Source: Erysipelotrichaceae bacterium (GTDB taxonomy: Bacteria; Bacillota_I; Bacilli_A; Erysipelotrichales; Erysipelotrichaceae). Taken from it: 64,000 bases of DNA. Positions 1 to 64,000 of this stretch are shown one piece after another (within the stretch, counting starts at the first letter, position 1; every line of letters starts with the position of its first letter). The translations under genes were made by a program, and so were the position numbers. The stretch covers positions 62,001 through 126,000 of the forward strand of contig JAFRQF010000023.1 of NCBI GenBank assembly GCA_017428765.1, given 5' to 3'. The notes below the pieces were generated by a model. The model had not been told where the DNA came from, did no database searches, and worked only from the letters and a program-made list of their open reading frames with translations.

Positions 1-51
1 ATAAGGATCAAGCGGGGTCCAAAGTCTTTTCTGCGGTGTTAGAATAGACGT

Positions 52-1212
52 ATGAAAAAAGGACTGGTCATGGAAGGCGGCGCGATGCGCGGGATGTTCA
101 CCTGCGGGGTCATCGATGTCTTCATGGAGAATGGGATCACATTCGATGGCGCTGTCGGCATCTCTGCCGGTGCGGTCTTTGGCTGCAACTACAAGTCAAA
201 ACAGATCGGCAGGCCTTTGCGATACAACAAGACCTATTGCAAAGACAAGCGCTACGGATCCATCGTTTCTTTGTTAAAGAGCGGCGATCTCTATGATGCG
301 AAGTTCTGCTACGAGGATCTGCCTGATGAGCTCGATGTCTTCGATACCAAGACCTTCAAGGAAGACCCGATGGAATTCTATGTCGGAGCGACGGACGTCA
401 AGACGGGCAAGTGTCTGTTTCATAAATGTGAAGACGGCGGTAAGGAAGATACCCAATGGATGCGGGCTTCCGCTTCGATGCCGGTCGTTTCAAGGATCGT
501 GAAGATCGGAAATAACGAACTTCTTGACGGTGGCATCGCCGATTCGATCCCTTTGAAGTTCATGGAAGAAAAAGGATACGATCGAAACGTCGTCATCCTC
601 ACTCAGCCTAAGGGATATAAAAAATCAAAGAACAAGCTGCTGCCTTTGATGCGCATCGCCTTGAAGGATTACCCTTTGATGGTCGATGCCTTGGAGAAAA
701 GGCATGTGATGTACAATCATGAAGTTGCCGATATCGAAAAGAAAGAAGCCAGAGGAGCGATCTTTGTGATCCGTCCACCGCAGGCTTTGAATATCGGAAG
801 GACCAGCAAGGATCCTGAAGAGTTACAAAGAGTCTACGATATCGGACGAAGCACAGCGCTGCGGCAGCTTGATGCGCTGAAGGCTTTCCTGAATGGCGAA
901 GAGAACAGACAGATAAAAGAAGATAAGGATATGGATCAGATAGTTCGAAGACATTTTCGTTTCTATGGAACAGTACAGGGCGTCGGCTTCCGCTTTCAGG
1001 CGATGATGGCAGCCGAGTCTTTAGGACTGACCGGCTGGGTGAAGAATGAAAACGACGGTTCGGTCACCATGGAGATACAGGGAAGCGAAGAAGAGATACA
1101 AAGTGCGATCGATCTGATCGCAAACAGCCGTTTCATCCGGATCGAAAGGACGGAAAGCGAGCTGATCCCCTTGGTTGAACACGAGTCTTCCTTCGGTGCG
1201 GAATACTGGTAA
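52..1212 (+). CDS. Patatin-like phospholipase fused to acylphosphatase
   Basis: A 386-residue two-domain protein. Residues 1-280 are a patatin-like (RssA/YjjU type) serine acyl hydrolase: oxyanion loop GGAMRG at 9-14, nucleophile elbow GISAG with S38, and catalytic aspartate D159 in DGG, so the Ser-Asp dyad is intact. Residues 297-386 are a complete acylphosphatase with GTVQGVGFR (R314 binds the acyl phosphate) and GWVKN (N332). No stop or frame change separates them; the joint is a short charged linker at 281-296. M294 (base 931) has a weak upstream AAAGAAG and could start a free acylphosphatase. The start is ATG 52, which has no ribosome site but lies 6 bases after an extended -10 (TGTTAGAAT, 37-45), so the mRNA may be leaderless. 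No signal peptide, so probably cytosolic. The family roles are lipid or acyl-ester hydrolysis and acyl-phosphate hydrolysis; why they are joined is unknown. Confidence 0.9.
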   Translation: MKKGLVMEGGAMRGMFTCGVIDVFMENGITFDGAVGISAGAVFGCNYKSKQIGRPLRYNKTYCKDKRYGSIVSLLKSGDLYDAKFCYEDLPDELDVFDTKTFKEDPMEFYVGATDVKTGKCLFHKCEDGGKEDTQWMRASASMPVVSRIVKIGNNELLDGGIADSIPLKFMEEKGYDRNVVILTQPKGYKKSKNKLLPLMRIALKDYPLMVDALEKRHVMYNHEVADIEKKEARGAIFVIRPPQALNIGRTSKDPEELQRVYDIGRSTALRQLDALKAFLNGEENRQIKEDKDMDQIVRRHFRFYGTVQGVGFRFQAMMAAESLGLTGWVKNENDGSVTMEIQGSEEEIQSAIDLIANSRFIRIERTESELIPLVEHESSFGAEYW

Positions 1213-1243
1213 AACGCAGGGAGCATTTTAGAAAAAAAGACGA

Positions 1244-1270
1244 ACGATTCCTTTTTGGAGTCGTTTTTTC
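1244..1270 (+). terminator. Intrinsic terminator after patatin-acylphosphatase gene
   Basis: ACGATTCC at 1244-1251 pairs with GGAGTCGT at 1257-1264 (8 bp with one G-T) around a TTTTT loop, followed by a T run. Confidence 0.85.
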
Positions 1271-1324
1271 TTCGGGAAATATTGCCCGATATGAAACGTA
1301 ATAAAGTAAAACGCTTACAAGTAC

Positions 1325-1381
1325 GGTTTTACAAAAAAGTTCACTTCTGAGACTTGTAAAACGGTTTTTTTATGTTAAATT
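1325..1381 (+). promoter_or_regulatory. Inverted repeat and promoter upstream of purine riboswitch
   Basis: GTTTTACAA (1325-1333) and TTGTAAAAC (1354-1362) form a perfect 9-bp inverted repeat with a 20-base gap, followed by GGTTTTTTT. The right arm overlaps a -35-like TTGTAA (1354-1359); a -10-like TAAATT with a TGT extension lies at 1373-1381. The repeat could be an operator over the -35 or a weak terminator; the sequence alone does not decide. Transcription would start near 1388, just before the aptamer. Confidence 0.4.
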
Positions 1382-1394
1382 AGAGGGGTAAAAA

Positions 1395-1463
1395 TATCGT
1401 ATAATCTTTCAGATGTGGTGAAAGAGTCTCTACCTCGGTGCCGTAAATACCGGGACTATGATA
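1395..1463 (+). ncRNA. Purine riboswitch aptamer, guanine class
   Basis: All parts of the purine aptamer are present. P1 is TATCGTA (1395-1401) with TATGATA (1457-1463). P2 is CTTTCA/TGAAAG around GATGTGG. The junction holds the conserved GTCTCTACC (1425-1433). P3 is CTCGGT/ACCGGG around GCCGTAAAT. The specificity base in the P3-P1 junction is C1456 (GACTATG), which in this family means guanine/hypoxanthine rather than adenine (T). It precedes a BMP-family nucleoside transporter. Downstream, TCTATC (1481-1486) can pair with GATAGA at the 3' side of P1, and hairpins near 1521-1550 followed by GTTTTTCT look like the terminator half of the switch, so ligand binding probably stops transcription. 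Confidence 0.92.
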
Positions 1464-1520
1464 GATTGCCCTTTGGACATTCTATCTGCAGACGATAGGA
1501 TTACAAGGGGGATCTCAATC

Positions 1521-1564
1521 GATCCTTCGAAAGATCTTCTTCAGGAAGAACTGTTTTTCTTATT
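1521..1564 (+). terminator. Candidate riboswitch-controlled terminator
   Basis: GATCCTT/AAAGATC (1521-1536, one mismatch) and TTCTT-CAGG-AAGAA (1537-1550) are followed by CTGTTTTTCTTATTT. The stems are modest, so this is a candidate expression platform, not a certain terminator. Confidence 0.45.
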
Positions 1565-1624
1565 TGAAAAACGGTGAAGAAGATGGTTTTCACATTTTTC
1601 ATGGAAAGAAAGGGAGAAAAAGAA

Positions 1625-2884
1625 ATGAAAAAATTATTAGCAGTCTTACTCGCGATGCTGATGGTCTTCTCACTTGTCGGCTGTTCTTCTAATAAGGAAG
1701 AAGCTCCGGCAGAAGAAACACCGGCTGAAGAAACTTCTTCTGACGCAAAGATCGGTATCATCCTGGTCGGCGATGAGAACGAAGGTTACACTTATGCACA
1801 TATGGAAGGTATCAAGGATGCCGCTAAGGGCTTAGGTATCTCCGATGACAAGATCCTCTGGAAGTATGTCGTTCCTGAAACACAGGCTTGTTACGATGCT
1901 GCTGTCGACCTCGTTGAAAACGGTGCGACATTAGTCATCTCCAACTCTTACGGTCACCAGTCCTTCATGCAGCAGGCAGCTACGGAATTCCCTGATGTCA
2001 CATTCGTTGCTGACACCGGTGATACCGCTGCAGTTTCCGGTCTGCCTAACTTCAAGAATGCTTTCACAAAGGTCTATGAATCCAGATATGTCTCCGGTAT
2101 CGTTGCCGGTATGAAGATCAAAGAGCTCGAGGCAAACGGTGCTCTGGTTCCTGAAAACTTCGACGCTGACGGCAATGTCAAGGTCGGTTATGTCGGCGCG
2201 TTCCCTTACGCGGAAGTCGTTTCCGGTTACACTGCCTTCTTCCTTGGCTTACGTTCCGTTTATCCGAACGCTGTCATGTTTGTTGAATACACCAACTCCT
2301 GGTTCGATATCACTGCCGAAGCTACTGTCGGTGATGATCTGATGTCTCAGGGCTGTGTCATCGTCGGCCAGCACGCAGACTCCACAGGTGCTCCTTCCCA
2401 GTTACAGAAGAACATGGAAGACAACAAGTACGGCTTCACAGCTTACTCTGTCGGTTACAACGTTTCCATGCTTGATGTTGCACCGGATGTAGCTCTTACT
2501 TCCGCTTCCAACGTCTGGGAAAAATTCTACACTTACGCTTTCAACTGCTGGCTCAACGGTGAAGATATGATGACTGACTGGACCGGCGGTTACAATGAAG
2601 GTGCCGTTGCGATCACTGACCTCGGTTCTTCCGTTGCAGAAGGCACGAAGGAAGCTGTCGATGCAGCCATCGCTGCGATCAAGGACGGTTCCTTACACGT
2701 ATTCGACGCTTCCACATTCACAGTTGGTGGCGCAGCTCCGACTTCCATGATGGCAGATGTCGAATCTGATCCGAACTACACTCCGGATACGGAATGCCTG
2801 ATCGACGGTTACTTCCACGAGTCCGAATTCAGAAGTGCTCCGTATTTCGCTGAGAGGATCGACGGTATCACAGAACTTAACTAA
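1625..2884 (+). CDS. BMP-family nucleoside-binding lipoprotein
   Basis: A 419-residue substrate-binding lipoprotein of the BmpA/Med family, which delivers nucleosides to an ABC importer. ATG 1625 is chosen because it has AAAGGGAG 8 bases upstream and gives a clean lipoprotein signal: MKKLLAVLLAMLMVFSLVGC with lipobox LVGC and a lipidated cysteine at 20, followed by an acidic, Glu/Ala-rich linker. An upstream in-frame ATG at 1574 would bury the signal and lacks a ribosome site. The body has the type-1 periplasmic-binding fold (IGIILVGDENEG start, then YAHMEGIKDAAKGLG). It is the first gene of a four-gene transporter operon under the guanine-class riboswitch, so guanosine/inosine-type nucleosides are the likely cargo (inference). 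A strong hairpin follows the gene and may favour its expression over the later genes. Confidence 0.9.
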   Translation: MKKLLAVLLAMLMVFSLVGCSSNKEEAPAEETPAEETSSDAKIGIILVGDENEGYTYAHMEGIKDAAKGLGISDDKILWKYVVPETQACYDAAVDLVENGATLVISNSYGHQSFMQQAATEFPDVTFVADTGDTAAVSGLPNFKNAFTKVYESRYVSGIVAGMKIKELEANGALVPENFDADGNVKVGYVGAFPYAEVVSGYTAFFLGLRSVYPNAVMFVEYTNSWFDITAEATVGDDLMSQGCVIVGQHADSTGAPSQLQKNMEDNKYGFTAYSVGYNVSMLDVAPDVALTSASNVWEKFYTYAFNCWLNGEDMMTDWTGGYNEGAVAITDLGSSVAEGTKEAVDAAIAAIKDGSLHVFDASTFTVGGAAPTSMMADVESDPNYTPDTECLIDGYFHESEFRSAPYFAERIDGITELN

Positions 2885-2907
2885 TTCAACACTTATCAGA
2901 TTCTTTG

Positions 2908-2946
2908 AACATTACAGGCTGAGTCTCAGCCTGTAATGTTTTATAT
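2908..2946 (+). terminator. Intercistronic hairpin within nucleoside transporter operon
   Basis: AACATTACAGGCTGA (2908-2922) and TCAGCCTGTAATGTT (2926-2940) form a perfect 15-bp stem with a 3-base loop, followed by TTATATT. It sits between the lipoprotein and ATPase genes, so it probably acts as a partial terminator or an mRNA 3'-end stabiliser that raises binding-protein expression. Confidence 0.75.
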
Positions 2947-2960
2947 TCAGGAGGAATTTT

Positions 2961-4484
2961 ATGAGCGAAATCGCTGTATCGATGCGCGGCATCACCAAAC
3001 GTTTCGGAAGGAAAGTCCTGGCTAACAATCATGTCGATCTCGACGTCTATAAAGGCGAGATCCTTTCCTTATTGGGCGAGAACGGTTCGGGCAAGACGAC
3101 ATTAATGAACATGCTGGCAGGCATATACAGTCCTGATGAAGGCGAGATCCTGATCAATGATCAGAAGGTGGAGATCACTTCGCCGAAGGACGCCTATGAC
3201 CTTGGCATCGGCATGGTCCACCAGCACTTTAAGCTGATCGATGTCTTCACGGCTCTGGAGAATATCCTGATCGGCTTGCCGGCAAAGGAAGCGGAAAAGA
3301 AATGCCGGGCCGAGGTGGAACAGATCTGTCAGAAATACGGCTTCGACCTTGATCTCGACAAGAAGATCTACGAGATGTCCGTCTCGGAAAAAGAGACACT
3401 GGAGATCGTCAAGACATTGTACCGCGGCGCTTCGATCCTTATCCTGGATGAGCCGACAGCGGTCCTGACACCGCAGGAGATCACAAAGCTTTTTACGATC
3501 TTACGCAATATGAAAGATGACGGCAAATCGATCGTCATCATCACCCATAAACTCAATGAAGTCATGGAGATCTCCGATCGTATCTCCGTATTGCGCAAGG
3601 GCGAAAATGTCGGCACCGTCTTAAAGACGGAGACCAATGAGCAGCAGCTGACGGAAATGATGGTCGGTGAAAAGATCACATTGGACATCGCCAGAGATTT
3701 CGTGGAAGAAAAACACAAGAGGCTCGAAGTAAAGAACCTCACCGTCAAGAATATCGACGGCAAGAACGTCGTCGATGACATCAGCTTCGATCTGTATTCC
3801 GGTGAGATCTTGGGCATCGCCGGTATCTCGGGTTCCGGACAGAAGGAACTGCTGGAAGCGATCATGGGCTTACAGAAATGCGAAGAAGGCTCTTCCGTCA
3901 TCTACAATTCGACGGCACATGGCGTCCATGAACTGGTCGGTCTTTCCACCAAAGAGATCATCTCCCATGGTTTACATCTGGCGTTCGTGCCGGAAGACAG
4001 ACTGGGCATGGGTCTTGTCGGCAACATGGGTATGACCGACAACGTCATGCTGAAGAGATACAGAAAAGGAAGCGGACCGTTCTTGCATCGCAAGATGCCG
4101 CATGATACCGCCGTCAAGATCAAAGACGAACTGGAAGTTGTGACTCCGGACCTGGAATATCCGGTCCGCAGACTGTCCGGCGGCAACGTACAGAAGATCC
4201 TGGTCGGCCGTGAGATCAACAACAAACCGACGGTCTTAATGACTGCCTATGCGGTCAGAGGCCTGGATATCAATACCTCGTATGCCATTTATAACTTACT
4301 GAACGAACAGAAGAAGAAAGGCGTCGCCGTCATCTATGTCGGTGAAGACCTCGATGTCCTTCTGGCTTTATCTGACCGTATCATGGTCCTGTGCGCAGGC
4401 AAGATGAACGGAATGCTGGATGGCCGTACCGCTTCGAAAGAGGAAGTCGGCTATCTGATGACGCACTTAAAGGAGGAAGCATAA
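2961..4484 (+). CDS. Nucleoside ABC transporter ATP-binding protein (two NBDs)
   Basis: A 507-residue protein with two ATPase domains in tandem, as in YufO/NupO and sugar-type ABC importers. Domain 1 (about 5-245) has a full Walker A GENGSGKTT, an EKETLEIVKTL-type signature and Walker B ILILDEPTAVLT. Domain 2 (about 250-500) is degenerate in the usual way for the family: GISGSGQKE in place of Walker A and LSGGNVQK as signature. Its Walker B region reads AYAVRGLD where relatives have QPTRGLD, so even the normally retained Pro-Thr is lost; only domain 1 is expected to hydrolyse ATP. GGAGG precedes ATG 2961. The stop overlaps the next start (TAATG), so the permease is translationally coupled. 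Confidence 0.9.
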   Translation: MSEIAVSMRGITKRFGRKVLANNHVDLDVYKGEILSLLGENGSGKTTLMNMLAGIYSPDEGEILINDQKVEITSPKDAYDLGIGMVHQHFKLIDVFTALENILIGLPAKEAEKKCRAEVEQICQKYGFDLDLDKKIYEMSVSEKETLEIVKTLYRGASILILDEPTAVLTPQEITKLFTILRNMKDDGKSIVIITHKLNEVMEISDRISVLRKGENVGTVLKTETNEQQLTEMMVGEKITLDIARDFVEEKHKRLEVKNLTVKNIDGKNVVDDISFDLYSGEILGIAGISGSGQKELLEAIMGLQKCEEGSSVIYNSTAHGVHELVGLSTKEIISHGLHLAFVPEDRLGMGLVGNMGMTDNVMLKRYRKGSGPFLHRKMPHDTAVKIKDELEVVTPDLEYPVRRLSGGNVQKILVGREINNKPTVLMTAYAVRGLDINTSYAIYNLLNEQKKKGVAVIYVGEDLDVLLALSDRIMVLCAGKMNGMLDGRTASKEEVGYLMTHLKEEA

Positions 4485-5581
4485 TGGAAAAGGTCCATCA
4501 CAGATCATTTCTTCGCGTGACGAAGAAAGACGAAGCCTCCCTCCCTGTGAAAGCACTGGTGATCGCGATCGCCATCTTCTGTGCGCTTCTGGTTTCCGCA
4601 CTGTTCATCTTCTTCGTGACGAAACTTGATCCGATCAGTGTCTATGTTTCGATGTTCAAAGGTGCCTTTGGTACCAAAAGAAGAGCCTGGATCACCATTC
4701 GTGATGCCTGCCTGCTTCTTCTGATCTCGCTGTCGCTGGCACCGGCTTTCCGCATGCGCTTCTGGAACTGCGGCGCTGAAGGACAGATCCTTCTCGGCGG
4801 ACTGAGCACGGCGGCACTCATGATCTATTTCGGAAACAAGGTACCGACTCCGCTTCTGCTTCTGGTGATGATGATCGCATCGATGTTATCCGGTGCGATA
4901 TGGGCGTTCCTGCCCGCCTACTTCAAGGCAAAATACGATACCAACGAGACGCTGTTCACCCTGATGATGAACTATGTCGGCATACAGCTGATCGAATTCT
5001 TCGTCGACTTCTGGGACAAGAAACAGTCGCACTCCGTCGGTATCATCAACATGAACGGCCAGGGCGGCTGGTTCCCGCCGGTATTCGGTCAGCAGTATAC
5101 ATTGAATATCCTGATCGTTCTTGTAGTCACGGTCTTCATCTATGTCTATATGAAATATTCCAAGCACGGCTATGAAGGCGCCGTGGTCGGCGAATCGGTA
5201 GCTACGGCAAAATATGCCGGCATCAATGTGCCGAAAGTCATACGCAACAATGTCCTTCTTTCCGGAGCGATCTCCGGTCTGGCGGGCTTTGTGGAAGTTT
5301 CCGGTATCTCGCACACGATCTCCAACAACACGGCCGGCGGCAGAGGCTTCACCGCCATCATCGTCTGCTGGCTGGCGAAATTCAATCCGTTCGCGATGGC
5401 TCTGATCTCGCTGTTCATCGTCTTTTTAAGCAAAGGCGCAGCGCAGATCTCTTCCGACTTCGGTCTGAACGAATTCGCCTCACAGATCATTACCGGCATC
5501 ATCCTGTTCTTCATCCTGAGCTCGGATTTCTTCAACAACTATAAAGTAAGTTTCAATCATAACCGAAAGGAGGGCAGATAA
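4484..5581 (+). CDS. Nucleoside ABC transporter permease (first)
   Basis: A 365-residue integral membrane protein of the BPD_transp_2 (YufP/NupP) family with about nine to ten hydrophobic segments. The start is ATG 4484, which overlaps the stop of the ATPase gene in TAATG and has AGGAGG at 4471-4476. The cytosolic N-terminus (MEKVHHRSFLRVTKKDEA) is charged and is followed by the first membrane helix. FRMRFWNCGAEGQILLGG and the later GESVATAKYAGINV (EAA-like coupling loop) are typical of the family. It pairs with the next gene to form the heterodimeric pore for nucleosides. Confidence 0.88.
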   Translation: MEKVHHRSFLRVTKKDEASLPVKALVIAIAIFCALLVSALFIFFVTKLDPISVYVSMFKGAFGTKRRAWITIRDACLLLLISLSLAPAFRMRFWNCGAEGQILLGGLSTAALMIYFGNKVPTPLLLLVMMIASMLSGAIWAFLPAYFKAKYDTNETLFTLMMNYVGIQLIEFFVDFWDKKQSHSVGIINMNGQGGWFPPVFGQQYTLNILIVLVVTVFIYVYMKYSKHGYEGAVVGESVATAKYAGINVPKVIRNNVLLSGAISGLAGFVEVSGISHTISNNTAGGRGFTAIIVCWLAKFNPFAMALISLFIVFLSKGAAQISSDFGLNEFASQIITGIILFFILSSDFFNNYKVSFNHNRKEGR

Positions 5582-6613
5582 ATGAGCGTATCCCAGATCA
5601 TATCCTGGTGCGTTGCGGCGATCACCTTCGGCACCGTCATCATGTATGGCTGCATCGGTGAAACGATCAATCAGAAAGCCGGTGATCTCAACCTCGGTGT
5701 CCCGGGTGTCATGCAGATCGGCGGTATCGCAGCGCTTGCTGCGGCATTCCTGTATGAAAGAGCCGTCACTTCCCTGAATCCTGTTTTGAGCATGCTGATC
5801 GCTCTGCTTGCCTGCCTTATAGCCTCCGCGCTGGCCGGCTTGCTGTTTGCCTTTCTGACGGTCACATTGAAGGTCAATCAGAACGTCACCGGTCTGACTT
5901 TAACGATATTCGGTACGGGTATCGCCAACTTCTTCGGCGGCAGTATGATGAAGCTTTCCGGCGGTGTCGGAACGATCTCGGTCGCCCGTACGGCAAACAT
6001 CTTCCGTATGAAGCTGCCGTTCCTCTTCGGAAAATTCGGTGCCTTCGGCTCCATCGTCTTCTCCCATGGCTGGATGGTCTATCTGGCCCTCATCCTGGCA
6101 TTCGCCATCCAGTATTTCCTGGATAAGACCCGCGTCGGTCTGAACCTTCGTTCCGTCGGTGAGAATCCGGCAACGGCGGATGCAGCCGGCATCAATGTCA
6201 CCCGTTACAAATATCTGGCATCGATCATCGGTTCCGCGATCTGCGGACTGGGCGGATTGTTCTATGTCATGGACTATATCCAGGGCAGCTGGGCCAACGA
6301 TTCAACGATCGAGGCCTTAGGCTGGCTGGCTGTCGCTCTGGTCATTTTCACATCGTGGAAACCGAAGAATGCGACCTGGGGCGCTTACCTGTTCGGCTTA
6401 TGCTATTGGGCATATATCTATATCCCTGGCTCCGTTTCCAAATTCCTGGCGGAAAAGCTCAACCTCAGCAAGGCGACCTACATGCAGAACCTGTATAAGA
6501 TGCTTCCGTATCTTGTCACGATCGTCGTCCTGTGTGCCGTTTCCAGAAAGAAAAAGAGAGAGAATCAGGCGCCTGCTTCCCTGGGCTTAAGTTACTTCAG
6601 AGAAGAAAGATGA
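5582..6613 (+). CDS. Nucleoside ABC transporter permease (second)
   Basis: A 343-residue membrane protein of the same superfamily (YufQ/NupQ). The start directly abuts the stop of the first permease (TAA then ATG), with AAAGGAGG just before. It has about eight to nine hydrophobic segments, the family motif YGCIGETINQKAGDLNLGVPG near the N-terminus, and the coupling loop GENPATADAAGINVTRYK near residue 200. It is the last gene of the operon and is followed by a clear terminator. Confidence 0.88.
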   Translation: MSVSQIISWCVAAITFGTVIMYGCIGETINQKAGDLNLGVPGVMQIGGIAALAAAFLYERAVTSLNPVLSMLIALLACLIASALAGLLFAFLTVTLKVNQNVTGLTLTIFGTGIANFFGGSMMKLSGGVGTISVARTANIFRMKLPFLFGKFGAFGSIVFSHGWMVYLALILAFAIQYFLDKTRVGLNLRSVGENPATADAAGINVTRYKYLASIIGSAICGLGGLFYVMDYIQGSWANDSTIEALGWLAVALVIFTSWKPKNATWGAYLFGLCYWAYIYIPGSVSKFLAEKLNLSKATYMQNLYKMLPYLVTIVVLCAVSRKKKRENQAPASLGLSYFREER

Positions 6614-6617
6614 TTCA

Positions 6618-6643
6618 AACCGGTCTTACAGATCGGTTTTTTC
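6618..6643 (+). terminator. Intrinsic terminator of nucleoside transporter operon
   Basis: AACCGGTC (6618-6625) pairs with GATCGGTT (6631-6638), loop TTACA, followed by a T run. Confidence 0.85.
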
Positions 6644-6662
6644 ATGTTTTTCTTAAAAAGTA

Positions 6663-6873
6663 TTTACAAGGCTCATGGATAATGTATAATATAGCCATAA
6701 GGTCATATGACCATATAAAGAGTTATCAAGAACTCATAAATCGGATCTTGAATCGAATCGTCGTTAACCCTGACGTGAGCGGAAAGTTGGTGAAGATCGA
6801 TCTGAAGATAAGGTTTATGTTTTTTATGTAAACGGATCTTGCCTTCGGATCGCAGATTTCAGGAGGTAAAATC
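6663..6873 (+). promoter_or_regulatory. Promoter, palindrome and structured leader of SPFH gene
   Basis: TTTACA (6663-6668) and TATAAT (6685-6690) are 16 bases apart, placing the start of transcription near 6697. A perfect 12-bp palindrome GGTCATATGACC lies at 6701-6712, where a repressor would block initiation. The leader is about 175 bases long and holds GAGTT/AACTC (about 6719-6734), a closing helix GATCTT...AAGATC (about 6744-6798) and an inner CGTC/GACG hairpin. I do not recognise a known riboswitch here. An open frame spanning 6532-6831 has no coding character. Confidence 0.5.
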
Positions 6874-7662
6874 ATGAACAAAGTAAGAAAAACATTCATT
6901 ATTGGGGCAGCGGCATTCCTTTGTGCCATCATGCTCGGTTTATTGTGTGTGGTGAAAGTCCCGACCGGTCATACCGGCGTGGTCGTGACCTTCGGTAAGG
7001 TGGAAAACAGGACTCTGGATTCCGGCATGCATTTCAAAGCGCCGTGGCAATCCGTGGTCAAGATGGACAACCGCATTCAGAAGGAAACCGTCGATCTCAG
7101 TGCTTTCTCCAAGGACATCCAGGAAGTCAGGATGATCTATACGGTCAACTATCAGATCTCCAAGAATGAGGCGATGACGATCTATTCTTCCATCGGCAAG
7201 GAATACTATTCCACGGTGATCTCGCCAAGCGTTATGGAGGCGGTCAAGACCGTTTCCGCCAAGTATACGGCGGAAGAGCTGATCACCGACCGCACAAAGC
7301 TGGCTGTCGGCATCGAAGAAGAACTGGGCAAGGCCTTATCGAAATACAATATCCTGCTTGTTTCGACATCGATCGAAGACATCGACTTCACGGATGCCTT
7401 TACCGATGCCGTCGAGGCAAAACAGGTCGCCCAGCAGAATAAGCTGCGTGCGGAAACGGAAGCTGAGACCAAGATCATCGAAGCCAATGCGCAGGCCGAA
7501 GTCGCCAGGATCCAAGCGGATGCGGAAGCCTATGTCAATGAGACGACGTCCGAAAGCCTGACGGATAAGATCTTGCAGAAGATGTACTACGACAAATGGG
7601 ATGGCGTATTGCCTCAGATCGTGAGCGACGGGTCGATGATCCTGGCTCCGCAGAACAACTAA
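6874..7662 (+). CDS. SPFH/prohibitin-family membrane protein
   Basis: A 262-residue band-7 protein. One N-terminal membrane helix (about 8-28, FIIGAAAFLCAIMLGLLCVV) is followed by the SPFH domain starting VPTGHTGVVVTFGKVENRTLDSGMHF, and from about 185 a long Glu/Ala/Lys-rich coiled coil (KQVAQQNKLRAETEAETKI). Proteins of this kind form large membrane-associated assemblies that organise microdomains and modulate membrane proteases. AGGAGG precedes the ATG. It has its own promoter, a long structured leader and its own terminator, and lies just before a PrsW-type membrane protease, a pairing that fits a protease-scaffold role (inference). Confidence 0.88.
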   Translation: MNKVRKTFIIGAAAFLCAIMLGLLCVVKVPTGHTGVVVTFGKVENRTLDSGMHFKAPWQSVVKMDNRIQKETVDLSAFSKDIQEVRMIYTVNYQISKNEAMTIYSSIGKEYYSTVISPSVMEAVKTVSAKYTAEELITDRTKLAVGIEEELGKALSKYNILLVSTSIEDIDFTDAFTDAVEAKQVAQQNKLRAETEAETKIIEANAQAEVARIQADAEAYVNETTSESLTDKILQKMYYDKWDGVLPQIVSDGSMILAPQNN

Positions 7663-7678
7663 GCATCGTTTTGATGAA

Positions 7679-7716
7679 ACATACCGTCTTTCGCAAGGAA
7701 GGCGGTATGTTTTTTT
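7679..7716 (+). terminator. Intrinsic terminator after SPFH gene
   Basis: ACATACCG (7679-7686) pairs with GGTATGT (7704-7710) with further inner pairing, then TTTTTT. Confidence 0.85.
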
Positions 7717-7811
7717 GACGGATATCGCCATATGTGAGAATTGTCATATAATCTTAATAAGAGGTCCTGAGGAAAAGTTCATATATCCTGATCAGACCGG
7801 GAGGAAATAAT

Positions 7812-8513
7812 ATGGTTTTGATAATCGCTCTCATCCTTTCGTTCATTCCGTCGATCCTGATGTTTTTCTTTCTGAGAAACAATCGGAAGAATGACGAAGA
7901 ATATAAGAAAGACTGTACCAGACTTCTGTTTCAGGGTATTGCGATCTGCGGTGTAGTAATGCTTCTCGGGGCATTGTTCAGGATCCCGTGGAATATGAGC
8001 GGGATCGCCAAGGACAAGCCGATGCTGGATCGTCTTTTTGTCTGTTTCGTCGTCAATGCGTTCTGTGAAGAAACGGCCAAGTTCTTATTTGCCCGCAAAT
8101 ACTTTATGAAGAACCGTGAAAAGACCTCAAGGCTCGATATCATCTCTTTTCTGACCATATCGGCGATCAGCTTCGCTTTGCTGGAAGATATCGTCTATGT
8201 TTTCGGAACCAATATCGCCCAGATCATCATCCGCGGTGTCCTGATGGGTCATGTGCCTAACCAGCTGATGATGGGCCAGTTATATGGCAAGGGGATCGCT
8301 GAGAAAAAGCCGGTCTTCAGGTTTCTGGGTTTTGTCGTACCGATGCTGATGCACGGTCTCTACAACTTCCTTCTCACGCCGGATCTTCCGGAGTGGACGG
8401 CTTTTGTCGAGATCGGCCTGGTCGCTTTCGAATTCATCTACATGATCCGCATGATCTTCTTCATCAGAAAGAAGAGGAACGATCCGGAGTTTACCTGTCC
8501 CGTTTTTCATTAA
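7812..8513 (+). CDS. PrsW-family intramembrane metalloprotease
   Basis: A 233-residue polytopic protein with about seven hydrophobic segments and the PrsW/CPBP-like active-site pattern: EExxK at E86-E87-K90 (CEETAK), E125 in FALLEDIVYV, H147 (GHVPN) and H181 (MLMHGLYN). PrsW in Bacillus cleaves the anti-sigma factor RsiW at site 1; no sigma/anti-sigma pair is visible here, so the substrate is unknown. GGGAGGAAATAAT precedes ATG 7812. It is a single gene between terminators, downstream of the SPFH gene. Confidence 0.85.
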   Translation: MVLIIALILSFIPSILMFFFLRNNRKNDEEYKKDCTRLLFQGIAICGVVMLLGALFRIPWNMSGIAKDKPMLDRLFVCFVVNAFCEETAKFLFARKYFMKNREKTSRLDIISFLTISAISFALLEDIVYVFGTNIAQIIIRGVLMGHVPNQLMMGQLYGKGIAEKKPVFRFLGFVVPMLMHGLYNFLLTPDLPEWTAFVEIGLVAFEFIYMIRMIFFIRKKRNDPEFTCPVFH

Positions 8514-8550
8514 ATCAGATATGATAGCGGCGGAAGACCGACGTCATTTC

Positions 8551-8569
8551 AGGAGCGAAAGCTCCTTTT
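8551..8569 (+). terminator. Intrinsic terminator after PrsW-type gene
   Basis: AGGAGC-GAAA-GCTCCT followed by TTTG. Confidence 0.75.
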
Positions 8570-8693
8570 GTATTTGAAAACAGACCGATGAGATCATGAA
8601 TGCACAATAAAACATGAACTGCTTTTTCAAGTCAGGCGGGGGCATATTTCCTATGGTAAGATATAGGTAAAGAAAGACACTCAGGAGAAAAAT

Positions 8694-9671
8694 ATGAACA
8701 AAAAAGTATTTGATGTTGTTTTGCTCAATGCTCTGCCGGCTTCCGGCAAATCCGAGCTGAGAAAGTTCATGAATGAAAATGATCCCGAGCAGATGGTCAA
8801 CGATTTCCATATCGGCAAGAACCTGCAGCTGGATGATTTTCCATATGTCTGGCTGATGCGCCAGGTCGACAAGAAACTTGCCGCCATGGGCAAGCCGACT
8901 CTCTATTATCCGGACGATGAATCACCGACCTATGATGGCAGAGTGTGGGGCGTCTTATCGATCCTGCTGAGCGAAGATTACCAGGATCTGGTCAACCGCA
9001 ACTATGTCAAGCCGGCTTCGGCTGCCGAATATCTGTTCGAAAGATTCGACAGAGGCTGCATCGCTGTCGGTATGAAACCGCTGATCTCTTTGCTGGATGA
9101 GGATGTCCGCCATCAGATCGCCGAAGAGCTCGAAGATGAGGCGAGGGCACTTCTTGATGAGAAACAGTCCCAGTATTGTGAGGATATGTCGGACAAGACG
9201 ATCATCATCGAATTCTCCAGAGGCGGCAATGACGGCGCTTCGATGCCGCTGACCGGTACCTTCGGTTACCAGTACACCTACTCGATGCTGTCTCCTGATC
9301 TGCTGAAGAATACGGCCGTCTTATATCTGTGGGTCACACCGGAAGAATCCCGTGCCAAAAACGATGCCCGTTTCGATCCGAACAATCCGGGTTCCTCCAT
9401 CAACCACAAGACGCCGGACAAGGTCATGTACTATGACTACGGCTGCGACGATGTCCTGTATATGAAGGAAGTTTCCGACAAACCGGATACTTTGAAAGTC
9501 GAAGCCTGGGGCGAGACCTTCTATCTGCCGGTAGGCGTATTCGACAACCGTGATGACTTCACGACGCAGTTCCGCGGTCCGAAAGAGACCTGGGACAAGG
9601 CTTCCGTCGAGAAAGCCATCGAAATGATCTCGGATGCCACAGGCAGGATGTGGGACAACTACAAGAAATAA
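8694..9671 (+). CDS. Uncharacterised protein with Walker-A-like N-terminus
   Basis: A 325-residue soluble protein that I cannot assign to a named family. It begins FDVVLLNALPASGKSELRKF, a hydrophobic strand followed by a P-loop-like LPASGKSE (the usual first glycine is alanine), then a basic helix, as in small kinases and NTPases. A second strand-like segment, DKTIIIEFSRGG, is near 165-180, and VLYLWVTPEESRAKNDARFDP near 215 looks like the base-binding or lid region of a nucleoside-type kinase. Many Asp/Tyr-rich motifs follow to a KK end. AGGAGA precedes ATG 8694 and the gene stands alone between terminators. A P-loop kinase or nucleotide-binding role is plausible but not shown. Confidence 0.8.
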   Translation: MNKKVFDVVLLNALPASGKSELRKFMNENDPEQMVNDFHIGKNLQLDDFPYVWLMRQVDKKLAAMGKPTLYYPDDESPTYDGRVWGVLSILLSEDYQDLVNRNYVKPASAAEYLFERFDRGCIAVGMKPLISLLDEDVRHQIAEELEDEARALLDEKQSQYCEDMSDKTIIIEFSRGGNDGASMPLTGTFGYQYTYSMLSPDLLKNTAVLYLWVTPEESRAKNDARFDPNNPGSSINHKTPDKVMYYDYGCDDVLYMKEVSDKPDTLKVEAWGETFYLPVGVFDNRDDFTTQFRGPKETWDKASVEKAIEMISDATGRMWDNYKK

Positions 9672-9689
9672 ACAGGAACTTTAATGTCA

Positions 9690-9713
9690 GGCAGGAGCGA
9701 TCCTGCCTTTTTT
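9690..9713 (+). terminator. Intrinsic terminator
   Basis: GGCAGGA-GCGA-TCCTGCC followed by TTTTTT. Confidence 0.9.
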
Positions 9714-9770
9714 CATGTGTAAGAAGATACGCTATAATGATAACGTATAAAGAGGAATGAGGAGGTGCCT

Positions 9771-10646
9771 ATGGCAAACATGCAGTCACTTCTTGAAAAA
9801 GATAAGGAACGTTTCTTACATAATGCGGCAGCCGCCAAGTCATCGGCAGAGACCGTACGTTTCGTTGAGGAAGAATTCGGCAGACTTCTGACTTTATATA
9901 ACGAGGAAGAAGAAAACGAGTCTTTGAAAAAGACAGTGATGTTCATGATCGAGGCATACAAGGCTTCGGCAGGCTTTCTGGATTGTGACGGGGAGTCGGT
10001 GATCTGGTCAAAGAGCCAGTATCGTCCGGGTGTAAACAAACCGAAGCGTTCGGCCTGGGGCATCGCCCTGTTTCTGCTGGGGCTGGGCTGCCTGATCGGC
10101 GCCGGAGCCGTTTTGTATCTTCTTACGGACATCTTCCCTTTGAGTGATGAAAAGATCATCGCCTTTTCTCTGATCGGCGCAGCTGTCCTGTTTTTCTTTA
10201 TCTCCGGTCTTCTGTTTTTCAAGAAGAAGGAAGAAAACAAGGAAGAGCTCTATGCCGAGACCATCCCGTCACCGGAAAAGACCTATCATATCATGCTGAA
10301 TTGCGCATTACGGATGGACAGGGTCCTGGAAGAAGAAAGAAACCGCATCCTGCTGAAGGAAAAGAAGGCGCTGCTCGATGAAAAAGAGGGTATGAAGAAA
10401 GAAGACGTGCAGCTGTATTCTTCGCTGCTAGAGACCGCATATGCGCAAACGGAAGAAGAATATGCCAGACAGATGATCTCGGATCTCAAATTCTATCTGC
10501 ACAGACATAAAATCGACGTCATCGATTATGACGGTTCCAATAAACAGCTGTTCGAACGCATGCCGGGTGCGGCGATCGCGACGATACGTCCGGCGCTGCT
10601 CATCGGGGATGAGGTGCTTCGCAAAGGACTGGCGACAGGAGATTGA
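9771..10646 (+). CDS. Membrane coiled-coil partner of Hsp70-like protein
   Basis: A 291-residue protein of unknown family. ATG 9771 is chosen because AGGAGG lies 5 bases upstream (9760-9765), and a TATAAT at 9733-9738 gives a short leader. Residues 1-85 are charged and helical, two membrane segments follow (about 98-120 and 130-152; GIALFLLGLGCLIGAGAVLY and IIAFSLIGAAVLFFFISGLL), then KKKEENKEEL and a Glu/Lys/Arg-rich helical tail to 291. The stop overlaps the region just before the next start and AGGAGA for that gene lies inside this one, so the two are translated together. The arrangement suggests a membrane adaptor or nucleotide-exchange-like partner of the Hsp70-type protein, by context only. 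Confidence 0.75.
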   Translation: MANMQSLLEKDKERFLHNAAAAKSSAETVRFVEEEFGRLLTLYNEEEENESLKKTVMFMIEAYKASAGFLDCDGESVIWSKSQYRPGVNKPKRSAWGIALFLLGLGCLIGAGAVLYLLTDIFPLSDEKIIAFSLIGAAVLFFFISGLLFFKKKEENKEELYAETIPSPEKTYHIMLNCALRMDRVLEEERNRILLKEKKALLDEKEGMKKEDVQLYSSLLETAYAQTEEEYARQMISDLKFYLHRHKIDVIDYDGSNKQLFERMPGAAIATIRPALLIGDEVLRKGLATGD

Positions 10647-10648
10647 AT

Positions 10649-12562
10649 ATGGATCGTTTCTATGGATTTGACCTCGGCGATGCCGAGAGTGCGGTAAGCA
10701 GACTCGATAAAAATGAAAACGATGTACCGGAGATCTTACCGGTCAACGAGGCGAAAAGTTTCATTTCCGCCTATGCCTTATTGAAAGACGGGACCTTGCT
10801 GATCGGGGAAGAGGCGTGCTATCACCCGGATGCGATCAAGCGCAAGGAACGTTTCAAATCGCATTTCCTGAACGAGAACGAGGCCAGGAAAGATATCGCC
10901 AGTTTTGCCTCGGGCGTTTTGGGACAGTTATACCTGAATGGCCAGCTCATCAAGGGCGAAGACTGCAGTTTTTATGTCGGCTGTCCGGCCGGCTGGGATA
11001 AGGTGGCCAGGGAAGAATACCGGGCGATTTTTGAAAAGGTCGGCTATCCGCCGGTAAAGATCATCTCGGAATCAAGGGCTGCTCTGGTCTGTGCCTGCCA
11101 GTCCAAACATCTGCAGGTCGGCTATGACATCCTCAACCGTCCGGTCTTAGTCGTCGATATCGGCTCTTCCACGACGGACTTTGCCTACATCATGGGCGGC
11201 AAGGAAGTTGAGCTCAAGACAGGCGGAGAAGTCTATCTTGGCGGCGGCATCATGGATGAGATACTCCTGGAGGAATCGATAAAGGCTTCACCCAACGAAA
11301 AGAAGATCCGCAAGATCTTCGAAGAAAGTGAGGCATGGCACAGCTATTGTGATTTCGCAGCCAGAAGGCTGAAAGAAAAATATTTCTCGGATGAAGAGTA
11401 CTGGAAAGACAACGAGTGCTCCGTTTCGGTCTCTTTGCGTCAGGGCATCCTGCCGGTAAAACTGACACTTCGTCTGGATGAACAGATCGCCGACAAGCTT
11501 CTGGAACAAAGCGTGGACAGGCTGGAAGGACGCTCCTTCAAAGAAGTCTTCCTGGAAAGCCTGCGTGAGGCAAAACAGGGAGTTGGTGAACAGCAACCGG
11601 AACTGATCTTTCTGACCGGCGGTGTCTCCAGGATGAGAGTGATCCGCAAATGGTGTCAGGAAGTCTTTGCCGATGCGATCGTCATCAGCTCGGCGGAACC
11701 GGAATTTTCCGTGGCTTCCGGTCTTTCGATGTGCGGAAAGATCGATGAGGAACTGCGCCAGTTCCGCAAGGAAGTTTCCTCACTGGTGGAATCGACGATC
11801 GTCGAACGCTGTGTCGGCGAACACATCGCCCAGCTTTATCACGATGCGGTGGAGACGATGGTCGCTCCGATCTTGGAGAATGTGGCTTTGCCGATCGCGG
11901 AAAAGTGGCGTGACGGGCAGATCGAAAAACTTGCTGACATCGATCCGATCATGGAAAAAGAGATCGACGCCTACTTACATACCGATGAGGCAAGGGCACT
12001 GCTGATGAAGCCGGTCGCCAAGTGGCTCAAGAACGTCTCCTATGAATTGGAAGAGTACACGATGCCGATCTGCGTGAAGCACAATATCCCGTATTCTTCT
12101 TTGTCTTTGAATTCTTTCCTGTCGATGAGCGACATACAGATCGATGTCGAGGCAAAGAACCTCTTTGCGCTCAATGAGATCACCTGGCTGATCGATGCGA
12201 CGATCTCGATCGTCATCGGCCTGCTGTGCGGAGGCGGCGGCGTGGCTTTGATCGCAAACGGGCTTCCGGGCATCATCGCCGGGGCAGTCGTTTCTCTTTT
12301 GATCCTGGCTTTAGGCAAGGACAAGATGCAGGAACTATTGCTCAACTCCAACATCCCGACGCCTGTCAGGAAAGTCATACCGCGTTCCTATTTGAAAGGC
12401 AGGATCGACCAGATCAGTGAACAGGTCAAGGCGTCCTTATATGAAAAGCTGGAACAGGAGAAGAATGACGATATTTCCGATCGTCTGATCAAGGAGATCT
12501 CCTTGCAGATCGAAAGCTGTCTGTCCAAGATGGCCGAGGTCGTGGAGATCCCGTTAGGATAG
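10649..12562 (+). CDS. Membrane-anchored Hsp70-like ATPase
   Basis: A 637-residue actin-fold ATPase. The N-terminal half has the Hsp70 layout: DRFYGFDLGDAES (phosphate-1; the usual Gly-Thr-Thr is replaced), VVDIGSSTTDFAYI (phosphate-2, near 170) and FLTGGVSRMRVI (adenosine motif, near 330). The C-terminal half is not a DnaK substrate domain; it is helical and includes a glycine-rich hydrophobic hairpin at about 512-559 (ISIVIGLLCGGGGVALIANG, then IIAGAVVSLLILALG), so it is likely membrane-inserted, with a charged tail after it. ATG 10649 has AGGAGA 6 bases upstream; a TTG six bases earlier is less likely. It forms an operon with the preceding membrane coiled-coil protein. Function unknown. 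Confidence 0.82.
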   Translation: MDRFYGFDLGDAESAVSRLDKNENDVPEILPVNEAKSFISAYALLKDGTLLIGEEACYHPDAIKRKERFKSHFLNENEARKDIASFASGVLGQLYLNGQLIKGEDCSFYVGCPAGWDKVAREEYRAIFEKVGYPPVKIISESRAALVCACQSKHLQVGYDILNRPVLVVDIGSSTTDFAYIMGGKEVELKTGGEVYLGGGIMDEILLEESIKASPNEKKIRKIFEESEAWHSYCDFAARRLKEKYFSDEEYWKDNECSVSVSLRQGILPVKLTLRLDEQIADKLLEQSVDRLEGRSFKEVFLESLREAKQGVGEQQPELIFLTGGVSRMRVIRKWCQEVFADAIVISSAEPEFSVASGLSMCGKIDEELRQFRKEVSSLVESTIVERCVGEHIAQLYHDAVETMVAPILENVALPIAEKWRDGQIEKLADIDPIMEKEIDAYLHTDEARALLMKPVAKWLKNVSYELEEYTMPICVKHNIPYSSLSLNSFLSMSDIQIDVEAKNLFALNEITWLIDATISIVIGLLCGGGGVALIANGLPGIIAGAVVSLLILALGKDKMQELLLNSNIPTPVRKVIPRSYLKGRIDQISEQVKASLYEKLEQEKNDDISDRLIKEISLQIESCLSKMAEVVEIPLG

Positions 12563-12627
12563 ATGTCTGTCATTGTCTTATGACCGTGTCGGAATATGGC
12601 TTATGTCAGGAGGATGGAGTATCAAAT

Positions 12628-13539
12628 ATGAAATATATCGATATCTTTGGTAAAAAAGTTTCTGCGATCGGCTGCGGATGCATGCGCATCGCCGGTTTTG
12701 ATGAGAAAAAGACGGAAGAATACATATGTACAGCTTTGGATCTCGGGATCAACTTTTTCGATCATGCGGATATCTACGGCGGCGGACATTGCGAAGAACT
12801 CTTCGGCGAATTCCTGAAGAAGAACCCCGGATACCGCGAAAAGATGTTCCTACAGTCCAAGTGCGGGATACGCAAGGGGTGGTTCGATTTTTCCTATGAA
12901 CACATCATGGAAAGCGTGGACGGCATTCTGGAACGGCTGCATACCGATCATCTGGATTCCTTGCTTTTACACAGACCGGATGTGTTGATGGAACCGGAGG
13001 AAGTGGATAAGGCTTTCTCTCAGCTGAAGGAAAGCGGCAAGGTCCGTCATTTCGGTGTATCCAACATGAACCGTTTCCAGATGGAATATCTGGGAAACAA
13101 CATCGATGAAAAGCTCTTTGCCGATCAGCTGCAGATGTCGATCGTTCACACGCCTCTGATCGATGCCGGGCTCAATGTCAATATGGGCAACGATCCTTCG
13201 ATCATGCGCGATGCCGGTACTTTGGAATACCTGCGAGATCATGAGAGGGTCCTGCAGGTCTGGTCGCCGCTTCAGATCGGCTACTTCGAAGGGACGTTCT
13301 TAAATTCCGAGCGCTATGAAAAGCTCAACGGGACGCTGGATCAAATGGCGGAAAAATACGGTGTCGGCAAAGACGCCATCGCCTACGCATGGCTCTTACG
13401 TCTGCCGATGAAGGTGCAGGTCGTATTGGGCACCGCCAATATCGAACACATCGCTTCCGCTGTCAAAGCCTGCGATATCACACTGGAAAAGAAAGACTGG
13501 TACACCCTGTATCTGGATGCGGGCAACCGTCTTCCTTGA
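12628..13539 (+). CDS. Aldo/keto reductase, YdhF type
   Basis: A 303-residue NADPH-dependent oxidoreductase with the (beta/alpha)8 fold. The catalytic tyrosine is in FFDHADIYGGGHCEE, the lysine in FLQSKCGI and the histidine in SLLLHRPD, and GKVRHFGVSN is the family strand 6. Overall it resembles E. coli YdhF closely. ATG 12628 is chosen for GGAG 8 bases upstream and because the protein begins directly with MKYIDIFGKKVSAIGCGCM; an upstream in-frame GTG/ATG region adds only unalignable residues. It follows the Hsp70-like gene after 65 bases with no obvious terminator and ends with a strong one. Substrate unknown. Confidence 0.88.
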   Translation: MKYIDIFGKKVSAIGCGCMRIAGFDEKKTEEYICTALDLGINFFDHADIYGGGHCEELFGEFLKKNPGYREKMFLQSKCGIRKGWFDFSYEHIMESVDGILERLHTDHLDSLLLHRPDVLMEPEEVDKAFSQLKESGKVRHFGVSNMNRFQMEYLGNNIDEKLFADQLQMSIVHTPLIDAGLNVNMGNDPSIMRDAGTLEYLRDHERVLQVWSPLQIGYFEGTFLNSERYEKLNGTLDQMAEKYGVGKDAIAYAWLLRLPMKVQVVLGTANIEHIASAVKACDITLEKKDWYTLYLDAGNRLP

Positions 13540-13558
13540 TGGCCTGAACGATAAGATC

Positions 13559-13595
13559 AAAGCCGGTCACTCTGTAAAAACAGGGCCGGCTTTTT
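13559..13595 (+). terminator. Intrinsic terminator after aldo/keto reductase
   Basis: AAAGCCGG pairs with CCGGCTTT, with an inner CTGT-AAAA-ACAG stem, followed by TTTTT. Confidence 0.9.
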
Positions 13596-13606
13596 CTATG
13601 GAAAAG

Positions 13607-13643
13607 ATCGTTTCTAAAACCGTATTCCGGTGAACGATTTTTT
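13607..13643 (+). terminator. Second hairpin with T run
   Basis: ATCGTT (13607-13612) pairs with AACGAT (13633-13638), enclosing ACCG-TATTC-CGGT, followed by TTTTT. It could be a back-up terminator that insulates the magnesium locus. Confidence 0.55.
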
Positions 13644-13646
13644 CAC

Positions 13647-13683
13647 TTGCTTTTTATTTTTTTCTGATAATATAAAGTTACAA
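13647..13683 (+). promoter_or_regulatory. Promoter of the mgtA leader
   Basis: TTGCTT (13647-13652) and TATAAA (13671-13676) are 18 bases apart; an overlapping TGATAATAT (13665-13673) is an alternative extended -10. Transcription would start near 13683, about 20 bases before the small leader frame. Confidence 0.5.
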
Positions 13684-13703
13684 GGAAAGGATTCATTTTT
13701 ATC

Positions 13704-13781
13704 ATGGAAGCTGCTGAAATCCCTTTATCGTGCATGTATGATCTGGCGGCTCTGGCTGAATCTTTTCTGCGTGTTCAGTAA
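13704..13781 (+). CDS. Putative 25-residue leader peptide of mgtA
   Basis: A short frame reading MEAAEIPLSCMYDLAALAES followed by FLRVQ and a TAA stop. AAGGAAAGGA precedes it, though the spacing (13 bases) is long. Codons 14-16 contain GGCGGCT (13745-13751), exactly complementary to AGCCGCC (13790-13796). That second segment can instead pair with GGAGGCT, which contains the ribosome site of the pump gene. A ribosome's position on this frame would therefore choose between the two structures, as in translated attenuator leaders. Coding status is inferred from this layout; the peptide itself has no relatives I recognise. Confidence 0.55.
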   Translation: MEAAEIPLSCMYDLAALAESFLRVQ

Positions 13782-13787
13782 GTAAGC

Positions 13788-13812
13788 AAAGCCGCCGTAC
13801 AGGAGGCTTTTT
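13788..13812 (+). promoter_or_regulatory. Hairpin masking the mgtA ribosome site
   Basis: AAAGCC (13788-13793) pairs with GGCTTT (13805-13810), with CC/GG inside (13795-13796 with 13802-13803), followed by TT. The 3' arm overlaps AGGAGG at 13801-13806, the ribosome site of the gene starting at 13815. It can act as a translation block and possibly as a terminator because the T run follows. Confidence 0.6.
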
Positions 13813-13814
13813 AT

Positions 13815-16430
13815 ATGGAAAAGAAAATCAAGAAAACAAACAGTAATGTCGAAGAAAAGCTGACATCTTTTTCTGTGCTTGCCCCGCAGGAAGTTTTCGA
13901 TCATTTCGGGATCAATAACGACGGGCTGAGCGGCGAACAGATAGAGAAAGGACAGGAACTTTACGGTCCCAACGTCATCAAAAGCGGCAAGAACGATTCG
14001 ATCTTCACCCGCTTGAAGGAAGCCATCATCAATCCTTTCAACATCGTCTTACTGGCGGTCGTGGCCGTGAGCTATTTTACCGATGTGGTCCTTTCGCCTG
14101 CGCCTTCCTATGCGACGATCATCATGCTGGTGATCATCGTGACGATCTCTTCGGCGACATCGTTCATCCAGTCGCAGAAATCCGATGAGGCTGCCAAAGC
14201 GCTGCAGCAGATGATCGTCACCAAAGTCAATGTGGTGCGTCAGGGCATGAAGAGACAGATCCCGATCGAAGACTGTGTGCCGGGAGACCTCGTCATACTC
14301 GGGTCCGGCGATCTGATACCGGGCGATGTGCGTTTCATCGAGACCAAGGACCTTTTCGTCGACCAGGCACAGCTGACCGGTGAATCCAATCCGGTGGAAA
14401 AATACGCGGACTTAAGGGACGGTGAGAACATCACCGATCTTTCCAATATCGGTTTCATGGGCTGTGATATCGTTTCCGGTGCGGCAAGGGCCATCATTCT
14501 GGCGACCGGCAATGACACCTATTTCGGTACGATGTCAAAGAGCCTGGAAGCGCAGAACGAGAAGTCGGTCTTCGATAAGAACATGGAGTCCATCACAAAG
14601 CTTCTGATCCGTTTCATGATGGTCATGGTACCGGTGATCTTCGCTGCCAACTATCTCACCAAGAACGACCTTCTGGATTCTCTGATCTTTGCGATCACGA
14701 TCGCCGTCGGTCTGATGCCGGAGATGCTTCCGGTCATGATCACTTCCTCGCTTGCCAAGGGTGCCATCTCGATGTCGAAGAAAAAGACCATCGTCAAAAA
14801 GCTCGGCTGCATTCAGACATTCGGTGAGATGGATATCTTATGTACCGATAAGACCGGAACACTGACCCAGGATGAAATCATCCTGGAGAAATATCTCGAT
14901 GCTTCGGGCAAGGAAGACATCAGGGTGCTTCGCCATGCCTTCTTGAACAGCTATTTCCAGACCGGACTCAAGAACCTGATGGACCGTGCCATCATCTCCC
15001 GAGGAGAGAAGGAAGGCCTGGATTATCTGAAGAAGTCCTATGTCAGGGAAGATGAGATCCCGTTCGATTTCGCAAGAAGAAAGATGTCGGTCGTGCTGCG
15101 TGACAGGAAACTCAAACGGCAGCTGATCACCAAGGGTGCGGTCGATGAGATCATCGCCAACTGTGCCTTCGTCGAGATCGAAGGGGAAGTGAAGCCGATG
15201 AACGAAGAACTTCGCAAGAACGCCTACCAGATCTCGGAAGACAACGGTGCGCAAGGCATCCGTGTCATCGCGGTCGCACAGAAAAACGAGATCCCGGATA
15301 TCGATGCCTTCACTTCCGAAGATGAAAAGGATATGGTCCTGTTGGGTTTCATCGGTTTCCTGGATCCTCCGAAAGAATCGGCGATCTCCGCGATCAAGGC
15401 GCTGAAAGACAATGGCATCCGAACGGTGGTCCTGACTGGTGACTCCAAGCAGGTCGCAGTCAATATCTGCGGCCGCATCGGCATCGACACGGAATACGCC
15501 TACTCCGGTCAGGATATCGAAATGATGAATGACGGTCAGCTCAAAAATGCCTGCAAGAAGGCGCAGATCTTTGCCAAGCTCAATCCTTTGCAGAAGAAGC
15601 GCATCGTCGAGACCTTCCAGGAACTCGGACATGTGGTGGGCTATATGGGTGACGGCATCAACGATGCACCGCCTTTGAAACAGGCTGATGTCGGCATCTC
15701 CGTGGATACGGCCGTCGATATCGCCAAGGAAGTGGCGGACATCATCCTTCTGGAAAAAGATCTCAATGTCCTGGATGAGGGCGTCAAAGAGGGCAGAAGG
15801 ACCTTTGCCAATATGAACAAGTATCTCAAGATGGCGATCTCCGGCAACTTCGGAAATATGATCTCCGTTCTGATCGCTTCGCTGGCTCTGCCGTTCCTGC
15901 CTCTCAAGCCGGTCCACATCCTGGTACAGAATATCCTCAATGACTTCGCCCAGTTCGGCATGCCTTACGACAATGTCGAAAAAGAGTATATCGAAAAGCC
16001 GATGGAATGGGATACGGATTCCTTGAAACAGTTCATGTTCTATTTCGGCCTGACTTCAACACTATTGGATGTCCTGTGCTTTGCGGTGCTGTGGTTCATC
16101 TTCGGCTATAAGACGCCGGAAAAGGCCGAATACTTCCAGTGCGGCTGGTTCATCTTCGGCGTCATCTCACAGACCCTGGTCATCCATACCATCCGTACGC
16201 ATAAGCTGCCGTTTGCCTCAGGCAAGGCAGGAAGGGAACTGATCATTTCCACACTGGCGGTCGTAGTGATCACGCTTGTCATCGGTATGAGCGATCTGGC
16301 GTACATCCTGGATATGAAGCCGCTTCCTTATACGTATCTGATCTATCTGGGGATCCTGATGGTCGTGTACATGCTGATCGCCCAGATCATGAAGAACATC
16401 TACATCAAACGATTCAAGAAGTGGATCTGA
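13815..16430 (+). CDS. mgtA: Magnesium-translocating P-type ATPase
   Basis: An 871-residue P3B-type pump that imports Mg2+ using ATP. Seen in order: actuator loop QAQLTGESNPVEK near 190, membrane motif VGLMPEMLPVMI near 300 (the MPE-P signature of MgtA/MgtB), phosphorylation site DKTGTLT near 350, nucleotide domain with KGAVDEI, hinge TGDSKQVAVNICGRIGI, GDGINDAPPLKQADVGISVD near 620, and the late MgtA motif QNILNDFAQFGMPYDNV. Ten membrane helices fit. AGGAGG precedes ATG 13815 at 8 bases and is itself part of a hairpin. It lies between a leader frame and an MgtE-like protein, so control by Mg2+ status is likely. Confidence 0.95.
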   Translation: MEKKIKKTNSNVEEKLTSFSVLAPQEVFDHFGINNDGLSGEQIEKGQELYGPNVIKSGKNDSIFTRLKEAIINPFNIVLLAVVAVSYFTDVVLSPAPSYATIIMLVIIVTISSATSFIQSQKSDEAAKALQQMIVTKVNVVRQGMKRQIPIEDCVPGDLVILGSGDLIPGDVRFIETKDLFVDQAQLTGESNPVEKYADLRDGENITDLSNIGFMGCDIVSGAARAIILATGNDTYFGTMSKSLEAQNEKSVFDKNMESITKLLIRFMMVMVPVIFAANYLTKNDLLDSLIFAITIAVGLMPEMLPVMITSSLAKGAISMSKKKTIVKKLGCIQTFGEMDILCTDKTGTLTQDEIILEKYLDASGKEDIRVLRHAFLNSYFQTGLKNLMDRAIISRGEKEGLDYLKKSYVREDEIPFDFARRKMSVVLRDRKLKRQLITKGAVDEIIANCAFVEIEGEVKPMNEELRKNAYQISEDNGAQGIRVIAVAQKNEIPDIDAFTSEDEKDMVLLGFIGFLDPPKESAISAIKALKDNGIRTVVLTGDSKQVAVNICGRIGIDTEYAYSGQDIEMMNDGQLKNACKKAQIFAKLNPLQKKRIVETFQELGHVVGYMGDGINDAPPLKQADVGISVDTAVDIAKEVADIILLEKDLNVLDEGVKEGRRTFANMNKYLKMAISGNFGNMISVLIASLALPFLPLKPVHILVQNILNDFAQFGMPYDNVEKEYIEKPMEWDTDSLKQFMFYFGLTSTLLDVLCFAVLWFIFGYKTPEKAEYFQCGWFIFGVISQTLVIHTIRTHKLPFASGKAGRELIISTLAVVVITLVIGMSDLAYILDMKPLPYTYLIYLGILMVVYMLIAQIMKNIYIKRFKKWI

Positions 16431-16445
16431 TAGAAAGGAGCAGAC

Positions 16446-17447
16446 ATGGAAAACAAATATCTGGAAGAAAATATCGAAGAAAGAAATTACACACAGGAGA
16501 TCTTCGATCTCATACGCAAAACCAAGAATTCCAAACTGCTGGCGCAGACGCTGACCAACTATCACGACAACGATATCGCGGACGCTCTGACCTACCTTTC
16601 ACCGGATGAAAGAAAACGTCTGTACAAGGCCATCGGCATCGAAGCGACATCGAGGATCTTTGCGTATCTGGATGAAGATGTCGACAAGTATTTTGCCGAA
16701 CTGGAAAACGAATCGGCTGCCGATATCTTAGAAGAAATGGATGCCGACGATGCGATCGATATCCTGGAAGAACTCGATGAGAAGAAGGCCAACGAGATCA
16801 TCTCCCTCATCGAACCGGAGTCCAAGTCCGATATCCAGCTCTTACAGTCCTATGAAGACGATGAGTTCGGTTCTCTGATGACTACCAACTACATCACGCT
16901 GGAATATGGCATCGGCATCAAGAAGTCGATCGAACAGCTCATCGAAGAGGCGGAAGAAAACGACAATATCGAGACGTTATACATCGTGAAGGATGGCAAG
17001 TTCTATGGTGCCCTGACTTTGCGTGACCTTCTGATCACCAAGAAAGATGAGGATCTCGATGAGAAGATCATCCTGTCCTATCCGTTTGTTTACGATAAAG
17101 AGAAGATCACCGATGCGGCGATCGATACGCTGGCGGACTATTCCGAAGATTCCATTCCGGTACTGGATAAGGAAACAAATGAGATCTTAGGCGTCATCAC
17201 ATCCGCCGACATCGTCGAGCTGATCAATGAAGAAGAAGAGGAACTGCAGGAAGAAGAAAAGCAGAAGGTCTCAGAGGCGGAAAAGGGATTCGATACCCTG
17301 GAAGTCATCGCTGCCGTATTGCTTCTGCTGGTAGCGGTCAACAGACTTTTCGGCGTCTTACCTTCGACCAGCTATATCGAAGCACTGCTCATTCTTGCCG
17401 CCCTGGCACTGGCAGTCTGCAGCAGACTCAAACTGAGGAAACAATGA
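16446..17447 (+). CDS. MgtE-like Mg2+-sensing module without channel domain
   Basis: A 333-residue protein. Residues about 30-145 match the MgtE N-terminal superhelical domain (DNDIADALTYLSPDERKRLY, ILEEMDADDAIDILEEL), and about 150-275 hold a pair of CBS domains (GSLMTTNYITLEYG; IPVLDKETNEILGVITSADI). In MgtE these parts bind Mg2+ and gate a five-helix pore. Here the pore is absent: after an EEEEELQEEEKQK linker there are only two hydrophobic segments (about 287-307 and 312-328) and a basic end. About 450 residues would be expected for MgtE. It starts 15 bases after mgtA with AAAGGAG, so it is in the same operon. It may sense cytosolic Mg2+ and regulate the pump; this is inference. Confidence 0.85.
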   Translation: MENKYLEENIEERNYTQEIFDLIRKTKNSKLLAQTLTNYHDNDIADALTYLSPDERKRLYKAIGIEATSRIFAYLDEDVDKYFAELENESAADILEEMDADDAIDILEELDEKKANEIISLIEPESKSDIQLLQSYEDDEFGSLMTTNYITLEYGIGIKKSIEQLIEEAEENDNIETLYIVKDGKFYGALTLRDLLITKKDEDLDEKIILSYPFVYDKEKITDAAIDTLADYSEDSIPVLDKETNEILGVITSADIVELINEEEEELQEEEKQKVSEAEKGFDTLEVIAAVLLLLVAVNRLFGVLPSTSYIEALLILAALALAVCSRLKLRKQ

Positions 17448-17459
17448 TACCATTGTAGT

Positions 17460-18218
17460 GTGGAAGCAAAGATCTTCAAAGTCACAAAAGCCGTTTCCTA
17501 TCTATGCATCATCTATGGCCTGATCGTCTTGTTTTTGATCGGGCCTTTTCATATCTTCAATTTCTTTTATCTGCTGATAGGGATCATCCTGTTTATGCTT
17601 TGCCGTTACCGCGTTTCGATACGCAAAAAGATCGGCATGAAGGCGTGTCGGATCCTGAACGGGCTGATCCTTACTTTCGTCACTGTCTTCCTTCTTTTTG
17701 AAATATGGATCATTTCGTTCAGCTTACGTCCCTGTGCCAGGGACGCGGACCATCTCATCGTCTTAGGTTCTTACATTTCCGAAACCGGTCCTTCTATGGA
17801 CTATAAGGCAAGACTCGACAGCGCTTATGCCTATCTTATGGAAAATGAAAAGACGATCGCGATCACGACCGGTGCCAAAGGGCCCAATGAGCCTGTCAGC
17901 GAGGGAGAAGGCGGCAGAAGATATCTGATCGAAAAGGGGATAAAAGAGGATAGGATCCTGGCGGAAACGGAAAGCTATAATACGGCGGAGAACATCGCCA
18001 ATGCGAAAAAGCTGATCGGTAAAGATGCCGGCCAAAATAAGATCGTCATCGTCTCCGCTGACTACCATCTTTTCAGGGCATATTATCTGGCAAAGCTGGC
18101 AGGTTTTCAGAACGTCTCCTGCAAAGGAGGGCACGGACTGTTCGCCCTGCTGCCGCAATACTACACGAGAGAATTCTTTGCCTTTGTCAAGGAACTGCTG
18201 TTTACCCGTAGCGCATGA
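17460..18218 (+). CDS. YdcF-family membrane protein (DUF218)
   Basis: A 252-residue protein with two or three N-terminal membrane segments (about 10-30, 33-50 and 65-85) and a DUF218 domain from about 95: ADHLIVLGSYI, SAYAYLMENEKTIAITTGAKG, ESYNTAENIANAKKLI and KIVIVSADYHLFRAYYLAKLAGF, as in SanA/ElyC/YdcF. Relatives act in cell-envelope or SAM-linked processes; the exact role is unknown. The proposed start is GTG 17460, which has no ribosome site but lies 6 bases after TGATACCAT (an extended -10-like element), so it may be leaderless; a later start would remove membrane helices. Its stop overlaps the next start in ATGA. Confidence 0.82.
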   Translation: MEAKIFKVTKAVSYLCIIYGLIVLFLIGPFHIFNFFYLLIGIILFMLCRYRVSIRKKIGMKACRILNGLILTFVTVFLLFEIWIISFSLRPCARDADHLIVLGSYISETGPSMDYKARLDSAYAYLMENEKTIAITTGAKGPNEPVSEGEGGRRYLIEKGIKEDRILAETESYNTAENIANAKKLIGKDAGQNKIVIVSADYHLFRAYYLAKLAGFQNVSCKGGHGLFALLPQYYTREFFAFVKELLFTRSA

Positions 18219-19444
18219 AAGAGATCATTGAGTTGAACAAGGATCAGGCAAGAAGGTTCCTGTTGATGAAACAGGGCCTTTTCGGCGATCACATCTTTCA
18301 TAAAAAGGAAGGGGCTCTTTCTTATATCCGCCAGGCCGGCTGCATACAGTTCGATCCGGTCGATCAGGTGGGAAAGAATGCGGAGCTGACACTGCAGTCC
18401 AGAGTCAGAGGTTTTAAAAAGAAGGATCTTCAGACCCTTCTGTACAAGGAACGCAAGCTCTTCGATTATGTCGATAAGGAACTTTCCATTCTGCCGATCG
18501 AGAGCTGGCCGTATTTCAAACGCTATCGGGATTTATGCAGAGAAAGAGGAAGGCATTTTGAAGGTCTCTGTGCACTGGAAGAAGAAGCATTGAACTACAT
18601 TGAAAGACACGGACCGGTCTCTTCTTCCTCCTTGCCGCTTGAAGGCTCTATCCGCTGGCATTCCAGCATCCACTGGAGCGGCAGCTGGGAAGGCAAGCCC
18701 GTCAAAGCATCCCGTTCCGTCCTGGAACAGCTGTATACGACCGGAGAGCTGGTCATCCATCATAAGGAAGGGAATCGCAAGTACTATGATCTGGCTGCCC
18801 GTCATCTGCCGGAAGAACTGCTGAGGGAAAAAGATCCGTGCATCGATGAGATGGAACATATCAAGTGGCGCATCCTTCGCCGCATCGGTGCGGTAGGCCT
18901 TTTGTGGAACAGGAATTCGCCGGCCTTTCTGGGGATCCGGGAAATGGATAAAGAAAAACGGAATGAGGCTTTTGAGCAGCTGGAAGAGGAGGGAAGGATC
19001 ATCGAAGTCCGTATCTCAGGGATCCGTTATTCACTGTATGTCCTGCGTGATGATCTTGAACTTCTGCAAGAGGCGAAAAACGATGTTTCAAGCAGACGTC
19101 TGGAATTTCTGGCACCGCTTGATCCTTTCTTGTGGGACAGGGATCTGATCAAGGCGGTCTTTGATTTCGATTATTCCTGGGAGATCTACCTTCCGAAAGA
19201 GAAACGAAAATACGGCTATTATGTGCCGCCCGTCCTCTATGGGGATCGTTTCATCGGCCGGATCGAGCCTGTCCTGAAAGACGGCAGGCTCATCGTGAAG
19301 GGATTCTGGCCGGAAAAGGGAGTGCGCCGTACAAAGAAACTGCAGAAAGCATTGGAGCGTACTTTGAAGAATTTTGCCCGTTTCAACGATGTGGCCTTAG
19401 ATGCGGAACATCCTTTCAGATCGAAGATCTTTAGACCGCATTAA
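18215..19444 (+). CDS. YcaQ/AlkX-type winged-helix DNA glycosylase
   Basis: A 409-residue protein of the HTH_42 family. It begins with a helix KDQARRFLLMKQGL, then GCIQFDPVDQVGKNAELTLQSR. The QFD at 45-47 corresponds to the catalytic Gln-x-Asp of E. coli YcaQ (AlkX), which unhooks interstrand crosslinks, rather than the Gln-x-Gln of AlkZ. Further winged-helix modules follow and the C-terminus has the family pattern FLAPLDPFLWDRDLIKAVFDFDY and GRIEPVLKDGRLIVKGFWPE. The start overlaps the previous stop (ATGA), so expression is coupled to the YdcF gene. Confidence 0.85.
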   Translation: MKEIIELNKDQARRFLLMKQGLFGDHIFHKKEGALSYIRQAGCIQFDPVDQVGKNAELTLQSRVRGFKKKDLQTLLYKERKLFDYVDKELSILPIESWPYFKRYRDLCRERGRHFEGLCALEEEALNYIERHGPVSSSSLPLEGSIRWHSSIHWSGSWEGKPVKASRSVLEQLYTTGELVIHHKEGNRKYYDLAARHLPEELLREKDPCIDEMEHIKWRILRRIGAVGLLWNRNSPAFLGIREMDKEKRNEAFEQLEEEGRIIEVRISGIRYSLYVLRDDLELLQEAKNDVSSRRLEFLAPLDPFLWDRDLIKAVFDFDYSWEIYLPKEKRKYGYYVPPVLYGDRFIGRIEPVLKDGRLIVKGFWPEKGVRRTKKLQKALERTLKNFARFNDVALDAEHPFRSKIFRPH

Positions 19445-19461
19445 GGTCTATAATTGAGTGT

Positions 19462-19635
19462 ATGGAACATAAGTATATCGTTGTTCGTGTGACCTATACC
19501 CCTTACGGTGAAAAACTGGAAGAAGAGGATCGCACATTTTCCGACCGGGTCCAGGCGGAAAAATACGCAGAGATGTTCAACAGCATCTGCGAATCAAATA
19601 TCAGCTACAGCATCAAAAAGATCAACATAGTCTAG
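19462..19635 (+). CDS. Small 57-residue protein, function unknown
   Basis: A compact frame encoding MEHKYIVVRVTYTPYGEKLE, then EEDRTFSDRVQAEKYAEMFN, then SICESNISYSIKKINIV. It has a strand-turn-helix-strand look. TATAAT at 19449-19454 ends 7 bases before the ATG and no ribosome site is present, so this would be a leaderless gene. It sits 17 bases after the glycosylase gene and its stop TAG is part of the TAGGAGG ribosome site of the following reductase. I recognise no family. Confidence 0.6.
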   Translation: MEHKYIVVRVTYTPYGEKLEEEDRTFSDRVQAEKYAEMFNSICESNISYSIKKINIV

Positions 19636-19643
19636 GAGGATAT

Positions 19644-20738
19644 ATGGAATATCGCATCAACCGAAAGACGGGTGACAGGATCTCTGTGATCGGGATCGGT
19701 TCTTCCTACATGCACGAAGCCGGCAGGGATGAAGCTGTCCGGGCTTTGCGCAGAGCTTATGAAGGCGGTATCAATTACTTCGATCTGGCAGCCGGGCACG
19801 GCGACTCTTTCGCGATCTATGGCGAAGCTTTGAAAGATGTCCGTGAAAAGATCTTCTACCAGATCCACTTCGGAGCGGATTACACCAAGGGAGATTACGG
19901 CTGGTCGCTGGATCTTGACACCGTGAAGGCTTCCGTGAAGTGGATGTTAGAAAGACTGAAGACGGATCATATCGACTATGGTTTCATCCATTGTCAGGAT
20001 GAGTTCTCCGACTGGGAGACGTACAAGAAAAACGGGATCTATGACTATATCCTGGAGCTGAAGAAACAAGGCATCGTACGCCATGTCGGTCTGTCTTCAC
20101 ATACCCCAAAGGTCATCAATCGGATACTGGATGAAGCGGATGTGGACATGCTGATGTTTTCGATCAATCCGGCGTATGACTACGGCAAAGGCGAATATGC
20201 CTATGGCGAAGTGGAAGAAAGGGAGAAGATCTACCGCCGCTGTGAAAAGGAAGGCATCGGCATCTCCGTCATGAAGCCCTTCTCCGGCGGACAATTGCTG
20301 GATGAGAAGACCTCGCCGTTTCACAAGGCTTTGAGCATCTACCAGTGTCTGAAATACATCCTGGACAAACCGGGCGTTCTGACGGCGCTTCCGGGTGCAC
20401 ACAGCGTAAAAGAAGTGGAAGATCTGCTCGCGTATTTTGAAAAGAGCGAGGAAGAACTGGATTATTCGATCCTTTCGACGTACGAACCGATCGCAAACTC
20501 CGGAAGATGCGTGTACTGCAACCATTGCAAGCCCTGTCCGATGGGCATCGATATCGGTCTGGTCAACAAGTACTATGATCTTGCTTTATCAGGCGATCAG
20601 ATGGCGGTCGAACATTATAAGACGCTGGACGTGAAGGCGTCGGACTGCATTCAGTGCGGGCATTGCGACTTGCGCTGTCCGTTCTCCGTAAAGCAGAGTC
20701 AGCGTATGCGAAAGATCGCCGAGTATATGGAACATTGA
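19644..20738 (+). CDS. Aldo/keto reductase with C-terminal 4Fe-4S ferredoxin domain
   Basis: A 364-residue protein. Residues 1-270 are an aldo/keto reductase (GIGSSYMHEAG, NYFDLAAGHGDS, DYGFIHCQDE, GIVRHVGLSSHTP). Residues about 285-355 are a ferredoxin-like domain with two cysteine clusters: CVYCNHCKPCPMGIDI and CIQCGHCDLRCPF, each fitting a 4Fe-4S site. The catalytic tyrosine position appears altered (AAGHGDS), as is common in this Fe-S subgroup. GGAGG precedes ATG 19644. Such enzymes are frequent in anaerobes; electron donor and substrate are unknown. Confidence 0.88.
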   Translation: MEYRINRKTGDRISVIGIGSSYMHEAGRDEAVRALRRAYEGGINYFDLAAGHGDSFAIYGEALKDVREKIFYQIHFGADYTKGDYGWSLDLDTVKASVKWMLERLKTDHIDYGFIHCQDEFSDWETYKKNGIYDYILELKKQGIVRHVGLSSHTPKVINRILDEADVDMLMFSINPAYDYGKGEYAYGEVEEREKIYRRCEKEGIGISVMKPFSGGQLLDEKTSPFHKALSIYQCLKYILDKPGVLTALPGAHSVKEVEDLLAYFEKSEEELDYSILSTYEPIANSGRCVYCNHCKPCPMGIDIGLVNKYYDLALSGDQMAVEHYKTLDVKASDCIQCGHCDLRCPFSVKQSQRMRKIAEYMEH

Positions 20739-20759
20739 CACCCTAAGGGGTGTTTTTTT
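20738..20759 (+). terminator. Intrinsic terminator
   Basis: ACACCC-TAAG-GGGTGT followed by TTTTTT. Confidence 0.85.
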
Positions 20760-20853
20760 CTGGAAGGCCTGAGATTTTTGAAGGCAGCCTGGACATGATA
20801 TGATGAAAGAAAGAACTGTGCTTTGATCATACTATGCGCGGCAAAGGAGTCGT

Positions 20854-21507
20854 ATGACGATATTCATCATCTTTTATCTGATCTGCCTGTTTTCTTATTT
20901 CTTTACCAGGGACATGGGGCTTAGGATCCGCTGCATCAACAAATACCTGCTGGCAATGATGTATCTTTCGCTCGCTTTTTTCTTTCTGTTTCAAAACGGC
21001 GGTCTAGGAAGCAGGAAAGATCTGTTGGTTGGGGGACTAAGTCTCTGTTTTCTCGGGGACGTCTTTCTGGTCTTCGACTTTTTAAGAGGCGGCGATTTCT
21101 TCTTTGCCGGAAACCTCTGCTTCATCTTCTACGAACTCGGGATCCTGGTAAGACACAAAGAAGCACTTATATGGCTCATCGTTCCTTTTCTGATTGCTGT
21201 ATCAGCTTCACTTTGTTTCTTTCTGCTGACAAAAAAGCTGTTCATAAAGAAAAAGAAAGAAAATATGTTGTATCCGATGGCGATGTATCTGTGCGCGATA
21301 CTGCTGGACGGGCTTCTTGGGCTCTTATTGATGATCTTTGTGAAGGATGGTTCCTGCTTGCGCATGGGGATGGGCACTTTCCTTTTCATGATCTCGGATC
21401 TGATCCTGTTTTTCAAAATGCTTGTCTATGATGATATCTGGCTCGACCGGGCAAATTCTCTGACCTATTTTATCGGTATCCTTCTGGTCGTTCTGTCGAT
21501 GCGATAA
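20854..21507 (+). CDS. YhhN/TMEM86-family membrane protein
   Basis: A 217-residue protein with seven or eight hydrophobic segments. The conserved spots of the YhhN (lysoplasmalogenase-like) family are visible: INKYLLAMMYLSL early, GGLSLCFLGDVFLVFD, FFFAGNLCFIFYELGIL and MGTFLFMISDLILFF. Characterised relatives hydrolyse the vinyl-ether bond of lysoplasmalogen; anaerobic Firmicutes can make plasmalogens, so that role is possible. AAAGGAG precedes ATG 20854. The next gene starts 46 bases after the stop. Confidence 0.75.
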   Translation: MTIFIIFYLICLFSYFFTRDMGLRIRCINKYLLAMMYLSLAFFFLFQNGGLGSRKDLLVGGLSLCFLGDVFLVFDFLRGGDFFFAGNLCFIFYELGILVRHKEALIWLIVPFLIAVSASLCFFLLTKKLFIKKKKENMLYPMAMYLCAILLDGLLGLLLMIFVKDGSCLRMGMGTFLFMISDLILFFKMLVYDDIWLDRANSLTYFIGILLVVLSMR

Positions 21508-21553
21508 GTTGAATTTAATTAAAGAAGACGTAAAATACGGTAAAATGATAGTG

Positions 21554-23047
21554 ATGGAAAAGAAACGCACCTACATCGCGATCGACCTCAAATCCTTCTA
21601 CGCCTCGGTGGAATGTACGGAAAAGGGCTTCGATCCTTTGAATACGAACCTGGTCGTTGCGGATTCTTCGCGTACCAACAAGACGATCTGTCTGGCCGTC
21701 TCGCCGGCATTGAAGTCTTTCGGCATCCCGGGACGTCCGCGGCTTTTCGAAGTGGAACAGCTGGTAAAACAGATCAATGAGGAAAGAAGAAGGAAGGCCC
21801 CCGGCAGAAGGCTGACCGGCAAGTCAGCGCTGGCGGACAAACTGCGTGCCGATCCTTCTCTGGCTTTGGATTTTGTCATCGCGATGCCGCGCATGGGCTT
21901 GTATATCGAATACTCCACGAAGATCTATGATATCTATCTCAAGTATGTGGCAAAGGAAGACATCCACATCTATTCGATCGATGAGGTCTTCATCGATGCC
22001 ACCGACTATCTCAATACCTATAAGATGAATGCCCACCAGTTTGCGATGAAGATGATCGAAGACATCATGATCAATACCGGCATCACCGCAACGGCCGGCA
22101 TCGGCACCAACTTATATCTGGCAAAAGTCGCCATGGACATCGTGGCCAAACACAAGAAGGCGGATAAGGACGGCGTGCGTATCGCCGAACTTGACGAGAT
22201 GTCCTATCGAAGGGAACTATGGACACACGAGCCGCTGACGGATTTCTGGCGGGTCGGGAAAGGCTACCAGCGAAGACTTGAAAAATACAATATCCACACG
22301 ATGGGAGACATCGCCCGTTTTTCCCTGCGGACCGATGGGACTCTGTATGATGAATTTGGCATCAATGCGGAGTTACTGATCGATCATGCCTGGGGTTATG
22401 AGCCCTGCACGATGAAAGACATCAAGTCCTATGTGCCTTCCGCCCATTCCTTGGGTGCCGGGCAGGTACTGATGGAGCCGTATTCCTACGATAAGGCCAT
22501 GGTCGTATGCAAGGAGATGGTCGATAATCTCTGCCTGGAGCTGGTCGATAAAGGCCTGGTGACCGATGGCGTGAACCTGTATATCAGTTATGATGCCACA
22601 AGTGACCTGTCGGATTATGAGGGAAAGATCACTGCGGATTACTACGGACGCCGGGCTGCCAAGCCGGCCGTCGGTTCCCTGCAGCTGAAGAGTTTTACTT
22701 CTTCGGTCTCGATCATCATGGATGCCTTCATGACCATATTTAAGACTATCGTCGACAAACGCCTGCTGATACGGCGCATCAATGTCATGGCGACCAGGGT
22801 CATGCCCAAATCCAAGGTGAAAGACAATGTCAGGGTGGAACAGTTCTCTTTGTTTTCCGATCCCGAAAAGATCGAGAAGCAGATGGAGAAACAAAGGATC
22901 GAGGAGAAGAAAGATGAAGATCTTGCCAAGGCAATCTTGAACATCAAACAGCGTTTCGGCAAGAATGCAATACTCAAAGGCACCAACTTTGAGGAAGGTG
23001 CCACCGGCAAGCAGCGTAACGAACAGATCGGAGGTCACAGGGAATGA
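21554..23047 (+). CDS. Y-family DNA polymerase, UvrX/UmuC type
   Basis: A 497-residue translesion polymerase. The catalytic blocks are intact: YIAIDLKSFYASVECTEKGF at the N-terminus and IYSIDEVFIDATDYL near 135, plus the IGTNLYLAKVAMDIVAKHKK thumb and the helix-hairpin-helix WRVGKGYQRRLEKYNIHTMG. A C-terminal VEQFSLFSD (near 435) resembles a beta-clamp-binding motif (QxSLF). ATG 21554 lies 7 bases after TAAAAT (21541-21546) without a ribosome site; ATG 21545 in the same frame is an alternative if the -10 is the TAAAAT at 21531 with TTGAAT at 21509. The stop overlaps the YolD-like gene. No GAAC-N4-GTTC SOS box is seen upstream. Confidence 0.88.
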   Translation: MEKKRTYIAIDLKSFYASVECTEKGFDPLNTNLVVADSSRTNKTICLAVSPALKSFGIPGRPRLFEVEQLVKQINEERRRKAPGRRLTGKSALADKLRADPSLALDFVIAMPRMGLYIEYSTKIYDIYLKYVAKEDIHIYSIDEVFIDATDYLNTYKMNAHQFAMKMIEDIMINTGITATAGIGTNLYLAKVAMDIVAKHKKADKDGVRIAELDEMSYRRELWTHEPLTDFWRVGKGYQRRLEKYNIHTMGDIARFSLRTDGTLYDEFGINAELLIDHAWGYEPCTMKDIKSYVPSAHSLGAGQVLMEPYSYDKAMVVCKEMVDNLCLELVDKGLVTDGVNLYISYDATSDLSDYEGKITADYYGRRAAKPAVGSLQLKSFTSSVSIIMDAFMTIFKTIVDKRLLIRRINVMATRVMPKSKVKDNVRVEQFSLFSDPEKIEKQMEKQRIEEKKDEDLAKAILNIKQRFGKNAILKGTNFEEGATGKQRNEQIGGHRE

Positions 23048-23481
23048 GTGAAAAAGATCCCCATCGCTACGATGACATCATCGATCTGCCCCGCTTCGTA
23101 TCCAAGGGAAGAAAACACATGTCGAATTACGACCGGGCTGCCCAGTTTGCCCCCTTCGATGCCTTGACGGGTTACGATGAGGCGATCGAAGAGACCGGCA
23201 GGACGACGGATGAGAAGGTCATGCTGGGAGAAAATGAGATCGTGATGCTCGATCAGAAGTTTCAGATCCTGCGCGCGCATATAAAGGAAAGGCCTGCGGT
23301 CACGCTTACCTATTTCGTTCCGGATCTGTATAAGGAAGGCGGTTCCTACAAGAAGGAAGAAGTGATCGTCAAGCGCATCGATATGAGCCAGCATGTGCTG
23401 ATATCGGATGATAACCGGCGCTATGATCTGGATTATATCGTCTGTGCCGATTCGGACTTGTTTATCGATATCGACTTATAA
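23044..23481 (+). CDS. YolD-like protein
   Basis: A 145-residue protein of the YolD family, which in Firmicutes is encoded beside UvrX/UmuC-type polymerases and is thought to be a small UmuD-like partner. It has the typical start YDDIIDLPRFVSKGRKHMSN then YDRAAQFAPFDALTGYDEAI, and an SH3-like C-terminal part (VIVKRIDMSQHVLISDDNRR). GGAGGTCACAGGG lies before ATG 23044, which overlaps the polymerase stop by 4 bases, so the two are made together. Confidence 0.87.
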   Translation: MSEKDPHRYDDIIDLPRFVSKGRKHMSNYDRAAQFAPFDALTGYDEAIEETGRTTDEKVMLGENEIVMLDQKFQILRAHIKERPAVTLTYFVPDLYKEGGSYKKEEVIVKRIDMSQHVLISDDNRRYDLDYIVCADSDLFIDIDL

Positions 23482-23501
23482 GGACACGGCAGTGTCCTTT
23501 T
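23480..23501 (+). terminator. Intrinsic terminator of polymerase/YolD operon
   Basis: AAGGACAC-GGCA-GTGTCCTTTT. Confidence 0.8.
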
Positions 23502-23595
23502 GATATATTGTTTTGAAAAGGGGTTTCGTGCTTAAATAAAAGAGTGATTTTACCTGTTGCTTTTTACCGTTTTGTTTATCCCGAGGAGAAAGAAT

Positions 23596-23979
23596 ATGAA
23601 TCGATTGGAATATCATTTTGACTGTCTGGACGGACGCTGCCTGTTTATCTGTAAGTTTGATGAGGGTTCTTTGAACTACGATCTGGAATCGACGATCGCA
23701 GAGATCCCCGCAAGTTTCGGTGAGCTTTCCAGAGATGATTCTGAACTTTTTAATAAGTATATTGCCCAGGCAAATATCCCGGGCTGGGAAAAGGAATATG
23801 AACCTGTCCTTTCAAAGATCGAGGATGGCATCAAGTGGAAGGTCAAACTCAATCTTGATGGGAAAGAATATGTTTCCAAAGGCGAAGAGTCCTATGAGCC
23901 GTATGGGTATGAAGACTTCATCAAGGCAATGAAACTTTGCGTTCCCAAAGCCGGGTATTTTATGGCGGAAAGCGAGTAA
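23596..23979 (+). CDS. Uncharacterised 127-residue protein upstream of rho
   Basis: A small acidic protein beginning MNRLEYHFDCLDGRCLFICK. ATG 23596 is preceded by GAGGAGA at good spacing; an earlier in-frame TTG-type start lacks a site. It looks like a compact alpha/beta domain (two N-terminal strands, helices around DDSELFNKYIAQANIPGWEK, then strands IKWKVKLNLDGKEYV and a final helix YEDFIKAMKLC). No signal peptide or membrane helix. The stop TAA is directly followed by the ATG of rho, so the genes are tightly coupled. I do not recognise the family. Confidence 0.78.
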   Translation: MNRLEYHFDCLDGRCLFICKFDEGSLNYDLESTIAEIPASFGELSRDDSELFNKYIAQANIPGWEKEYEPVLSKIEDGIKWKVKLNLDGKEYVSKGEESYEPYGYEDFIKAMKLCVPKAGYFMAESE

Positions 23980-25329
23980 ATGAAAAAGGAAGAACTGGAA
24001 AAACTGAAACTGAATGAGCTCAAAGCTCTGGCAAAAGAAAAGGATCTGAAAACAAACGGTCTGAAAAAAGATCAGATCATCTCCCTTCTGGAAGAAAAGG
24101 AAGAGATCCCGGTAAAAGAAGAAACAGAGACTGATGCTTCTTTACAGACAAAAGAAGAGGAAAAGGTCAAGGAGTCGGAAGTCCGTCTGTTTGAAAAGAA
24201 GAGGGATCCTTCCGTTCCGTTTGAAGGCATCCTGACCGTCATGGAAGATGGCTATGGCTTCATTCGCGGAGAGAATTTTGAGACCGGCGATGACAACATC
24301 TTCGTCTCACCGACCTTCGTCAAGAAGTTCCGTCTTCGTACCGGGGATCACATCATCGGCAAGAAGCGCGAACCGCGGGAGAATGAACGCTACGGCGCTT
24401 TGATCTACATCGATAAGATCAACTATCTCGATACGGACATGATTCGTTCGCGTGTGACCTTTGAAGATCTGACACCGGTATTTCCGGATGAAAGAGTGAA
24501 GCTGGAGAGAAGAGGGGAATCTCTGTCGATGCGGGTCATGGATCTGATCACCCCGATCGGCAAGGGGCAGAGAGGCCTCATCGTTTCCCCGCCGAAAGCC
24601 GGCAAGACGACGATCCTGAAGGACATCGCCATTTCGATCTTACGCTCTGTGCCAAACGCCCATCTGATCATCCTGCTGATCGATGAAAGGCCGGAAGAGG
24701 TCACCGATATGAAGGAGACCGTAAAAGGCGACAATGTCATGATTGTCTATTCGACCTTCGATGAGCAGCCATCCAAACACAAATATGTCTCGGAGATGAC
24801 CATCGAACATGCCAAACGTCTGGTCGAAGCGGGAGAAGATGTCTTCATTCTGCTGGATTCGATCACCCGTCTTTCCAGGGCCTACAATCTGACCGAGGCA
24901 TCTTCGGGCAAGACACTTTCCGGAGGTCTTGATCCCAATGCCTTGTATATGCCGAAAAAATTCTTCGGGGCTGCCAGAAAGACCAGGGAACGGGGTTCTC
25001 TGACCATACTGGCCACCGCACTTGTGGATACCGGTTCCAAGATGGATGATGTCATCTATGAGGAGTTCAAAGGTACGGGCAATATGGAACTCATCCTTTC
25101 CAGGAAACTGCAGGAAAGAAGGCTGTTCCCGGCCATCGATATCGCCAAGTCTTCGACCCGCAGGGAAGATCTCCTGTTGAGCAGGGAAGAACTGCAGGCC
25201 GTCAACATCATCCGCAAGGATATGCTCAACTACTACCGTGAGGATTCCATCGACTCGCTCATCGAGCTGTTCATCCGCACGAAAGACAACGAAGAGCTCG
25301 TTTCGCTGATCAACAAAAAAGGATTATAG
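23980..25329 (+). CDS. rho: Transcription termination factor Rho
   Basis: A 449-residue hexameric RNA helicase. Residues 5-45 form the Rho_N helix (LNELKALAKEKDLKTNGLKK), followed by a Glu/Lys-rich insert (about 46-75), the cold-shock-like RNA-binding domain (EGILTVMEDGYGFIRGENF, DNIFVSPTFVKKF), then the ATPase: Walker A SPPKAGKTTI near 207, Walker B VFILLDSITRLSRAYN, Q-loop LSGGLDPNALYMPKKFFGAA and R-loop STRREDLLL. ATG 23980 follows the previous stop directly. A shared terminator lies between it and the convergent nucleotidase gene. Confidence 0.96.
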   Translation: MKKEELEKLKLNELKALAKEKDLKTNGLKKDQIISLLEEKEEIPVKEETETDASLQTKEEEKVKESEVRLFEKKRDPSVPFEGILTVMEDGYGFIRGENFETGDDNIFVSPTFVKKFRLRTGDHIIGKKREPRENERYGALIYIDKINYLDTDMIRSRVTFEDLTPVFPDERVKLERRGESLSMRVMDLITPIGKGQRGLIVSPPKAGKTTILKDIAISILRSVPNAHLIILLIDERPEEVTDMKETVKGDNVMIVYSTFDEQPSKHKYVSEMTIEHAKRLVEAGEDVFILLDSITRLSRAYNLTEASSGKTLSGGLDPNALYMPKKFFGAARKTRERGSLTILATALVDTGSKMDDVIYEEFKGTGNMELILSRKLQERRLFPAIDIAKSSTRREDLLLSREELQAVNIIRKDMLNYYREDSIDSLIELFIRTKDNEELVSLINKKGL

Positions 25330-25330
25330 A

Positions 25331-25359
25331 AAAAGTCGGGATCTCAGATCTCGACTTTT
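25331..25359. terminator. Bidirectional terminator between rho and nucleotidase gene
   Basis: AAAAGTCGGGATC pairs with GATCTCGACTTTT (one G-T) with T runs on both strands. Confidence 0.8.
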
Positions 25360-26864
25360 ATATTATGCACCGGTGTGAAATCGATGACTTTGTGTCTTTC
25401 GATGTATTCGGCAATGATCTCGACGACATTGCGCTGTATCTCCTGCAGAGTCGGGGCATCTTTGACCATATCGTAGTCGCCGCCGCCGGCTGCCCGGTAG
25501 TTGTTGATGCATAAGGAGAATTCATCCTCGTCTTTGACCGGTATGCCGTTGCGGGTGAGCGATACGATGCGCTCACCGACCGGGTTGGAGACTTTGATCG
25601 TGTATTCGATGCCATCCAGCATGTCGTAGTTGTGATGCTGAGGGGTCGGGAAGTCGTTGTGGGCTTCCACGACGATCTTGCCGTCTTTGACGTCCCAGAA
25701 TTGCGCATCGCGTTCCAGATATTCCTTCAGTATCTTTCCGTTGATTTTCTTGACGACCAGCGTGTTGGGGAAGACATAGGTCGCGACCAAGTCGCGCATC
25801 GTGATGTTTTCTTCAAAGCCTTTGGCAAATAAGAACAAGGCGTTGGCGCTGATATCGGCGCCTGTCGCTTCGAAACAGACGTTGTTGAGGAAGGTGATGA
25901 CCTGTGATTTATGAAGTCTGGCATCGAATTCGTCTTTGATCAGCAGGTCGACTTTGGAAGTTCCCAGAGGCTGATCGAGCCATTTCTGACAATCGTTTTC
26001 TTCCTCTTCCATGATCTTCAATATCTCAGGATCGGCTTCGTGATCGACGTTGATGAGTCTGGCATCGATCGTATCGTTTTCCGGATCGATCCCGATATAG
26101 GAGATCTGTCTGCCGTTATGGGCATTCTGTATGTAAACGGTGCCGTTGCAGGTGCCGCACATCTCCATGTGCTGGTGCCCGCACAATAAGACATCGAGGT
26201 TATCGATCTCCATGCACATCCGGTAGCCTTTGTTTTCTCCGCTTTGTGCGCCTTTTGGTTCCAGGGTATCCGGATCGGTCTCAAAGCCGCCGTGGTAGAC
26301 ACCGATCACATAGTCGGTGTTTTCGTTTTCCTTGATCTGCTTACAGATGTCTTTGGCACACTCCAGGGCATCGATGAAGGACATATGTTCGATGTTTTCC
26401 GGTTTTTCCCAGAACGGGATGTGCTGGGTGCAGACACCGAAGAAGGCGATCGTCTTGCCGGCGACTTTCCGTATATGATACGGCTTTGAAAAAGGCTTGC
26501 CGTCATATAAGATGTTTGCGCAAAGACACGGCATATTTAAGGAATCCATGAAATCCAGAAGGACCTTCTCGCCGTGATTGAAGTCATGATTGCCCAGGTT
26601 ATAGAAATCATAGCCGATCGCGTTCATGACTTTTGCGAAGGGATTGGGCTCATTCTTTCTTTTCTCGAAATGATAATAGGCCAGCGGGGAACCCTCCAGG
26701 TTGTCGCCGTTATCGATGAGGATGGTATTTTCATCCTTCAGACGTCTGAATGTATGGGAGACTTTGCCAAAACCGTGGTCTTCTTCCTTGTTGTCGGCAT
26801 AGCTGTAAGGAAAGACATAGGCGTGGACATCGGATGTCATCAGTATTTTGATCTTATCGTTCAT
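25344..26864 (-). CDS. Bifunctional metallophosphatase/5'-nucleotidase
   Basis: A 506-residue enzyme of the UshA/CpdB family. The N-terminal calcineurin-type domain has the metal ligands: LMTSDVHAY, LIDNGDNLEG, LGNHDFNHG, GVYHGGFETD and CGHQHM. The C-terminal nucleotidase domain (about 330-506) has FPNTLVVKKINGKILKEYLE and the substrate motif INNYRAAGGGDYDM. There is no signal peptide or anchor, unlike secreted relatives, so it probably works in the cytosol on nucleotides or cyclic nucleotides. The start ATG (base 26864) has GCAGG just upstream; an earlier in-frame ATG at 26897 gives a longer N-terminus without a good site. It is divergent from the tyrosine phosphatase gene. Confidence 0.88.
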   Translation of the reverse strand: MNDKIKILMTSDVHAYVFPYSYADNKEEDHGFGKVSHTFRRLKDENTILIDNGDNLEGSPLAYYHFEKRKNEPNPFAKVMNAIGYDFYNLGNHDFNHGEKVLLDFMDSLNMPCLCANILYDGKPFSKPYHIRKVAGKTIAFFGVCTQHIPFWEKPENIEHMSFIDALECAKDICKQIKENENTDYVIGVYHGGFETDPDTLEPKGAQSGENKGYRMCMEIDNLDVLLCGHQHMEMCGTCNGTVYIQNAHNGRQISYIGIDPENDTIDARLINVDHEADPEILKIMEEEENDCQKWLDQPLGTSKVDLLIKDEFDARLHKSQVITFLNNVCFEATGADISANALFLFAKGFEENITMRDLVATYVFPNTLVVKKINGKILKEYLERDAQFWDVKDGKIVVEAHNDFPTPQHHNYDMLDGIEYTIKVSNPVGERIVSLTRNGIPVKDEDEFSLCINNYRAAGGGDYDMVKDAPTLQEIQRNVVEIIAEYIERHKVIDFTPVHNIKVEI

Positions 26865-26959
26865 AGATACCTGCTTTCTACCAACATGGTAGCACACGTC
26901 AGGGTTCTTCTTTTCATGAGTTTCCTGTTAGAATGTTCTCAGATGAAGGAAATAAGGAT

Positions 26960-27730
26960 ATGAGTATCGATATAAGATTTAAAGATGACCTGAACTTCCG
27001 CGATCTGGGCGGACTTGAATGTACAGACGGGCGGAAAGTGAAAGAAGGCTGTTTTTACCGCGGTGCGGGACTTGGCTATTTTGATTCAGATGAGCTGAAG
27101 GAATTTGAAAAACTCGGTGTGAAGACGATCATGGACCTTCGTTCCAGACAGGAGATCAAGGCACTGCCTGATCCCGAGATAAACGGCGCAAGGATCATCG
27201 AACACAGCGGTCTGGTCGTAAAGGGATCGGAGGACATCGACTGGTCGCCTGCCGGCATGGCAAAGATCGGCGGTGAGGCCTTTGAACAGCTCGAAAAGAT
27301 CAAAGGCTACTACGAAAACATCGCTTTTTCCAACAGAGCCTTTCAGATCATGATCGAAGAGATCGTAAAAGGGGAAGTACCGATCTACTTCCATTGCGCG
27401 ACCGGCAAGGATCGTACGGGCGTGGCAGCCATGATCTTGCTGATGATGCTGGATGTGAAAAGGGAAGAAATAAGGAAGGATTACCTTGTGACCAATGTTT
27501 TCCGTAAGAAGATCCTGGAAAAAAGTCTTGCCAAAGTGGCGGACCGTTCCAAGGATCATCCGGAGATCGCGGTATTGATCACACTTCAGGACGGAGTCGA
27601 AGAAAAAACGTTCGACATCGTCATGGATTCGATATTGAACAGATACGGCGATATCGGCAGGTATTTTGAGGAAGAATTCCATCTTTCGAAAGCGGAAAGA
27701 GAGGAACTTAAGGACAGATATCTTCTTTGA
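26960..27730 (+). CDS. Tyrosine-protein phosphatase (Y_phosphatase3 family)
   Basis: A 256-residue dual-specificity-like phosphatase. The P-loop is HCATGKDRTGVAAM near 146-159 with nucleophilic Cys and Arg present; the N-terminus DLNFRDLGGLECTDGRKVKEG is the family hallmark, followed by GCFYRGAGL. ATG 26960 is preferred because AAGGAA (26946-26951) lies 8 bases upstream; the in-frame ATG at 26933 overlaps the -10 element TGTTAGAAT (26926-26934). Relatives dephosphorylate phosphotyrosine or phosphoinositides. Confidence 0.87.
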   Translation: MSIDIRFKDDLNFRDLGGLECTDGRKVKEGCFYRGAGLGYFDSDELKEFEKLGVKTIMDLRSRQEIKALPDPEINGARIIEHSGLVVKGSEDIDWSPAGMAKIGGEAFEQLEKIKGYYENIAFSNRAFQIMIEEIVKGEVPIYFHCATGKDRTGVAAMILLMMLDVKREEIRKDYLVTNVFRKKILEKSLAKVADRSKDHPEIAVLITLQDGVEEKTFDIVMDSILNRYGDIGRYFEEEFHLSKAEREELKDRYLL

Positions 27731-27760
27731 TCACAGTGAAATGATGAGAAAATGTCAGAA

Positions 27761-27784
27761 AGCAGTAACAAACTGCTTTTTTAC
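27761..27784 (+). terminator. Intrinsic terminator after phosphatase gene
   Basis: AAAGCAGT-AACAA-ACTGCTTT, perfect 8-bp stem, then TTT. Confidence 0.85.
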
Positions 27785-27865
27785 ATGGCGTACATGGTCG
27801 GGACGTAGGGACAAGATTCTCTCGGGATGGGGGAAAATTAGAGTAAGAAAAAGACAATTTTAGAT

Positions 27866-27898
27866 TATAATTATTTTGTAAATCTATGTAGAGATTTA
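27866..27898 (+). promoter_or_regulatory. -10 element and leader hairpin of Ugp-like operon
   Basis: TATAAT at 27866-27871 is followed by TAAATCT (27879-27885) and AGATTTA (27892-27898), a perfect 7-bp inverted repeat around the predicted start of transcription; it could be an operator. No good -35 is seen. Confidence 0.4.
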
Positions 27899-27916
27899 TA
27901 GAAAAAGGAGAGAAAA

Positions 27917-29197
27917 ATGAAAAAACTATTCAAAGTACTTTCTTTAGCTCTCGTTGCCATGATGTTGGTCGCTTGTTCAGCAGGCGGCAACGGCGGCAGC
28001 GAAGGCGGAAGTGAAGCAGCTGCGCAGCCTGCAGAGATCGTCTTCTGGCACACTCTGACTGATCATGATGAAGAGAATGTCAAAGAGATCGTCGATGCAT
28101 TCAACGCTGCAAATGAGGGTGTCTACCATGTCACTCAGGAAACTCAGCCGTTAGATGGTTTCGAAGCAAAGGTTTTGGAATCTGTTACTAATGGTGTCGG
28201 TCCGAACCTTGTCTGGTTATATCCGGGCACAGCTACGGAATATGTCGGTGAAGGTTTAGCGCTTGATTTCGGTCAGTATCTGACAGACGCTGATGTCAAG
28301 AACCGTGTTTCCGAAGGTATCTGGGCTTCCGTTACTGATTACGAAGATGGCAAGATGCATGCAGTTCCGGGCACTCTGACCGGTCCTATCATGTTCTACA
28401 ACCAGGATTTATTAGACAAGTATAACCAGTCCATGCCGACTACTTGGGAAGAGCTCTTGGAAGTCTGCAAGGTCGTCGTTGACGGCGAAAAGGCAGAAGG
28501 CCATGACATCATGGGCTTTGGTCCGGACTCTGTTGATACTTTAGGTATCATCGTTCTGGAACAGTTAGGCTTACACTACATCAACGCTGACAAGACAGCG
28601 AACGACTGGACTGATCAGAAGTTCGTTGATTGGCTCAACTGGTGGAAGGCTGCAGAAGCTGACGGTTACTTCCAGTTAGTCGATCCTGAAGGCTACCATT
28701 CAGGTCCGTTCGGCAACCAGAACTATCTGTGCTACTTAGGCTCTTCTGCTGGTATCGGCTACATCAACCACGATGCATTCAACATGACGACCGGTGCTGT
28801 TCCGCAGATCGCCGGCGGCAAGAACTACACGGAAACTACAGTTCGTGCTTTAGTCGGTTTCACTAAGGGTGATGCTTCCGACGAGGGCGCAGCTAAGTTT
28901 GCTGCATTCTTCGCAAATGCTGAAAACAACGCTAAGTTCGTCCAGACTTACGGCGCTGCTTCTCCATATCTTGATGTTGCAGGTTCCGATGCTTACAAGG
29001 CATACGCTGCAGAATCTCCAGCTATCCAGGCTTTAGCTCTCATGACTGACTATGCAGGTACTCGTCCGAACGTTGTCGGTCAGCAGGCTTGCAAGGAAGC
29101 GATCACTCAGGCTCTGAAGATCGCTGTCGCAGGTACTGACACTGTTGAAGCTTTAACTACTGCTCAGGCACAGGCTAACGCCGCTTTAAGCGAGTAG
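27917..29197 (+). CDS. ABC transporter substrate-binding lipoprotein (UgpB-like)
   Basis: A 426-residue solute-binding lipoprotein of the SBP_bac_1 family. The signal is MKKLFKVLSLALVAMMLVAC, with the lipid cysteine in LVAC (residue 20), and a Gly/Ser/Glu linker (SAGGNGGSEGGSEAA). The mature part starts EIVFWHTLTDHDEENVKEIV, the usual start of UgpB-type proteins, and contains HAVPGTLTGPIMFYNQDLLD. AAAGGAGAG precedes the ATG. Codon use is strongly biased (TTA, CTC, GTC, TCC), fitting high expression. It heads a five-gene operon with a phosphodiesterase, an ATPase and two permeases, so phosphodiester or phosphate-ester cargo is likely. Confidence 0.9.
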   Translation: MKKLFKVLSLALVAMMLVACSAGGNGGSEGGSEAAAQPAEIVFWHTLTDHDEENVKEIVDAFNAANEGVYHVTQETQPLDGFEAKVLESVTNGVGPNLVWLYPGTATEYVGEGLALDFGQYLTDADVKNRVSEGIWASVTDYEDGKMHAVPGTLTGPIMFYNQDLLDKYNQSMPTTWEELLEVCKVVVDGEKAEGHDIMGFGPDSVDTLGIIVLEQLGLHYINADKTANDWTDQKFVDWLNWWKAAEADGYFQLVDPEGYHSGPFGNQNYLCYLGSSAGIGYINHDAFNMTTGAVPQIAGGKNYTETTVRALVGFTKGDASDEGAAKFAAFFANAENNAKFVQTYGAASPYLDVAGSDAYKAYAAESPAIQALALMTDYAGTRPNVVGQQACKEAITQALKIAVAGTDTVEALTTAQAQANAALSE

Positions 29198-29209
29198 TTC
29201 AGGAGCTTT

Positions 29210-30505
29210 ATGGCAAGGAATAAGCTCTTCGTTTTCATGCTGGATGCGCTTTGTTCATCGGATCTCGATCAGATGAAACAGTTAAGCAATTTCGCATGGA
29301 TGTTTGAGAAAGGTTCCTATGTGAAACATATCGAACCGATCTACCCGAGCTTTACCTATCCTTGTCATTGTTCGATCATTACAGGGAACACCGTGAAACA
29401 TCACGGTGTTCCTCATAATGCGATCCTGGAAGTCGAAAATCCCGACGCTCCATGGTACAACCAGCGTGCAGATGTGAAATGTCCAACCATTTTTGATTAT
29501 GCGAAGAAGGCTGGATATCTGACATGTTCACTCAGCTGGCCGGTATCGGGCAAAGCCGATATCGATCTCAATATGCCGATGATCGTTCCGCCCGGTTATA
29601 TGGGGGACGATCCGGGACAGTTCCTTTGGGGGAATGCTTCCGAAGAGCTGATGGATAGGTATTTCTGGAAATACGGAAGATATCTTATGGGAAAAGACAG
29701 GAGCCTCGATCTTTATACGATGGCTCTGGCTCCCGATATCATCCGCGACTATCATCAGCCGGATGTGATGTTCGTGAAGATGTGCGATCTTGATACTGCA
29801 AGGCATGTCAACGGCGTCTACTCCGAAGAAGCGAAAGAACAGCTAAGAAAACACAATTATGAATTCGGCGTGCTGCTCGACAGCATCCGCCGCTATGGCG
29901 ATTTTGAACATACCAACTTCATCATCATGGGCGACCATGGCCAGCAGGACATCACGATGAACCTCAATGTCAACATCCTTCTGAAGGATGCCGGATTCAT
30001 CCGCTGCGATGAAAACGGAAAACTCATCGATTACGATGCCTATTGTCATTCCGTTTCGATGTCGGCCTGGATCGTTCTCAAAGATCCAAATGATGAAGCG
30101 ATGCGTGAAAAAGTTTATACCTTCTTGAAGAAACTCAAAGATGATCCGAAATACAATATCGGTTATCTATACACAAAAGAAGAAGCAGATGAACTCTTCG
30201 GCTTAACAGGACCGCTGGATTTTGTCATCGAAGGCAAAGAACCGATGTCTTTCTCCAGCACTCTGGCAGGGCGGGATGCTTTTGAAAAGTACCTGCGTCC
30301 CGGCCAGCACAGCTCGGCAGCCAGCCATGGCCACCTTCCCTGGCGCGATGAGACCACGACTTTTATAGCCTGCGGTCCGAACGTCAGCGAAAATGTGGTG
30401 ATCGAACGTTCGTCGATGGTCAATGAGGCCCCGACGATGGCGGCGATGTTAGGCTTAAGTATGGAGAATACCGACGGCAAAGTCATCGAAGAACTGATCA
30501 GATAA
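29210..30505 (+). CDS. Nucleotide pyrophosphatase/phosphodiesterase-family enzyme
   Basis: A 431-residue member of the alkaline-phosphatase superfamily (NPP type). Visible metal and catalytic residues are D12 in VFMLDALCSSD, nucleophile T49 in YPSFTYPCHCS, DLDTARHVNG, MGDHGQQD and ASHGHLPW. There is no signal peptide, so it acts in the cytosol. AGGAG precedes ATG 29210, 12 bases after the binding-protein gene. Placement inside the importer operon suggests it hydrolyses the imported phosphodiester, the job that UgpQ (an unrelated glycerophosphodiesterase) does in E. coli. Confidence 0.88.
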   Translation: MARNKLFVFMLDALCSSDLDQMKQLSNFAWMFEKGSYVKHIEPIYPSFTYPCHCSIITGNTVKHHGVPHNAILEVENPDAPWYNQRADVKCPTIFDYAKKAGYLTCSLSWPVSGKADIDLNMPMIVPPGYMGDDPGQFLWGNASEELMDRYFWKYGRYLMGKDRSLDLYTMALAPDIIRDYHQPDVMFVKMCDLDTARHVNGVYSEEAKEQLRKHNYEFGVLLDSIRRYGDFEHTNFIIMGDHGQQDITMNLNVNILLKDAGFIRCDENGKLIDYDAYCHSVSMSAWIVLKDPNDEAMREKVYTFLKKLKDDPKYNIGYLYTKEEADELFGLTGPLDFVIEGKEPMSFSSTLAGRDAFEKYLRPGQHSSAASHGHLPWRDETTTFIACGPNVSENVVIERSSMVNEAPTMAAMLGLSMENTDGKVIEELIR

Positions 30506-30532
30506 TAATTGTTTATTTAAAGGAGGAAAACA

Positions 30533-31588
30533 ATGAAAATACGCCTGGAGAATATCGTCAAACGTTTTGACGATAACACAGCAGTAAATGACTTTTCTGC
30601 TGAGATCGAATCGGGGGAACTGGTAACGCTTTTAGGTCCTTCGGGATGCGGTAAGAGTACCATGCTGAACATGCTGTCAGGTATTCTTTATCCGACCGAA
30701 GGCAAGATCTATTTCGATGATGATGATGTTACTTACGTATCTCCGGAAAAAAGAGGTATCGGATTGGTCTTCCAGAACTATGCGCTCTATCCTCACATGA
30801 CCGTACTGGAAAACATCTGCTTCCCTCTGGAGATCAAGAAGGTCCCGAAGAAGGAAAGGATCGAAAGAGCCAAGAAGATGGCACAGCTGGTCCACGTCGA
30901 CGGCATGCTCAACAGAAAGCCGGGTCAGCTCTCCGGCGGTCAGCAGCAGCGTGTTGCGATCGCACGAGCTCTGGTAAAAGAGCCAAGACTCCTGTTACTG
31001 GATGAGCCGTTATCCAACCTTGATGCACGTCTTCGTATCGAAATGAGAGAAGAGATCAGACGTATTCAGCTCGAGACCGGTGTCACGACGATCTTCGTCA
31101 CACACGACCAGGAAGAAGCGATGTCGATCTCCGACCATATCATCTTAATGAAGCTGGGTGTCTTACAGCAGTATGACAAACCGCAGTATTTATATGATCA
31201 GCCGGCAAACTGCTTCGTTGCCGACTTCTTAGGCAATCCGCCGATCAACAAGATCGAGGGTATCGTGAAGGATGGCAAAGTTCTCTTAGGCGATGAAGAA
31301 GTCGATTCCAGAGTAAGAGTCGACAACGTTCCGGATAATACGGAAGTCTTCCTGTCCTTCCGTGCAGAAAGTGTCATCTTGGACAACACATCTCCTTTGA
31401 AGGCAAAAGTCGTCATGACATCCGTCATGGGCAAAGAGATCATCACCTCCTTCATCTTAGGCGGCAAGGAAGTCCGTGGCTACATGAACTCCGATGCAGA
31501 GCTCAAGAGAGACCAGGAGATCGGTATCTCCTTCAAGAAGACCGGCGTATTCGTATTCGACTTTGAAAGCGGAGAACGTTACTTATGA
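30533..31588 (+). CDS. ABC transporter ATP-binding protein (UgpC/MsmX type)
   Basis: A 351-residue importer ATPase. Walker A is GPSGCGKST near 37-45, then the Q-loop VFQNYALYPHM, signature LSGGQQQRVAIARAL, Walker B LLLLDEPLSNLDARLR and switch THDQEEAM. A C-terminal regulatory OB/TOBE domain spans about 240-351. GGAGG precedes ATG 30533. Its stop overlaps the next start (ATGA). It energises the two permeases that follow. Confidence 0.92.
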   Translation: MKIRLENIVKRFDDNTAVNDFSAEIESGELVTLLGPSGCGKSTMLNMLSGILYPTEGKIYFDDDDVTYVSPEKRGIGLVFQNYALYPHMTVLENICFPLEIKKVPKKERIERAKKMAQLVHVDGMLNRKPGQLSGGQQQRVAIARALVKEPRLLLLDEPLSNLDARLRIEMREEIRRIQLETGVTTIFVTHDQEEAMSISDHIILMKLGVLQQYDKPQYLYDQPANCFVADFLGNPPINKIEGIVKDGKVLLGDEEVDSRVRVDNVPDNTEVFLSFRAESVILDNTSPLKAKVVMTSVMGKEIITSFILGGKEVRGYMNSDAELKRDQEIGISFKKTGVFVFDFESGERYL

Positions 31589-32517
31589 TAAAGAAACCTT
31601 TTTATGAAAGGATCAAACCGCTGCTTTACCTGCTGCCGTTCATCGTTTCGGTAAGTATCTTCACGCTTTATCCGATCGTAAACGTCATCAGGATGTCCTT
31701 CTTAGAGGGCTATAAGTATCTTTCGGGAGCTTATACCGGCATCGGTTTCGGCAACTACCAGAAGGTTCTGTCCGATCCTTTCTTCAGACAGGCACTTTCC
31801 AATACGTTCAGATACGTATTGCTGGTGGTCCCGATCTCGACCGTCATCGCGATCGTTTTAGCTACTTTATTGAATCAGAAGATCAAGTTCCAGTCGTTCT
31901 TCCAGACGGCATACTTCCTTCCGATGGTCACTTCTTCTCTGGCCGTCGGTCTTGCATGGCGTTTCATGTTCAACGACAAGGTCGGTATCTTAAACTATGT
32001 CTTGTCACTGTTCGGTGTCAAAGGCGTCGAGTGGCTGACATCCATTCCGGGCAACTTCTTCGCGGTCGTCGTCTTCGGTATCTGGGCGATCCTGCCTAAT
32101 ACGATCATCTTGCTGCTGTCGGGTCTTCAGAACATCGACCCGTTGTATTACACGGCAGCGAAAGTCGACGGCGCAAAGACCTTACGTATCTTCTTCAGGA
32201 TCACGGTCCCGCTTCTTGCACCGACGATCATGCTGGTCATCATCATCAACACGATCTCGACCTTCAAGATGTACCACGAATTGTTCCCGTTATTCTCAGG
32301 TCCGGGTATCGCGTACAACCTGTTCACTGTCGTCTACTATATCTACTACGAATTCCGTGTCATGTCGCCGCCGAAATACGGCTATGCGGCTGCCGCAGCC
32401 GTCATGCTGCTGATCACGGTCTTCATATTCACGATGCTGCAGCGTGCCGTTCAGGCATGGTCAAGAAAGGAGAGAGGTGAAGATGTCAAGAAGAGACACA
32501 GAGACGCGCTCCGATAG
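31585..32517 (+). CDS. ABC transporter permease (UgpA type)
   Basis: A 310-residue permease with six membrane helices of the MalF/UgpA family. The EAA coupling loop is YYTAAKVDGAKTLRIFFRITVPLLAPT near 190-215. The ATG lies in ATGA with the ATPase stop. The end overlaps the start of the next permease by 35 bases, so the two subunits are co-translated and form the pore heterodimer. Confidence 0.9.
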   Translation: MIKKPFYERIKPLLYLLPFIVSVSIFTLYPIVNVIRMSFLEGYKYLSGAYTGIGFGNYQKVLSDPFFRQALSNTFRYVLLVVPISTVIAIVLATLLNQKIKFQSFFQTAYFLPMVTSSLAVGLAWRFMFNDKVGILNYVLSLFGVKGVEWLTSIPGNFFAVVVFGIWAILPNTIILLLSGLQNIDPLYYTAAKVDGAKTLRIFFRITVPLLAPTIMLVIIINTISTFKMYHELFPLFSGPGIAYNLFTVVYYIYYEFRVMSPPKYGYAAAAAVMLLITVFIFTMLQRAVQAWSRKERGEDVKKRHRDALR

Positions 32518-33355
32518 AAAAGTCAACAAAGAACCTGTCTCGATCGGCAGGATCCTCATGTATGTCGTATTGTTCTTAGGCGCTCTGCTCATGATCTTCC
32601 CGTTCTACTGGATGATCACAGGTGCCTTCAAGACATGGACTGAAGTCAATTTGATCCCTCCGACACTGTTCCCGGAGAATCCTTTCAATATCGAGAACTT
32701 CGTATACGCATTCAAGACGGCACCGTTTGGCAGATACTTCATCAACTCTCTGCTGGCGCTGATCGGCTGTATCGTTACCTGCTCGTTCACGACGATCTTA
32801 GCGGCATATGCCTTCTCAAGACTTCGTTTCCCGGGCAGAGAATTCATCTTCTCGCTGTTGCTTTCGTTAATGATGGTCCCTTACGAGATGATCATCATCA
32901 CCAACTACCGTACGATCGTCTCCTGGAAGCTGCATGATACGATCTGGGCACTGATCTTACCGTTCATGTCCTCCATCTTCTATACATACATCCTGAAGGG
33001 CTTCTTCGATTCTGTGCCTGAGTCACTGTACCAGGCGGCAAAGGTCGACGGATGTTCCGACTGGAAGTATCTGTGGAGAGTCATGGTACCGATGGCCAAG
33101 TCCTCCTTAGCCACGATCATCCTGCTCAACGCGATCGCTACCTGGAACTCCTTCTTATGGCCGATGATCGCGACCAACTCCAAGAACGTCAGAACGCTGC
33201 CGTTTGGTCTGTACGCATTCATGACCGAAGGCGGACAGCGAAACGAACGTATGATGGCTGCCTCAACGATCGTCGTCATACCGATGATCATCGTCTTCCT
33301 CTTCGCAAGGAAGTACATCATCTCCGGTATGTCACGCGGCGGTATCAAAGGCTAA
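32483..33355 (+). CDS. ABC transporter permease (UgpE type)
   Basis: A 290-residue permease with six membrane helices and the EAA loop LYQAAKVDGCSDWKYLWRVMVP near 185-205. ATG 32483 is chosen over an upstream in-frame ATG at 32444 because AAAGGAG and AGGTGA lie immediately before it and the protein then starts with a basic cytosolic tail (MSRRDTETRSDRKVNKE). It is the last gene of the operon and is followed by a terminator. Confidence 0.9.
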   Translation: MSRRDTETRSDRKVNKEPVSIGRILMYVVLFLGALLMIFPFYWMITGAFKTWTEVNLIPPTLFPENPFNIENFVYAFKTAPFGRYFINSLLALIGCIVTCSFTTILAAYAFSRLRFPGREFIFSLLLSLMMVPYEMIIITNYRTIVSWKLHDTIWALILPFMSSIFYTYILKGFFDSVPESLYQAAKVDGCSDWKYLWRVMVPMAKSSLATIILLNAIATWNSFLWPMIATNSKNVRTLPFGLYAFMTEGGQRNERMMAASTIVVIPMIIVFLFARKYIISGMSRGGIKG

Positions 33356-33373
33356 AAACACATAAAAAAAGAT

Positions 33374-33405
33374 GGCTGTATCCCACGAAAGGTTACAGCC
33401 TTTTT
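33374..33405. terminator. Terminator between Ugp-like operon and hemolysin III gene
   Basis: GGCTGTA (33374-33380) pairs with TACAGCC (33394-33400), T run on the + strand and an A run (T run on the - strand) upstream, so it can serve both convergent units. Confidence 0.8.
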
Positions 33406-33412
33406 CTATGCA

Positions 33413-34099
33413 TCAGATCACATAGAAGAAGATCATGATGAAGTGACATATGCTTCCCAGAAGAACGAAGATATGGAAGACCTCGTGTTCGCTCCAGGCG
33501 TCGGATATCTTTATTTTCAAGGCATAGATGATCGCTCCGATGCTGTATAATAAGCCGCCGGTCAACAGCCAGAAGAAACCCCGCTGCCCAAGTGTACGAT
33601 AGATCGGAACGATCTTTGCCAGAGCCATCCAGCCCATCGAGACATAGATGATCGAGGAGACATATTTCGGACAATAGACATAAAACAGCTTGATGAAGAT
33701 CCCGATGACAGCAGCGATCCAGATCGCCGCAAGAAGTATCATACCTCCCTTATCTTTGATGGTGAGCAGACAGATCGGCGTATAGGTCCCTGCGATCAGT
33801 AAGAAGATGGAGCAGTGGTCGATCCTTTTCAAGACGCCGGTCTTCTTTTCCGGAAGAAGAAAGCTGTGATAGGCACTGCTTGCCCCATACAGAAGGATGG
33901 AAGACAGGCAATAGATGCTTATGGAAACTAATGCCGTCAGTTCGGAGTGATACAGACCGGTCTTGGATAAGAGTACCGGTGTGGCGATGATCGAGGCGAT
34001 GAAACCGATGAAATGGGTCAGCGCACTGATGGGATCTTTGATGACGATATAAGGTCGAAGAGAAGAACGATCATAGGGATCAAATGGAATCTGTGACAT
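33413..34099 (-). CDS. Hemolysin III/PAQR-family membrane protein
   Basis: A 228-residue seven-helix protein of the YqfA/hemolysin III (AdipoR-like) family. The metal-ligand spots are present: SSAYHSFLL (Ser/His), RIDHCSIFLLIAGTYTP (Asp/His) and the late SEHEVFHIFVLLGSICHF (His residues). AAGGAGG precedes the ATG at base 34099 on the minus strand. Despite the name, bacterial members are linked to membrane fluidity and lipid homeostasis rather than haemolysis. It is divergent from the DUF1836 gene across a shared intergenic region that carries a direct repeat. Confidence 0.87.
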   Translation of the reverse strand: MSQIPFDPYDRSSLRPYIVIKDPISALTHFIGFIASIIATPVLLSKTGLYHSELTALVSISIYCLSSILLYGASSAYHSFLLPEKKTGVLKRIDHCSIFLLIAGTYTPICLLTIKDKGGMILLAAIWIAAVIGIFIKLFYVYCPKYVSSIIYVSMGWMALAKIVPIYRTLGQRGFFWLLTGGLLYSIGAIIYALKIKISDAWSEHEVFHIFVLLGSICHFIMIFFYVI

Positions 34100-34148
34100 G
34101 TCTTACCTCCTTGTTTCATAGGATTATCAGATATATAATAAACTTGTG

Positions 34149-34222
34149 AAGAGTTTTTCAAAAACCTCTAACCTTATAGTAAAATGTTTATCTGAAACCT
34201 GTCAAGAGTTTTTCAAAAACCT
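34149..34222. repeat. 19-bp direct repeats in divergent promoter region
   Basis: AAGAGTTTTTCAAAAACCT occurs exactly twice, at 34149-34167 and 34204-34222, 55 bases apart. Each copy holds an inner inverted repeat GTTTTTC-AAAAAC. The first copy overlaps a -35-like TTCAAA for the + strand (with TAAAAT 17 bases later) and a -35-like TTGAAA for the - strand; the second ends just before the ribosome site of the DUF1836 gene. This fits an operator pair. Confidence 0.65.
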
Positions 34223-34234
34223 GTGAGGAATGCC

Positions 34235-34732
34235 ATGAAGAAAACCAAAGAAACACTGAATGAAAAACAGATCCATCTTCCTACTTACAAGGAGATCCCC
34301 AACGTCGGTCTTTATCTGGATCAGACATCGAAATACATCAACGAAGCTCTGAGCGAAGTTCCGGACTGCGTGATCACCAATTCGATGATCTCCAATTACA
34401 TCAAGAAAAAACTGATCGCCAATCCAATAAAGAAACAGTACGGCAGGGACCAGATCGCACCGCTCATCTTCATTGCACTGACCAAATCCGCGCTGTCTTT
34501 GGAAGATGTGGCTAACATTTTCCGGCTGCGCAAAGAAAGCTACAGTACGGAAGAAGCCTATACATATTTTTCCAAACGGTTCGAGGCAGTGATGAATGAC
34601 AATGAGGCACCGAAAAAGATCGAAGACGACTTGTTGAAGGGGCTTCTGGAAAAGATCATTTCGACGATCGTTTCCAATATCCGCCTCCATGACCTGCTTG
34701 CGAAGTCATTTGGTAACGAAATTAAGAAATAA
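34235..34732 (+). CDS. DUF1836-domain protein, probable DNA-binding regulator
   Basis: A 165-residue protein of the DUF1836 family. IHLPTYKEIPNVGLYLDQTS is the family start, followed by the MerR-like helix-turn-helix segment ITNSMISNYIKKKLIANPIK and KQYGRDQIAPLIFIALTKSALSLEDVANIF. Start ATG 34235 with GAGGAA just upstream; a GTG at 34223 in frame is possible. It is probably an autoregulator acting at the 19-bp direct repeats in front of it (inference), perhaps also controlling the divergent hemolysin III gene. Confidence 0.8.
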   Translation: MKKTKETLNEKQIHLPTYKEIPNVGLYLDQTSKYINEALSEVPDCVITNSMISNYIKKKLIANPIKKQYGRDQIAPLIFIALTKSALSLEDVANIFRLRKESYSTEEAYTYFSKRFEAVMNDNEAPKKIEDDLLKGLLEKIISTIVSNIRLHDLLAKSFGNEIKK

Positions 34733-34796
34733 TTTACGCAGATTTAAAGAAGTACCTGCTTCCCAAGTGCTAGAATGAAACCAAGAGGTATTCATT

Positions 34797-35564
34797 ATGT
34801 TCTCATGGCAGCATTTCGTATGGCTCGGCATCTGTGCAGCCATAATAATCACAATGATCGTTTTATATCGGAAACAGCGTCCGTCTTTGAACAAGGTGCT
34901 CAATTACTGTCTGATCATCTGTTTCCTTTCGGAATTCACGAAAGTGTTCTCCGTCATGGAGATGGCAAGTTCCGCTGACGGAAGCATCATATTCCCGTAC
35001 ATTCCGATGAACCATCTGCCGCTGCATCTGTGCTCGATACAGATCCTGTTCATCCTCTATGTCCGTTTCTCGGAAAACAAGAAGATGCGCGATCACCTGT
35101 TATGTTTCATGTATCCGTCCTGTCTGCTGGGAGCACTGGCGGCACTTGCGATGCCTTCGATCTTCTCTACGACCATCACAGTGGATCAGGCATTCACGCA
35201 CCCGATGGCATACCAGTTTTTCATCTTCCATGCGATGCTGATCATACTGGGTCTGATCATCGCGATGAGCGGAGAGATCAACTGGAAGTGGCGGCATTAC
35301 TTTGACTGTCTGATCATCATTGCGGCGATGGGTTTCATCTCCTTATATGTCAATTCGATCTTCGCTTCGCCGACTTACCTTAACGGTGTGCTTCAGCATG
35401 TCGATTTCTGGCCGAATTTCTTCTTCACCTACAACAACCCGCTGGGCATCAAGGTGACCACGATCCAGGGCTGGTATCTGTATCTGGTCATCCTGGCAGC
35501 CGTCATCATCGTCCTGGTCTTCTTATGTTTCTATCCTTTGATCAGGGCAGGAAAGAAAAGATAG
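34797..35564 (+). CDS. YwaF-like (TIGR02206/TMEM164) membrane protein
   Basis: A 255-residue protein with six or seven membrane helices and the family motif NHLPLHLCSIQILF near 75-90, plus GWYLYLVILAAVIIVLVFLC at the end. AGAGG precedes ATG 34797 and TGCTAGAAT (34768-34776) is an extended -10. Members of this family in Firmicutes are uncharacterised; the human relative TMEM164 is an acyltransferase, but that function cannot be assumed here. A terminator follows. Confidence 0.78.
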   Translation: MFSWQHFVWLGICAAIIITMIVLYRKQRPSLNKVLNYCLIICFLSEFTKVFSVMEMASSADGSIIFPYIPMNHLPLHLCSIQILFILYVRFSENKKMRDHLLCFMYPSCLLGALAALAMPSIFSTTITVDQAFTHPMAYQFFIFHAMLIILGLIIAMSGEINWKWRHYFDCLIIIAAMGFISLYVNSIFASPTYLNGVLQHVDFWPNFFFTYNNPLGIKVTTIQGWYLYLVILAAVIIVLVFLCFYPLIRAGKKR

Positions 35565-35571
35565 ATCACAT

Positions 35572-35592
35572 GGATCCCGCAAGGGATCCTTT
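35572..35592 (+). terminator. Intrinsic terminator
   Basis: GGATCCC-GCAA-GGGATCC followed by TTTC. Confidence 0.75.
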
Positions 35593-35658
35593 CTTAAGAA
35601 CATATTTGTTAAAAATTTCACAAAATTGAGTATAATAACACTTGGAGGTAACAGAAAT

Positions 35659-36627
35659 ATGAATGAAAAGAAAGTTGTCGTATTAGGCGGCGGTGTCTTA
35701 GGGACACAGATCGGCTTAGTATGCGCATATCACGGTTATGATGTAACGTTCTGGCTGCGGTCGGAATCTTCGATCGGACGTACGACGCCGAAGATCGAAA
35801 GGTATTCCGCTTTGATGCTGGAAGATCTGGCGAAGGCAAAGGCACTGGTCGGCAATCCGATGGGTGCGTTCTATTATCCGCGCGGAATGGTTAAAGACTG
35901 GAACAGCGCTACCGTCGATAGCCTTGAAGCACTTTACGAACAGGGAAAGAAGAATTTAAAAGAAAACGTCCATATCGAACTTGATCCAAAGAAAGCGGTT
36001 GAAGGAGCGTATATCGTCATCGAATCGATGTCCGAAGATCCGAAAGCGAAGATCGAAGTCTACACGAAGTTCAAAGATCTGTTGGATGAAGATACGATCC
36101 TGGTCACCAATTCTTCAACGCTGCTTCCTTCGATGTTTGCGGAATATACCGGCAGACCTGAAAAGTATCTGTCAATGCACTTTGCCAACACGATCTGGAA
36201 GAACAACACTGCTGAGATCATGGGACACGAGGGAACATCCAAGGAATACTATGACAAAGTCGTCGCATTTGCCGCTTCCATCGGCATGGTCCCATTGCAG
36301 CTGCACAAGGAACAGCCGGGTTATATTCTGAACTCGATGCTGGTACCGTTCCTTTCGGCAGCCCAGGGTCTATGGGCAAACGGCGTTTCCGATCCGGAAA
36401 CGATCGACCTGACCTGGAAACTGGCCACTTCTGCACCGGCCGGACCGTTCGCGATCTTAGACATCGTAGGTCTCGAGACGGCTTACAACATCAACCAGAT
36501 GAAACCGAATGCCCAGATCGAAGGCACGATCGAAAACAAGATCGGAAAGCTTTTAAAGGAAAAGATCGACAAGGGCGAGACCGGTGTCAATGCCGGCAAG
36601 GGTTTCTACGACTATACAAAGAAATAA
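35659..36627 (+). CDS. 3-hydroxyacyl-CoA dehydrogenase family protein
   Basis: A 322-residue NAD-dependent dehydrogenase. The Rossmann motif is VVVLGGGVLGTQIG at 6-19; NSSTLLPSMF and MHFANTIWKNNTAEIMGH contain the catalytic serine/histidine region, and EQPGYILNSMLVPFLSAAQG is the start of the helical C-terminal domain, ending in GKGFYDY. ATG 35659 has GGAGG upstream, with TATAAT at 35632-35637 in the promoter. No thiolase or crotonase gene is nearby, so the pathway is unclear. The decayed oxidoreductase gene just downstream may once have worked with it. Confidence 0.87.
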   Translation: MNEKKVVVLGGGVLGTQIGLVCAYHGYDVTFWLRSESSIGRTTPKIERYSALMLEDLAKAKALVGNPMGAFYYPRGMVKDWNSATVDSLEALYEQGKKNLKENVHIELDPKKAVEGAYIVIESMSEDPKAKIEVYTKFKDLLDEDTILVTNSSTLLPSMFAEYTGRPEKYLSMHFANTIWKNNTAEIMGHEGTSKEYYDKVVAFAASIGMVPLQLHKEQPGYILNSMLVPFLSAAQGLWANGVSDPETIDLTWKLATSAPAGPFAILDIVGLETAYNINQMKPNAQIEGTIENKIGKLLKEKIDKGETGVNAGKGFYDYTKK

Positions 36628-36657
36628 TCAGGTTCCATTTTTCCTTTCTTTTATACG

Positions 36658-36690
36658 GTCAGCTGTCTTCTTTTGGTGGCTGACTTTTCT
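36658..36690 (+). terminator. Intrinsic terminator after dehydrogenase gene
   Basis: GTCAGC pairs with GCTGAC across a 15-base loop, followed by TTTTCTT. Confidence 0.6.
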
Positions 36691-36841
36691 TATATATCAA
36701 GAAATGCAATGCATCCTGTCTGAAGTCGTTCAGATCAGGGTATTGGAGTGGATCTCTTATTCATGTCAGAAGACCTTGCTGCTGCATGAAGCCTGTGAAA
36801 GATCATCTGTCTAATATAAAAGAAACGGCAGATCTGCCTGG

Positions 36842-37576
36842 ATCCTGGCAAAAAGAGGGCATCACGTCGAAGTCTTTGAAAAAGAAAAGATGCCGGGTGG
36901 CCAGTTCAGACTGGCAAGTGTTCCGCCGATGAAAAGCGGACTATCCAAAACGATCGCAACGTATATTTTCCTGGGAGAAAAATATGGCGCGATATACCAT
37001 TATGGAGTCAAAGCAGATAAGGAAACGCTGAAAGAAAGCTTCGATGTCGTCGTCGATGCGACGGGATCGGTCCCGATCGTGCCGCGTATCGAAGGCATTC
37101 AGAATGAAAACGTCTGCGCAGCAGAGGAAGTTCTGCGTTTTGAGAAACAGTTCATGAACAAAAAACTGCTGGTATTGGGTGCCGGTCTGGTCGGAGCAGA
37201 GACGGCAGAAGTCCTGTCTTTATCCGGAAACATAGTCAGTCTGGTCGATATGCTCGACAGCGTTGCGCCACTGGCTCCGGGTGCTGTGAGAAGGACACTG
37301 ATCTCGCATCTGCAGGAAAACGGCGTCGATTTCATCCTCAACAGCAAAGTCTTGAAGATCAATAAAGACGGCATCGACTGTCTGATGAATGAACAATAAA
37401 AACATCTGGAAGGCTATGATGCGATCATCCTTGCGTTTGGATCCAGGTCAGACGATACGCTCAAGCAGGATCTTGAAGGATCGGGTATCGAATACTGCTC
37501 GATCGGTGATTCCCTGAAAGCAGGAGATGCCAAAAAGGCGATCTTTGAAGCGACGAAACTGGCATTGAAACTCTAG
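36842..37576 (+). pseudogene. Remnant of FAD/NAD-dependent enoate or 2,4-dienoyl-CoA reductase
   Basis: The reading frame runs ILAKRGHHVEVFEKEKMPGG then QFRLASVPPMKSGLSK, and later KLLVLGAGLVGAETAEVLSL (NAD-binding GxGxxG), typical of the C-terminal flavin/NAD half of FadH/NADH-oxidase type enzymes. Two defects show decay. The whole N-terminal flavin barrel and the first FAD-binding GxGxxG are missing, with only unrelated sequence and stops before 36842. There is an in-frame TAA at 37397-37399 after NEQ, and homologous sequence continues in the same frame (EGYDAIILAFGSRSDDTL, then IGDSLKAGDAKKAIFEATKL) to TAG at 37576. Confidence 0.8.
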
Positions 37577-37637
37577 AGCAGATCGACAAGGCTGTCTTAA
37601 TGTCAGCAACTTGATCCGACACGATCCAAAGTCACTT

Positions 37638-37680
37638 GATCGCAGTTTCACCGTTTACAGTGATGACTGCGGTCTTTTTT
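37638..37680 (+). terminator. Terminator-like hairpin
   Basis: GATCGCAGT pairs with ACTGCGGTC (one wobble), with TTCAC/GTGA inside, followed by TTTTTT. Probably the old terminator of the decayed gene. Confidence 0.7.
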
Positions 37681-37742
37681 CAGGTATGTCGAAAAGAAGA
37701 TGAATAGCATCTTTATGTTCTTTGTTATGCTATAATTTGCCC

Positions 37743-38525
37743 GTGAAAAAGTATTTCTTTTTTGATATCGACGGCACACTGGTCTATGGCGAAGGTAAAG
37801 GCCTGGTCTTTCCGGAGTCGTCAAAATATGCGATCAAAGCCTTACAGGAAAAGGGGCATTTTGTAGCGATCGCTACCGGCAGGAGCTACGCCAAGGCGAT
37901 CGATACGATGAAGGAGCTCGGCATCCACAATATGGTCCATGACGGAGGAAACGGCTATACGATCGATGATAAGATCATCGAGATACGGCCTCTGGATAAG
38001 GGACTGGTCCTTGATCTGATCGCAGAATGCGAGGCGAAAGGCTTCCCCTGGGGAATATCACCGGAGAATGCGGCGTATCGCCTGTGCAAGGATGATGCCT
38101 TCATGGACTTCACGCATGATGTCTATCTTGAAACAGTCGTGAAAAAAGATCTGGATCCTTCTTCCTATATGCAGATCTATAAAGCCTATGTGGCTTGCAA
38201 GGCACACGAGGAAGAAAGACTGGAGACCTTGAAGAAGCTTCCCTGGTGCCGTTTCCATGAGACCTATCTTTTTGTGGAACCGACCGATAAGGGGCAGGGG
38301 ATCTATAAGGTCATGGAGCACTTTGATGCGCCATTAGAAGATGTCGTCGTTTTCGGCGATGATCTCAACGACCTGGGGATGTTCGATAAAAGATGGTTCT
38401 GCATTGCCATGGGCAATGCGAAAGAAGCATTGAAAGAAAAGGCGGACTATGTGACGGATGCCGTATGGAACGATGGCGTCTATAAGGCCTGCGTCAAATT
38501 CGGCTGGATCGATGAAAATAAATGA
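37743..38525 (+). CDS. HAD-superfamily (Cof type, IIB) phosphatase
   Basis: A 260-residue phosphatase. Motif I is FFFDIDGTL, motif II the T in IATGRS, motif III a Lys in PTDKGQGI, and motif IV VVVFGDDLNDLGMF; the IIB cap lies between. The start is GTG 37743, 6 bases after TGCTATAAT (37728-37736, extended -10) with no ribosome site, so the mRNA is probably leaderless; the in-frame ATG at 37722 lies upstream of that -10. Cof-type enzymes act on sugar phosphates and related small phosphates. Confidence 0.87.
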   Translation: MKKYFFFDIDGTLVYGEGKGLVFPESSKYAIKALQEKGHFVAIATGRSYAKAIDTMKELGIHNMVHDGGNGYTIDDKIIEIRPLDKGLVLDLIAECEAKGFPWGISPENAAYRLCKDDAFMDFTHDVYLETVVKKDLDPSSYMQIYKAYVACKAHEEERLETLKKLPWCRFHETYLFVEPTDKGQGIYKVMEHFDAPLEDVVVFGDDLNDLGMFDKRWFCIAMGNAKEALKEKADYVTDAVWNDGVYKACVKFGWIDENK

Positions 38526-38550
38526 GCCGTCTTGTGAAAGACGGCTTTTT
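38525..38550 (+). terminator. Intrinsic terminator
   Basis: AGCCGTCTT-GTGA-AAGACGGCT followed by a T run. Confidence 0.9.
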
Positions 38551-38574
38551 CGTGTTTACAGATGAATGTATGTC

Positions 38575-38832
38575 TTATTGCATATCGTCGAGTTTTAGCT
38601 TGAACGCATCGACGAGATCTTCTTTTCTTTGCGTTTCACTGCGGGAGGAAAGATCTCCGACAAGCTGTTTGAGGATGCTGGCGGACCTGTATTCATCGTA
38701 GCGTCTGGCTCTTTCTGTTTTAATCTTACGTCGTTTGATTAAAGTGCGGATGTGATCGTAGACCAGGATCATGTTTCGAACGGTACAAGATGCTAAAACA
38801 GCTAAAACCGGCCAGAAAAACAGGAAAAACAA
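38575..38832 (-). CDS. Possible small membrane protein, maybe truncated
   Basis: An 85-residue minus-strand frame with one hydrophobic segment (about 2-22, FFLFFWPVLAVLASCT) followed by a charged helical part (IRTLIKRRKIKTERARRYDE, then EDLVDAFKLKLDDMQ). The only full-length start is a TTG without a ribosome site, at the edge of the TnpB element, so the original 5' end may have been displaced by the insertion. The next Met is at 21. No recognised family. Confidence 0.35.
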   Translation of the reverse strand: MFFLFFWPVLAVLASCTVRNMILVYDHIRTLIKRRKIKTERARRYDEYRSASILKQLVGDLSSRSETQRKEDLVDAFKLKLDDMQ

Positions 38833-38913
38833 AAGAAAAATTGAAAAATCGTGCGATCGGATAAGGAATCAATAAAGAAACTTCCAAATAATGTAATGAA
38901 GGAGACGATCACC

Positions 38914-40020
38914 ATGAAGTTTCAAAGGCATTACAAATATCTGATCAAACCGACTTACGAGCAGAAACAGATCCTCATGAGGACATTTGGAGCGGTACGC
39001 TTCGTTTACAACCATTATGTCGACGATCTTAAGGCAGGGAAAAACATGCGGGGCATGGCTAAAAACATCCTGTCCGGATACCGGGCACAGTATCCGTTCT
39101 TGAATGGCATCGATGGTTCTGCTTTGATGCATGTGATCTTTCAGGCACAGGACAAAGGGAACACGCTGAGCATACACAAGAAGCGTAAAGATTCCAGGGT
39201 CTCCTATACGACGGCGAATCTTGAAAAAAGTCCGATCCGGATCGTTGATGGAAGATATATCGAATTACCAAAACTCGGCATTGTCGAACTGGTGTATCAA
39301 AGACCGATACCGGAAGACGCAGAGATCAGAAATGCCGCCGTGATCCGAGAAGCAGATGGAAAATACTATGTCAGCATCATGGTGGAGTACGACAGACAGA
39401 TTGAGAACAGAGAGCTCGATTTGAGCAAAAGCATCGGTATCGACTATTCGTCCACACACTTTTATGTAGATGACAAAGGAAACAAGATCGATATGCCGCA
39501 CTTCTTCAAGGAAGATGAAAAAAAGATCGCCGAAAGCGATCTGAAGCTCAGAAGAATGGAGAAGGGATCAAAGAATTACTACAAGCAGAAGCTGAAAACA
39601 GCAGCGTATCATCAAAGGGTCAAGAATCGAAGGATGGACTTCATGCACAAACTGACGACAGAGCTTGCCGAAAAGTATGATGTCATCTGCATCGAGGATC
39701 TCGACATGCAGGAAATATCAAAGAACCATCATCTTGGAAAAAGGACATATGATAATGCATACGGACTGTTTGACCGGTATCTGAGATACAAGATGAAAGA
39801 AAGAGGAAAACTGCTTCTGCGTGTCGATTGTTATTACCCGTCTTCAAAGACCTGCCACAACTGCGGTCATCTCAACTATAAGCTGAAACTTTCCGACCGC
39901 ATCTGGCAATGTGAACAGTGCGGGATGATCCTGGATCGGGATGTGAATGCTGCGATCAATATAAAAACAAAATGTCTCAGTGATTATAATCGCCGTAGGG
40001 TATCCGACGTCAGCCTGTAA
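38914..40020 (+). CDS. tnpB: TnpB RNA-guided endonuclease (IS200/IS605 family)
   Basis: A 368-residue TnpB. The RuvC-like site is complete: D177 in GIDYSS, E261 in CIEDLDM and D343 in DRDVNAAINI. The zinc ribbon is C314/C317 (CHNC) and C333/C336 (CEQC). The N-terminal helical/REC part begins KFQRHYKYLIKPTYEQKQIL and has the usual RFVYNHYVDDL. ATG 38914 has AAGGAG 9 bases upstream; an in-frame ATG at 38851 lacks a site. No TnpA transposase is next to it, so the element is of the stand-alone (IS1341-like) kind. A large hairpin follows and probably belongs to its guide RNA or right end. The active site is intact, so it may still be functional. Confidence 0.92.
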   Translation: MKFQRHYKYLIKPTYEQKQILMRTFGAVRFVYNHYVDDLKAGKNMRGMAKNILSGYRAQYPFLNGIDGSALMHVIFQAQDKGNTLSIHKKRKDSRVSYTTANLEKSPIRIVDGRYIELPKLGIVELVYQRPIPEDAEIRNAAVIREADGKYYVSIMVEYDRQIENRELDLSKSIGIDYSSTHFYVDDKGNKIDMPHFFKEDEKKIAESDLKLRRMEKGSKNYYKQKLKTAAYHQRVKNRRMDFMHKLTTELAEKYDVICIEDLDMQEISKNHHLGKRTYDNAYGLFDRYLRYKMKERGKLLLRVDCYYPSSKTCHNCGHLNYKLKLSDRIWQCEQCGMILDRDVNAAINIKTKCLSDYNRRRVSDVSL

Positions 40021-40046
40021 AACAGGAAGAATACCACGTACATTAC

Positions 40047-40140
40047 AAAAGCAGTATGCCGTGAGCACAATGCATAAAAACGGTTGATCGAATAAGGTCA
40101 ACATGTGCTCTAGCTGATAGCTCACGGACATACTGCTTTT
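40047..40140 (+). ncRNA. Structured 3' region of TnpB element, candidate omega RNA/right end
   Basis: AAAAGCAGTATGCCGTGAGC (40047-40066) pairs with GCTCACGG (40120-40127) and CATACTGCTTTT (40129-40140), a 20-bp helix with a single bulged A. Inside it, GAGCACA (40063-40069) and TGTGCTC (40104-40110) can form a competing stem, and GTTGA/TCAAC a third. The region begins 26 bases after the TnpB stop, where the guide (omega) RNA scaffold of such elements is encoded. The exact element end cannot be fixed from one copy. A simple terminator is an alternative. Confidence 0.5.
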
Positions 40141-40164
40141 ATTAGGGTTAAATTTTTTTGCACA

Positions 40165-40482
40165 TCAGATCTGTAACAATATGCCTGCCGCCAATTCGAT
40201 GATCCCGACAAGCAGTGTCTCGGGAATGAATCCTTTTTCTTCCCGGATATTGTAACGCATGTCTGCTGTCACGCGTCTGTAAGAATTCAGCGCATCTCCG
40301 GCTCTGGCAGCATTCTGGCCCATAAGCGTGTGTAAGAATGTAAAACTCCAGGCGATCATCAGTGCACCGGAAACGGAAAGACTGTCTGCGATCTTGAACA
40401 GACCGCTTTTCGTCAGAAGAAACGCGATCACAGCCGATACAAGTACAGCCGTTATAAATTTTCTGATATTGAATCCATTCAT
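40165..40482 (-). CDS. Small membrane protein (DUF3899-like)
   Basis: A 105-residue protein on the minus strand with hydrophobic segments at about 8-24 (FITAVLVSAVIAFLLTKSG), 34-48 and a C-terminal one at 90-105. The pattern GLFKIADSLSVSGALMIAWS and a polar YRRVTADMRYNIREEKG loop resembles DUF3899 proteins. The start at base 40482 has GAGAGAG upstream, and TATAAT lies about 25 bases before it on the minus strand. Longer frames to 40536 and 40576 have no better start. Function unknown. Confidence 0.6.
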   Translation of the reverse strand: MNGFNIRKFITAVLVSAVIAFLLTKSGLFKIADSLSVSGALMIAWSFTFLHTLMGQNAARAGDALNSYRRVTADMRYNIREEKGFIPETLLVGIIELAAGILLQI

Positions 40483-40618
40483 ATTCACTCTCTCTACAGC
40501 CATTATACAACGCAGATCTGCCACATACTGTTGCACACCCTGAAAGGGAGAGGTCGTTGAATATATACAGGACCACCGGACATGGGAGAGCGTCAGGGCG
40601 GATCCCCTTTAAGAAAGC

Positions 40619-40647
40619 AGAAAAAAAGATGCTTCCGCATCTTGTTT
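40619..40647 (-). terminator. Terminator of the tRNA operon
   Basis: On the minus strand AAGATGC-GGAA-GCATCTT is followed by TTTTT; it lies just after the tRNA-Ala 3' end. Confidence 0.8.
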
Positions 40648-40653
40648 TTCAAA

Positions 40654-40729
40654 TGGTGGAGAATAGGGGATTCGAACCCCTGACCCCCTGCTTGCAAAGC
40701 AGGTGCTCTCCCAGCTGAGCTAATTCCCC
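40654..40729 (-). tRNA. tRNA-Ala (anticodon TGC)
   Basis: A 76-base minus-strand tRNA beginning GGGGAATTAGCTCAGCTGGG, with anticodon stem-loop CTGCTTTGCAAGCAG (TGC), T-loop GGTTCGAATCC and an encoded CCA end. It is the second gene of a two-tRNA operon behind tRNA-Ile. Confidence 0.97.
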
Positions 40730-40734
40730 GAATT

Positions 40735-40811
40735 TGGTGGGCCTGATAAGACTTGAACTTGCGACCTCGCCCTTATCAGGGGCGCGCTCTAACCACCTGA
40801 GCTACAGGCCC
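40735..40811 (-). tRNA. tRNA-Ile (anticodon GAT)
   Basis: A 77-base minus-strand tRNA beginning GGGCCTGTAGCTCAGGTGGT, with anticodon loop CTGATAA (GAT), T-arm CGCAAGTTCAAGTCTTATCA and an encoded CCA. The usual GTTCGA of the T-loop reads GTTCAAG. It is five bases from tRNA-Ala. An Ile-Ala pair is normally found in rRNA spacers, but no rRNA is present here. Confidence 0.96.
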
Positions 40812-40833
40812 AACACCACTTTCGTGCTTAATC

Positions 40834-40863
40834 ATAATACTGCATGATGGGTGGTGTTGTCAA
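40834..40863 (-). promoter_or_regulatory. Promoter of the tRNA operon
   Basis: On the minus strand a perfect TTGACA (+ strand 40858-40863) and TATTAT (40834-40839) are 18 bases apart, about 22 bases before tRNA-Ile. Confidence 0.75.
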
Positions 40864-40873
40864 CAGGAAATTT

Positions 40874-40939
40874 CAGGTGGTTAGAGCGTCAGCCCCTGTA
40901 AGGGAATATGCATCGTTTCCTTGCCGTCGCAAGTTCAGG
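40874..40939 (+). pseudogene. tRNA-Ile-like remnant
   Basis: CAGGTGGTTAGAGCG (40874-40888), GCCCCTG-TAAGGG (about 40892-40904) and GTCGCAAGTTCA (40926-40937) occur in the same order as in the intact tRNA-Ile but on the opposite strand, with the anticodon and variable regions disrupted and an insertion between arms. It cannot fold as a tRNA. Confidence 0.6.
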
Positions 40940-41002
40940 TTTCTGCGTATTTTTGAGGCTCTTGCGGCATTTCCTTAACATCGAATATAATTAAAAATAC
41001 GG

Positions 41003-41665
41003 ATGAAGAAAGTATTTTATTATGTCTTAGCTGTATGTCTGATGCTGGTGGTCTGCGGATTCACTCTTTATGAAACGCAGGAAGCGCACCGTTTCGATCT
41101 TGACGATCTCTACGACTATCAGAAAGAATTCAAGAGCGAGGAACTCGATGTCTGTTCTTCCAATACGGCCAAGACTTATATGGATTACCGCATGACGACG
41201 GTAGTCGACTCCAGGCAGTATCAGTTCATCCACAACTTCCTGACTGTCGACAAAAGGACGGGTTTTCTGATCGATGAAGACGGTTTTATCGCTGTCGCTC
41301 TGGGCTCCTATTACGGTGAGATCGGTGACCGTTATTATTTCACTCTGGATTCCGGGATCGTGCTTCCGATCGTCAAGGCGGAAGAAAAAGCCGATGTGGA
41401 TACCGACTGGACGGGCTGCTACCACACGATCGATGGAAGTGTGGTGGAATTCGTCATCGATGATGAATATGCCGCGGCACGTTTCGGGACCAATTCCAAC
41501 GGTTATGTCCTGGATGGCAACTACAACAACTATCCGCTGTTCTCCGGCAGCTTCGTGAAAGTGGAGAAAGTACTCGATGAAAGGGCGGGAAAAGTCGTGA
41601 CCTATGAGGTCGATATCGAAACGCCTTCTTCCATCGACATCTTCAATTACGCTTCCGGTTATTGA
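41003..41665 (+). CDS. Secreted or membrane-anchored protein, unknown function
   Basis: A 220-residue protein with an N-terminal signal or anchor (about 4-24, VFYYVLAVCLMLVVCGFTLY) and an extracellular domain. The part from about 75, with TGFLIDEDGFIAVALGSYYG, DRYYFTLDSGIVLPIVKAEE and GSVVEFVIDDE, resembles an uncharacterised beta-rich module seen in secreted Firmicute proteins, here without the His-containing motif I would expect for a catalytic role. TATAAT at 40986-40991 ends 11 bases before ATG 41003 and no ribosome site is seen, so the leader is very short. A hairpin terminator overlaps the stop. Confidence 0.75.
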   Translation: MKKVFYYVLAVCLMLVVCGFTLYETQEAHRFDLDDLYDYQKEFKSEELDVCSSNTAKTYMDYRMTTVVDSRQYQFIHNFLTVDKRTGFLIDEDGFIAVALGSYYGEIGDRYYFTLDSGIVLPIVKAEEKADVDTDWTGCYHTIDGSVVEFVIDDEYAAARFGTNSNGYVLDGNYNNYPLFSGSFVKVEKVLDERAGKVVTYEVDIETPSSIDIFNYASGY

Positions 41666-41683
41666 GACTCACAGAGTCTTTTC
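41665..41683 (+). terminator. Intrinsic terminator
   Basis: AGACTC-ACA-GAGTCT followed by TTTTC, overlapping the stop codon of the secreted-protein gene. Confidence 0.6.
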
Positions 41684-41696
41684 TTTTGGAGGTCGA

Positions 41697-42047
41697 ATGG
41701 TAAAAACGAAAGACTGCGGGATCCGGATCGGTGACACGATCAAGGTAAAGATCGATCGGCCGATCGGTACGGTCCACCCCAAACACGACGACATCATCTA
41801 TCCGATCAACTACGGTTATGTCGAAGGCATCATCGCGCAAGACGGGGAAGAACAGGATGTCTATATTCTTGGTGAGAAAGAAAGATTGGAAGAGTTCGAG
41901 GGTGTACTGATCGCCATCATCCACCGCTATGACGATGTGGAAGAAAAGTGGGTCGCTGCCCGCAAAGGTGCTGTCTATTCAAAGGAAGAGATCTTAAAAC
42001 AGACACATTTTCAGGAACAGTTCTATCACATCGATATCCGGATGTGA
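41697..42047 (+). CDS. Inorganic pyrophosphatase (short family I type)
   Basis: A 116-residue soluble pyrophosphatase-like protein. DRPIGTVHPKHDDIIYPINYGYVEG and DGEEQDVYILGE (the D-x-x-x-D metal site of family I) are clear, and FEGVLIAIIHRYDDVEEKWV follows. It is shorter than the classical 170-residue enzyme but matches the compact form found in Firmicutes. GGAGG lies 4 bases before ATG 41697; an upstream in-frame start at 41604 runs into the previous gene and adds no similarity. Role: hydrolysis of PPi. Confidence 0.82.
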   Translation: MVKTKDCGIRIGDTIKVKIDRPIGTVHPKHDDIIYPINYGYVEGIIAQDGEEQDVYILGEKERLEEFEGVLIAIIHRYDDVEEKWVAARKGAVYSKEEILKQTHFQEQFYHIDIRM

Positions 42048-42086
42048 AAAATACCAACAAAAGATATCATCTACTATAATTAAGGT

Positions 42087-42575
42087 ATGCTAAAGGTGCG
42101 TCTGACGCGTGAAGAAGATCTGTGCCGATTGGAAGAGATCTTTTCTTATGCCAGGAAACAGATGACATTGCATGGAAATCCCAGCCAATGGAAGAATGAC
42201 CGTCCTTCGATGGAACTGGTGAAAAAGGATATCATCAACGGAAATTCCTATGTCGTGGAAGATGAGGATGGGCAGGTCGTAGGCACCTTCACCTGGATCC
42301 CGGGCATCGAACCGACGTATCTGGACATCGATGGAAAATGGCTCGATGATGCCCCATACGGCACGATCCATCGCATTGCCGCTTCCGGAAAGAGAAAAGG
42401 CATCTTTGATGAAGCGCTGCGTTTTGCGGAAAGCTTCGGTATCGATGTGCGCATCGATACGCATAAGGACAATGCCGCGATGTTATACCTGATCGAGAAA
42501 CACGGCTTTCAAAGATGCGGGATCATCATCGTCGATGACGGAACGAAGCGGATCGCATTTCAGAAGAAGATATAA
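42087..42575 (+). CDS. GNAT-family N-acetyltransferase
   Basis: A 162-residue acetyltransferase with the GNAT layout: VRLTREEDLCRLEEIFSYAR at the N-terminus, VVGTFTWIPG strand 4, IHRIAASGKRKGIFDEALRF (acetyl-CoA region, with the Q/RxxGxG/A loop poorly kept) and IDTHKDNAAMLYLIEKHGFQ. TATAAT (42075-42080) ends 6 bases before the ATG and no proper ribosome site exists, so this is a candidate leaderless gene. Substrate unknown. Confidence 0.85.
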   Translation: MLKVRLTREEDLCRLEEIFSYARKQMTLHGNPSQWKNDRPSMELVKKDIINGNSYVVEDEDGQVVGTFTWIPGIEPTYLDIDGKWLDDAPYGTIHRIAASGKRKGIFDEALRFAESFGIDVRIDTHKDNAAMLYLIEKHGFQRCGIIIVDDGTKRIAFQKKI

Positions 42576-42584
42576 TAAAAGTAT

Positions 42585-43469
42585 ATGGATAAGGTATTGG
42601 TGATCGTCGGTCCTACGGCGGTAGGCAAAACAAGTTTCGGCATCCGCTGTGCGGATCTTTTCGACGGTGAGATCATCTCCGGAGATTCCATTCAGATCTA
42701 CAGGGGGCTGGATATCGGTTCGGCCAAGCCGACCAAAGAAGAGCTTTCCAAGGCGGTCCATCATCTGATCGACATCAAGGATGCCGATGAGTCCTACTCC
42801 GTCAAACAGTTTCAGGAATTGTGCAGAGAAAAGATCGCCGATATCACTTCAAGAGGGAAACTGCCGATCATCGTCGGCGGAACGGGGCTGTATATCAAGG
42901 CGGCCATGTATGACTATCATTTCTTTGAGGAAGAGGAAGAAGATGATCTTTATGAGGACCTGTCCAATCAGCAGATCTATGATCTTCTCTTGCAGAAAGA
43001 TCCCAAGGCTTTGGAAAAGATCCATGTCAACAACAGAAGAAGGCTCGTACGGGCTTTGAATATCTATGAGAAACACAAGAAAGGCATCTCGCAGATCAAG
43101 GACGAACAGGAACACAAGCCTGTCTATGACTGTGAGATCATCGGCCTGACTGCGCCGAGAGATGTACTGTTCAGGCGTATCAATGACAGGGTCGATCAGA
43201 TGGTGAACGACGGACTCGTTGAAGAGATACGGGGTCTGTTGGATCAGGGCATCGATTTCTCCATGCAGTCGATGCAGGGGATCGGCTATAAGGAATGGAA
43301 GGCCTATTTCAATAATGAAAAAAACAAAGAAGAATGTATCGAAGATATCAAGATCCATTCCCGTCATTTCGCAAAACGGCAATACACATTCTTCAATCAT
43401 CAGATGGATGTGAAGTGGTTCTGCGATACGAAGGAAGCACTGAATGAGGTGAGAAAATGGTTGATCTGA
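42585..43469 (+). CDS. miaA: tRNA dimethylallyltransferase
   Basis: A 294-residue enzyme that adds a dimethylallyl group to A37 of tRNAs reading U-starting codons. P-loop GPTAVGKTSFG at 9-19, the DSIQIYRGLDIGSAKPT motif, IVGGTGLYIKA and SMQGIGYKEW are all present. TATAAT (42571-42576) ends 8 bases before the ATG, overlapping the end of the acetyltransferase gene, and there is no ribosome site. It overlaps the next gene by 13 bases. Confidence 0.94.
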   Translation: MDKVLVIVGPTAVGKTSFGIRCADLFDGEIISGDSIQIYRGLDIGSAKPTKEELSKAVHHLIDIKDADESYSVKQFQELCREKIADITSRGKLPIIVGGTGLYIKAAMYDYHFFEEEEEDDLYEDLSNQQIYDLLLQKDPKALEKIHVNNRRRLVRALNIYEKHKKGISQIKDEQEHKPVYDCEIIGLTAPRDVLFRRINDRVDQMVNDGLVEEIRGLLDQGIDFSMQSMQGIGYKEWKAYFNNEKNKEECIEDIKIHSRHFAKRQYTFFNHQMDVKWFCDTKEALNEVRKWLI

Positions 43470-44167
43470 GCAGGATGGAATACCTGATCGGCAGGGAAAA
43501 GCTCGAAAAGGTTAAGAATAAAAGAGTGCTGGTCTGCGGTGTCGGGGGCGTGGGTTCTTTCGTGGCCGAGAGCTTGTGCCGTTCGGGACTTGGTTATATC
43601 ACGCTTCTGGATTATGACAAAGTGGAAGCTTCCAATCTCAACCGGCAGCTGATGACGACCAAAGACAATATCGGCATGTCCAAAGTCGGGGCATTGAAGA
43701 AACGCCTGGAAGAAGTATCGGACACGAAGGTCGATACGATAGAGACCTTCATCGATGAAAACTTCGTTCTGGATAAGGACTACGATTATGTCGTCGACTG
43801 CATCGACACGCTTACGGCGAAATTTGCGCTGGTGAAACTGTGTCACAAAAACAAGGTACCGGTCTTATCTTCCCTGGGTTCCGCGAGAAGATTAAAACCG
43901 GAAAACATCACGCTGACAAGTCTTGATAAGACCAGGAACGATCCGCTGGCCAAGGCCTTCCGGAATCTGGCAAAGAAAGAGAATTACCGCAAGAAGATCG
44001 AGGTGGTCTTCGTCGATACGCCGGCTGTCAAGACGAATGTCGTGAAAGAAGGAAATACCAACAAAGAAAAATACCCGCTGGGTTCGTCGATCTTCACGGT
44101 CGGCAGTGTGGGCTTATATATCGCATCGATCGTATATGAAAGACTGATCAATAAGGAGGATCTATGA
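43457..44167 (+). CDS. tcdA: ThiF-family tRNA threonylcarbamoyladenosine dehydratase
   Basis: A 236-residue E1-like ATPase of the TcdA/CsdL group, which cyclises t6A37 in tRNA. VLVCGVGGVGSFVAESLCRS is the nucleotide motif, LLDYDKVEASNLNRQL the catalytic Asp/Arg region, VVDCIDTLTAKFALV the later strand, and the family KPENITLTSLDKTRNDPLAK is present. It starts inside miaA with GAGGTGAG before the ATG, so two A37-modification genes are coupled. The stop overlaps the next gene (ATGA). Confidence 0.88.
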   Translation: MVDLSRMEYLIGREKLEKVKNKRVLVCGVGGVGSFVAESLCRSGLGYITLLDYDKVEASNLNRQLMTTKDNIGMSKVGALKKRLEEVSDTKVDTIETFIDENFVLDKDYDYVVDCIDTLTAKFALVKLCHKNKVPVLSSLGSARRLKPENITLTSLDKTRNDPLAKAFRNLAKKENYRKKIEVVFVDTPAVKTNVVKEGNTNKEKYPLGSSIFTVGSVGLYIASIVYERLINKEDL

Positions 44168-45855
44168 AATTTTCGGAATTTAAGTATGAACGGCTCAATT
44201 ATGAAGATATGAAGAACGAATTCGAGGGACTGCTCGGCACTTTGAAGGCTGCCGAAACGCCGGAAGCATTCATGGAGGCATTTGAAAAGATCAATGTCTT
44301 CCGCGGACATGTCTCCTCGATGCAGACCTTGTGTTCGATCCGTCACTCCATCGATACGTCCGATGAATTCTATGACAAGGAAAACGAATACTGGGACAAT
44401 ACGATGCCGTTACTTCAGGTCTATGAAGTGGAACTGGCGAAGTTCATGCTGGAAAACAAGTTCAGAGAAAAGCTCGATATCCCCAAGGCTTACTATCTGT
44501 CTTTGGAGAATACCTTGAAGTCGTTCTCGCCGGAGATCATCTCCGATATGCAGGAAGAAAACCGTCTGGCGACGGAATATGGAAAACTGAAGTCTTCCGC
44601 AAAGATCGAATTCAACGGTGAAGTCTACAACCTGGCATCGATCGCTCCTTTGATGAATGACGATGACCGCGAAGTAAGAAAACAGGCGACCATCGCCTAC
44701 AACCGTTTCTTTGAAGAGAATGAAACGAAGTTCGATGAGATCTATGACAAGCTCGTCAAAGTCAGAGACCGCATGGCGAAGAAGCTCGGTTATGAAAACT
44801 TCACACCGTTAGGCTATATCCGCATGAACCGTCTGGACTATGACAAGGATATGGTGAAGAATTACCGCGATCAGGTCATCGAAGACATCGTTCCGCTGAC
44901 GGTGGAATTACGAGAAAAACAGGCGAAGCGCATCGGTGTCGATTCCCTGAAGTGCTATGATATCGGCTACAACTTCAAGACCGGCAACCCGAAACCGCAT
45001 GGAAGCATCGACGAGCTTGTGAAGGCGGCATTACAGATGTATACCGAGATGTCAGAGGAGACTGCCGAATTCTTCAGGATGATGGTGGATGGACAGCTCT
45101 TTGATCTGCCTACCCGTCCGAATAAGGAGATGGGCGGCTATTGCACGGGCATCTATGACTATAAGGTGCCGTTCATTTTTGCGAACGCCAACGGCACATC
45201 GGGCGATGTCGATGTACTGACCCACGAAGCCGGTCATGCCTTCCAGGCCTTCTGTACCTTAAAGACAGTGACCATCCCGGATCTGAGTTTCCCGACCATG
45301 GAATCGGCCGAGATCGATTCGATGTCGATGGAGTTCTTCGCCCATCCGTGGAGCCATCTGTTCTTCAAGGAAGAAGCAGAGAAGTATCATTACTTTCATA
45401 TCGCCGATGCCTTGAAATTCTTACCTTACGGATGTCTGGTCGACCATTTCCAGCACGAGGTCTATGACCATCCGGAAATGACGCCGGAAGAAAGAAAGGC
45501 CTGCTTCCGCAGACTGGAGAAGATCTACAAGCCGGATGTCGATTATGAAGGATTCGACCTTCTCGAAAGAGGCGGCTTCTTCTACCGCCAGGGTCACATC
45601 TTCCAGTCACCGTTCTATTACATCGACTACACGCTGGCCCAGGTCTGCGCTTTACAGTTCTATGTCCGCATGCTGAAGAAGGATCCGGATGCCTGGAAAG
45701 ACTATGTTCATATCTGCGGACTGGGCGGAACCAGGACCTTTACGGAGATCGTAAAAGAGGCCCATCTGAAAGTGCCATTTGAAGACGGCTGTCTCAAGGA
45801 AGTTTCCGCAAAGATGAAAGAAGAACTTTCTTCTTACGATGATGCAAGGTTCTGA
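44164..45855 (+). CDS. M3-family oligoendopeptidase
   Basis: A 563-residue zinc metallopeptidase of the PepF/thimet type. The zinc motif HEAGH (H354, E355, H358) is followed by the downstream SAEIDSMSMEFF glutamate. The N-terminal part is helical and typical (MKFSEFKYERLNYEDMKNEF). AAGGAGG precedes ATG 44164. It is cytosolic and degrades short peptides. The gene is followed 2 bases later by the PNPOx-like gene. Confidence 0.92.
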   Translation: MKFSEFKYERLNYEDMKNEFEGLLGTLKAAETPEAFMEAFEKINVFRGHVSSMQTLCSIRHSIDTSDEFYDKENEYWDNTMPLLQVYEVELAKFMLENKFREKLDIPKAYYLSLENTLKSFSPEIISDMQEENRLATEYGKLKSSAKIEFNGEVYNLASIAPLMNDDDREVRKQATIAYNRFFEENETKFDEIYDKLVKVRDRMAKKLGYENFTPLGYIRMNRLDYDKDMVKNYRDQVIEDIVPLTVELREKQAKRIGVDSLKCYDIGYNFKTGNPKPHGSIDELVKAALQMYTEMSEETAEFFRMMVDGQLFDLPTRPNKEMGGYCTGIYDYKVPFIFANANGTSGDVDVLTHEAGHAFQAFCTLKTVTIPDLSFPTMESAEIDSMSMEFFAHPWSHLFFKEEAEKYHYFHIADALKFLPYGCLVDHFQHEVYDHPEMTPEERKACFRRLEKIYKPDVDYEGFDLLERGGFFYRQGHIFQSPFYYIDYTLAQVCALQFYVRMLKKDPDAWKDYVHICGLGGTRTFTEIVKEAHLKVPFEDGCLKEVSAKMKEELSSYDDARF

Positions 45856-45857
45856 TT

Positions 45858-46334
45858 ATGTTCAGGCAAATAAAAAGAGTAAAACAGGCATTGAACAAGG
45901 AAGAATGCCTGGAGATATTAAAGAAAGAGAAACGGGGTGTCTTATCGGTCCTGGGTGATGATGATTATCCCTATGGCATGCCGATCAATCATTATTATGA
46001 TGAAGATACCCATAAGCTATATTTCCATGGCGGAAGATACGGCCATAAGATCGATGCGATGCGCCGCCACGACAAGGCTTCCTTCTGTGTCTATGGCGAC
46101 GGCTTCATCGAAAACGACAACTGGTACCTGTGTTTCAAGTCCGTCATCGTCTTCGGGAGGATCGAGTTCATCGAAGATAAAAAGACCATCGAAGACATGT
46201 GCCGCAAGCTGTCGTATCACTTTACCGACAATGCGGAATATATCGAAAGCGAGATCGCCAAGGATCTTAACGGAACGCTGATGTTTTCTCTGTCGATCGA
46301 AGACATGCAGGGAAAATATGTGACTGAAAAATAA
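45858..46334 (+). CDS. Pyridoxamine 5'-phosphate oxidase-family (NimA-like) protein
   Basis: A 158-residue split-barrel flavin-binding protein. CLEILKKEKRGVLSVLGDDD, YPYGMPINHYYDEDTHKLYF and FHGGRYGHKIDAMRRHDKASFCVYG are the family's FMN-binding pattern. Only an AAGG lies upstream, but the gene begins 2 bases after the peptidase stop, which suggests coupled translation. Likely a flavin-dependent reductase of unknown substrate; relatives include 5-nitroimidazole reductases. Confidence 0.85.
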   Translation: MFRQIKRVKQALNKEECLEILKKEKRGVLSVLGDDDYPYGMPINHYYDEDTHKLYFHGGRYGHKIDAMRRHDKASFCVYGDGFIENDNWYLCFKSVIVFGRIEFIEDKKTIEDMCRKLSYHFTDNAEYIESEIAKDLNGTLMFSLSIEDMQGKYVTEK

Positions 46335-46346
46335 TACGGAGGCAAC

Positions 46347-47627
46347 ATGAAATACGCATTCATCAACGGGATCATTCTCGATGGAACCAGGGATATGGAA
46401 CCTGTAAAGGGCAAGACCATCCTTGTAAGCAACGATAAGATCATCGACATCATCGACGGGAACGCCGCCGATCCGACCTACGAAACGATCGACCTGCAGG
46501 GTTCCTATATCATGCCTGGTCTCATCAATATGCATGTCCATCTGGCGGGAAACGGCAAACCGCAGAAGAAACAGCGTGACAACACCAAACTCGTGAAGCT
46601 GTTATTCTCCAATCCGATCTCGGCTGCCGTGGCACACTCCATGGTGCGCAATTACGCAAAGCTTGAACTGCTGTCCGGCGTAACGACCATCCGTACGGTC
46701 GGCGGTCTCAAAGACCTCGATACGAGAGTCCGCGATGAGATAAAGGAAGGAAAATGCATCGGTCCGCGCATCGTCGCATCCAATCAAGGCATTTCCGTCC
46801 CTCATGGCCACATGGCGGGATCGGTAGCGATCTGCGCCAACAGCATTCAGGAGGCCAAAGACCAGGTCGATACTTTGAAGAAACAGGGTGCCGATTTCGT
46901 CAAACTGATGATCACCGGCGGTGTCCTGGATGCCAAGGAAAAAGGCACACCGGGTGAAATGAAGATGAAGCCGGAAATGATAAAGGAAGTCTGCGATTAC
47001 GCGCATTCCCTTGGCTATATCGTTGCCGCCCATGTCGAATCGCCGGAAGGCGTGAAGATCGCCTTGCAGAACGGCGTGGATTCGATCGAACACGGTGCCA
47101 AGCCGGATGAAGAGACGATCCGGCTGTTCAAGGAAAGGAATGCCTTCTTATGTACGACGCTTTCCCCGGCTCTTCCATACGCCTTGTTTGACCGCAAGGT
47201 ATCCAACGCTTCGGAAGTCGAACAGTACAACGGCAATCTCGTCTTTGAAGGGATCATCGAATGTTCCAAGGCAGCACTTGAAAACGACATCCCGGTGGCT
47301 CTTGGAAACGACGTCGGCTGTCCATGGGTCTCCCAATACGATTTCTGGAGGGAGCTCGTTTACTTCCACAAATATGTCGGCGCTTCGCCAAAGCTTGCCT
47401 TACATACGGCAACGGCACGAAATGCGAAGCTTCTGGGTCTTGACGATGTGACCGGAACGATCGAAAAAGGCAAGTGTGCCGATCTGATCGTCACTACCGG
47501 AAACCCGCTGGAAGATCTCTGTGCACTTGCTAACGTGAGGATGGTCATGTCGATGGGCAGGCTCATCAGAGATCCTTCCTTCAGGAAGAACCCTGTGATC
47601 GCGGAAGAACTGGATAAATTCTTATAA
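46347..47627 (+). CDS. Metal-dependent amidohydrolase (imidazolonepropionase-like)
   Basis: A 426-residue amidohydrolase of the prolidase/imidazolonepropionase-like group. Metal ligands: HVHLAG (MHVHLAGN), KLMITGG with its carbamylated-lysine candidate, AAHVESPEG, DSIEHGA and ALGNDVG. C-terminal ALHTATARNAKLLGLDD and GTIEKGKCADLIV are typical. ACGGAGGCAAC precedes ATG 46347. Substrates in this group include Xaa-Pro or Xaa-Arg dipeptides; the one here is unknown, though the neighbouring oligopeptidase fits peptide turnover. Confidence 0.88.
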   Translation: MKYAFINGIILDGTRDMEPVKGKTILVSNDKIIDIIDGNAADPTYETIDLQGSYIMPGLINMHVHLAGNGKPQKKQRDNTKLVKLLFSNPISAAVAHSMVRNYAKLELLSGVTTIRTVGGLKDLDTRVRDEIKEGKCIGPRIVASNQGISVPHGHMAGSVAICANSIQEAKDQVDTLKKQGADFVKLMITGGVLDAKEKGTPGEMKMKPEMIKEVCDYAHSLGYIVAAHVESPEGVKIALQNGVDSIEHGAKPDEETIRLFKERNAFLCTTLSPALPYALFDRKVSNASEVEQYNGNLVFEGIIECSKAALENDIPVALGNDVGCPWVSQYDFWRELVYFHKYVGASPKLALHTATARNAKLLGLDDVTGTIEKGKCADLIVTTGNPLEDLCALANVRMVMSMGRLIRDPSFRKNPVIAEELDKFL

Positions 47628-47638
47628 AGGTAGTTTTT

Positions 47639-49297
47639 ATGAAATACAATGCAAAGATCATCAATCTGGATAACCGGGTCATCACCTTTGAAAACGAGGT
47701 CCGGCTTGAAGATATCCTTGATCAGGTAAAGGATGAACTTCCTTATCCTGTCTATCTGGCAAAGCTCGATAATGCCTATCGTGCGCTTACCCATGTCACG
47801 GAACATGACTGCAGCATTGAGTTCCTCGATATGCGCAACCAGGAAGCCTGGCTGGTCTATCAGAATGCCTTGATCCTGATCTTCATCAAGGCCGTGCATG
47901 ACCTGTTCGGCAAGAAGGTACTGGTCACCGTCAACAATTCCTTGAACAAGGGCCTTTACATCACTTCGACCCACAAGTTCTCCAAGGAGGACGTCGAAGC
48001 CACCAAGGTAAGGATGCGCGAACTTGTCGATCAGGATATCCCGATCGTCAAGGAGCACCTGACCAAGGAAGGCGCCAGGATACTGGCCAGGAAGCAGAAG
48101 CTCACGGAAGCGGCACAGCTGGTGGAATCGATCACCAACATCGATGACATCGAGATCTATTCTCTGGAAGACGAACTGCAGATCTTCTACAATCTCTTGG
48201 TCCCGTCGACCGGCTATGTGCAGATCTTCGACATCGACATCTACAAGAACGGTCTGATCTTACGCTATCCGCATCCTGCCGATCCGGCACATATCGCTCC
48301 TTACGAGGAACAGGAACTCTTATATACCGCATTTTCGGAAGCGACCAGATGGGGACAGATCATGGGCGTCAACTTCGTCTGTGACCTCAATGAGCGCATC
48401 CTCTATGATGATGTGGCGGAAATGGTCCTGATGCAGGAAGCCTTACATGAAAAAAGGATCTCCGATATCGCCGATATGATCAAAGAGAAAAAGGCGAGGG
48501 TCATCCTGATCTGCGGACCGAGCTCTTCGGGCAAGACGACATTTGCCAAACGTCTGTGCGTGCAGCTGCACGTCAACGGCTACAAGACCCTGTACATGGG
48601 TACGGATGATTATTACAAGGAGCTCGATGAAAGAGTCTACGACGAGAACGGGGAAGTCGACCTTGAAAGCATACGGGCCATCGATACCAATCTGTTCATG
48701 AAAAACATCCGCGATCTGCTCGATGGCAAGGAAGTGGACTTACCGCACTTCGACTTCAATCAGACGAAGAAGGTCTACGGTACGCGCATCACAAAGATCT
48801 CCAAGGAGACTCTGATCGTCATCGAAGGGATACACGGTATGAACGATGCCTTAACGGCAAATATCGAGGAAAAGGAAAAGTTCAAGATCTACATCTCGCC
48901 GTTCACCCCGATCTCGATCGATCACCACAACCGCATCTCGACCACCGATGCCAGGATGTTAAGAAGGCTGGTGCGTGACTACAAGTTCCGCAATTCGCCG
49001 GCCCAAAGGACGATCGGCATGTGGCCGAAAGTCCGTGCATCGGAAGATGCCAACATCTTCCCATACAATTCCAAGGCGGACGTCTTCTTCAATTCCAACT
49101 GCATCTATGAGTATGCGGTCTTAAAAAAATACGCTGAGCCTTTGCTGAAGCGTATCAAACGTGAAGAACCGGAGTATGGGGAGGCACAGCGGATGCTGGC
49201 GTTCTTAAAATACTTTGACCCGATCTATGATGAATACATCATTCCGAACAACTCGATCTTAAGAGAGTTCATCGGCGGGTCAGTCATCGTCAAATAG
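47639..49297 (+). CDS. Nucleoside (uridine-type) kinase with ThrRS-like N-terminus
   Basis: A 552-residue protein. The N-terminal about 200 residues look like the TGS plus editing-like module of threonyl-tRNA synthetase (LAKLDNAYRALTHVTEHDCS; GARILARKQKLTEAAQLVES in linker), and residues about 285-480 are a P-loop kinase of the uridine kinase family: VILICGPSSSGKTTFAKRL, YMGTDDYYKELDERVYDENG, LPHFDFNQTKKVYG and VIEGIHGMND. This fusion is common in Firmicutes and some other bacteria. It starts 11 bases after the amidohydrolase gene and ends in a terminator shared with the regulator gene. Confidence 0.88.
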   Translation: MKYNAKIINLDNRVITFENEVRLEDILDQVKDELPYPVYLAKLDNAYRALTHVTEHDCSIEFLDMRNQEAWLVYQNALILIFIKAVHDLFGKKVLVTVNNSLNKGLYITSTHKFSKEDVEATKVRMRELVDQDIPIVKEHLTKEGARILARKQKLTEAAQLVESITNIDDIEIYSLEDELQIFYNLLVPSTGYVQIFDIDIYKNGLILRYPHPADPAHIAPYEEQELLYTAFSEATRWGQIMGVNFVCDLNERILYDDVAEMVLMQEALHEKRISDIADMIKEKKARVILICGPSSSGKTTFAKRLCVQLHVNGYKTLYMGTDDYYKELDERVYDENGEVDLESIRAIDTNLFMKNIRDLLDGKEVDLPHFDFNQTKKVYGTRITKISKETLIVIEGIHGMNDALTANIEEKEKFKIYISPFTPISIDHHNRISTTDARMLRRLVRDYKFRNSPAQRTIGMWPKVRASEDANIFPYNSKADVFFNSNCIYEYAVLKKYAEPLLKRIKREEPEYGEAQRMLAFLKYFDPIYDEYIIPNNSILREFIGGSVIVK

Positions 49298-49304
49298 TAA
49301 AAGG

Positions 49305-49335
49305 GGACCGTCTACTGACGGTCCTTCATTTTTTC
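49305..49335. terminator. Shared terminator between kinase and iron-regulator genes
   Basis: GGACCGTC-TACT-GACGGTCC, perfect 8 bp, followed by TTCATTTTTTC on the + strand; the stop codon of the minus-strand gene is in the loop region. Confidence 0.8.
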
Positions 49336-49680
49336 TTTGATCTTTTCAAACGTCTCATCGGAGATGACGTGTTCGATGCGGCAGGCATCGTCTTCCGCCG
49401 TCTCGGGCGATACGCCCAGGTCGATGAAGAAAGATGTCAGAGTTTTGTGGCGCTCATAGATCTTATTGGCGATCGCAAAGCCTTTTTCTTTTAATGTGAT
49501 GTAGCCTTCCTCCGAAATGTCGATGTAATCTTCTGCTTTGAGATTTTTCATCGCTCTGGAAATGGAGGGCTTGGAAAAATTCATCTTACGACAGATGTCG
49601 ATCGAACGGACGTGCTCAAGCTGCTGCGAAAGCACATGGATCGTCTCGAGATACATTTCTGCTGATTCCTGAATGTTCAT
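49312..49680 (-). CDS. DtxR/MntR-family metal-dependent regulator
   Basis: A 122-residue repressor. N-terminal winged helix: ESAEMYLETIHVLSQQLEHV, VRSIDICRKMNFSKPSISRA as the recognition region, and EGYITLKEKGFAIANKIYER. The dimerisation/metal domain has E/H ligands in ERHKTLTSFFIDLGVSPETA, EDDACRIEHVISDETFEKI. The SH3-like third domain is absent, as in MntR. Divergent from the feo operon, whose promoter carries two matching palindromes, so it is probably the ferrous-iron (or Mn) sensor for feo. Its own promoter has TATAAT and a perfect palindrome CCTTTTAAAAGG (49721-49732). Confidence 0.9.
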   Translation of the reverse strand: MNIQESAEMYLETIHVLSQQLEHVRSIDICRKMNFSKPSISRAMKNLKAEDYIDISEEGYITLKEKGFAIANKIYERHKTLTSFFIDLGVSPETAEDDACRIEHVISDETFEKIKEKMKDRQ

Positions 49681-49720
49681 ATTGATTTCCTTTGTTTCTT
49701 TCCTCCATTATAGCCCAAAG

Positions 49721-49732
49721 CCTTTTAAAAGG
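49721..49732. promoter_or_regulatory. Perfect palindrome upstream of metal-regulator gene
   Basis: CCTTTTAAAAGG, in the region upstream of the minus-strand TATAAT; candidate operator for an unknown factor, differing from the GTTAG-N6-CTAAC boxes of feo. Confidence 0.35.
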
Positions 49733-49766
49733 TATTGAAACGCTCCGAAAAAAGTGAAAAGAACGG

Positions 49767-49821
49767 TTGACAGGTTAGATATTGCTAACTAAAATATATG
49801 TATGAGTTAGCAGATACTAAC
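49767..49821 (+). promoter_or_regulatory. feo promoter with two DtxR-type operators
   Basis: TTGACA (49767-49772) and TAAAAT (49790-49795) are exactly 17 bases apart. Operator 1, GTTAG-ATATTG-CTAAC (49774-49789), fills the spacer; operator 2, GTTAG-CAGATA-CTAAC (49806-49821), lies at about +5 to +20. Both have the same 5-6-5 palindrome, in line with DtxR/MntR boxes, 32 bases apart (three helical turns). Confidence 0.85.
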
Positions 49822-49839
49822 CTAAGGAGGCTGTTGTTT

Positions 49840-50052
49840 ATGTTGCCACTGACTTTTGCTGAGAAAAATGAGATCAATGTGATCAAAAAAGTAGGCGGAA
49901 AAGGCGAGACGAAAAAGCATCTCGAAGACATGGGTTTTGTCACGGGCGCGCTGGTCAGCGTCATTTCCGAAGTCAACGGTTCTTTGATCGTCAATATCAA
50001 GGACAGCAAAGTGGCTCTGGATAAGCAGCTGGCTTCCAAGATAATGATCTGA
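49840..50052 (+). CDS. feoA: FeoA protein (first copy)
   Basis: A 70-residue SH3-like FeoA-domain protein: LPLTFAEKNEINVIKKVGGK, then TKKHLEDMGFVTGALVSVIS and a final ALDKQLASKIMI. ATG 49840 has AAGGAGG 9 bases upstream; an in-frame ATG at 49798 lies within the promoter region. FeoA assists FeoB in Fe2+ uptake, probably by binding its cytosolic part. Confidence 0.88.
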   Translation: MLPLTFAEKNEINVIKKVGGKGETKKHLEDMGFVTGALVSVISEVNGSLIVNIKDSKVALDKQLASKIMI

Positions 50053-50067
50053 TTCAGGAGGGTGAAT

Positions 50068-50289
50068 ATGAAGACATTAAGAGATGTTGCGATCGGCGAT
50101 ACCTGCAAGGTCAAGAAACTGCATGGAGAAGGCGCTGTCAAGCGCAGAATCATGGACATGGGTGTGACCAAAAACGTTGAAGTTTATGTCCGCAAAGTCG
50201 CTCCGTTAGGCGATCCGATCGAAGTTACCGTCAGAGGCTATGAACTCTCGATCCGTAAGGAAGACGCCAAGATGGTAGAAGTTTATTAG
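50068..50289 (+). CDS. feoA: FeoA protein (second copy)
   Basis: A 73-residue FeoA-domain protein with the fuller family signature: LRDVAIGDTCKVKKLHGEGA, VKRRIMDMGVTKNVEVYVRK, APLGDPIEVTVRGYELSIRK. AGGAGG lies 6 bases before ATG 50068. A pair of different FeoA copies before FeoB is common in Firmicutes. Confidence 0.92.
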   Translation: MKTLRDVAIGDTCKVKKLHGEGAVKRRIMDMGVTKNVEVYVRKVAPLGDPIEVTVRGYELSIRKEDAKMVEVY

Positions 50290-50307
50290 GAATAGGGGGA
50301 AAAATCG

Positions 50308-52467
50308 ATGAGTATAAGAATTGCCTTAGCCGGTAATCCGAACAGCGGCAAGACGACGCTGTTCAACGCTCTGACCGGCTCCAATCAGTTCGTCGGCAAC
50401 TGGCCTGGCGTAACTGTTGAGAAAAAAGAAGGAAAACTGAAAGGACATGACGATGTCATCGTCACTGACCTTCCGGGTATCTATTCCCTTTCTCCATACA
50501 CTTTGGAGGAAGTCGTTGCCAGAGAATATCTGATCAGCGAAAGACCGGATGCGATATTGAATATCGTTGATGGCACCAACCTTGAAAGAAACCTGTATCT
50601 GACCACACAGTTAACGGAACTCGGCATCCCGGTCGTGGTCGCCATCAATATGATGGACCTCGTCGAAAAGAATGGCGATACCATCAATCTGGATGTCTTA
50701 TCCAAGGAGATGGGCGTCAAATTCGTTTCGATCTCCGCATTGAAGGGCACCAATGTCGACAAGGCGGCGGAAGCGGCAGTCGATGCGGCAAGAAACGGCA
50801 AGACCATTCCGATGCATACCTTCTCAGGTTCCGTCGAACATGCCCTGGCGCATATCGAAGAGGCCTGTGTCCACGGCCTGCCGGAAGAACAGCAGAGATG
50901 GTATTCCATCAAGCTGTTCGAAAGAGATTCCAAGGTCATGGAAACTCTCAAGCTCGACCAGAAGACGCTCGATCATATCAACAAGGATATCGAGGCTGTG
51001 GAAAATGAAATGGATGACGATGCGGAATCGATCATCACCAATGAAAGATATATCTATATCGGAAACCTTCTGAAAGGCATCTATAAGAAAAAGACGGCCG
51101 GGAAGCTGACGGTATCCGATAAGATCGATAAGATCGTCACCAACAGAATATTGGGTCTTCCGATCTTCGCGCTCATCATGTTTGCCGTCTACTGGCTGGC
51201 AATGGGTCCGTTCGGAACCTTCCTTACCGACTGGACGAATGATGTCTTTGCCGGATGGCTGACCGATGGCGCAGCTTCCATCATGGAAAGTCTGGGTGTT
51301 GCCGGCTGGCTTTCATCCTTGGTATCCGACGGTATCGTCGGCGGTGTCGGTGCCGTTCTCGGTTTCGTACCGCAGATGCTGGTACTGTTCCTGATGTTAT
51401 GTATCCTGGAAGATGTCGGTTATATGGCACGTGTCGCCTTCGTTATGGATCGTATCTTCCGTAAGTTCGGTCTTTCCGGTAAATCCTTCATCCCGATGCT
51501 GATCGGCTCCGGATGCGGTGTTCCGGGCGTCATGGCTACCAGAACGATCGAAAACGAACGTGACCGCCGTATGACGATCATGACGACCTGCTTCATCCCG
51601 TGCGGAGCGAAGCTGCCGATCATCGCTTTGATCGCAGGTGCCGTATTCAATAAGGCATGGTGGGTATCTCCTCTTGCCTACTTCATCGGTGTTGCCGCGA
51701 TCATCATCTCCGGCATCATGCTGAAGAAGACGAAGCTGTTCGCCGGCGATCCGGCGCCGTTCGTCATGGAACTTCCGGCTTACCACGTACCTTCGATCAC
51801 CAATGTCTTAAGAGGTACTTGGGAAAGAGGCTGGTCATTCATCAAGCGTGCCGGTACAGTCATCGTCTTATCTTCCGTCGTCATCTGGCTGCTGAACTCT
51901 CTGTCCTTTGAAGGCGGATTCCACTATCTGGGTGAAGATGGTGAAGGCGCTTCGATCTTAGAGAACATCGGTTCCTTATTTGCCTGGGTATTTGCGCCGT
52001 TAGGATTCGGCACATGGCAGGCGACCGTCGCAACGATCCTGGGTCTCGTCGCCAAGGAAGATGTCGTCGGTACGATCGGTACTCTGATCTCCATGGAAGA
52101 TCTGCCGGACTTAGTCGAAGGCGGCGAAGAGATCATGGGCGTTCTCGATGTCTTCTTCAACGGTTCTGCCGTTGCGGCATTCTCCTTCATGGTATTCAAC
52201 CTTCTTTGCGCTCCTTGTTTTGCAGCAATGGGTGCGATCAAGCGTGAGATGAACAATGCCAAGTGGACAGCGATCGCCATCGCTTACATGTGCGTGTTTG
52301 CCTATGCAACATCCTTATGCATCTACCAGATCGGCTCTGCGATCAACGGCAAGGCCAACATCTTAGGTCTGATCTGCGCGATCGCGATCATTGCCTTTGT
52401 CGTATACATGCTGTTCAAGCCTTATAAGGAGTCAGAGACACTGACACAGGAAGTCAGAATCAAATAG
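50308..52467 (+). CDS. feoB: Ferrous iron transporter B
   Basis: A 719-residue Fe2+ transporter. N-terminal G domain: G1 GNPNSGKTT (9-17), G2/G3 WPGVTVEKKEG and DLPGIYSL, G4 NMMD. A helical GDI domain follows, then the membrane part with two Gate motifs: SFIPMLIGSGCGVPGVMATR and PCGAKLPIIALIAG, and later ATVATILGLVAKEDVVGT. GGGGGAAAAATCG precedes ATG 50308. It is in an operon with two feoA genes and a small Cys-rich protein. Confidence 0.96.
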   Translation: MSIRIALAGNPNSGKTTLFNALTGSNQFVGNWPGVTVEKKEGKLKGHDDVIVTDLPGIYSLSPYTLEEVVAREYLISERPDAILNIVDGTNLERNLYLTTQLTELGIPVVVAINMMDLVEKNGDTINLDVLSKEMGVKFVSISALKGTNVDKAAEAAVDAARNGKTIPMHTFSGSVEHALAHIEEACVHGLPEEQQRWYSIKLFERDSKVMETLKLDQKTLDHINKDIEAVENEMDDDAESIITNERYIYIGNLLKGIYKKKTAGKLTVSDKIDKIVTNRILGLPIFALIMFAVYWLAMGPFGTFLTDWTNDVFAGWLTDGAASIMESLGVAGWLSSLVSDGIVGGVGAVLGFVPQMLVLFLMLCILEDVGYMARVAFVMDRIFRKFGLSGKSFIPMLIGSGCGVPGVMATRTIENERDRRMTIMTTCFIPCGAKLPIIALIAGAVFNKAWWVSPLAYFIGVAAIIISGIMLKKTKLFAGDPAPFVMELPAYHVPSITNVLRGTWERGWSFIKRAGTVIVLSSVVIWLLNSLSFEGGFHYLGEDGEGASILENIGSLFAWVFAPLGFGTWQATVATILGLVAKEDVVGTIGTLISMEDLPDLVEGGEEIMGVLDVFFNGSAVAAFSFMVFNLLCAPCFAAMGAIKREMNNAKWTAIAIAYMCVFAYATSLCIYQIGSAINGKANILGLICAIAIIAFVVYMLFKPYKESETLTQEVRIK

Positions 52468-52488
52468 TCGCAAGAAAGGAGTTTCGGT

Positions 52489-52674
52489 ATGACTTGGTTG
52501 GAAGCAAATATGGGAAACATCATCGTGCTCGCTCTGGTCGGCGCACTGCTGTATGTCTGCGCAGCATCACTGATCAAGTCGAAGCGAAACGGACTTCCCT
52601 CATGTGCCTGCGGCAAGAACTGTGCGACCTGCGCACTTCGATATGCCCATGGCATGGCTCACAAAAAAGCATAA
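52489..52674 (+). CDS. FeoB-associated Cys-rich membrane protein
   Basis: A 61-residue protein with one membrane helix (about 9-29, GNIIVLALVGALLYVCAASL) and a cytosolic Cys cluster CACGKNCATCALRY, as in the small proteins encoded after FeoB in Firmicutes. AAAGGAG precedes ATG 52489. Probably helps Fe2+ transfer or electron/redox control of FeoB; the exact job is unknown. Confidence 0.87.
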   Translation: MTWLEANMGNIIVLALVGALLYVCAASLIKSKRNGLPSCACGKNCATCALRYAHGMAHKKA

Positions 52675-52680
52675 TACTGT

Positions 52681-52714
52681 AAAGGAGGGTACCTGCGGGT
52701 GCTCTCCTTTTTTT
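52681..52714 (+). terminator. Terminator of feo operon
   Basis: AAAGGAG pairs with CTCCTTT with inner TACC/GGTG pairs, then TTTT. Confidence 0.85.
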
Positions 52715-52885
52715 CATTAAGTGCCCGATTTTGTGAAAAAAGTATCAGGATGGGTGGCCTCACGCCGTGAAAAAGTGTTAGAATCAATATAGGTACTTGA
52801 TATTACATTATTAATTCAAAACTATAATGGAGTAATCAAGGTTTATTGATGAGTATCGTTAAAATTCTTGAAGGTGGTGGAGAAG

Positions 52886-53206
52886 ATGAAACTGACAGGA
52901 AATCAGATCATGTATTTGTTGACGATCAAAAAGATCAGCATGAACAAGCACGTCATCCGAAGCGTCGATGTTGCTTCGCAGATGGATTATTCAAGGGCCA
53001 GCATCCATAAGATGCTTGGTACGCTTAAGAAGATGGGACTGATCGAACAGGAATACTACAGTTCGATCAAACTGACGTCGCTTGGCTCCAGAGTAGCGAA
53101 CGGTTATCTTAAAAAATACGATCTTCTGGCGCAGACGCTGAAACCGGTCGTCAGGCTTCCGGAAGGATATAATCTGGGCATCTGCAACCTGATCGAACTG
53201 ATGTAG
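52886..53206 (+). CDS. Stand-alone winged-helix protein (DtxR/MarR-like)
   Basis: A 106-residue protein with a winged helix only: LTGNQIMYLLTIKKISMNKH, IRSVDVASQMDYSRASIHKM and LGTLKKMGLIEQEYYSSIKL, similar to the N-terminal domain of DtxR-type repressors but without the metal-binding dimerisation domain. ATG 52886 with AAGGTGG 8 bases upstream is chosen over a TTG at 52868. An extended -10 TGTTAGAAT (52776-52784) and a TATAAT (52825-52830) lie upstream. It lies next to feo, so a role in metal response is possible. Confidence 0.72.
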   Translation: MKLTGNQIMYLLTIKKISMNKHVIRSVDVASQMDYSRASIHKMLGTLKKMGLIEQEYYSSIKLTSLGSRVANGYLKKYDLLAQTLKPVVRLPEGYNLGICNLIELM

Positions 53207-53239
53207 TTCCCAGTCTTTACGATAGGATCATAATGCTAT

Positions 53240-53266
53240 AAGATCAGCATGATTGCTGATCTTTTG
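53240..53266 (+). terminator. Intrinsic terminator
   Basis: AAGATCAGCA-TGAT-TGCTGATCTT followed by TTG; a strong 10-bp stem with a short T run. Confidence 0.7.
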
Positions 53267-53331
53267 TCGTATCTTCGAAAATGTGAGAATCTGTACCGAC
53301 TTATACGCAAAGAACGTCTATAATGTATTCT

Positions 53332-54690
53332 ATGAGATTCAAAGATATCGACATGCTGAACGGCTCTCTGTGGTCGAACATCTTCCTGTTCACACTGCCG
53401 GTGATGTTATCGGGAGTGCTTCAGCTGCTGTTCAATGCGATCGATATGATCGTGGTCGGAAAGTTTTCGGGATCATTATCGATGGCGGCCGTTTCTTCGA
53501 CCGGTTCCCTGATCAATCTGGTGACCAATCTTTTCATCGGCATGTCTGTCGGCTCCTCCGTCTGCATCGCCAGAAGGATAGGAAGCCGCGACTACGACAA
53601 AGTAAGAGATGCCGTGCACTCTTCCATCCTGATCGCGATGGTCTCCGGTGTCCTGCTGATGTTTGTCGGGATCGCGTTTTCAAGAAGGTTCCTGGAGATG
53701 ATGGGATCGCCGGAGGATGTGATATCTTTATCCGCCTTATATCTTCGCATCTACTTTACCGGCATGCCGGCAACGATGGTCTATAACTTCGCTTCAGGCG
53801 TTTTAAAAGCCAAGGGCGATACCAGAAGGCCTTTGTTTGCGTTACTGATCGCCGGGGTATTGAATGCTTCGCTGAATCTGTTTTTCGTCATCGTCTTCCA
53901 TATGGATGTGGCAGGTGTCGGTCTGGCTTCTTCGATCTCTTCCTATGTATCGGCATTCTTCGTCCTGTATGCCCTGGTGAAGGATGAGGGCATCGTGCAG
54001 CTCGATCTCAGACATCTCTATATCGAAAAAAGCGCGATGAAGGAGATATTACAGGTCGGCATCCCGGCGGGTCTTCAGTCGACGATCTTTTCCATTTCCA
54101 ATGTGGCGATACAGTCTTCGGTAAACAGCTTCGGACCGATCGTCATGGCGGCCAATGGCGCAGCCGGTTCGATCGCCGATTTCGTCTATACGATCATGAA
54201 TTCGTTCTACCAGTCCTGTCTGACTTTCACTTCGCAGAACGTCGGTGCCGGAAAATACGATCGGGTCTCTAGGATCTTAAGCGTCTGTCTGATCTTGGTC
54301 TTCATATCGGGCGTATTGATCGGCAATCTCGTCTATCTTAACGGAAACGGTTTATTGAACATCTATTCCGATGATGCGGCGGTCATCGCCGCAGGCATGA
54401 TCAAGCTGTCGATCTTCTGCCGTCCGTATTTCCTTTGCGGGATGATGGATGTCTTAGTCGGTTCTTTGCGCGGCATGGGCTATTCGATCTTTCCGATGTT
54501 CACATCTCTGATGGGGTCCTGTGCCTTCCGTCTGATCTGGATCGCGACTTATTTCAAAGCCCATCACAGCATCGACGTCCTGTATTTTTCTTACCCGCTG
54601 TCCTGGACGATCACGGGCCTCGTGCATCTGTGCACCTTCTTTGTCGGCTACTCGCTGCTGAGAAAGAAAGGGAGAAGTGTAAAGGCATGA
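53332..54690 (+). CDS. MATE-family efflux transporter
   Basis: A 452-residue twelve-helix multidrug/toxin exporter driven by Na+ or H+. The repeat halves are visible: IFLFTLPVMLSGVLQLLFNA and ILQVGIPAGLQSTIFSISNV. MDVLVGSLRGMGYSIFPMF near the end matches the family. ATG 53332 is chosen because TATAAT (53319-53324) overlaps an earlier in-frame ATG at 53323 and the next ATG is 7 bases after the -10, so the mRNA is probably leaderless. Substrate unknown. Confidence 0.9.
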   Translation: MRFKDIDMLNGSLWSNIFLFTLPVMLSGVLQLLFNAIDMIVVGKFSGSLSMAAVSSTGSLINLVTNLFIGMSVGSSVCIARRIGSRDYDKVRDAVHSSILIAMVSGVLLMFVGIAFSRRFLEMMGSPEDVISLSALYLRIYFTGMPATMVYNFASGVLKAKGDTRRPLFALLIAGVLNASLNLFFVIVFHMDVAGVGLASSISSYVSAFFVLYALVKDEGIVQLDLRHLYIEKSAMKEILQVGIPAGLQSTIFSISNVAIQSSVNSFGPIVMAANGAAGSIADFVYTIMNSFYQSCLTFTSQNVGAGKYDRVSRILSVCLILVFISGVLIGNLVYLNGNGLLNIYSDDAAVIAAGMIKLSIFCRPYFLCGMMDVLVGSLRGMGYSIFPMFTSLMGSCAFRLIWIATYFKAHHSIDVLYFSYPLSWTITGLVHLCTFFVGYSLLRKKGRSVKA

Positions 54691-54722
54691 ACACTGTACT
54701 ATAATATTGCTATAGAGGAATT

Positions 54723-55205
54723 ATGATAAAGAACGATTTTGAAAAAAACAATGAAGACGACTGGCTTGCTAAGGAGATTAAGCGTGAGAGCAGGATCTCG
54801 GCCTGGGACCTGGATGGGGCAAGGCAGGTTCGTCTGGAACATGAAGAAAACTGCGATGCCAGGACGGCAGCAGAGGAACATCACCGGATCCATGAAAGAA
54901 GAAGGACCGTTTCCGATGTCGCTTTGAAAGGAAAGTTGTCCGTCTGGTTCTACATCGACCTGTTTGCGGTGATGGCGCTGTTTGGCCTGTCGCTGATGAC
55001 ACCGGGAACACCGGTAATGCCGGCGATCTTCTTATTCCTGTGCCTGAACCCGGGCATCTTTGTCTGGCTCTTTCTTTTCAAGCGTTATCCCAGCGCTTCC
55101 TATCTTAAGACGGTCTTTTCGATCGCGGTATTCTGGTTCCTGTATCTGTTCCTGATAGGGAATCAGAGATATATATCGTATCTGTTATGGAGGTTATTTG
55201 AATGA
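54723..55205 (+). CDS. Membrane protein, unknown function, upstream of SPFH gene
   Basis: A 160-residue protein with a charged N-terminal half (about 1-75; MIKNDFEKNNEDDWLAKEIK, many Asp/Glu/Arg) and three membrane helices at about 78-95, 97-120 and 128-155. TATAAT at 54700-54705 and AGAGGAA just before the ATG. Its stop overlaps the next start (ATGA), so it is translationally coupled to the SPFH protein, where relatives usually have NfeD; it is not NfeD-like in sequence. Confidence 0.7.
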   Translation: MIKNDFEKNNEDDWLAKEIKRESRISAWDLDGARQVRLEHEENCDARTAAEEHHRIHERRRTVSDVALKGKLSVWFYIDLFAVMALFGLSLMTPGTPVMPAIFLFLCLNPGIFVWLFLFKRYPSASYLKTVFSIAVFWFLYLFLIGNQRYISYLLWRLFE

Positions 55206-56086
55206 AATTCATCATCATCCTGTTTGTTTTACTGATCATCGTCGCTGTCGTCGCGATCTCCAGCCTTTGTATCGTCCCGCAGGGCAATGACTGGGTCATC
55301 GAGCGTCTGGGAAAATATGCCGCGACCTGGCATGCCGGCTTACATTTACGCACACCGATACTGGAAAGAGTCGTCCGTAAGATCTCTTTGAAGGAACAGG
55401 TCGCCGACTTTGAACCGCAGTCGGTCATCACGAAAGACAACGTCACGATGAATGTCGACTCCGTCGTCTACTTCAAGGTCATCGATCCGCAGGCTCTGAC
55501 TTATGGGGTCGAGCGTCCGATCGCTGCCATTGAAAATCTTTGTGCAACGACGCTGCGCAACATCATCGGTTCCATGACTCTCGATGAGACATTGACTTCC
55601 AGAGAAAAGATCAACAACGAGACCATCAAGGTCCTGGATGAAGCGACCAACAAGTGGGGCATCGATATCACCAGAGTCGAAGTACAGAACATCACTCCTC
55701 CGAAATCCATCCAGGAAGCCATGGAGAAACAGATGAAGGCAGAACGTGAAAAGCGTGCCATCATCCTGACGGCCGAAGGTGAAAAGCAGTCTGCCATCAC
55801 CAGAGCGGAAGGTGAAAAGGAATCTGCGATCTTAAGGGCCGATGCGGTCAGAGAAGAAAGGATCCGTACCGCCCAGGGTGAAGCGGAAGCCATTCGCGCG
55901 GTCGCGGAAGCCAAGGCTCAGGCCATCGAGATGGTCAACAGAGCGGCCCCAAGCAAGGAATATCTGTCGATCCGTTCGATGGAAGCGGCAGAAAAGATGG
56001 CGGATGGCCAGGCAACGAAGATCATCGTTCCTTCCGATCTGCAGGGGGTCGCCACACTGGCGAAAGTCTTCGAAGAAAGCAAGTAA
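55202..56086 (+). CDS. SPFH-family protein (paraslipin/QmcA type)
   Basis: A 294-residue stomatin-like protein. N-terminal membrane segment FIIILFVLLIIVAVVAISSL, then SPFH: IVPQGNDWVIERLGKYAATW, ADFEPQSVITKDNVTMNVDS, VVYFKVIDPQALTYGVERPI, LDETLTSREKINNETIKVLD, then a coiled-coil helix rich in AEGEKQSAITRAEGEKESAI. Such proteins form large rings on the cytoplasmic membrane and associate with FtsH-like proteases. GGAGG precedes ATG 55202. It is the second SPFH protein in this window and is not closely similar to the one at 6874. Confidence 0.9.
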   Translation: MKFIIILFVLLIIVAVVAISSLCIVPQGNDWVIERLGKYAATWHAGLHLRTPILERVVRKISLKEQVADFEPQSVITKDNVTMNVDSVVYFKVIDPQALTYGVERPIAAIENLCATTLRNIIGSMTLDETLTSREKINNETIKVLDEATNKWGIDITRVEVQNITPPKSIQEAMEKQMKAEREKRAIILTAEGEKQSAITRAEGEKESAILRADAVREERIRTAQGEAEAIRAVAEAKAQAIEMVNRAAPSKEYLSIRSMEAAEKMADGQATKIIVPSDLQGVATLAKVFEESK

Positions 56087-56092
56087 TCACAC

Positions 56093-56135
56093 AGTCCTTT
56101 TCTTTCAGAAACTAAGAAAGAAGAGGACTTATTTT
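56093..56135 (+). terminator. Intrinsic terminator after SPFH gene
   Basis: AGTCCTTTTCTTTC pairs with GAAAGAAGAGGACT (14 bp, one wobble) with a 9-base loop, then TTATTTT. Confidence 0.85.
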
Positions 56136-56162
56136 CTGAAACTTGTGAAAAAGCAGGCAATA

Positions 56163-56218
56163 TTGAATTTTCACGAAAGACAATATAAAATATAGATATT
56201 GTTCAGATATGAACAATA
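56163..56218 (+). promoter_or_regulatory. Promoter and MarR-type operator of ATP synthase operon
   Basis: TTGAAT (56163-56168) and TAAAAT (56186-56191) are 17 bases apart, so transcription starts near 56198. TATTGTTC (56197-56204) and GAACAATA (56211-56218) form a perfect 8-6-8 inverted repeat over the start site, the form expected for a MarR dimer that would block initiation. Confidence 0.75.
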
Positions 56219-56231
56219 AAAACGATAGAAA

Positions 56232-56657
56232 ATGATCCCGATCATCGAGAATACATACGCTTCCAAAGGCTTATATCAGGAGCTGCTGAACCCCTTATGC
56301 AGAAAGTACGAGCTGACCGATACGCAGCTTATCATTTTGCTGTATCTGGAGGATTCCAATCCGGCCGATTCGGCGGCCATGATCATGCATTCGCAGCGCT
56401 TGAAGAAGTCCGTGGTCTCCAATTCGATCGCCGAGCTCAAGAAAAAGGGTCTCGTATCATCGAGCTTCCATGAAGGAAACCGCAAGACCAAGCACTTGCA
56501 GATCACCGAAGAAGCAAGGCAGATCATCGATGAGGCAAAAAAGATCCAGCAGGATTTTATCGATATCCTGACCGGAGGTCTTGAAAAGCGGGAGGTCGAG
56601 GAACTCAACTCTCTCATTGCCAGGGTCAACCAGAATATGCAGGAGTATAAAAGATGA
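56232..56657 (+). CDS. MarR-family regulator heading ATP synthase operon
   Basis: A 141-residue winged-helix regulator: LYQELLNPLCRKYELTDTQL, AAMIMHSQRLKKSVVSNSIA as the recognition helix, LKKKGLVSSSFHEGNRKTKH as wing, and helical dimerisation parts at both ends. ATG 56232 has no clear ribosome site. The stop overlaps the next gene (ATGA), so it belongs to the atp operon, and a 22-bp palindrome at the promoter is its likely target. A MarR protein as the first gene of an F-ATPase operon is not a layout I know; the ligand is unknown. The operon continues without a terminator to 63173. Confidence 0.85.
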   Translation: MIPIIENTYASKGLYQELLNPLCRKYELTDTQLIILLYLEDSNPADSAAMIMHSQRLKKSVVSNSIAELKKKGLVSSSFHEGNRKTKHLQITEEARQIIDEAKKIQQDFIDILTGGLEKREVEELNSLIARVNQNMQEYKR

Positions 56658-57007
56658 AACTGAAGATCTATCTGATCACGACGGCCATCGCCTTGTTTCT
56701 CAGCATGGGGGCATACTTCATCGACGTCAGGATCGCCTATGGGATCATGCTGTCGGCGATCTATTCCCTGATAAACATGCTGCTGCTGTCGGTATCGATG
56801 AAAGCGGCACTGGGAGCTGACAATCTCAACTACGCCTTTCTGATCCCGATGAACATCCTGCGATTCGGTCTTCTGATTGTAGTATTATATATTGCAGTGA
56901 AGAATCAGGACACCTTCCATATGGTCGGTGTCGCGATCGGTTTTACATTATTTCTGGCCGCGTTGCTTATCGATGCGCTTACAAGGAAGGGGAGGACAAT
57001 GATATGA
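56654..57007 (+). CDS. AtpI-like membrane protein of the ATP synthase operon
   Basis: A 117-residue protein with four hydrophobic segments (about 3-22, 27-46, 63-82, 90-108), the position and length expected of AtpI, a c-ring assembly or Mg2+ helper. Sequence similarity to AtpI is weak, so this is assigned mainly by position and topology. It overlaps both neighbours by 4 bases (ATGA at each end). Confidence 0.7.
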   Translation: MKLKIYLITTAIALFLSMGAYFIDVRIAYGIMLSAIYSLINMLLLSVSMKAALGADNLNYAFLIPMNILRFGLLIVVLYIAVKNQDTFHMVGVAIGFTLFLAALLIDALTRKGRTMI

Positions 57008-57687
57008 AACTGCAGACGGCATTCTTTACCATCATCATCATCACGATTGCCATGGCTGCACTTCTTTTCTATATCAATAAGAAGCTCAGAGAATTCGATC
57101 CCTTGAGTGAACCCAAGGGCATCGTCTTATTGACGATCATGTATGCGGAGATGATCGACAATCTGGTCAAAGGAAAGACCAATGAGAAGGTCGCCAAATA
57201 TCTGACGCCTTACATCATGACCGTTGCCGCTTACATCTTCCTATGCAATATCGCAGGCCTTTTTGCCTTGGAGACACCGACGTCCAATCTGTCGGTCACT
57301 CTTGTCTTAGCGGCGATCACCTGCGTGTTGATCGAAGTCTATTCGGCAAAGGCCAGAGGGCCGAAGGGTTACATCAAATCGTGGTTCGAACCTTTTGCCC
57401 CGTTCGTCGTACTGAATATCATGTCGAAGATCTCGACCCTGTTATCGCTCTCGCTTCGTCTGTTCGGCAATATCCTTTCAGGCGGCATCCTGATGTCAGT
57501 CATCTACCAGATGCTCGGGGCGATCTCAAGATACATCCCGCTGATCGGCGACAAGCTCAATGTGATGGGCGTCATCGTGGCTCCGGTCTTACACTTCTAT
57601 TTCGATCTGTTCTCCGGCGTCATGCAGGCGTTCATCTTCATCACACTCACATCATCATTCATAGGCAAAGAACTGCCTAACAAATAA
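57004..57687 (+). CDS. atpB: ATP synthase subunit a
   Basis: A 227-residue Fo subunit with five or six membrane helices. The essential arginine is in LSLSLRLFGNILSGGILMS (near 151), and the C-terminal helix APVLHFYFDLFSGVMQAFIF has the conserved Gln. It provides the ion path next to the c-ring. ATGA overlap with the AtpI-like gene ensures coupled translation. Confidence 0.93.
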   Translation: MKLQTAFFTIIIITIAMAALLFYINKKLREFDPLSEPKGIVLLTIMYAEMIDNLVKGKTNEKVAKYLTPYIMTVAAYIFLCNIAGLFALETPTSNLSVTLVLAAITCVLIEVYSAKARGPKGYIKSWFEPFAPFVVLNIMSKISTLLSLSLRLFGNILSGGILMSVIYQMLGAISRYIPLIGDKLNVMGVIVAPVLHFYFDLFSGVMQAFIFITLTSSFIGKELPNK

Positions 57688-57709
57688 AGTTCACGAGGAG
57701 GAAAAATAT

Positions 57710-57940
57710 ATGGAAAAAGCGTTAATGGCATTTGCGGCAGCAATGTGCGTCTGCGGCGGTTGTGTCACGGGTATCTACGAAGGCAAGGTCGCTGTTCAGG
57801 CAGTCGAATCCATCGGCAAGAATCCGGATGCTGCTGACAAGATCCAGTCTATGGCGATCGTCGGTGCTGCGATCTCTGAGACATGTGCTATTTACTGTCT
57901 GCTTGTCGCTTTCCTGATCATCTTCATCCTGGGAGCTTAA
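57710..57940 (+). CDS. atpE: ATP synthase subunit c
   Basis: A 76-residue hairpin. Helix 2 carries the ion-binding carboxylate E57 with T58 and Y62 (SETCAIY), matching the Glu-Ser/Thr-x-x-x-Tyr of Na+-type rings. In helix 1 the site that is Gln32 in Ilyobacter is E24 (YEGKVAVQAVES), exactly 33 residues before E57, so the ring has two carboxylates per site as in Fusobacterium nucleatum. The usual Gly-x-Gly-x-Gly of helix 1 is changed to MCVCGGCVTG, and five cysteines occur in all. GAGGAGG precedes ATG 57710. Na+ coupling is likely but not proven. Confidence 0.92.
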   Translation: MEKALMAFAAAMCVCGGCVTGIYEGKVAVQAVESIGKNPDAADKIQSMAIVGAAISETCAIYCLLVAFLIIFILGA

Positions 57941-57941
57941 A

Positions 57942-58451
57942 ATGCAGATCGTAGATATTCTGGAACTTCTGGTCCCGGATGTCTGGACGGCCATCACCCA
58001 GTTATGTGCGACAGCGATACTGTTTTTTCTGATGTACAAGCTGGCGTGGAAACCGGTCAAGAAGATCCTGGATGAAAGAAGCAAGTTCGAACAGCAGAAG
58101 CTTTCAGAGGCTGCTGCCCTCAAGGAAGAGAACGAAAAGACCGCGAAGGAAGCCAAGAACATCATTTCCGATGCCAACAGAGATGCGGAAATGATCGTCA
58201 AGGAAGCCAGAGAAGAAGGCCAGAACCTCAAGAACGAACTGATCGAAGAGGGCAAGAGGCAGTCCGCTCAGCTTCTGGAGAACGCAAAACACGATATGGA
58301 GATGCAGAAGGCCAAGATGATGGAAGAGATGCGCTCCGAGATCGTCGATACTGCGATCGCTGCAGCCGAGAAGGTCCTGCAGAACAACGTGGATCCCGAT
58401 GCGGAAAGGCAAAGCATCAACTCTTTTGTCAAGGAAGTGATCTCTAAATGA
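57942..58451 (+). CDS. atpF: ATP synthase subunit b
   Basis: A 169-residue stator subunit with one N-terminal membrane helix (about 15-35, [20 protein letters not shown]) and a long charged helix ([20 protein letters not shown], then [20 protein letters not shown]) that dimerises. Its stop overlaps the start of the delta-alpha fusion by 4 bases, so the b stator partner and the fused subunit are coupled. Confidence 0.93.
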
Positions 58452-60508
58452 ACGTAAAGATCTCTTCTTATGCGCGAAGACTGATGGAACTGGTCACGCA
58501 GGAAGATCTGATCGATGTCTGTTTTCAGGATCTCAACGAGATCAATGACGAGATCAATTCCAACGAAGAGCTGGCCAGATACATCACCTCCGATGCGTAT
58601 TCCAGTGAGGAAAAGAAACAGAAACTTCAGGAGATCTTCCATGGAGAACTCGACCCTTCCGTACTGCAGGGTTTGTTTCTGATCGCCGATCAGATCCCGC
58701 GCAAGCACATGGAAGCGGAGCTCATCCATGAATTCATCTCCTATTATTACAGGTCTCGCGGGATCGTTTTCGGTGCGGCCTATTCCGCAAGAAAGCTCAT
58801 GGAGGGCGATCTGCGGATCCTGGAAGATGCGTTTTCCAAAAAGCTGTCCAAGAACATCAAACTTGAAAACAAGATCGATAAGGACCTCATAGGCGGTGTC
58901 AAGATCGCCATTGAAGATACAGTCTGGGACGGTACCTACCGTGCCAAGATGAATGAACTGAAAAACTCTCTGATGAACAAAGAACTCGACCCGGAAGCGA
59001 AAGACTTCGGTCTGGACCTGAAGAAGGAAGTCGGGGATTTTGACATCAATAGTGTAAAGATGGATTCCAATATGACGACAGGTTTCGTCACTTCGGTGGC
59101 TGACGGTGTCGCCAATATCTCCGGGATCTATAAGGCGATGGCCGGCGAACTGCTGGACATCGGTGAGACCAAGGCCATGGTCATGGACCTGGAAGAAGAC
59201 AATATCGCTGCCGTGCTTTTAGGCAATGACAAAGACATCGTCAAAGGCACGCAGGTCTCTTCGACCGGCAAGGTCGTCGAAGTTCCGGTCGGCGATGAAC
59301 TCTTGGGAAGAGTCGTCGATGCCTTAGGCCGTCCGATCGATGGCAAGGGCGTCATCAAGACCAGCGAAACGCGTCAGATCGAAGTGGCTGCACCGGGCGT
59401 CATCGACAGAAGCCCGATCAACGAACCTTTGCAGACCGGCATCAAGATCATCGACTCGATGATCCCGATCGGCAAGGGCCAAAGAGAGCTGATCATCGGT
59501 GACCGTCAGACCGGCAAGACCGCTCTGGCGATCGATACGATCATCAACCAGAAGGGCAGGAACGTCAAGTGTATCTATGTCGCGATCGGACAGAAGAACT
59601 CGACCGTTGCCCAGATCATCGAAAAACTCAACAACTTCGGATCGATGGCCTACACGACCGTCGTCGTGGCAGGTGCTTCCGAGCTGGCTTCTTTGCAGTA
59701 TATCGCGCCATATGCAGGCTGCAGTATCGGTGAATACTGGATGTCGAAAGGCGAGGATGTCCTCATCGTTTACGATGACTTATCCAAGCATGCCGTCGCA
59801 TACAGAACACTGTCTTTGCTGTTAAGAAGGCCTCCCGGAAGAGAAGCTTTCCCGGGCGATGTCTTCTATCTGCATTCAAGACTTTTAGAGAGAAGCGGCA
59901 AGCTTTCCAAGAGACTGGGCGAAGGTTCCCTGACGGCACTTCCGATCATCGAGACGCAGGCCGGCGATATCTCGGCGTACATTCCGACCAATGTCATTTC
60001 GATCACCGACGGTCAGATCTTCTTACAGACCGAGATGTTCAACTCCGGTATCCGTCCGGCGATCGACTACGGTCTTTCCGTATCGCGTGTCGGTTCTGCC
60101 GCGCAGATCAAGGCGATGAAGAAAGTCTCCTCTTCTTTGAAGCTGGATCTTTCCCAATACCAGGAAGTCCTGGACTTCGCACAGTTCGGTTCCGACCTTG
60201 ATCCGTCCACCAGGGCAAGGATCAACCACGGTTCCCATCTGGTCGAGATGCTCAAACAGCCGCAATACAAGCCGATGGCGACAGCCGATCAGATCATCCT
60301 TCTTTTAGCGGGCAAGCTCAATCTCCTCGATGATATCCCGCTTGAGGAAATGAAAGAATACGAGAATGATCTTCTCGAAGAAATGAACAGTGTACACCGC
60401 GATCTCATGAGAGAGATCGAGGACAAGAAAGATATCGATGAGGATCTGATGGAAAGACTCTCATCGACGATCAAAGTATTTACGACGAAATTCAGATTGA
60501 TAGATTAA
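58448..60508 (+). CDS. atpHA: Fused ATP synthase delta-alpha subunit
   Basis: One continuous 686-residue frame. Residues 1-175 are the delta subunit: helical N-domain [20 protein letters not shown] and C-domain with [20 protein letters not shown] and [20 protein letters not shown]. Residues about 206-686 are alpha: [20 protein letters not shown] (start of the crown domain), P-loop [42 protein letters not shown] and a helical C-terminus. Between them, 176-205 is a charged linker ([20 protein letters not shown]) with no obvious copy of the alpha N-terminal helix that normally binds delta. Possible internal starts, M176 (58973) and M205 (59060), have no good ribosome site. No separate atpH or atpA is present in the operon. 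Confidence 0.95.
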
Positions 60509-60511
60509 CTT

Positions 60512-62754
<2,243 letters not shown>

Positions 62755-62756
62755 CT

Positions 62757-63173
62757 ATGGAATTCAAGACGGACCTGATCACTTATAACGGCGTCTATCG
62801 CACGATCATGACCGAGAAGCTCAATCTTCCCACATCCGAAGGAAGAAGGACGATCCTGGCCAATCACATGCCGATCATGATGCCTTTGCAGGTCGGCGTC
62901 ATCGAGACGCAGGAGGACGGTTCCTTAAAACACTACGCGGTCAACGGCGGCGTCATGTATTTCAGGGACAACGTCGCGGAGATCGTCGCGGATTCCATCG
63001 TCGATGTCGAAGAGATCGATATCGAAGAGGCTGAAAAGGAAAAAGCCAAGGAAGAGGAAAAGCTTTCCAAGGCGAGAAGAGAAAATGAAAGGATCCGTGC
63101 CCAGAACAGGATCGATGTTGCCGAGAATCTCATCAAGGCAAAACAGAAATATCTGGAAAACAGAAACAAATGA
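62757..63173 (+). CDS. atpC: ATP synthase subunit epsilon
   Basis: A 138-residue subunit with the N-terminal beta sandwich (TSEGRRTILANHMPIMMPLQ, YAVNGGVMYFRDNVAEIVAD) and a C-terminal two-helix domain rich in Glu/Lys/Arg (EAEKEKAKEEEKLSKARREN), which in many bacteria inhibits ATP hydrolysis. Last gene of the operon, with a terminator overlapping its stop. Confidence 0.93.
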   Translation: MEFKTDLITYNGVYRTIMTEKLNLPTSEGRRTILANHMPIMMPLQVGVIETQEDGSLKHYAVNGGVMYFRDNVAEIVADSIVDVEEIDIEEAEKEKAKEEEKLSKARRENERIRAQNRIDVAENLIKAKQKYLENRNK

Positions 63174-63176
63174 TAT

Positions 63177-63201
63177 ATGGTGCAGCGATGCACCATTTTT
63201 T
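63177..63201 (+). terminator. Terminator of ATP synthase operon
   Basis: ATGGTGCA-GCGA-TGCACCAT followed by TTTTT. Confidence 0.9.
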
Positions 63202-63314
63202 AACGCATCTTTCCGTTTGAAGTCAGGGAACTTCAAGACACAAAACATCCCGATCTTCCGATATGCGAAGGCAAATGAGATACGAAAAACTTTTGAACAA
63301 TATTCCGAATATGG

Positions 63315-63341
63315 GGTTCCTTCATTTTGAAGGAACCTTTA
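63315..63341 (+). terminator. Hairpin upstream of antiporter gene
   Basis: GGTTCCTTC-ATTTT-GAAGGAACC, perfect 9 bp, followed by TTTATC; 25 bases before the antiporter start, so it may be an attenuator in its leader or a second terminator. Confidence 0.6.
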
Positions 63342-63365
63342 TCATGGAAGTAGGGGGACCTGCAT

Positions 63366-64000
63366 ATGATAAGTAATATCGTCTTAGGCGTTTCTCTGGT
63401 CATCCTGCTTTGTGTCGTGTCAGAGAAATTCTCATACAAGATCGGGGTACCGGCTCTTATTTTTTTCATGTTCATCGGCATGCTGGCAGGGTCAGACGGA
63501 CCGATGCACATTCAGTACAGCAACTTTTCTTCCGCGGAGATGATCTGTTCGATCGGCCTGATCTTCATCATGTTCGACGGAGGCTTCAATACCAATTGGA
63601 AACATGCCAGACCGTATGTGGTCAAGGCAGTCTCTTTATCGACGCTCGGCGTCTTACTGACGGCGGTCATCACGACGGTCTGCTGCCACTATCTTCTGAA
63701 ACTTTCTCTGGAAGAAAGTTTCCTGCTGGCGGCGGTCCTTGCTTCCACCGATGCGGCAAGCGTCTTCTCGATCTTAAAATCCAACAACCTGGATCTTAAG
63801 GAAGGCACATCTTCCATATTGGAAGTCGAGTCCGGATCCAACGACCCGATGGCGTATCTTCTGACGATCACGGCGATCGGCATCATGGCTTCAGGCAAGG
63901 TCGGCAATATCTTCCTGACCATCGTGATACAGCTGGGTGTCGGTCTGATCATGGGCTTTGCCTTTGCGTTTGCATCCAAGTATGTCCTGTCGATCAAAAA
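63366..64000 (+). CDS. CPA1 cation/proton antiporter, NhaP2/CvrA type (partial)
   Basis: The first 211 residues of a membrane antiporter that continues beyond the window. It starts at ATG 63366 after a GGGGG-containing ribosome site. Hydrophobic segments run throughout; FFMFIGMLAGSDGPMHIQYS, ICSIGLIFIMFDGGFNTNWK, AAVLASTDAASVFSILKSNN (helix 4 motif) and LEVESGSNDPMAYLLTITAI (the ND pair of the ion-binding site) match the NhaP2 group of K+(Na+)/H+ antiporters. Next to a possibly Na+-coupled ATP synthase it could help in Na+ or K+ homeostasis, by context only. Confidence 0.88.
   Translation, partial: MISNIVLGVSLVILLCVVSEKFSYKIGVPALIFFMFIGMLAGSDGPMHIQYSNFSSAEMICSIGLIFIMFDGGFNTNWKHARPYVVKAVSLSTLGVLLTAVITTVCCHYLLKLSLEESFLLAAVLASTDAASVFSILKSNNLDLKEGTSSILEVESGSNDPMAYLLTITAIGIMASGKVGNIFLTIVIQLGVGLIMGFAFAFASKYVLSIK

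Follow-up and report, generated by a model that had tools for sequence, protein, structure and literature searches.

The locus raises the question of how a gene for a magnesium-translocating P-type ATPase, mgtA, might be controlled by a short reading frame and several complementary RNA segments that lie directly in front of it. The window, the stretch of 64,000 nucleotides that was analyzed (C18:62001-126000), belongs to the 2.4 Mb genome G000 of a gut/rumen Erysipelotrichaceae bacterium, whose nearest named relatives are metagenome assemblies designated 'Erysipelotrichaceae bacterium' and 'Solobacterium sp.'. On the plus strand, mgtA extends from position 13815, where its ATG is located, to 16430, and its product matches TIGR01524 with 1014.9 bits (cut-off 610.75). 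Upstream, an aldo-keto reductase gene is followed by a terminator-like hairpin and then by the short frame. The only site flagged by a terminator scan is 13570-13585, and a consensus scan revealed a weak promoter-like site (TTCACT-18-GATAAT, 13642 to 13671, plus strand).

Conservation of the leader reading frame

The leader ORF (13704 to 13781, plus strand; ATG at 13704, TAA at 13779-13781) comprises 25 codons and encodes the peptide MEAAEIPLSCMYDLAALAESFLRVQ. Its SD-like sequence AAGGAAAGGA (13682-13691) is part of the leader Shine-Dalgarno (SD) region AAGGAAAGGATTC (element 1, 13682 to 13694, plus strand), which can pair with positions 13758-13768. Relatives within the genus (36 genomes) were searched by the MgtA protein and by a covariance model. 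The leader start, GGCGGCT, AGCCGCC and the hairpin were recovered upstream of mgtA in 15 of the 36 genomes by the covariance model, with one copy each. In 14 of the 15 genomes the element is situated directly upstream of a full mgtA, while in G015 mgtA is split over contigs and the element lies on the contig with the gene start. Three further genomes of the genus possess a divergent mgtA (about 55% identical) preceded by other leaders (MEDPLSRKNMK..., MEDPLSYCNNT... and MEDPLSRSRHC...); a search of plasmids for the MEDPLS leader found none. Altogether, all 18 mgtA genes of the genus whose upstream DNA can be read have a leader; G026 is not among them, as its mgtA upstream region is cut by a contig end.

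The start codon, the SD and the first nine codons are kept in all 15 leaders that share the element. Their common start is M[ED]xx[ED]xPLS, with an acidic residue at codons 2 and 5 and P7-L8-S9 in 15/15 each. In the window, codons 2-9 (EAAEIPLS, 13707 to 13730, plus strand) are the stretch that is proposed to destabilize the ribosome by means of E2, E5 and P7. The codons CCT TTA TCG for Pro7-Leu8-Ser9 (13722-13730) are invariant in 15/15, synonymous sites included, which is not explained by peptide chemistry alone or by the known helices. Past codon 9 the frame is not conserved. Leader lengths vary from 15 to 25 codons and GGCGGCT is found in all three frames (phase counts 11:3:1). As codons 1-9 are conserved and the frame shifts afterwards, the constraint appears to act on the peptide up to codon 9 and on the RNA beyond. 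The emphasis of the initial annotation on a ribosome pausing over codons 14-18 is accordingly not supported, since this region is conserved as RNA only and the conserved peptide is that of codons 1-9. We infer that the leader is translated because frame, SD and peptide are all conserved.

Two alternative helices at the mgtA ribosome site

Within the leader ORF, GGCGGCT (element 2, 13745 to 13751) is perfectly complementary over 7 bp to AGCCGCC (13790-13796), which is part of element 3 (AAAGCCGCC, 13788 to 13796). Element 3 is the partner either of element 2 or of element 4 (AGGAGGCTTT, 13801 to 13810), which comprises the mgtA SD AGGAGG (13801-13806) and the 3' arm GGCTTT (13805-13810). The hairpin of AAAGCC (13788-13793) and GGCTTT therefore overlaps the SD. 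A further segment, element 1' (GAATCTTTTCT, 13758 to 13768), is complementary to the leader SD region according to folding and genus comparison; all these elements lie on the plus strand. The frame, both heptamers and the hairpin were found exactly at the coordinates claimed by the initial annotation.

Taken by itself, the window sequence is a weak case. The whole leader folded no better than shuffled sequences (z +0.41), and the short SD hairpin beat the shuffles (z -2.23; -10.9 kcal/mol). It is the comparison with relatives that settles the matter. Element 2 and the segment that extends from element 3 up to the start of mgtA were compared in 20 species, the 15 genus members and five from other genera of the family, which have other leaders (MSRLDDYHSRH..., MTHTDDYHSRN..., etc.). 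For the 2:3 helix GGCGGCT/AGCCGCC, 95.7% of the cells were paired, with compensatory changes at three of the seven positions (GGCGGTC/GACCGCC, AGCGG/CCGCT and others). No shuffle out of 500 was as good, a count that is not a probability because the rows are kin, and register-slid controls gave 30-68% pairing. The 3:4 SD hairpin was paired in 95% of the cells and is nearly invariant, which is to be expected since element 4 must also bind 16S rRNA. A third helix, between the leader SD and the pyrimidine-rich stretch after element 2, reached a mean z of -1.86 against shuffles in the 15 genus sequences. Read by eye, the MEDPLS group displays the same design in other letters (CACCACAG/CTGTGGTG, CCACAA/TTGTGG and ACCGCAG/CTGCGGT). 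In the remaining mgtA leaders and in mgtE leaders (see below), three similar relations exceeded shuffles on average, namely pairing of the leader SD with the 3' half of the leader, pairing of that half with the region before the gene, and the pre-gene hairpin.

The comparison thus showed a leader with a conserved start in whose RNA element 2 is predicted to pair with element 3 and, alternatively, element 3 with the SD-overlapping element 4. What had been proposed for this DNA was an attenuator with a translated leader and a pair of mutually exclusive helices at the mgtA ribosome site, with compensatory change in relatives as the means to judge it and unconserved frame or pairing as the finding that would speak against it. 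The compensatory changes are there, and the leader start as well as both helices are conserved.

A putative switch that depends on the order of synthesis

Equilibrium folding of the full-length genus leaders with ribosome masks did not predict a clear release of the mgtA SD. Its mean unpaired fraction was 0.38 without a ribosome, 0.45 with an early ribosome and 0.45 with a ribosome at the stop codon. The lack of a clean equilibrium switch can be ascribed to the 3:4 hairpin, which is stable by itself. It follows that the switch would have to be kinetic, and it is probably the order of synthesis that matters, element 3 emerging ahead of element 4. In place of the full-length RNAs, transcripts cut before the mgtA SD were therefore folded. 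The probability of the 2:3 helix was about 1.0 for a ribosome at codons 6-7. For one at the stop codon, the value was about 0 in six species, in which this ribosome covers element 2 or blocks the helix, and high in most others, the average being 0.63 unless steric loop-filling is assumed. In the remaining species the terminating ribosome sits in the loop of 36-43 nt between elements 2 and 3, where on steric grounds it should also block the helix. A ribosome holding codon 9 in its P site is expected to reach to about nt 40 with its leading edge, just ahead of the start of element 2 at leader nt 41-48.

On this comparative basis, we consider it probable (roughly two chances in three) that the region is a cis-acting, Mg2+-responsive leader-peptide attenuator of mgtA which acts mainly on translation initiation. 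At adequate Mg2+, ribosomes would pass codons 2-9, thereby covering element 2 and occupying the loop that separates it from element 3. In this state the 3:4 hairpin would form as it is transcribed, closing the mgtA SD and turning the gene off. When Mg2+ is low, ribosomes may drop off (or pause) before element 2 because of the early acidic/proline stretch. The 2:3 helix would then form first and preclude the 3:4 hairpin, leaving the SD free and mgtA on. Since complete translation of the leader is predicted to give the off state, loss of the leader start codon should result in constitutively high mgtA expression.

Some observations run against this reading. Compared to EPDP or ten glutamates, two isolated glutamates and one proline are a weak destabilizer. 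Acid at codon 2 occurs in 19.5% of ordinary genes, early acid is missing from some leaders (MSIPSQS..., MQSCCC...), and a leader is absent from many mgtA genes.

Leaders of mgtA and mgtE in other genomes

The survey covered mgtA upstream regions at family and class level and was extended by additional mgtA and mgtE loci of the phylum. For each region of the family and class collection, the best-SD short ORF was picked irrespective of its peptide. A strong-SD short ORF precedes mgtA in 52 of 94 regions of Bacilli (Erysipelotrichaceae and Mollicutes), against a mean of 12.5 and a maximum of 17 in shuffles, the window genus being counted once and the SD cut-off having been fixed after the data were first viewed. 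The mgtA genes of Clostridia, whose proteins are mostly 56-65% identical, showed no leader excess (8/56 versus 11.4 in shuffles); isolated look-alikes exist there, such as MCSQEQTGDFTGSDGSSDDPLG of L108. The leader is not a one-off, for comparable leaders stand in front of mgtA as well as mgtE throughout the family.

The leaders were compared with 231 ordinary genes with equally strong SDs. Acid and proline are juxtaposed within the first ten residues of 14/52 mgtA leaders versus 10/231 ordinary genes (p=5e-6), a net positive start was seen in 6/52 versus 126/231, and acid at codon 2 in 22/52 versus 45/231 (p=0.001). Examples are MQETTDAIDDDDWIY, MEDSPHCKY, MDEGPKPEQ, MSHPDDYHSK, MEGQSC...SLDDDPLG and MNPRSC...LDEDPC, and in Mollicutes MTNAITPEPEPGEL and MSPLSSFNDDVPI. 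A general enrichment of acid over ordinary proteins could not be maintained for residues 2-9, with D/E amounting to 15.4% in comparison with 13.3% in ordinary genes. What sets the leaders apart is the juxtaposition of acid and proline together with the scarcity of K/R.

DDDPLG or DDPLG leaders were observed before mgtA in one Erysipelotrichaceae genus (L208, L210, L214, L222) and in L108, an assembly of the Clostridia (Eubacteriaceae). In Mollicutes, in which TGA encodes Trp, the short leaders of mgtA (L135-L137, L147, L148, L152-L157, L331) are of the types MTNAITPEPEPGELI, MSPLSSFNDDVPI and M[SA]IPS...; those of the MSIPS type are devoid of early acid.

The gene for the second transporter, mgtE, had been intended as a negative control and was abandoned in this role because it carries leaders itself. 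A strong-SD short leader was found in 19 of 30 cases, 16 of which have acid at codon 2 (MDERPRS, MDKPGGS, MDEIPKS, MDDLPC ...). Juxtaposed acid and proline within the first ten residues occurred in 9/17 mgtE leaders versus 10/231 ordinary genes (p=2e-7), a net positive start in 0/17 versus 126/231. By contrast, background levels were found for Ca-ATPase-like genes (4/29, without a single case of acid at codon 2; Fisher p=2e-6) and for corA-like genes (4/25 with a leader), these being related transporters rather than certified CorA or SERCA, as most corA-like and nearly all Ca-ATPase-like matches fell below the curated cut-off. The strongest argument for Mg2+ as the signal is that the leaders sit on two unrelated Mg2+ transporters.

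In the genome of the window, mgtE lies on another contig (L335 / L348; G000:C3:2592-3926, minus strand) and is preceded by a GTG-started leader with a strong SD, MESQSIPLCSNNDPDLGYDFSLALLQ, which begins with MESQSIPLCSNNDPDLGYD... (MESQSIPLC...) and resembles the ME..EIPLSC start of the mgtA leader. The mgtE genes of a second type in the genus have a leader in 9/9 cases, eight of them with MD[VD][HP]LC..., and IPL/VPL/PLC recurs among the mgtE leaders of the genus. The MD[VD][HP]LC... leaders (L226, L228, L240, L338, L339, L341-L343) appear to follow the same alternative-helix design in different letters, exemplified by L226 with ACGATTTAGATGAG / CTCATTTAAATCGT against an SD hairpin CGTCTTT / AAAGACG.

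Alternative explanations

The same attenuator RNA could be driven by ribosome stalling instead of Mg2+-dependent drop-off, with the same output of a free element 2 and an active mgtA, be it through an arrest peptide at Pro-Leu-Ser or through slow decoding under a shortage of charged tRNA-Pro or tRNA-Leu(UUA). Such a signal would agree with the invariance of P7-L8-S9 and of their codons in all 15 leaders, with the early proline that recurs in many leaders and the IPL/VPL/PLC of the genus mgtE leaders, and with the position of a ribosome holding Ser9 in its P site, which would come to lie immediately before element 2. A response to charged tRNA-Pro has been described for mgtP of Salmonella (PMC8092293). 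A single proline is not known to cause ribosome stalling (PMC8092293). Other leader classes retain acid or acid-proline without PLS (DDYHSR, DDDPLG, DEDP, EPEP), and the restriction of the leaders to two Mg2+ transporter families, to the exclusion of Ca-ATPase-like and corA-like genes, fits Mg2+ better than an amino acid. Stalling in either variant is regarded as unlikely. Transcriptional control, in which the hairpin AAAGCCGCC...GGAGGCTTTTT would serve as an intrinsic terminator and the choice between terminator and antiterminator would fall to the leader ribosome, is less probable still. It is true that the 3' arm runs into five T in most genus members. However, the T-run is short everywhere and interrupted in L010 (GGCTTATTAT), it abuts the mgtA start codon, the mgtA SD is located inside the hairpin arm, the site was not flagged by the terminator scan, and the SD hairpin of the MEDPLS group lacks a U-run.

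A riboswitch, the RNA itself sensing Mg2+ and the short frame being incidental, might be suspected since an M-box precedes mgtA or mgtE in some members of the family. Neither the M-box nor any other Rfam family matched the mgtA leader locus, and the covariance model of the M-box (RF00380) had no match in the window. Among 196 genomes of the family, 23 contain an M-box, none of them belonging to the genus of the window. Leader ORFs were found even downstream of M-boxes, and a start codon, SD and nine codons kept in 15/15 genus leaders are difficult to reconcile with an incidental frame, which makes this explanation very improbable. A chance frame combined with chance complementarity, finally, was conceivable as long as a single sequence was considered, in which neither is statistically striking. 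It is refuted by conservation and compensatory change and by the excess of leaders over shuffles and over other genes, so that its likelihood is practically negligible.

In five cases (L117, L119, L121, L203, L205), M-box and leader ORF were observed in tandem upstream of mgtA. Elsewhere in the family a leader ORF often lies between an M-box and mgtA, which suggests two layers of Mg2+ control there.

Relation to known Mg2+-responsive leaders

In E. coli, early acidic (and proline) residues of the nascent chain destabilize the ribosome, an effect that is counteracted by high Mg2+ (PMC9718836). The EPDP motif of MgtL leads to ribosome drop-off and thereby controls mgtA (PMC11282234), and in Salmonella MgtQ, Asp2/Glu5 mediate destabilization, upon which a 2:3 stem frees the mgtB ribosome-binding site (PMC8092293). 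As in such attenuators, the Mg2+ transporter gene studied here is preceded by an SD-bearing ORF with early acid and proline and by mutually exclusive helices that form a predicted switch. The most detailed parallels concern mgtQ of the Salmonella mgtCBRU operon (PMC8092293), a short ORF whose second and fifth residues are acidic, as they are in the conserved start of the present leaders. In mgtQ, an early impediment to translation lets a 2:3 stem free the ribosome site of a gene for a Mg2+ transporter, control being translational, and the same is proposed for the present leader. On the other hand, mgtQ has 8 codons, lies between mgtC and mgtB, stems from Gammaproteobacteria and is unrelated in sequence, while the ORF described here has 15-25 codons including a conserved Pro-Leu-Ser and is part of the 5' leader of mgtA.

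The leader mgtL (PMC11282234, PMC11552253) precedes an mgtA of the same family and has early acidic/proline residues. Its complete translation is repressive, and it has mutually exclusive RNA structures and a stem that uses the leader's own SD, features presumably shared by the system presented here. MgtL differs in acting through Rho-dependent transcription termination and in its EPDP motif, which is absent from the peptide MEAAEIPLS..., whereas here a hairpin masks the mgtA SD and points to translational rather than mgtL-type Rho control. No shared leader sequence is evident, as the initial annotation had stated. That statement is literally true and misses the common logic of early acid and proline without early K/R. 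The uORF corL (PMC11552253) precedes corA, which in the same organism is a second, unrelated Mg2+ transporter gene, and is comparable in this respect to the mgtE leaders; it acts via Rho, and the corA-like genes of this family have no leader excess. Mg2+ control of mgtA/mgtE in Bacillota is exerted by the M-box (ykoK) riboswitch RF00380, whose sensing involves no leader peptide. It is absent from the leader locus and sometimes found upstream of a leader ORF in the family.

Ribosome drop-off as a means of Mg2+ sensing has so far been shown in E. coli and Salmonella, and in the open-access literature, to which the search was confined to the exclusion of subscription papers, no leader peptides of Gram-positive mgtA/mgtE were found. 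We lean slightly towards the view that ribosome-destabilizing leaders are a general, fast-evolving strategy of Gram-positive bacteria for sensing Mg2+, used for mgtA and mgtE in Erysipelotrichaceae and for mgtA in the wall-less Mollicutes, which replaces the M-box or works in tandem with it and is convergent with the enterobacterial mgtL/mgtQ/corL. Under this general reading the leader types would be MExxExPLS, MEDPLS, DDYHSR, DDDPLG, DEDP, EPEP and MDxxP. If it is true, the Mg2+ dependence of the ribosome is a sensor that has been reused in evolution with different transporters, different peptides and a different step, translation initiation. A candidate regulator would be at hand for mgtA/mgtE in many genomes without an M-box. 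Dozens of natural leader variants could moreover reveal which features of the nascent chain destabilize Gram-positive ribosomes, features that are hard to learn from the few enterobacterial examples.

Neighbouring features

Directly 3' of mgtA, an MgtE-like ORF (16446-17447) was noticed, in which the cytosolic part is present and the hydrophobic end is short. Its match to TIGR00400 (113 bits) is under the cut-off of 232.75, and it may act as a Mg2+ sensor or regulator that lacks the complete channel. The start of this ORF was also seen 3' of mgtA in relatives such as L008 and L010. Elsewhere in the window, a purine riboswitch (RF00167, 72.8 bits) is located at 1377-1478.

Follow-up and report, generated by a model that had tools for sequence, protein, structure and literature searches.

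A stand-alone MgtE-derived sensor module encoded with mgtA in Erysipelotrichaceae, probably a magnesium-sensing subunit of the pump

The window, a stretch of 64,000 nucleotides from an Erysipelotrichaceae bacterium, encodes directly behind mgtA, the gene of a Mg2+-importing P-type ATPase, a protein composed of the sensor domains of the Mg2+ channel MgtE, devoid of the channel pore and ending in two hydrophobic helices. We propose, with a probability of about 0.6, that this module serves MgtA as a dedicated Mg2+-sensing regulatory subunit, derived from a single truncation of an MgtE, which binds the pump and slows it at high Mg2+. This proposal is built on the architecture of the protein, the gene pair, its single origin, its strict partner specificity, the purifying selection acting on it and its partial retention of Mg2+ ligands, from which we infer Mg2+ binding, contact with MgtA, and inhibition rather than activation or stabilisation. 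The module would probably represent the pump's own magnesium sensor and probably be inhibitory at high Mg2+.

The sequence-only reading of this region described a free-standing protein with the N domain and CBS pair of MgtE, no five-helix pore and two short C-terminal helices, and this description is upheld by profile searches, alignments to crystal structures and hydropathy. Pfam places MgtE_N (PF03448) at residues 39-139 (3.4e-22) and one CBS domain at residues 142-196 (4.2e-11), the second CBS being visible, up to residue 264, in the alignment to MgtE crystal structures (2oux, 2yvy). The mgtE profile TIGR00400 aligns with residues 25-301 at 113 bits, below its cut-off of 232.75, and the alignment stops at position 297 of the 450 of the profile. 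The five-helix pore domain bearing the Mg1 site (PF01769) gave no Pfam match in the module protein, and the pore column D432 is absent. Two transmembrane-like 19-mers per sequence were found by hydropathy in 12/12 module sequences tested. When the tail was aligned with TM1-2 of MgtE using hhalign, the linker alone was aligned (probability 24%), and the two helices may be either new or remnants of TM1-2. The coordinates of these features and of those discussed below are given in Table 1.

Table 1. Positions of the features of the mgtA-module locus in the window
Feature	Position	Strand	Description
Candidate leader ORF (uORF)	13704..13781	+	25 aa, MEAAEIPLSCMYDLAALAESFLRVQ
P1 (GGCGGCT)	13745..13751	+	Lies within the leader ORF; anti-sequestor, partner of P2
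P2 (AAAGCCGCC)	13788..13796	+	Pairs with P1 or alternatively with P3
P3 (GGAGGCTTT)	13802..13810	+	Ribosome-binding site of mgtA, which pairing with P2 can hide
mgtA, Mg2+-importing P-type ATPase	13815..16430	+	871 aa; TIGR01524 1014.9 bits, cut-off 610.75
Stand-alone MgtE N domain, CBS pair and two-helix anchor (main finding)	16446..17447	+	333 aa; ATG at 16446 preceded by AGGAG, stop codon at 17445-17447
Acidic linker from the CBS pair to the first hydrophobic helix	17229..17303	+	Alignment of 12 orthologous tails
Two hydrophobic helices with invariant Glu312	17304..17444	+	19-mers from residues 287 and 310; tail alignment

A membrane domain of MgtE overlooked downstream would have contradicted the description, but the next gene encodes an unrelated DUF218 protein, so that no pore domain was missed; together with the agreement of 23 species, this rules out a missed pore or a frameshift. 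The DUF218 (ElyC/SanA-like) gene lies 12 nt behind the module (17460-18218). It was rejected as a part of the mgtA-module unit, as only the window and its two closest species have it beside the module. A similar gene is found upstream of a module-less mgtA at another locus (L189).

The sequence-only reading also took the module to be co-encoded with MgtA, and the upstream gene is indeed a bona fide mgtA, whose stop codon is followed 15 nt later by the module start, with no terminator-like site between them. Its product belongs to the P-type IIIB Mg2+ ATPases: it scores above the TIGR01524 cut-off, carries the catalytic phosphorylation Asp (D345) and has an intact Mg2+ site I, the ligands N681, S748, D752, S785, E303 and D710, equivalents of those of E. 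coli MgtA (PMC10925321), being conserved. The search for the same architecture beside mgtA in other genomes, which that reading had called for, located it in 23 MAG species belonging to three genera of one Erysipelotrichaceae-type family, with orthologues of 314-344 aa. Within the genus of the window, 16/36 species have it, the other copies sharing 72-85% identity with that of the window over about 330 aa and one being cut by a contig end; an order-wide search and one follow-up added seven genomes from two other genera of the family (341-364 aa stop to stop). In public records the hosts are named Erysipelotrichaceae bacterium or Solobacterium sp., mostly MAGs from the ruminant gut, and nearly all genomes behind this distribution are MAGs. 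The module is located directly 3' of mgtA in 23/23 module-bearing genomes, with a spacing of about 13-19 nt; in two of them (G032 and G306) the operon is broken by a contig end, yet the join can still be seen. The genes flanking the pair differ between genera while the pair stays, which designates the pair itself as the conserved unit. A full-length MgtE was found directly behind mgtA in none of about 70 loci from Erysipelotrichaceae, Lachnospiraceae and others; at one full-length MgtE locus (L122), a P-type ATPase 37% identical to the MgtA of the window is encoded nearby on the opposite strand. Beyond the family the search covered a sample of genomes, and no stand-alone module was detected elsewhere in the phylum at E <= 1e-40 among 392 sampled genomes besides the window's own.

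The presence of the module follows the lineage of the pump. It is always present with an MgtA 65-100% identical to that of the window and never with one at or below 57%, even within the same genus, the latter including those of two congeners (G028, G030) and of three genomes of genus g56 (G223, G259, G295). Another 20 mgtA loci from the family and 29 from the class are likewise without it. The module therefore accompanies a single clade of MgtA and is missing from the sister clades of the pump. In a tree of 61 sequences, all 20 modules form a single clade (support 100/99), indicating one truncation event of an MgtE; the sister of this clade is the full-length MgtE of Solobacterium sp. UBA1789 (support 100/98). 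Linkage and partner-specific distribution, the marks of an accessory subunit of MgtA, are thus both observed, and the adjacency in all module-bearing genomes, for which MgtA clades lacking the module and MgtE genes retaining the pore served as negative controls, makes MgtA the likely partner of the module. The suggestion of the sequence-only reading, that the module may inhibit or activate the pump at the membrane, is supported in part. Two genomes of the same class (G329 and G342), which are small and TGA-reading, contain three MgtA-family genes each, two of which lie no more than a few kb apart.

In the pump, only 22 residues are specific to the module-bearing clade, and no obvious patch emerges from their positions in the sequence. 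The idea that the module makes up for lost cytosolic sites of MgtA is not supported, the site II and III residues being alike in module-bearing and module-less pumps. MgtA, a pump of low-Mg2+ conditions, is less active when Mg2+ is high, and small membrane proteins bind to it (PMC10710835, PMC10925321). Elsewhere it is itself inhibited by Mg2+ (reviewed in PMC10710835), so that an additional sensor is not indispensable; cytosolic Mg2+ sensing is considered a question in the MgtA literature and the mechanism of this inhibition is unknown (PMC10710835, PMC10925321).

The selection acting on the module is concentrated on its sensor part. Across 12 species, pN/pS reaches 0.118 for the N domain and CBS pair (pS 0.63), 0.556 for the linker and helices and 0.171 for MgtA. 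In 15 species pairs drawn from six species in which a module and a full-length MgtE coexist, the mean pN is 0.067 for the N domain and CBS pair of the module, 0.144 for those of MgtE, 0.098 for the membrane part of MgtE and 0.100 for MgtA. Non-synonymous change in the module sensor is thus about half as fast as in the corresponding domains of the full-length MgtE of the same species, and also slower than in the pump. A freed sensor more constrained than its counterpart within the channel is what would be expected if it had gained a binding partner. Several residues that never vary among the modules but are rare in MgtE lie together in the N-terminal helix (R13, F20, D21, K25, T26), which is a candidate partner interface on this basis; Y50, A84, K114, A115, F141, E167 and others are similarly module-specific.

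The Mg2+ sites were mapped by alignment to T. thermophilus MgtE, with site roles taken from PMC5882242 and the ATP pocket from PMC5529423; the reference sequence used agrees with the PDB chain over residues 18-257 and matches the papers at all cited site letters. The equivalents of D91 and D247 (Mg4), D95 (Mg6), D250 (as E) and E258 are invariant in the modules. At the position of the Mg7 ligand E59 the modules have R, H, N or D; they have also lost the Mg3 ligand D259, and the equivalent of D226 is S or D. Given the loss of E59 and D259 and the absence of D432, sensing by the module may be weaker or different. As judged from these residues, Mg2+ sensing is plausible and an affinity changed relative to MgtE is likely.

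In the mechanism that we propose, the N domain and the CBS pair, probably dimeric as in MgtE, would read cytosolic Mg2+, and the two transmembrane helices would anchor the module in the membrane next to MgtA, both proteins being translated from one mRNA. In MgtE, millimolar Mg2+ causes the N/CBS part to become compact (PMC5882242). At high cytosolic Mg2+, occupancy of the acidic N/CBS sites would lock the module in a compact form, which would dock on MgtA, slow its cycle and stop wasteful uptake; when Mg2+ falls, the module would loosen and the pump would be released.

The main rival to this mechanism is a stabilising or destabilising effect on MgtA, the module acting not on turnover but, Mg2+-bound or free, by protecting the pump from a membrane protease or presenting it to one. 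MgtS and MgtR, membrane peptides that bind MgtA and alter its degradation (PMC10710835, PMC10925321), provide a precedent, and the fast-evolving two-helix tail with its one invariant Glu could act likewise. However, the slowest-evolving part of the protein is the Mg2+-sensing one, which is left unexplained unless stability is itself gated by Mg2+, and we hold such an effect to be unlikely. CBS pairs often bind nucleotides, and the module could sense ATP, AMP or a dinucleotide, not Mg2+, coupling the pump to the energy state, a role that appears improbable when its residues are considered. MgtE of T. thermophilus binds ATP via Y170, R187, D188, N203 and F227 (PMC5529423), and the equivalents of R187 and D188 are invariant in the modules, whereas those of Y170, N203, V207 and F227 are T, I/M, P and E in all of them; with Y170, N203 and F227 replaced, the known adenine pocket is not kept.

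The module might alternatively be a dominant partner of full-length MgtE, mixed dimers setting the Mg2+ threshold and the position behind mgtA merely giving expression at low Mg2+. The two proteins have the same domains, the module is 41% identical to the MgtE of its own genome, and most module genomes also hold an MgtE. Nevertheless, three module genomes with a completeness of at least 90% are without any MgtE pore domain, gaps in the MAGs being a caveat to this count, and the module follows the MgtA clade and not the presence of MgtE. MgtE is therefore not an obligatory partner, and the part of such a partnership in the function of the module seems very doubtful. Finally, the truncation and the variable C-terminal tail could evoke a decaying MgtE hitch-hiking behind mgtA, but the frame is open in 23 species and the low pN/pS, which rules out a pseudogene, together with a rate slower than that of the intact MgtE sensor, refutes this explanation, to which we give practically no credit.

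Compared with known systems, the module resembles the MgtE channel (T. thermophilus 2yvx/2yvy; 2oux) by its N domain, CBS pair and some Mg2+ ligands (E 7e-20 to 1e-17), but it lacks the PF01769 pore and D432, has an acidic linker and two hydrophobic helices in place of the plug-helix end, and is encoded with a P-type pump. Like the enteric MgtS, MgtR and MgtU, it would be a membrane-anchored accessory protein of the Mg2+ P-type ATPases MgtA/MgtB (PMC10710835); these are, however, peptides without a sensor domain, whereas the module has a cytosolic part of 260 aa resembling a Mg2+ sensor. CorB/CorC (CNNM) proteins also use a CBS pair for Mg2+/ATP-sensing control of a Mg2+ transporter (PMC10710835), but there it is fused to their own transport domain, while the module is a separate protein without one. 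Pore-less proteins with MgtE_N and CBS domains exist in other phyla, for example at five loci (L124, L127, L128, L132, L134); they differ from the module by an identity of about 30%, a length of 415-457 aa stop to stop, a long, other N-terminus and an end soon after the CBS domains, and no mgtA was found near them within the fetched loci. At seven loci of Chloroflexi, Geobacter, Desulfosporosinus and Cryosericum, these five included, the pore-less MgtE_N-CBS part stands at the C-terminus of proteins of about 415-457 aa and away from mgtA, representing another stand-alone use of the sensor. No description of a protein such as the module was found in the open-access papers searched.

The leader of mgtA (13704-13814) contains a short ORF and alternative hairpins which are likely a second control of the pump gene. 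The leader ORF of the window starts with MEAAEIPLS (MESAEIPLS in L067), and the motif M[ED]xxx[ED]xPLS, or one close to MExxExPLS, was found in 14/14 leaders of the window genus examined, with acidic positions 2 and 5, PLS at positions 7-9 and a variable C-terminus. At the DNA level, the leader pattern occurs once per genome in 14/36 congeners and not at all in a reversed-pattern control. In 19 species, the P1:P2 pairing is standard in 127/133 cells, with two-sided changes GC>AT, CG>TA and TA>CG, and the P2:P3 pairing in 149/152 cells, one constant mismatch column being left out, with two-sided changes GC>CG and GC>AT; in both pairings, these changes are confined to the few sequences from the two other genera. 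Folding of the whole leader gives the P1:P2 form and omission of the 5' part with P1 gives the hairpin hiding the ribosome-binding site (RBS), the energy of the whole leader being not unusual compared with shuffled sequences (z 0.19). No M-box or other Rfam riboswitch was detected before mgtA at E values up to 1. Elsewhere in the window, a purine riboswitch aptamer (RF00167) is located at 1377-1478 (72.8 bits).

This organisation recalls Salmonella mgtQ, where Asp2 and Glu5 of the uORF abort translation and free the RBS of mgtB (PMC8092293): acidic codons 2 and 5, together with mutually exclusive hairpins hiding or freeing the RBS of the pump, are found in almost every leader from the genus of the window. 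The E. coli MgtL similarly starts with MEPDPTPLP. The present leader differs in being a 5' leader of mgtA in Bacillota, and the likeness to mgtQ and mgtL may be convergence. By analogy, at low Mg2+ translation of the leader would abort early, P1:P2 would form and mgtA would be translated, whereas translation of the leader to its end would disrupt P1 and let P2 hide the RBS of mgtA; such a Mg2+-dependent logic is likely. Seven leaders from the two sister genera share the hairpin layout but encode another conserved peptide, MS/MTxxx[DN]DYHS[RK]...GGHAA (e.g. MSQTNDYHSR). In two congeners without the module, the leader starts MEDPLS. Short ORFs starting MEDPLS, MEDSP or MEDSQ also precede module-less mgtA genes at five loci of the family or class, suggesting that leaders with an acidic/proline start may be common before mgtA in Bacillota. 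Literature searches found no description of such a leader in Bacillota.

The combination of a P-type ATPase with a detachable metal sensor subunit derived from a channel and with a Mg2+-sensitive uORF would place two Mg2+ feedback loops on one transcript, a broader picture that we advance tentatively, at somewhat less than even odds. In this picture, the soluble gate of one transporter family would have been recruited to gate an unrelated one. A sensor available as a separate, well-understood module would make Mg2+ sensing by MgtA directly testable, and would show that one transporter family can take over the sensor domains of another in the form of a separate protein.
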